From the NCBI GenBank assembly GCA_001443495.1, contig LDXR01000032.1, positions 1 to 8,963 on the forward strand: a DNA stretch of 8,963 bases, given 5' to 3'. Made by a program: the position numbers and the translations under genes. Positions within the stretch are counted from its first letter, which is position 1. Each line of letters begins with the position of its first letter. The notes under the pieces are model-generated. The model worked only from the letters and a program-made list of their open reading frames with translations, searched no databases and was not told where the DNA came from. Shown piece by piece: positions 1 through 8,963 of this stretch. Source of the stretch: a candidate division NC10 bacterium CSP1-5 (GTDB lineage: Bacteria; Methylomirabilota; Methylomirabilia; Methylomirabilales; CSP1-5).

Positions 1-105
1 ACCTCATTACACTTGCCTACACCTACCTCCTTACTCCAAACTTCTTACTTCTTACCAGAAACTTACTTCTTGCTGTCACTCGAACCTGCCGTTTCGCGTA
101 CGGCC
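1..105. other. Non-coding edge with short direct repeats
   Basis: No gene is supported here. The decamer CTTACTTCTT occurs at 44-53 and again at 62-71, an 18-bp period, with related CTTCTTAC copies between. On the minus strand this reads as AAGAAGTAAG repeats leading to a strong Shine-Dalgarno-like TAAGGAGGT at about 24-32. An ATG on the minus strand at 7-5 could begin a further gene outside the window, but it lies rather far from that ribosome site, so I do not call it. A weak inverted repeat (GCCGT at 88-92, ACGGC at 100-104) sits just after the neighbouring gene's stop but lacks a T tract. Confidence 0.4.
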
Positions 106-900
106 TTACTTAGTGGAGTACGCGGTATTGCTCTGCAAGGTGCTTCCCGACGCCGCCACGTTGATCTGGACCGCGTTCACGCTGGCGACCGTGTTGAGGA
201 TCGACTGCGCGTTCGTCGTGACGGTGCCACCATTTTCAGCTTCTGTTTCCACTTGCAGCTTGCAGAAGCCAGCGGCGCACCGATTCTTGATCTCCACCCT
301 CGGGGTCGCGAAGGCAAGGGTGCTCGACGCGCTGGTCGCCGCGCTGGCTGAGGAATCCGCAGACGCCCAGGGCGGGGTGCTGGTAGTGTCAACCAGGGTG
401 TCAGCCGAGGCGGCGGCCGCGCCGTTCTCGGCGCTGTCAATCTCGCCGATCGCGCCCTCAGCGGAGTAGGCTGTGTTCGTCTGGGTGCCGCCGGTGCCGC
501 CGACCACGTTGACCTGGACCGCGTTCACGCTGGCCAACGTGTTGAGGATCGACTGCGCGTTTGTCGTAACCGAACTCCCGGAGTCTTCAGCTTCTGTTTC
601 CACTTTCAGCTTGCAGAAGCCAGCGGCGCACTTATTGTTGATCTTGACCGCCAGCGCTGACGCCACATCCGAGGCCGTAGCCGCGGCCGCAGACGACGCC
701 GCCCCTGCGATAAAGAGGTCGCCAGCGAACTCAGCAGAGGCGGTAGAATCTGCATTGGATGCGTCACTCACATGGTTTCCCGCATGGACGTTATCGAGCT
801 GACGGTCGGACAGCTTCCGGCCACCGGCGGCCCAACCTGGGGCAGCCACGACCGCCACGGCTGTGATCGCCATCAGCGTGATCATCAAAAATCTTTTCAT
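106..900 (-). CDS. Secreted repeat protein with GG-leader-like motif and duplicated Cys-pair domain
   Basis: The product is a 264-residue exported protein of unknown function. Residues 1-25 form a Sec signal peptide (MKRFLMITLM start, hydrophobic core, likely cleavage near GWAA). Residues 29-41 read RKLSDRQLDNVHAG, resembling the double-glycine leader of bacteriocins but placed after the signal peptide. An Ala/Ser-rich stretch (about 43-84) follows. Two near-identical units come next, at residues 85-148 and 202-264. Each holds CAAGFCKL (Cys 91/96 and 208/213), an acidic VETEAE, and VTTNAQSILNT-ASVNAVQ-NV ending in NTAYS. The units are separated by another Ala/Ser/Asp-rich linker. The start is fixed by AAGGAGGA 6 nt upstream and by the signal peptide; an in-frame start 18 codons earlier would bury the signal. 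It lies 120 nt downstream of the other motif-bearing gene and is probably co-transcribed from the sigma-54 promoter at 1481-1498. The Asn/Gln/Thr-rich repeats could suit a fibre or amyloid-like subunit; that is inference. Confidence 0.85.
   Translation of the reverse strand: MKRFLMITLMAITAVAVVAAPGWAAGGRKLSDRQLDNVHAGNHVSDASNADSTASAEFAGDLFIAGAASSAAAATASDVASALAVKINNKCAAGFCKLKVETEAEDSGSSVTTNAQSILNTLASVNAVQVNVVGGTGGTQTNTAYSAEGAIGEIDSAENGAAAASADTLVDTTSTPPWASADSSASAATSASSTLAFATPRVEIKNRCAAGFCKLQVETEAENGGTVTTNAQSILNTVASVNAVQINVAASGSTLQSNTAYSTK
109..297 (-). repeat. Internal repeat copy B (C-terminal unit)
   Basis: This encodes residues 202-264 of the secreted repeat protein. It is the second copy of a unit beginning VEIKNRCAAGFCKL and ending at the stop. 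It matches copy A over long identical DNA blocks, including a 24-nt identical stretch over the CAAGFCKL codons and another across TEAE. This points to a fairly recent tandem duplication within the gene. Confidence 0.85.
457..648 (-). repeat. Internal repeat copy A (central unit)
   Basis: This encodes residues 85-148, beginning VKINNKCAAGFCKL and ending near AYSAE. Protein differences from copy B are mostly conservative (K/Q, D/N, L/V, V/I) plus a few inserted Gly/Ser residues in the loops after TEAE and after NV. The conservation of both cysteines, TTNAQSILNT and ASVNAVQ in both copies suggests these are the structural core. Confidence 0.85.
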
Positions 901-906
901 ACCGTC

Positions 907-914
907 TCCTCCTT
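907..914 (-). promoter_or_regulatory. Ribosome binding site deciding the start at 900
   Basis: The minus strand reads AAGGAGGA, six bases before the ATG at 900-898. This near-ideal Shine-Dalgarno site selects the ATG that directly begins the signal peptide over the upstream in-frame start at 954. Confidence 0.85.
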
Positions 915-1020
915 GAAATTGTGACCGCTGTAGGTCAACTTCTCGACTCCCCATTTTCCCCCTGACCAGACAGCTTATTTTCCAGCCTCACCTCCCTTCT
1001 CCCTTTACGGGGTGAAACGC

Positions 1021-1383
1021 CTACTGACTCATGGTCGAATTGAACTGCACGGTCCCGGTCGTATTGGACTGGACGACCCCTGCGGGGGATGTGCCACCCC
1101 CCTCAACCTGTGTCCTTTTCACCCAATCGTCCCATAGCCTGATCGTCATGCGGGGGCCTTCGTTCGTGGGGGACAGGCACTCGGCCTCCGCCGAGCGGCA
1201 GATCTCTGCCTCTCCGCCCGTGACGGCGTCAAGCTCTGTATCCGTCAGGCGGACCCCCTTGCCCGCCGGGGTCCTCTCCGTCGCCTGTTCCGATGAGGTG
1301 AGCGCTGCCCCAAAGGCAGGAGTGACCGTCGCCCAGGCAAACAACACGACGGCTATCGCACATGTCAGGGATTTTGCTTTCAT
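1021..1383 (-). CDS. Small secreted protein with GG-leader-like motif
   Basis: The product is a 120-residue exported protein that I do not recognise as a named family. Residues 1-26 are a Sec signal peptide (MKAKSLTCAIAVVLFAW core, likely cleavage after AFG-A). Residues 45-57 read RLTDTELDAVTGG, closely matching KLSDRQLDNVHAG of the downstream gene product and the LxxxELxxVxGG pattern of double-glycine leaders. Right after it comes a Cys pair (C62, C69), then a middle containing IRLWDDWVKR, then an Asn/Gln/Thr-rich tail VVQSNTTGTVQFNSTMSQ. The ATG at 1383 has AAGGGA 7 nt upstream; a TTG nine codons earlier is in frame but would put a polar extension before the signal. It is the first gene after the sigma-54 promoter, with a leader of roughly 85-90 nt. 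The shared motif and tail suggest it and the downstream protein are processed or assembled together. Role unknown. Confidence 0.8.
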   Translation of the reverse strand: MKAKSLTCAIAVVLFAWATVTPAFGAALTSSEQATERTPAGKGVRLTDTELDAVTGGEAEICRSAEAECLSPTNEGPRMTIRLWDDWVKRTQVEGGGTSPAGVVQSNTTGTVQFNSTMSQ

Positions 1384-1480
1384 GGCAGCTTCCCTTTGCA
1401 CGACGTTCAATTTCCTCTATTTTTGGCTGGTTTGAGGCGCGTGAGATGCGACAAAGCAAGGAATGGTTGTCAGATACAGC

Positions 1481-1498
1481 TAGCAACGGGCGTGCCAC
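1481..1498 (-). promoter_or_regulatory. Sigma-54 (-24/-12) promoter for the two secreted-protein genes
   Basis: The minus strand reads GTGGCACGCCCGTTGCTA. This matches the RpoN consensus TGGCACG-N4-TTGCW at every defined base, with the invariant GG and GC separated by exactly 10 nt. Predicted transcription starts near 1470, about 87 nt before the ATG at 1383. The gene immediately upstream (stop at 1667) encodes a sigma-54 activator, which makes direct local control likely. Confidence 0.88.
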
Positions 1499-1539
1499 GA
1501 GGAGAAATTCGCGACAAGCTATTGATATTGTTAAAGACG

Positions 1540-1592
1540 GTGTGATGACAGAGATCTTTTTGCATGGCCCATCGTTCAGTCTCTGGACACAC
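1540..1592. promoter_or_regulatory. Candidate activator-binding inverted repeat (upstream enhancer)
   Basis: An interrupted inverted repeat: GTGTG-N4-CAGAGA at 1540-1554 faces TCTCTG-N2-CACAC at 1580-1592. Its centre is about 95 bp upstream of the predicted start of transcription, within the usual range for sigma-54 activator sites. Eleven base pairs match, but half-spacing differs by two bases. No other copy was found, so binding by the neighbouring regulator is inference. Confidence 0.3.
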
Positions 1593-1601
1593 GGAAGGAA
1601 C

Positions 1602-1614
1602 TGCTCGTTGAGCA
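1602..1614. promoter_or_regulatory. Candidate operator palindrome TGCTC-GTT-GAGCA
   Basis: A perfect 5-bp dyad with a 3-bp centre lies about 135 bp upstream of the predicted sigma-54 start. Location and symmetry suit a dimeric Fis-type helix-turn-helix regulator. It could equally be a small hairpin at the 3' end of the regulator transcript, whose stop codon is at 1667. Confidence 0.3.
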
Positions 1615-1666
1615 CGCATACTCTTGAGAGCTTTAACAGAGAGTTAGAAGGGTGAGATGGGAGGGA

Positions 1667-3085
1667 TCAACCTGCAAGATTTTCAGGAAACTGGACACTC
1701 CGTCCGCGACCGGGCCGCCCGGTGCGCCGCCGTGGGCGGATGCCGTACTTTTTTAGCAGGCCGTACAGGGTGGTGCGGCTGATCCCCACCTCTTCAGCCA
1801 CGCGGCTGAGATTGCCGTGGTGGAAGGTGAGGGCCTGGGCGATGAGATCCGCCTCTATCCGCCCCCGGGCATCTTTGAGCGAGAAGGGGGTCTGGATCTG
1901 GTCCTCTTCGGTCCCGGGGAGATCCAGGTCCTCGGGGGCGATGTAGGGCGCCTCGGCCATCACGACGGCCCGGCGGATCTTGTTCGACAGCTCCCGAACA
2001 TTGCCGGGCCAGGGATAGGCCTGGATCGCCTGGATCGCCTCCTTCGTAAACCCCAGGATCTGCTTCCGCATCTGCTCGCTCACCCACTTCAAGAAGAGCT
2101 GGGCCATGAGGAGGATGTCTTCGCCCCGCTCCCTGAGCGGCGGGATGTGGATCATGACCACGCCGAGCCGGTAGTAGAGGTCCTCCCGGAACCTGCCGTG
2201 CGCAATCGCCTCTTTGAGGTCCATGTTCGTCGCGGCGATGATGCGGGCATCGACCTGGATCTGCTGCCGCCCCCCGACCCGCTCGAGCGTTTGGTCCTCG
2301 AGGAATCGGAGGAGCTTGACCTGGAGCGCGAGAGGGAGTTCCCCGACCTCGTCCAGGAAGAGCGTCCCCCCCTGGGCGTACTCTACCTTCCCTTTCTTTT
2401 GCTGGATGGCACCGGTAAAGGCCCCCCGCTCGTGGCCGAACAGCTCGGACTCGAGGAGGGTCTCGGGGATCGCCCCGCAGTTGATGGTGACGAAGGGGCC
2501 CGCCTTTCTGAGACTCCGCTCGTGGATGGCCTTCGCCGTGAGTTCCTTCCCGGTGCCACTTTCGCCGATGACCAGGACAGGGACGTCGGTGGTGGCCACC
2601 TTGCGGATGGCCTCGAAGACCCGCCGGATCCCCTCACTCGTCCCGATCATCTCCTCCTCCTCGGCCTCGGTCCCTGCGGCGAGGGTCCGCCGCTCGTGCT
2701 CCAGCTCGGCGATCCAGCAGGCCCGCCGCATGACGAGTCTGAGGAGGTCGAGGTCCACGGGCTTGCTGAGGAAGTCGTATGCCCCGTAGCCCACGGCCCG
2801 GACGGCGTATTGCCGGTCCCCGTAGCCGGTGCAGACAATGACCTTGCCGGTGCCGCCCTCCTTCCGGAAGTCCTGCAGCCACCGGAGCCCCCCTTCGGGG
2901 TCGTTCGGGTGTGGCGGCAGGCCCAGATCCAGGAGGACAAGGGCGGGATGTTCCGCGCGGGCGATGGTGTGCGCGGTTGTTGCGTCCCCGGCGGGCAGCA
3001 GGCTGAACTCATCCTTCAGTGCCCACTCGAGCTGCGTGCGGGTCACGTCGTCATTTTCAATGAGGAGGACCTTGGGCCGAGCCAT
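1667..3085 (-). CDS. PrsR-like sigma-54-dependent response regulator (NtrC family)
   Basis: This 472-residue cytoplasmic activator opens sigma-54 promoters by ATP hydrolysis when phosphorylated. The receiver domain (about 5-125) has acidic E10/D12, phospho-acceptor D53 in LLDLGLPP, T86 and K108 (SKPVDLDLLRL). The AAA+ domain (about 147-385) has Walker A GESGTGKE (174-181), the sigma-54 loop GAFTGA (221-226), Walker B TLFLDE (241-246) and WPGNVREL (359-366). A Fis-type HTH lies at about 424-448 and a basic tail RPRRRTGRPGRGR follows. The DLGLPP, RAVGYGAYDF and KPVDLDLLRL blocks are characteristic of PrsR, the PEP-CTERM-associated regulator family (recalled, not searched). It starts 3 bp after the kinase stop; its GGGGGTG ribosome site overlaps that stop codon, indicating translational coupling. 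All catalytic residues appear intact. The probable target is the promoter at 1481-1498. No PEP-CTERM protein is present in the window, so its regulon here may differ. Confidence 0.93.
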   Translation of the reverse strand: MARPKVLLIENDDVTRTQLEWALKDEFSLLPAGDATTAHTIARAEHPALVLLDLGLPPHPNDPEGGLRWLQDFRKEGGTGKVIVCTGYGDRQYAVRAVGYGAYDFLSKPVDLDLLRLVMRRACWIAELEHERRTLAAGTEAEEEEMIGTSEGIRRVFEAIRKVATTDVPVLVIGESGTGKELTAKAIHERSLRKAGPFVTINCGAIPETLLESELFGHERGAFTGAIQQKKGKVEYAQGGTLFLDEVGELPLALQVKLLRFLEDQTLERVGGRQQIQVDARIIAATNMDLKEAIAHGRFREDLYYRLGVVMIHIPPLRERGEDILLMAQLFLKWVSEQMRKQILGFTKEAIQAIQAYPWPGNVRELSNKIRRAVVMAEAPYIAPEDLDLPGTEEDQIQTPFSLKDARGRIEADLIAQALTFHHGNLSRVAEEVGISRTTLYGLLKKYGIRPRRRTGRPGRGRSVQFPENLAG

Positions 3086-3088
3086 ACT

Positions 3089-4201
3089 TCACCCCCTTTC
3101 GGGTCCCGGGAGGACCTGTACCCCTCCCTGCGGTTCGGGAAGGATAATGGTCACCCTGGTGCCCTCTCCATCTCCCCGGTTCGTCACCTGGATGCTGCCC
3201 CCGTGGGCCTCGACGATGACTTTCGCGTGATACAGCCCGAGCCCCAGACCGCGGGCTTTGGTCGTCCGGAACGGCCGGAACAGGGATCTCTCGAGGTAGT
3301 CTTGAGGAATGCCGGGCCCCGTATCCTCAATGACCAGGCAGATCTGCCCCTTGCCGGGGCCGCGTTGGCCAATCACAGAGACGTGCCCCCGCGTCTCGAT
3401 GGCCTCGTAGGCGTTGAGCAACAGGTTAAAGAACACCCGCTGCATCTCCGCGATATCCACCTCGACGTGGAGAACCCCTTCCAGCCCCCGGACTTCGGTT
3501 GCCTCGACCTCGGCGCGCCGACCCGCCCTGGCCAGCAGGTCCAGAGCGGAATCGATCAGTTCCCCCAGGGCAGCAGGCTGCCGGTGCAGGGTGATCCGGG
3601 GTGGGACCCCGGACAATTTTTCGATCAGGTACTTCATCTTGCCGGCCACGTCCTCCAGGGCCCGCACCGCGTCCTGCCGGAAGGCCGGATCGTCGAGGTG
3701 CCCTCTGAAATTCCGGATGGTGAGGGAAAGGGTATTGCTGAGGTTTCTGAGATCATGGGCCACCAACGAGGCCACGTGCCCAAAAGCGGCCATCTCCTGC
3801 TTCTCCCCGAGCTGCTCCAACAGCCGGCGCTCCATCTCGCGCTGCCTCCGGATATCGCGGAGGAGGAAGATCGTCGTGGCCTGGGCGCCAGGCTCGCCCG
3901 TCTGGCCTACCGAGACCGAGACCTCTCGCCGTTCGCCCGACTTGGTCCGCACGAGGCAGTGATACCGCCTGAGGGCCCACGGGTCCACTCCCCGTGCCTT
4001 CGCAATCGCCGTGAGCTCCTCCCGAGCGATCAACTGGTCGAGTCGCATCCCCTGAAGCTCCTCTGCCGTCCATCCGGAGATCTCTGCCATTTCATCGTTG
4101 GCCCAACGGATGGTATTCATCGCTTCAGTGATCAGGAGTCCCTCCGGGAGCCGCGCGAAAATTCCGAAATATTCCACATCGGGCAACGGATCATGACCCA
4201 T
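3089..4201 (-). CDS. PAS-domain sensor histidine kinase, PrsK-like catalytic core
   Basis: This 370-residue kinase is predicted to phosphorylate the adjacent response regulator. No transmembrane segment is visible, so it should be cytoplasmic. A PAS domain occupies about residues 10-116 (EGLLITEAMNTIRWANDEM, then ISGWTAEELQG). A short linker (118-140) leads to the H box LVAHDLRNL with H149. The ATPase domain carries the N box FFNLLLNAYEAI (N259, N263), G1 DTGPGIP (293-299), F box LFRPFRTTK (307-315) and G2 GLGLGLYHAK (318-327). The AHDLRNL...LSL...RN and DDPAFRQD...KM segments resemble PrsK of PEP-CTERM loci. Classical PrsK is larger, with an N-terminal membrane region and GAF domain, which are absent here. 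The ATG has AAAGG 6 nt upstream. A possible sigma-54 site lies directly upstream (4225-4241). The signal sensed is unknown. Confidence 0.92.
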   Translation of the reverse strand: MGHDPLPDVEYFGIFARLPEGLLITEAMNTIRWANDEMAEISGWTAEELQGMRLDQLIAREELTAIAKARGVDPWALRRYHCLVRTKSGERREVSVSVGQTGEPGAQATTIFLLRDIRRQREMERRLLEQLGEKQEMAAFGHVASLVAHDLRNLSNTLSLTIRNFRGHLDDPAFRQDAVRALEDVAGKMKYLIEKLSGVPPRITLHRQPAALGELIDSALDLLARAGRRAEVEATEVRGLEGVLHVEVDIAEMQRVFFNLLLNAYEAIETRGHVSVIGQRGPGKGQICLVIEDTGPGIPQDYLERSLFRPFRTTKARGLGLGLYHAKVIVEAHGGSIQVTNRGDGEGTRVTIILPEPQGGVQVLPGPERG

Positions 4202-4224
4202 CGAACGCCTTTCTGTCCCTACCT

Positions 4225-4241
4225 CGCAAGATTCGGACCAA
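4225..4241 (-). promoter_or_regulatory. Candidate sigma-54 promoter of the kinase-regulator operon
   Basis: The minus strand reads TTGGTCCGAATCTTGCG, with invariant GG and GC exactly 10 nt apart and a good -12 TTGC. It departs from TGGCACG-N4-TTGCW at two -24 positions and at the last base. A start near 4214 would leave a leader of about 13 nt that still includes the AAAGG ribosome site. If real, the pair would be autoregulated. Confidence 0.42.
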
Positions 4242-4619
4242 GACCGTTTCTCTCCTAATTACCCTAATTTCAAGGGCTGTCTGGGGACCACCGCCCCGAG
4301 GGGTGTCCGTTTTCAGAACAAAGCTCGAATTCCGCTCAATCTGCCGACCAGTTTCTGTACAATTTGCAGCAAATCTGGACGGCCTGATTGAGGCGGCGCG
4401 AACGCCATCGGGGCTATGGCCCTGGCATGCTCTGACACTACCCACGTCAACTCCTCTTTTCGTTGCCACTTATTAATTAATTTTGCACTTGTTTTCCTTT
4501 TTTACAATGTCGGATTTGGACTTACACGGTCGTCAGATTTGGTACTAAGCGATCCCCTTCGAAAGGCGTAGGTCCACGGTAGGAGATCTACGAATGCTCC
4601 AATGCTCTGTAAACGAGAA

Positions 4620-4643
4620 AGCCCGGGGGGGGTCCCCCGGGCT
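4620..4643 (-). terminator. Strong GC hairpin, probable intrinsic terminator
   Basis: Perfect 10-bp arms AGCCCGGGGG and CCCCCGGGCT enclose a 4-base loop. On the minus strand it is followed by TTCTCGTTT, a broken T-rich stretch. It lies about 100 nt beyond the stop of the 167-residue gene, suiting termination of that transcript. The plus-strand side ends CTTCATTT, so it could act weakly in both directions. Confidence 0.6.
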
Positions 4644-4745
4644 CTTCATTTGCTGCTGGAGCCTCTTGCAGCGTATTCGCACCTTCTTTGAAACCAAAGC
4701 CTAAAATAGGTGGCGGCCGGTCATGCCTTTCACTCTCGTCGTCTT

Positions 4746-5249
4746 CTATCCGGCCGCATCTCCCTCCTCATTTGCCCTCAAGGTCAGCAAAAGCTCCCCT
4801 GCGACCCGATCCTTCTCCTCCTCGGTGGACTGCCGCCAGGAATCGTTTCTTGGTAAACGGCCATCCGAGCTCATCAATACCGGGCGGAACATCGACGCGA
4901 TGAAGGTAGAGACGAGTTGGGCCAGGTCGCGGATGCCGCGGAGCTGCTCCAACCGCCTCAGAAGCTCCTGCTCCACGGGCTCAGCCTCCTTCATAAATTG
5001 TTCGAACTGAGCCCCACCTTGCGCAGACATCTCCTGGTGAAATTCCGCGATATGATTCATCAGGTGATCCATAGGAATGGTGGGATCTTCCAAGATTTCC
5101 CGCAGTTCTTGCAACCGGTCGATCAGGGACAGAGGAGCCACCGCCAGTTTGTGGAGCTTCTCCATCAAAAACTCCGTCCGGTAACGCTCCCATTCCCTCT
5201 GGTGATACATTCTCTCAGCCCACTCAAGCGCATCATGCGTTCTTCCCAT
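4746..5249 (-). CDS. Helical protein of unknown function (167 aa)
   Basis: I do not recognise this family. The 167-residue product has no signal peptide or membrane segment and is predicted mostly alpha-helical. Heptad-like charged stretches occur at about 40-56 (LSLIDRLQELREILED) and 81-106 (QFEQFMKEAE then QELLRRLEQLRG), so a coiled coil is likely. The N-terminus MGRTHDALEWAERM resembles the short 'MxRIYDALKRAE' helix at the start of many polysaccharide-export tyrosine kinases and secretion ATPases; that is a recalled likeness only. The middle contains an aromatic/Met-rich part (MDHLMNHIAEFHQEM). The ATG is chosen because AGGGAGGT lies 4-5 nt upstream; an upstream in-frame start at 5300 lacks this. 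It sits 161 nt downstream of the PEGA gene and is followed by the hairpin at 4620-4643. It is probably cytoplasmic. Confidence 0.75.
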   Translation of the reverse strand: MGRTHDALEWAERMYHQREWERYRTEFLMEKLHKLAVAPLSLIDRLQELREILEDPTIPMDHLMNHIAEFHQEMSAQGGAQFEQFMKEAEPVEQELLRRLEQLRGIRDLAQLVSTFIASMFRPVLMSSDGRLPRNDSWRQSTEEEKDRVAGELLLTLRANEEGDAAG

Positions 5250-5410
5250 GGCGACCTCCCTCCCGGCTGTCTCCCGCCGGCCGTTCAACTTCCGTCTCAC
5301 GGGTTGAGGACTCTCCGCAAGTCCGTTTGCTGTTGGACAACGGCCTTCTCACACCGGACATTTGGCATCCTGGCGGGTAAATAAGGAGTGCGGTGAAGAA
5401 TTGCCGGATT

Positions 5411-5890
5411 TCAGAAGAAATCGAAATTCCGATTTATGAATTGCTCGAAGCGGATAATGTCCTCTCGCTCTTCTGGTCTAGGCGGTCTGACTGCCCCCTC
5501 CTTTTCCCGCGGTTTCTCCACTTCAGGGACCGGTGCTTCCACCACTGCTTCCTCCTTCGTGATATCAATGAAGGAGTCTTTGAAGAAACTGAGGGCCATC
5601 TTTTTGCCGGGCTGGACGTGGACCTCCGTCTTTTCCTGGCCGATCCGGACCGTATGCGGACCTGGTTTCACCTCTTTGAACCAGACCGGCGTTCGCCCAA
5701 TCGAAGACCCATCAAGGGAAACCTCAAGATCAGGTGGCTCGCTCACCACCGTCAGACTTCCCGGCAGCTCCACACGCCCCTCGAGGGTTCGAGTGGGCGG
5801 AATCAACTCCTCGGCAGCAAAAGTGAAAGTGAGCCCAAGAACCAAGGCCAAGACCGTGAAAAGGCTGATTTCTTTAAGATACTTGCTCAT
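5411..5890 (-). CDS. Small exported PEGA-domain protein
   Basis: This 159-residue protein has an N-terminal signal sequence (residues about 1-26, LFTVLALVLGLTFTFAAEE). A single PEGA-type beta domain occupies about residues 45-105 (SLTVVSEPPDLEVSLDGSS, GRTPVWFKEVKPGPHTVRI). PEGA domains are common in surface and periplasmic proteins and are thought to be binding or structural modules; the ligand is unknown. A Pro/Glu/Lys-rich linker (about 112-143) follows, with a final helix ending NRNFDFF. There is no lipobox Cys, so cleavage by signal peptidase I, or retention as a membrane anchor, are the options. The start at 5890 is supported by GGAGA 6 nt upstream and by the signal; an in-frame start 16 codons earlier lacks both. 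The gap of 178 nt to the upstream 75-residue gene leaves it unclear whether it has its own promoter. Confidence 0.85.
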   Translation of the reverse strand: MSKYLKEISLFTVLALVLGLTFTFAAEELIPPTRTLEGRVELPGSLTVVSEPPDLEVSLDGSSIGRTPVWFKEVKPGPHTVRIGQEKTEVHVQPGKKMALSFFKDSFIDITKEEAVVEAPVPEVEKPREKEGAVRPPRPEEREDIIRFEQFINRNFDFF

Positions 5891-6068
5891 CGAAGTTCTC
5901 CACGAAATCGAAGCCAGCCCCACCGAAGATAATAGCACGAGTCAACACACTCATCCAGGGGGACCCTGTGCCCCTCAAAGGACGTTCGGGTAGCAGGCCC
6001 CGAAATCAATTTGCTGCGAACGGCATCCCTCGGGTCTGCGACCTTAGCAGGTGCGAGCGCGCTTCCGC

Positions 6069-6296
6069 TCAGCTCCTTTCAGGGTTTCGCGGCAACAATA
6101 CGCCGACAGCCGCGGGGATAGCAACCAAGGAGTCGCCGCTATTCCCTTCAGGGTCCGGGGAGATGTAGGCTTGTTGTTCCGCCTCATCCATGTCCGGAGC
6201 CAACCACTCCATTCGCATCGCCTCGTAGTAATCCGGGACTTCGAGCGGCTCTTCGACGGATTGCTCGGGAAAGAACAAAGGTTGTCGGGGATCCAT
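6069..6296 (-). CDS. Small acidic protein of unknown function (75 aa)
   Basis: I recognise no family. The product has 16 acidic and 4 basic residues by count, with an aromatic/proline-rich N-terminal half (FFPEQ, VPDYYEAMRMEWLAPDMDE). Near the C-terminus is an uncharged hydrophobic stretch at residues 56-69 (SLVAIPAAVGVLLP), too short for a normal membrane span and without N-terminal signal character. Reality rests on a strong GGAGG ribosome site 7 nt before the ATG and on its position 51 nt after the cis-prenyltransferase stop in the same direction. A longer minus-strand frame over the same DNA (6310-6044) gives an Arg/Ser-rich product without a comparable start and is rejected. Confidence 0.62.
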   Translation of the reverse strand: MDPRQPLFFPEQSVEEPLEVPDYYEAMRMEWLAPDMDEAEQQAYISPDPEGNSGDSLVAIPAAVGVLLPRNPERS

Positions 6297-6300
6297 GTCT

Positions 6301-6308
6301 CACCCTCC
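6301..6308 (-). promoter_or_regulatory. Ribosome binding site of the 75-residue gene
   Basis: The minus strand reads GGAGGGTG. The GGAGG core is 7 nt before the ATG at 6296. This is the main evidence that the small frame is translated and selects it over the overlapping alternative frame. Confidence 0.75.
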
Positions 6309-6347
6309 AAACGGACCGACCAAGTTTGACGTCACGACCTCGCACCC

Positions 6348-7130
6348 CTAGGTGCCAAAGCGACGCTTCCGCTGCTGATAGCTGCGGATGGCGCGGAGGA
6401 GATCGATCTTGCGAAAGGCGGGCCAGTAGGCGTCGCAGAAATAGAACTCGCTATAGGCACTCTGCCAGAGGAGAAAACCAGAGCAGCGGAGCTCTCCGCT
6501 CGTGCGAATGATCAAGTCGGGATCCGGCAAGTCATATGTGTAGAGGTACTTGCCAATGTCCTCGGGAGTGATCTCTTCGGCGATACGGCTAAGCGACATG
6601 CCGCATTTGCCTCGCTCGCGCAAGAGTAGGCGGACGGCATCCGTGATCTCCTGCCGGCCCCCGTATCCCAGCGCCAGATTGAGATAAAAACGATCGTGCT
6701 CCCGTGTCGCTTCTTCAGCAATGCTGATGGCTTCCTGAAGTGGGGCCGGAAGAAGATCGAGTCGCCCGACTGCTCGGATGTGGACCTCTTTCTCGTGGAT
6801 CTTCGGATCGACGGCTACCGCCAGGATCTTGGCCTCGATGAGTGCGAGGAGTCCGTTGAGTTCGCCCGGGGGTCGCGTAAGATTTTCCGTCGAGAGGGCA
6901 AACAGGGTCGTGATTCGGATCTCGAGTTCTTCCAGCCAATCCATTACCTCCTCGAGCTTATCAGCGCCGATGCGGTGTCCGGCTAATGGATCGTCCAACC
7001 CACGCTCTCGTGCATACCGACGATTCCCGTCAAGGATAAGACCGATATGACGGGGCATGGGTCCCCGTCTCACCTCTCGGAGGAGGCGCCGCTCGTACAG
7101 TCGATACAGAGGGGAGAGAATATAAAACAT
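6348..7130 (-). CDS. Cis-prenyltransferase (polyprenyl diphosphate synthase, UppS/Rv1086-like)
   Basis: This 260-residue cytoplasmic enzyme adds isopentenyl diphosphate units in cis to an allylic diphosphate, giving a lipid carrier precursor. Signature parts are intact: catalytic D34 in LILDGNRRYA, STEN (80-83), NLALGYGGR (151-159), and LPDPDLIIRTSGExR (201-215) with SGFLLWQSAYSE (217-228) and WPAFRKIDLLRA. The N-terminal SPLYRLYERRL and the C-terminal block resemble the actinobacterial Rv1086 short-chain branch more than E. coli UppS, and DGNRR rather than DGNGR fits that. Residue 78, equivalent by motif to the E. coli chain-length position A69 (YAFSSEN), is Ala here (FALSTEN), whereas I recall Leu in Rv1086, so a longer product is possible. 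The ATG lies one base after the phosphatase stop (TAGCATG) and has no clear ribosome site, implying coupling. An internal ATG at 7058 would drop the LYRLYE segment. Confidence 0.93.
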   Translation of the reverse strand: MFYILSPLYRLYERRLLREVRRGPMPRHIGLILDGNRRYARERGLDDPLAGHRIGADKLEEVMDWLEELEIRITTLFALSTENLTRPPGELNGLLALIEAKILAVAVDPKIHEKEVHIRAVGRLDLLPAPLQEAISIAEEATREHDRFYLNLALGYGGRQEITDAVRLLLRERGKCGMSLSRIAEEITPEDIGKYLYTYDLPDPDLIIRTSGELRCSGFLLWQSAYSEFYFCDAYWPAFRKIDLLRAIRSYQQRKRRFGT

Positions 7131-7131
7131 G

Positions 7132-8424
7132 CTATTGAGTTTTCAGGATCGTAAAGTAGTCCTTGATACGCCCGCTATTATCAATAAAGGAGGCCTCCAG
7201 CTTGTCTCCAACGATATGCAGCGCCAACGATCCCAGCTCGCTGAACGAAATATACATGACCGGGTGGTCCAAAGAACCCCCGCCGGTCTTACCAGAACTA
7301 CCCGCCACTACGTATACGGCACCCTTGGATCTCTTCATATAGGGCTTATCGCCGTTTCCACGCCCGTCGCCATTGTCTAGAAGCATGCCCTTGGTCAAGG
7401 TATCGGAGGTGCCGTAATGCCCATGCAGTTGGAACGACCGCTCGTAGGAGTGACTATGCCCGCTCAGAACGAGGTCTACCCCATATGATTCCAAAATCGG
7501 CAAAACATTTTTTCTCATCACCATAAGGCCGCGCTCACGATCGGAGTCATGAGAACCTTTTGAGTACGGTGGGTGATGCCAGTAGGCGATGATCCATTTT
7601 TGGGTGGTCGCCGCCAAATCCTTCTGCAGCCACGTCAGCATCGACCCCCCCGGAGAGCGATCACTATCGTGCGAATCCAGGCAAATGAAATGAACGTTTG
7701 CGTAATCAAATGAATAATACGCCTCGGTACCGGAAGGCACACCTCCTGCCTCCCCCCGCCTGGGCAAGGTGAAGATGTCATAATAGGGCCCGCTTTGCGT
7801 ACCAGAGTCGGCGCTGTGTCCATCGTGATTCCCCAGAGTGGGCCAAAGAACTGTTTGCCTCAATAGGGATGGGTACATTTCGAATACAGCATTCTGATAT
7901 TCACGATCAGTACCGTCGCGATACGCGTTATCACCCAGCATCAACCACACATGTGTATACGTGTCACCCTTCGCCGCTAAGTACCCATCCCGCACAGCTT
8001 TTGCGTTTCTATTCGCGGTGCCAGAGTCTCCAATCACCCATACTCGCACTGGTTTGTCTACCCCGGGTCTCGGTGGGGTAACAAAAAAATGTTCGGCATC
8101 ACCGCCCGCTGAGGTTGCAGTGGTGGAGCCGATGGCATAATAGTATGTCGTATCGGGTGTGAGCCCCGTGAGCTGAACCTCGTGTTCCGTCCTCAACGTG
8201 GCCTGATCGACTTGGGAGGTCAGCTTGCCCTGCGCCGGGCCGTAGCTGACCCGGCTATCGGTAGCCACGTCCGTCCGCCACCTCACAACAATGCTGCTGG
8301 GAGTACTAATCTGTAAATATGGCCCCCGAGTAACTGTCAGACCACTTGCAGAGAAGCTAAAAAACAAAGCACAGAACGAGGTGCAGAACCCGGCAACTAC
8401 CTTGGAAAGAATACGTCTAGACAT
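7132..8424 (-). CDS. Exported purple-acid-phosphatase-like metallophosphoesterase
   Basis: The 430-residue product is an exported phosphoesterase. Residues 1-28 are a signal peptide. An N-terminal FN3-like/PAP N-domain follows at about 30-117 (TRGPYLQISTPSSIVVRWRT, then LTGLTPDTTYYYAIGS). The calcineurin-like domain spans about 126-410. Metal-binding motifs are in the standard order: GDSG (D133), GDNAY (D165, Y168), GNHD (199-201), WHHPPYS (H283/H284) and GHSHSYER (H323, H325). These match the seven-ligand dimetal site of purple acid phosphatases, so it should hydrolyse phosphate esters outside the cytoplasm; the substrate is unknown. It lies 57 nt after the CBM96-type gene and 1 bp before the prenyltransferase. 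No strong ribosome site precedes the ATG; the start is chosen for the signal peptide. Sampled GC is lower than in the regulator gene. Compared with plant PAPs the C-terminal end is short. Confidence 0.92.
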   Translation of the reverse strand: MSRRILSKVVAGFCTSFCALFFSFSASGLTVTRGPYLQISTPSSIVVRWRTDVATDSRVSYGPAQGKLTSQVDQATLRTEHEVQLTGLTPDTTYYYAIGSTTATSAGGDAEHFFVTPPRPGVDKPVRVWVIGDSGTANRNAKAVRDGYLAAKGDTYTHVWLMLGDNAYRDGTDREYQNAVFEMYPSLLRQTVLWPTLGNHDGHSADSGTQSGPYYDIFTLPRRGEAGGVPSGTEAYYSFDYANVHFICLDSHDSDRSPGGSMLTWLQKDLAATTQKWIIAYWHHPPYSKGSHDSDRERGLMVMRKNVLPILESYGVDLVLSGHSHSYERSFQLHGHYGTSDTLTKGMLLDNGDGRGNGDKPYMKRSKGAVYVVAGSSGKTGGGSLDHPVMYISFSELGSLALHIVGDKLEASFIDNSGRIKDYFTILKTQ

Positions 8425-8481
8425 GGGGGCCCGCGATTCTGGGGGTTACCATTCCCGGAGTGTCGTGCTCGGAGGTCTTCC

Positions 8482-8963
8482 TCAATTTGTAGTAATAATC
8501 AGTAGTGGCGGATTAATCACGTCTTCGCGGGAGCGATAATAGACGCCATTGCTATTATTCGAATCGATGGCAAAGCTGTAGGTTCCATTGCCAGGAATCG
8601 CCGCGGTCACATCGAGTTCGACAATATTGCCCACAGCCACTGCCCCCAACGCAGCCAGAGCTGGCCCATCAATGGCCGGGCGGGTATTATAGGTCACCGT
8701 CTTCTCGCCCCAGCTATTGTTGGATATCGAGTGAATCGTCCCCCCAAATACGCTCGCATCGACCACCTCCAGCCTGAGGCGGGCAGACTGCACAGCCCCA
8801 CTGAGTCCGGTCACGTTGAACCGCAGGTACGCAATCTTGGTGGGTGAGCTGTCTACCTGAAGCGTCGTGCGAGATCCATAATTAGTATTGGGGCTATTAG
8901 TGTTTACGTATGTATCCGCCACGGGAGTAAAGGTTACCTGGGTCCCTCCGCCACCTCCCACCG
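8482..8963 (-). CDS. Secreted DNRLRE/CBM96-domain protein, 5' end outside window
   Basis: Only the last 160 or so codons are present; the frame stays open to the window edge, and the GTG at 8961 is more likely an internal Val than a start. A Gly-rich linker (GGGGG) leads into one complete domain. It begins TFTPVADTYVNTN and continues with NYGSRTTLQVDSSPTKIAYLRF. Next come SARLRLEVV and NNSWGEKTVTYNTRPA, and it ends with ELDVTAAI and YSFAID. This order is typical of DNRLRE (CBM96-type) beta-sandwich domains, which occur on secreted polysaccharide-active or surface proteins. The domain probably attaches an upstream catalytic or structural region to glycan; the rest of the protein is not visible. 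It ends 57 nt before the phosphatase gene. In some bacteria DNRLRE and phosphoesterase domains are fused (recalled); here the phosphatase has its own signal peptide, so they are separate genes. Confidence 0.85.
   Translation of the reverse strand, partial: VGGGGGTQVTFTPVADTYVNTNSPNTNYGSRTTLQVDSSPTKIAYLRFNVTGLSGAVQSARLRLEVVDASVFGGTIHSISNNSWGEKTVTYNTRPAIDGPALAALGAVAVGNIVELDVTAAIPGNGTYSFAIDSNNSNGVYYRSREDVINPPLLIITTN

Follow-up and report, generated by a model that had tools for sequence, protein, structure and literature searches.

Where a near-perfect sigma-54 promoter stands between the gene of a sigma-54 activator and genes of exported proteins, the question arises of what the promoter serves and which regulator works it. 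Such an arrangement occurs in the stretch of DNA analysed here (the window), which spans all 8963 bp of contig C32 in the genome (G000; 2.77 Mb, 40 contigs) of the candidate division NC10 bacterium CSP1-5, phylum Methylomirabilota. Judging from sequence comparison, we consider it likely that the site serves as sigma-54 promoter to a Fap-like surface-fibre locus of the functional-amyloid type, switched by a PAS-kinase/PrsR-type pair. The promoter and the regulatory genes are as follows.

1483..1497, minus strand: predicted sigma-54 (-24/-12) promoter TGGCACGCCCGTTGC, a consensus match whose position is kept in two related loci (L170 and L092)
1498..1666, minus strand: intergenic region of 169 bp, expected to hold the activator's binding site
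1667..3085, minus strand: PrsR-type response regulator / sigma-54 activator, 472 aa (TIGR02915; Pfam Response_reg, Sigma54_activat, HTH_8)
3089..4201, minus strand: PAS-histidine kinase, 370 aa (partial match to TIGR02916)

Read on the minus strand at 1497..1483, TGGCACGCCCGTTGC has no mismatch to either TGGCACNNNNNTTGC or TGGCACGNNNNTTGC and is the sole exact sigma-54 core match in the window. The site is intergenic, shows GG-N10-GC spacing with a TGGCAC-N5-TTGC core, and lies ahead of a same-strand gene, 169 bp from the stop of the PrsR-type gene (1667) and 99 bp from ATG 1383; transcription is predicted to start ~12 nt downstream, around 1471. Because the extended consensus has a flanking Y where this site has G, "near-perfect" is the fitting word for it. 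The preliminary description, which had the site matching the core at all defined bases and lying 169 bp beyond the stop of a GAFTGA-containing activator (GAFTGA is at residue 221), thus holds on both points, while two of its statements need amending: the site does point at the next gene, but the strand (minus) had been omitted, and there are indeed two secreted-protein genes, but they start at ATG 1383 and ATG 900, each with a plausible ribosome-binding site ahead of it, and not at the upstream starts of the longer open reading frames. The genome encodes RpoN (TIGR02395, 438.7 bits), and the 11-base core is matched exactly 15 times in its 2.77 Mb (~2 expected from base composition) and with at most one mismatch 113 times, against 49 for a reversed control pattern. 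Within 1498..1666, the search for an activator binding site gave no candidate better than chance, and CTTTAACA at 1536..1529 is a weak lead only. Likewise, no upstream motif shared by the window, L170, and L092 rose above shuffles; TTTNACA precedes the -24 elements of the three loci by 31, 43, and 63 nt, and as this spelling was picked after sighting, we make no claim on it.

The regulator combines a receiver domain with D53, an AAA+ domain with GAFTGA, and a Fis-type HTH; at 564.6 bits, it is the only protein of its genome to exceed the TIGR02915 cut-off (502.6). The same genome encodes at least ten further regulators of the sigma-54 type. The kinase, in which no transmembrane segment was seen and whose C-terminal half is PrsK-like, scores 163.6 bits against TIGR02916 (PrsK; cut-off 300), with the match covering profile positions 458-679 only, i.e., the C-terminal third. 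Further along, the window holds genes for an UppS-like prenyltransferase (6348-7130) and a purple-acid-phosphatase-type metallophosphoesterase (7132-8424), the latter adjoining a gene for a CBM96/DNRLRE-domain protein (8482-8961) that is cut by the contig end.

On the other side of the promoter lie the two exported-protein genes, with these features.

1021..1383, minus strand: exported protein of 120 aa with a Sec signal, encoded by the first gene after the promoter
1213..1248, minus strand: double-glycine-type motif LTDTELDAVTGG, residues 46-57 of the 120-aa protein
106..900, minus strand: 264-aa exported protein with Q/N-containing repeats, a candidate fibre subunit
778..813, minus strand: motif LSDRQLDNVHAG, residues 30-41 of the 264-aa protein
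463..648, minus strand: repeat 1 of the 264-aa protein, VKINNKCAAGFCKL...NTAYS
112..297, minus strand: repeat 2 of the 264-aa protein, VEIKNRCAAGFCKL...NTAYS

Both proteins carry signal peptides, and LTDTELDAVTGG and LSDRQLDNVHAG come after the signal. The 264-aa protein contains two imperfect repeats of ~62 residues (identity at 46 of 64 aligned positions); it had no convincing homologue in 98 relatives and none in the genome_contigs database, and its structure prediction was uninformative (pLDDT 37.7). Fap family models, including the FapB and FapC HMMs, matched neither exported protein. Over 99 genomes, exact matches to the motif pattern occurred only in the window's two genes and one-mismatch matches were scattered, using a pattern that is too strict for the versions of the motif found in L170 and on contig C36, described below.

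Comparison across the phylum supports the view that regulator, promoter, and exported-protein gene belong together. A regulator profile search separated three proteins (961, 954, and 928 bits for the window, G002:C162, and G063) from the rest (at most 597), and this subclade occurs in 3 of 95 phylum genomes, at the window, L170 (G002:C162), and L092 (G063). Its members are 62-76% identical and their surroundings differ. In each case the regulator gene is followed on its own strand by an exact sigma-54 site, at a distance from the stop of 169 bp in the window, 209 bp in L170 (11281..11267), and 598 bp in L092 (12816), compared to none of the 14 other PrsR-type regulators of the phylum, for which mostly ~1.5 kb of flank, and less than 400 bp in two cases, was examined (Fisher p = 0.0015). 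Behind the site, each of the three loci has a small signal-peptide gene: RVI(L/I)WDE is common to the G063 peptide (49 aa) and the 99-aa G002 protein (E = 8e-6, two-sequence comparison), while the resemblance of the window's 120-aa protein is looser, with weak similarity to the 99-aa protein, its equivalent by place in L170 (E = 1e-4, two-sequence comparison). Hence, homologous loci without site and regulator, named beforehand as what would speak against the promoter, are the opposite of what was found, and the proposed search of related genomes recovered the exact site before a small signal-peptide gene in both L170 and L092. The earlier idea that the regulator pair switches on the two exported proteins gains from this order being kept in three of three loci, but the target is probably larger.

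The kinase and regulator, previously treated as a unit, do adjoin in the window and in L092, but not in L170. Kinase orthologues were found in 3 of 95 phylum genomes, i.e., the window's own (G000), G002 (96%), and G063 (46%), and that of G002 sits on a 3588-bp contig (C133). There, genes for an XRE-type regulator-like protein and an ImmA/IrrE-like metallopeptidase adjoin it (L091:2101-3164), so the surroundings upstream of this kinase are unlike those in the window. In the L170 regulator (L170:11491-12885), the phospho-acceptor Asp is replaced by Glu, and its gene has no kinase gene as a neighbour, while the Asp and the kinase are both kept in the window and G063; with these two features, the L170 protein looks as if it might be constitutively active.

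What such a promoter may serve can be read from L170, where the locus is complete. Its order is the PrsR-like regulator (76% identical to that of the window), the sigma-54 site TGGCACACCCCTTGC, genes for 99-aa, 261-aa, and 244-aa proteins, a C39 peptidase, a 164-aa protein, and a FapF-like channel, beyond which follow homologues of ssuA, cbiX, ubiE, and ubiA (named by eye from sequence). The small exported 99-aa protein carries LSDQDLAAVSG, of the LSDxxL..VxG type, and the 164-aa protein, the second motif protein of the locus, carries LSDAELEGIRGG. Three NxxSGxMNNQAN repeats in the 261-aa protein fit the published FapC repeat, GN-X-G-N-X2-AG-X2-NQQ-X-N (PMC5557850), and the 244-aa protein is FapB-like (66.1 bits), the FapB and FapC relatives of L170 being remote homologues at 66 and 46 bits. 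The same holds for the peptidase (FapD, 151.4 bits against an equivalog cut-off of 330) and the outer-membrane channel (FapF, 162.1 bits against an equivalog cut-off of 700), both remote homologues. By these homologies, the operon behind the L170 site is a putative Fap-like fibre-export operon.

In the window's genome, the FapD-like and FapF-like genes are found on C36 (6431 bp), not on the window contig. C36 reads ubiA-ubiE-cbiX-ssuA-FapF-like-C39-198-aa exported-exported-contig end, syntenic with L170, and C32, in the same reading direction, ends with the regulator, the promoter, and the two exported-protein genes. Its channel scores 138 bits as FapF (equivalog cut-off 700) and 70 as FilC, and its peptidase 146 bits as FilB and 115 as FapD (equivalog cut-off 330); the C39 proteins of C36 and L170 both keep the Cys, His, and Asp motifs. 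The 198-aa exported protein has VLSDQELDAT and the terminal exported protein LNDTQLAEVYGG, and the latter shows weak similarity to the 264-aa protein of the window. Since C36 carries the FapD/FapF-like half in an L170-type neighbourhood, the window probably represents the front half of a locus of this kind, and the simplest reading is that C36 follows the left end of the window to form one locus. The ends of C32 and C36 share no overlap, and synteny is therefore what the proposed join rests on. At the contig end itself (window 1-105), repeats of the AAGAAGTAAG type on the minus strand may explain why the assembly broke. As another partner for C36, we considered a regulator gene that is cut where contig C19 begins; it was rejected, as it runs into C19 and has no Fap-like gene in the next 9 kb. 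In the phylum search, the only genomes with C39 relatives were the two kinase-carrying ones of the same genus; none was found in G063, despite its regulator, site, and 49-aa exported peptide.

These parts suggest a route from signal to surface. The PAS-histidine kinase would phosphorylate the adjoining PrsR-type activator at D53, and the activator would drive RNA polymerase with sigma-54 at 1497..1483. The predicted transcript would cover the genes for the 120-aa and 264-aa proteins and probably run on into those of C36, i.e., two further exported proteins, a periplasmic C39 peptidase (FapD/FilB-like), and the FapF-like outer-membrane channel. The exported proteins would pass the inner membrane via Sec, the LSD/LTDxxLxxVxGG-type motif would then mark them for the C39 peptidase, and the repeat-bearing subunits might exit by way of the channel and assemble into surface fibres. 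GG is the classical cleavage site of C39 peptidases (double-glycine leaders), and FapD-type peptidases are periplasmic. As the motif resembles C39-cut leaders and comes after Sec signals, cleavage by a peptidase of this placement is a concrete prediction and not a result. Tentatively, we propose that a PrsR-type branch was taken over for Fap-like fibre control and that the FapD-like peptidase cuts Sec-exported proteins at LSDxELxxVxGG, a combination that seems to us possible rather than probable.

Other readings of the site and its genes differ in how much of this they would change. A chance match is hardly credible at all: ~0.01 exact matches are expected per window (one was present in 2 of 200 dinucleotide shuffles), strand, spacing, and place are correct, and the site is conserved in two further loci. 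It is a more serious, though unlikely, alternative that the promoter of the exported genes is real but worked by a different activator than the neighbouring PrsR-type pair. With at least ten other sigma-54-type regulators encoded and no binding site found, we infer activation of 1497..1483 by the adjoining regulator from position and conservation, and the genome's 14 further exact sigma-54 sites also leave room for another activator; against this stands the joint occurrence of regulator and site in three of three subclade loci and none of 14 others, at 62-76% identity and in differing surroundings. Rather improbably, the exported proteins might be double-glycine peptides (bacteriocin-like or signalling) that are matured by a periplasmic C39 peptidase and are not fibre parts, for which GG is the classical cut site and LTDTELDAVTGG is bacteriocin-leader-like, albeit at 12.7 bits against TIGR01847, below its cut-off of 15.7. 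However, the proteins also bear a Sec signal, their partner genes resemble those of FapF and FapB/FapC and include no ABC exporter, and the 264-aa protein is long and repetitive.

The regulator's family raises a further reading, in which the locus is an ordinary PrsK/PrsR PEP-CTERM (exosortase A) regulon. Upstream of PEP-CTERM genes, Haft et al. (2006) described a site associated with PrsR together with a sigma-54 motif (PMC1569441), and the window is similar in having a PrsR-type activator passing the TIGR02915 cut-off, a kinase, and a sigma-54 motif ~100 bp before an exported-protein gene. Yet the kinase falls below the PrsK cut-off and has no PrsK N-terminal part, the exported proteins end in ...TAYSTK and ...STMSQ with no PEP-CTERM tail, and no XrtA/EpsH exosortase was found in the window's genome, which has instead two exosortases over the XrtH cut-off and far below that of XrtA. 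Further, the search for PrsR motif 1 (TGTCGN6TTTACA, derived here from five Massilia PEP-CTERM promoters, L161-L165) 32-92 nt upstream of the -24 element gave a best score of 4.96 bits, compared to 21-24 bits for true sites (p = 0.11), so that the complete motif is absent at the expected spacing. With the partial kinase, XrtH in place of XrtA, no tail, and no motif 1, the canonical PEP-CTERM regulon was rejected, and we regard this reading in general as highly improbable. In the Massilia genome, the five PEP-CTERM genes each follow TGTCGN6TTTACA and a sigma-54 site, which restates the published motif 1. The two XrtH genes of G000:C6 (L121:7790-10171 and L122:5480-7936) each lie beside an S8-type serine protease gene, and these proteases have a VPDLSLIG-type C-terminal tail.

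For the preferred reading, a sigma-54-controlled Fap-like locus, the closest experimental parallel is fapA-E of Pseudomonas fluorescens PF07, by analogy of arrangement: a -24/-12 promoter mapped there by 5'-RACE needs RpoN and BrfA, a Fis-type sigma-54 activator encoded beside the operon (PMC9207406). Shared with Fap (fapABCDEF, Pseudomonas) are the sigma-54 promoter before the operon with an adjoining Fis-type activator and, in the congener, repeat proteins, a periplasmic C39 peptidase, and a FapF-like channel, the last two also on C36. In contrast, a PrsR-type response regulator and PAS kinase stand here in the place of BrfA, the homologies are all remote and far below equivalog cut-offs, the phylum is Methylomirabilota, and the window's 264-aa protein has other repeats than FapB/FapC and no HMM match. 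Double-glycine-type motifs also occur here, while the Fap proteins of Pseudomonas are reported to lack canonical C39 sequences; PMC5557850 and PMC6173800 state this and give the FapD substrate as unknown. The putative Fil pilus (FilB C39, FilC; NCBIfam) is similar too, in that the C36 peptidase is best as FilB and its barrel also matches FilC, but both scores are below the cut-offs. C39/double-glycine processing by peptidase-containing ABC transporters shares the C39 fold with Cys, His, and Asp and the LSxxELxxVxGG-type motif on putative substrates, whereas here the peptidase is stand-alone and Sec-exported and the motif comes after a Sec signal peptide.

Finding a Fap-like locus beyond Proteobacteria is no novelty in kind, since adjacent fapD and fapF homologues were reported from another five phyla in 2018 (PMC6173800). 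Two features are new here: at a Fap-like locus, the regulator is of the PrsR type and has a conserved sigma-54 site; and next to a FapD-like peptidase, exported proteins bear double-glycine-type motifs behind their Sec signals. Our literature search returned no paper that names both FapF and PrsR, or both Methylomirabilota and functional amyloid. If the proposed cleavage is true, candidates for the natural substrates of FapD-type peptidases could be read from sequence, namely the motif proteins. As five exported proteins with double-glycine-type motifs are encoded within or next to Fap-like loci that have a FapD-like peptidase, the FapD substrate question is open to a simple cleavage assay. 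The proposed locus would also offer a reason for a PrsR-type regulator in a genome where XrtA was not found. Together with PF07, it suggests that Fap-like loci repeatedly come under sigma-54 control by an adjoining activator, in two distant phyla and with a different activator in each.
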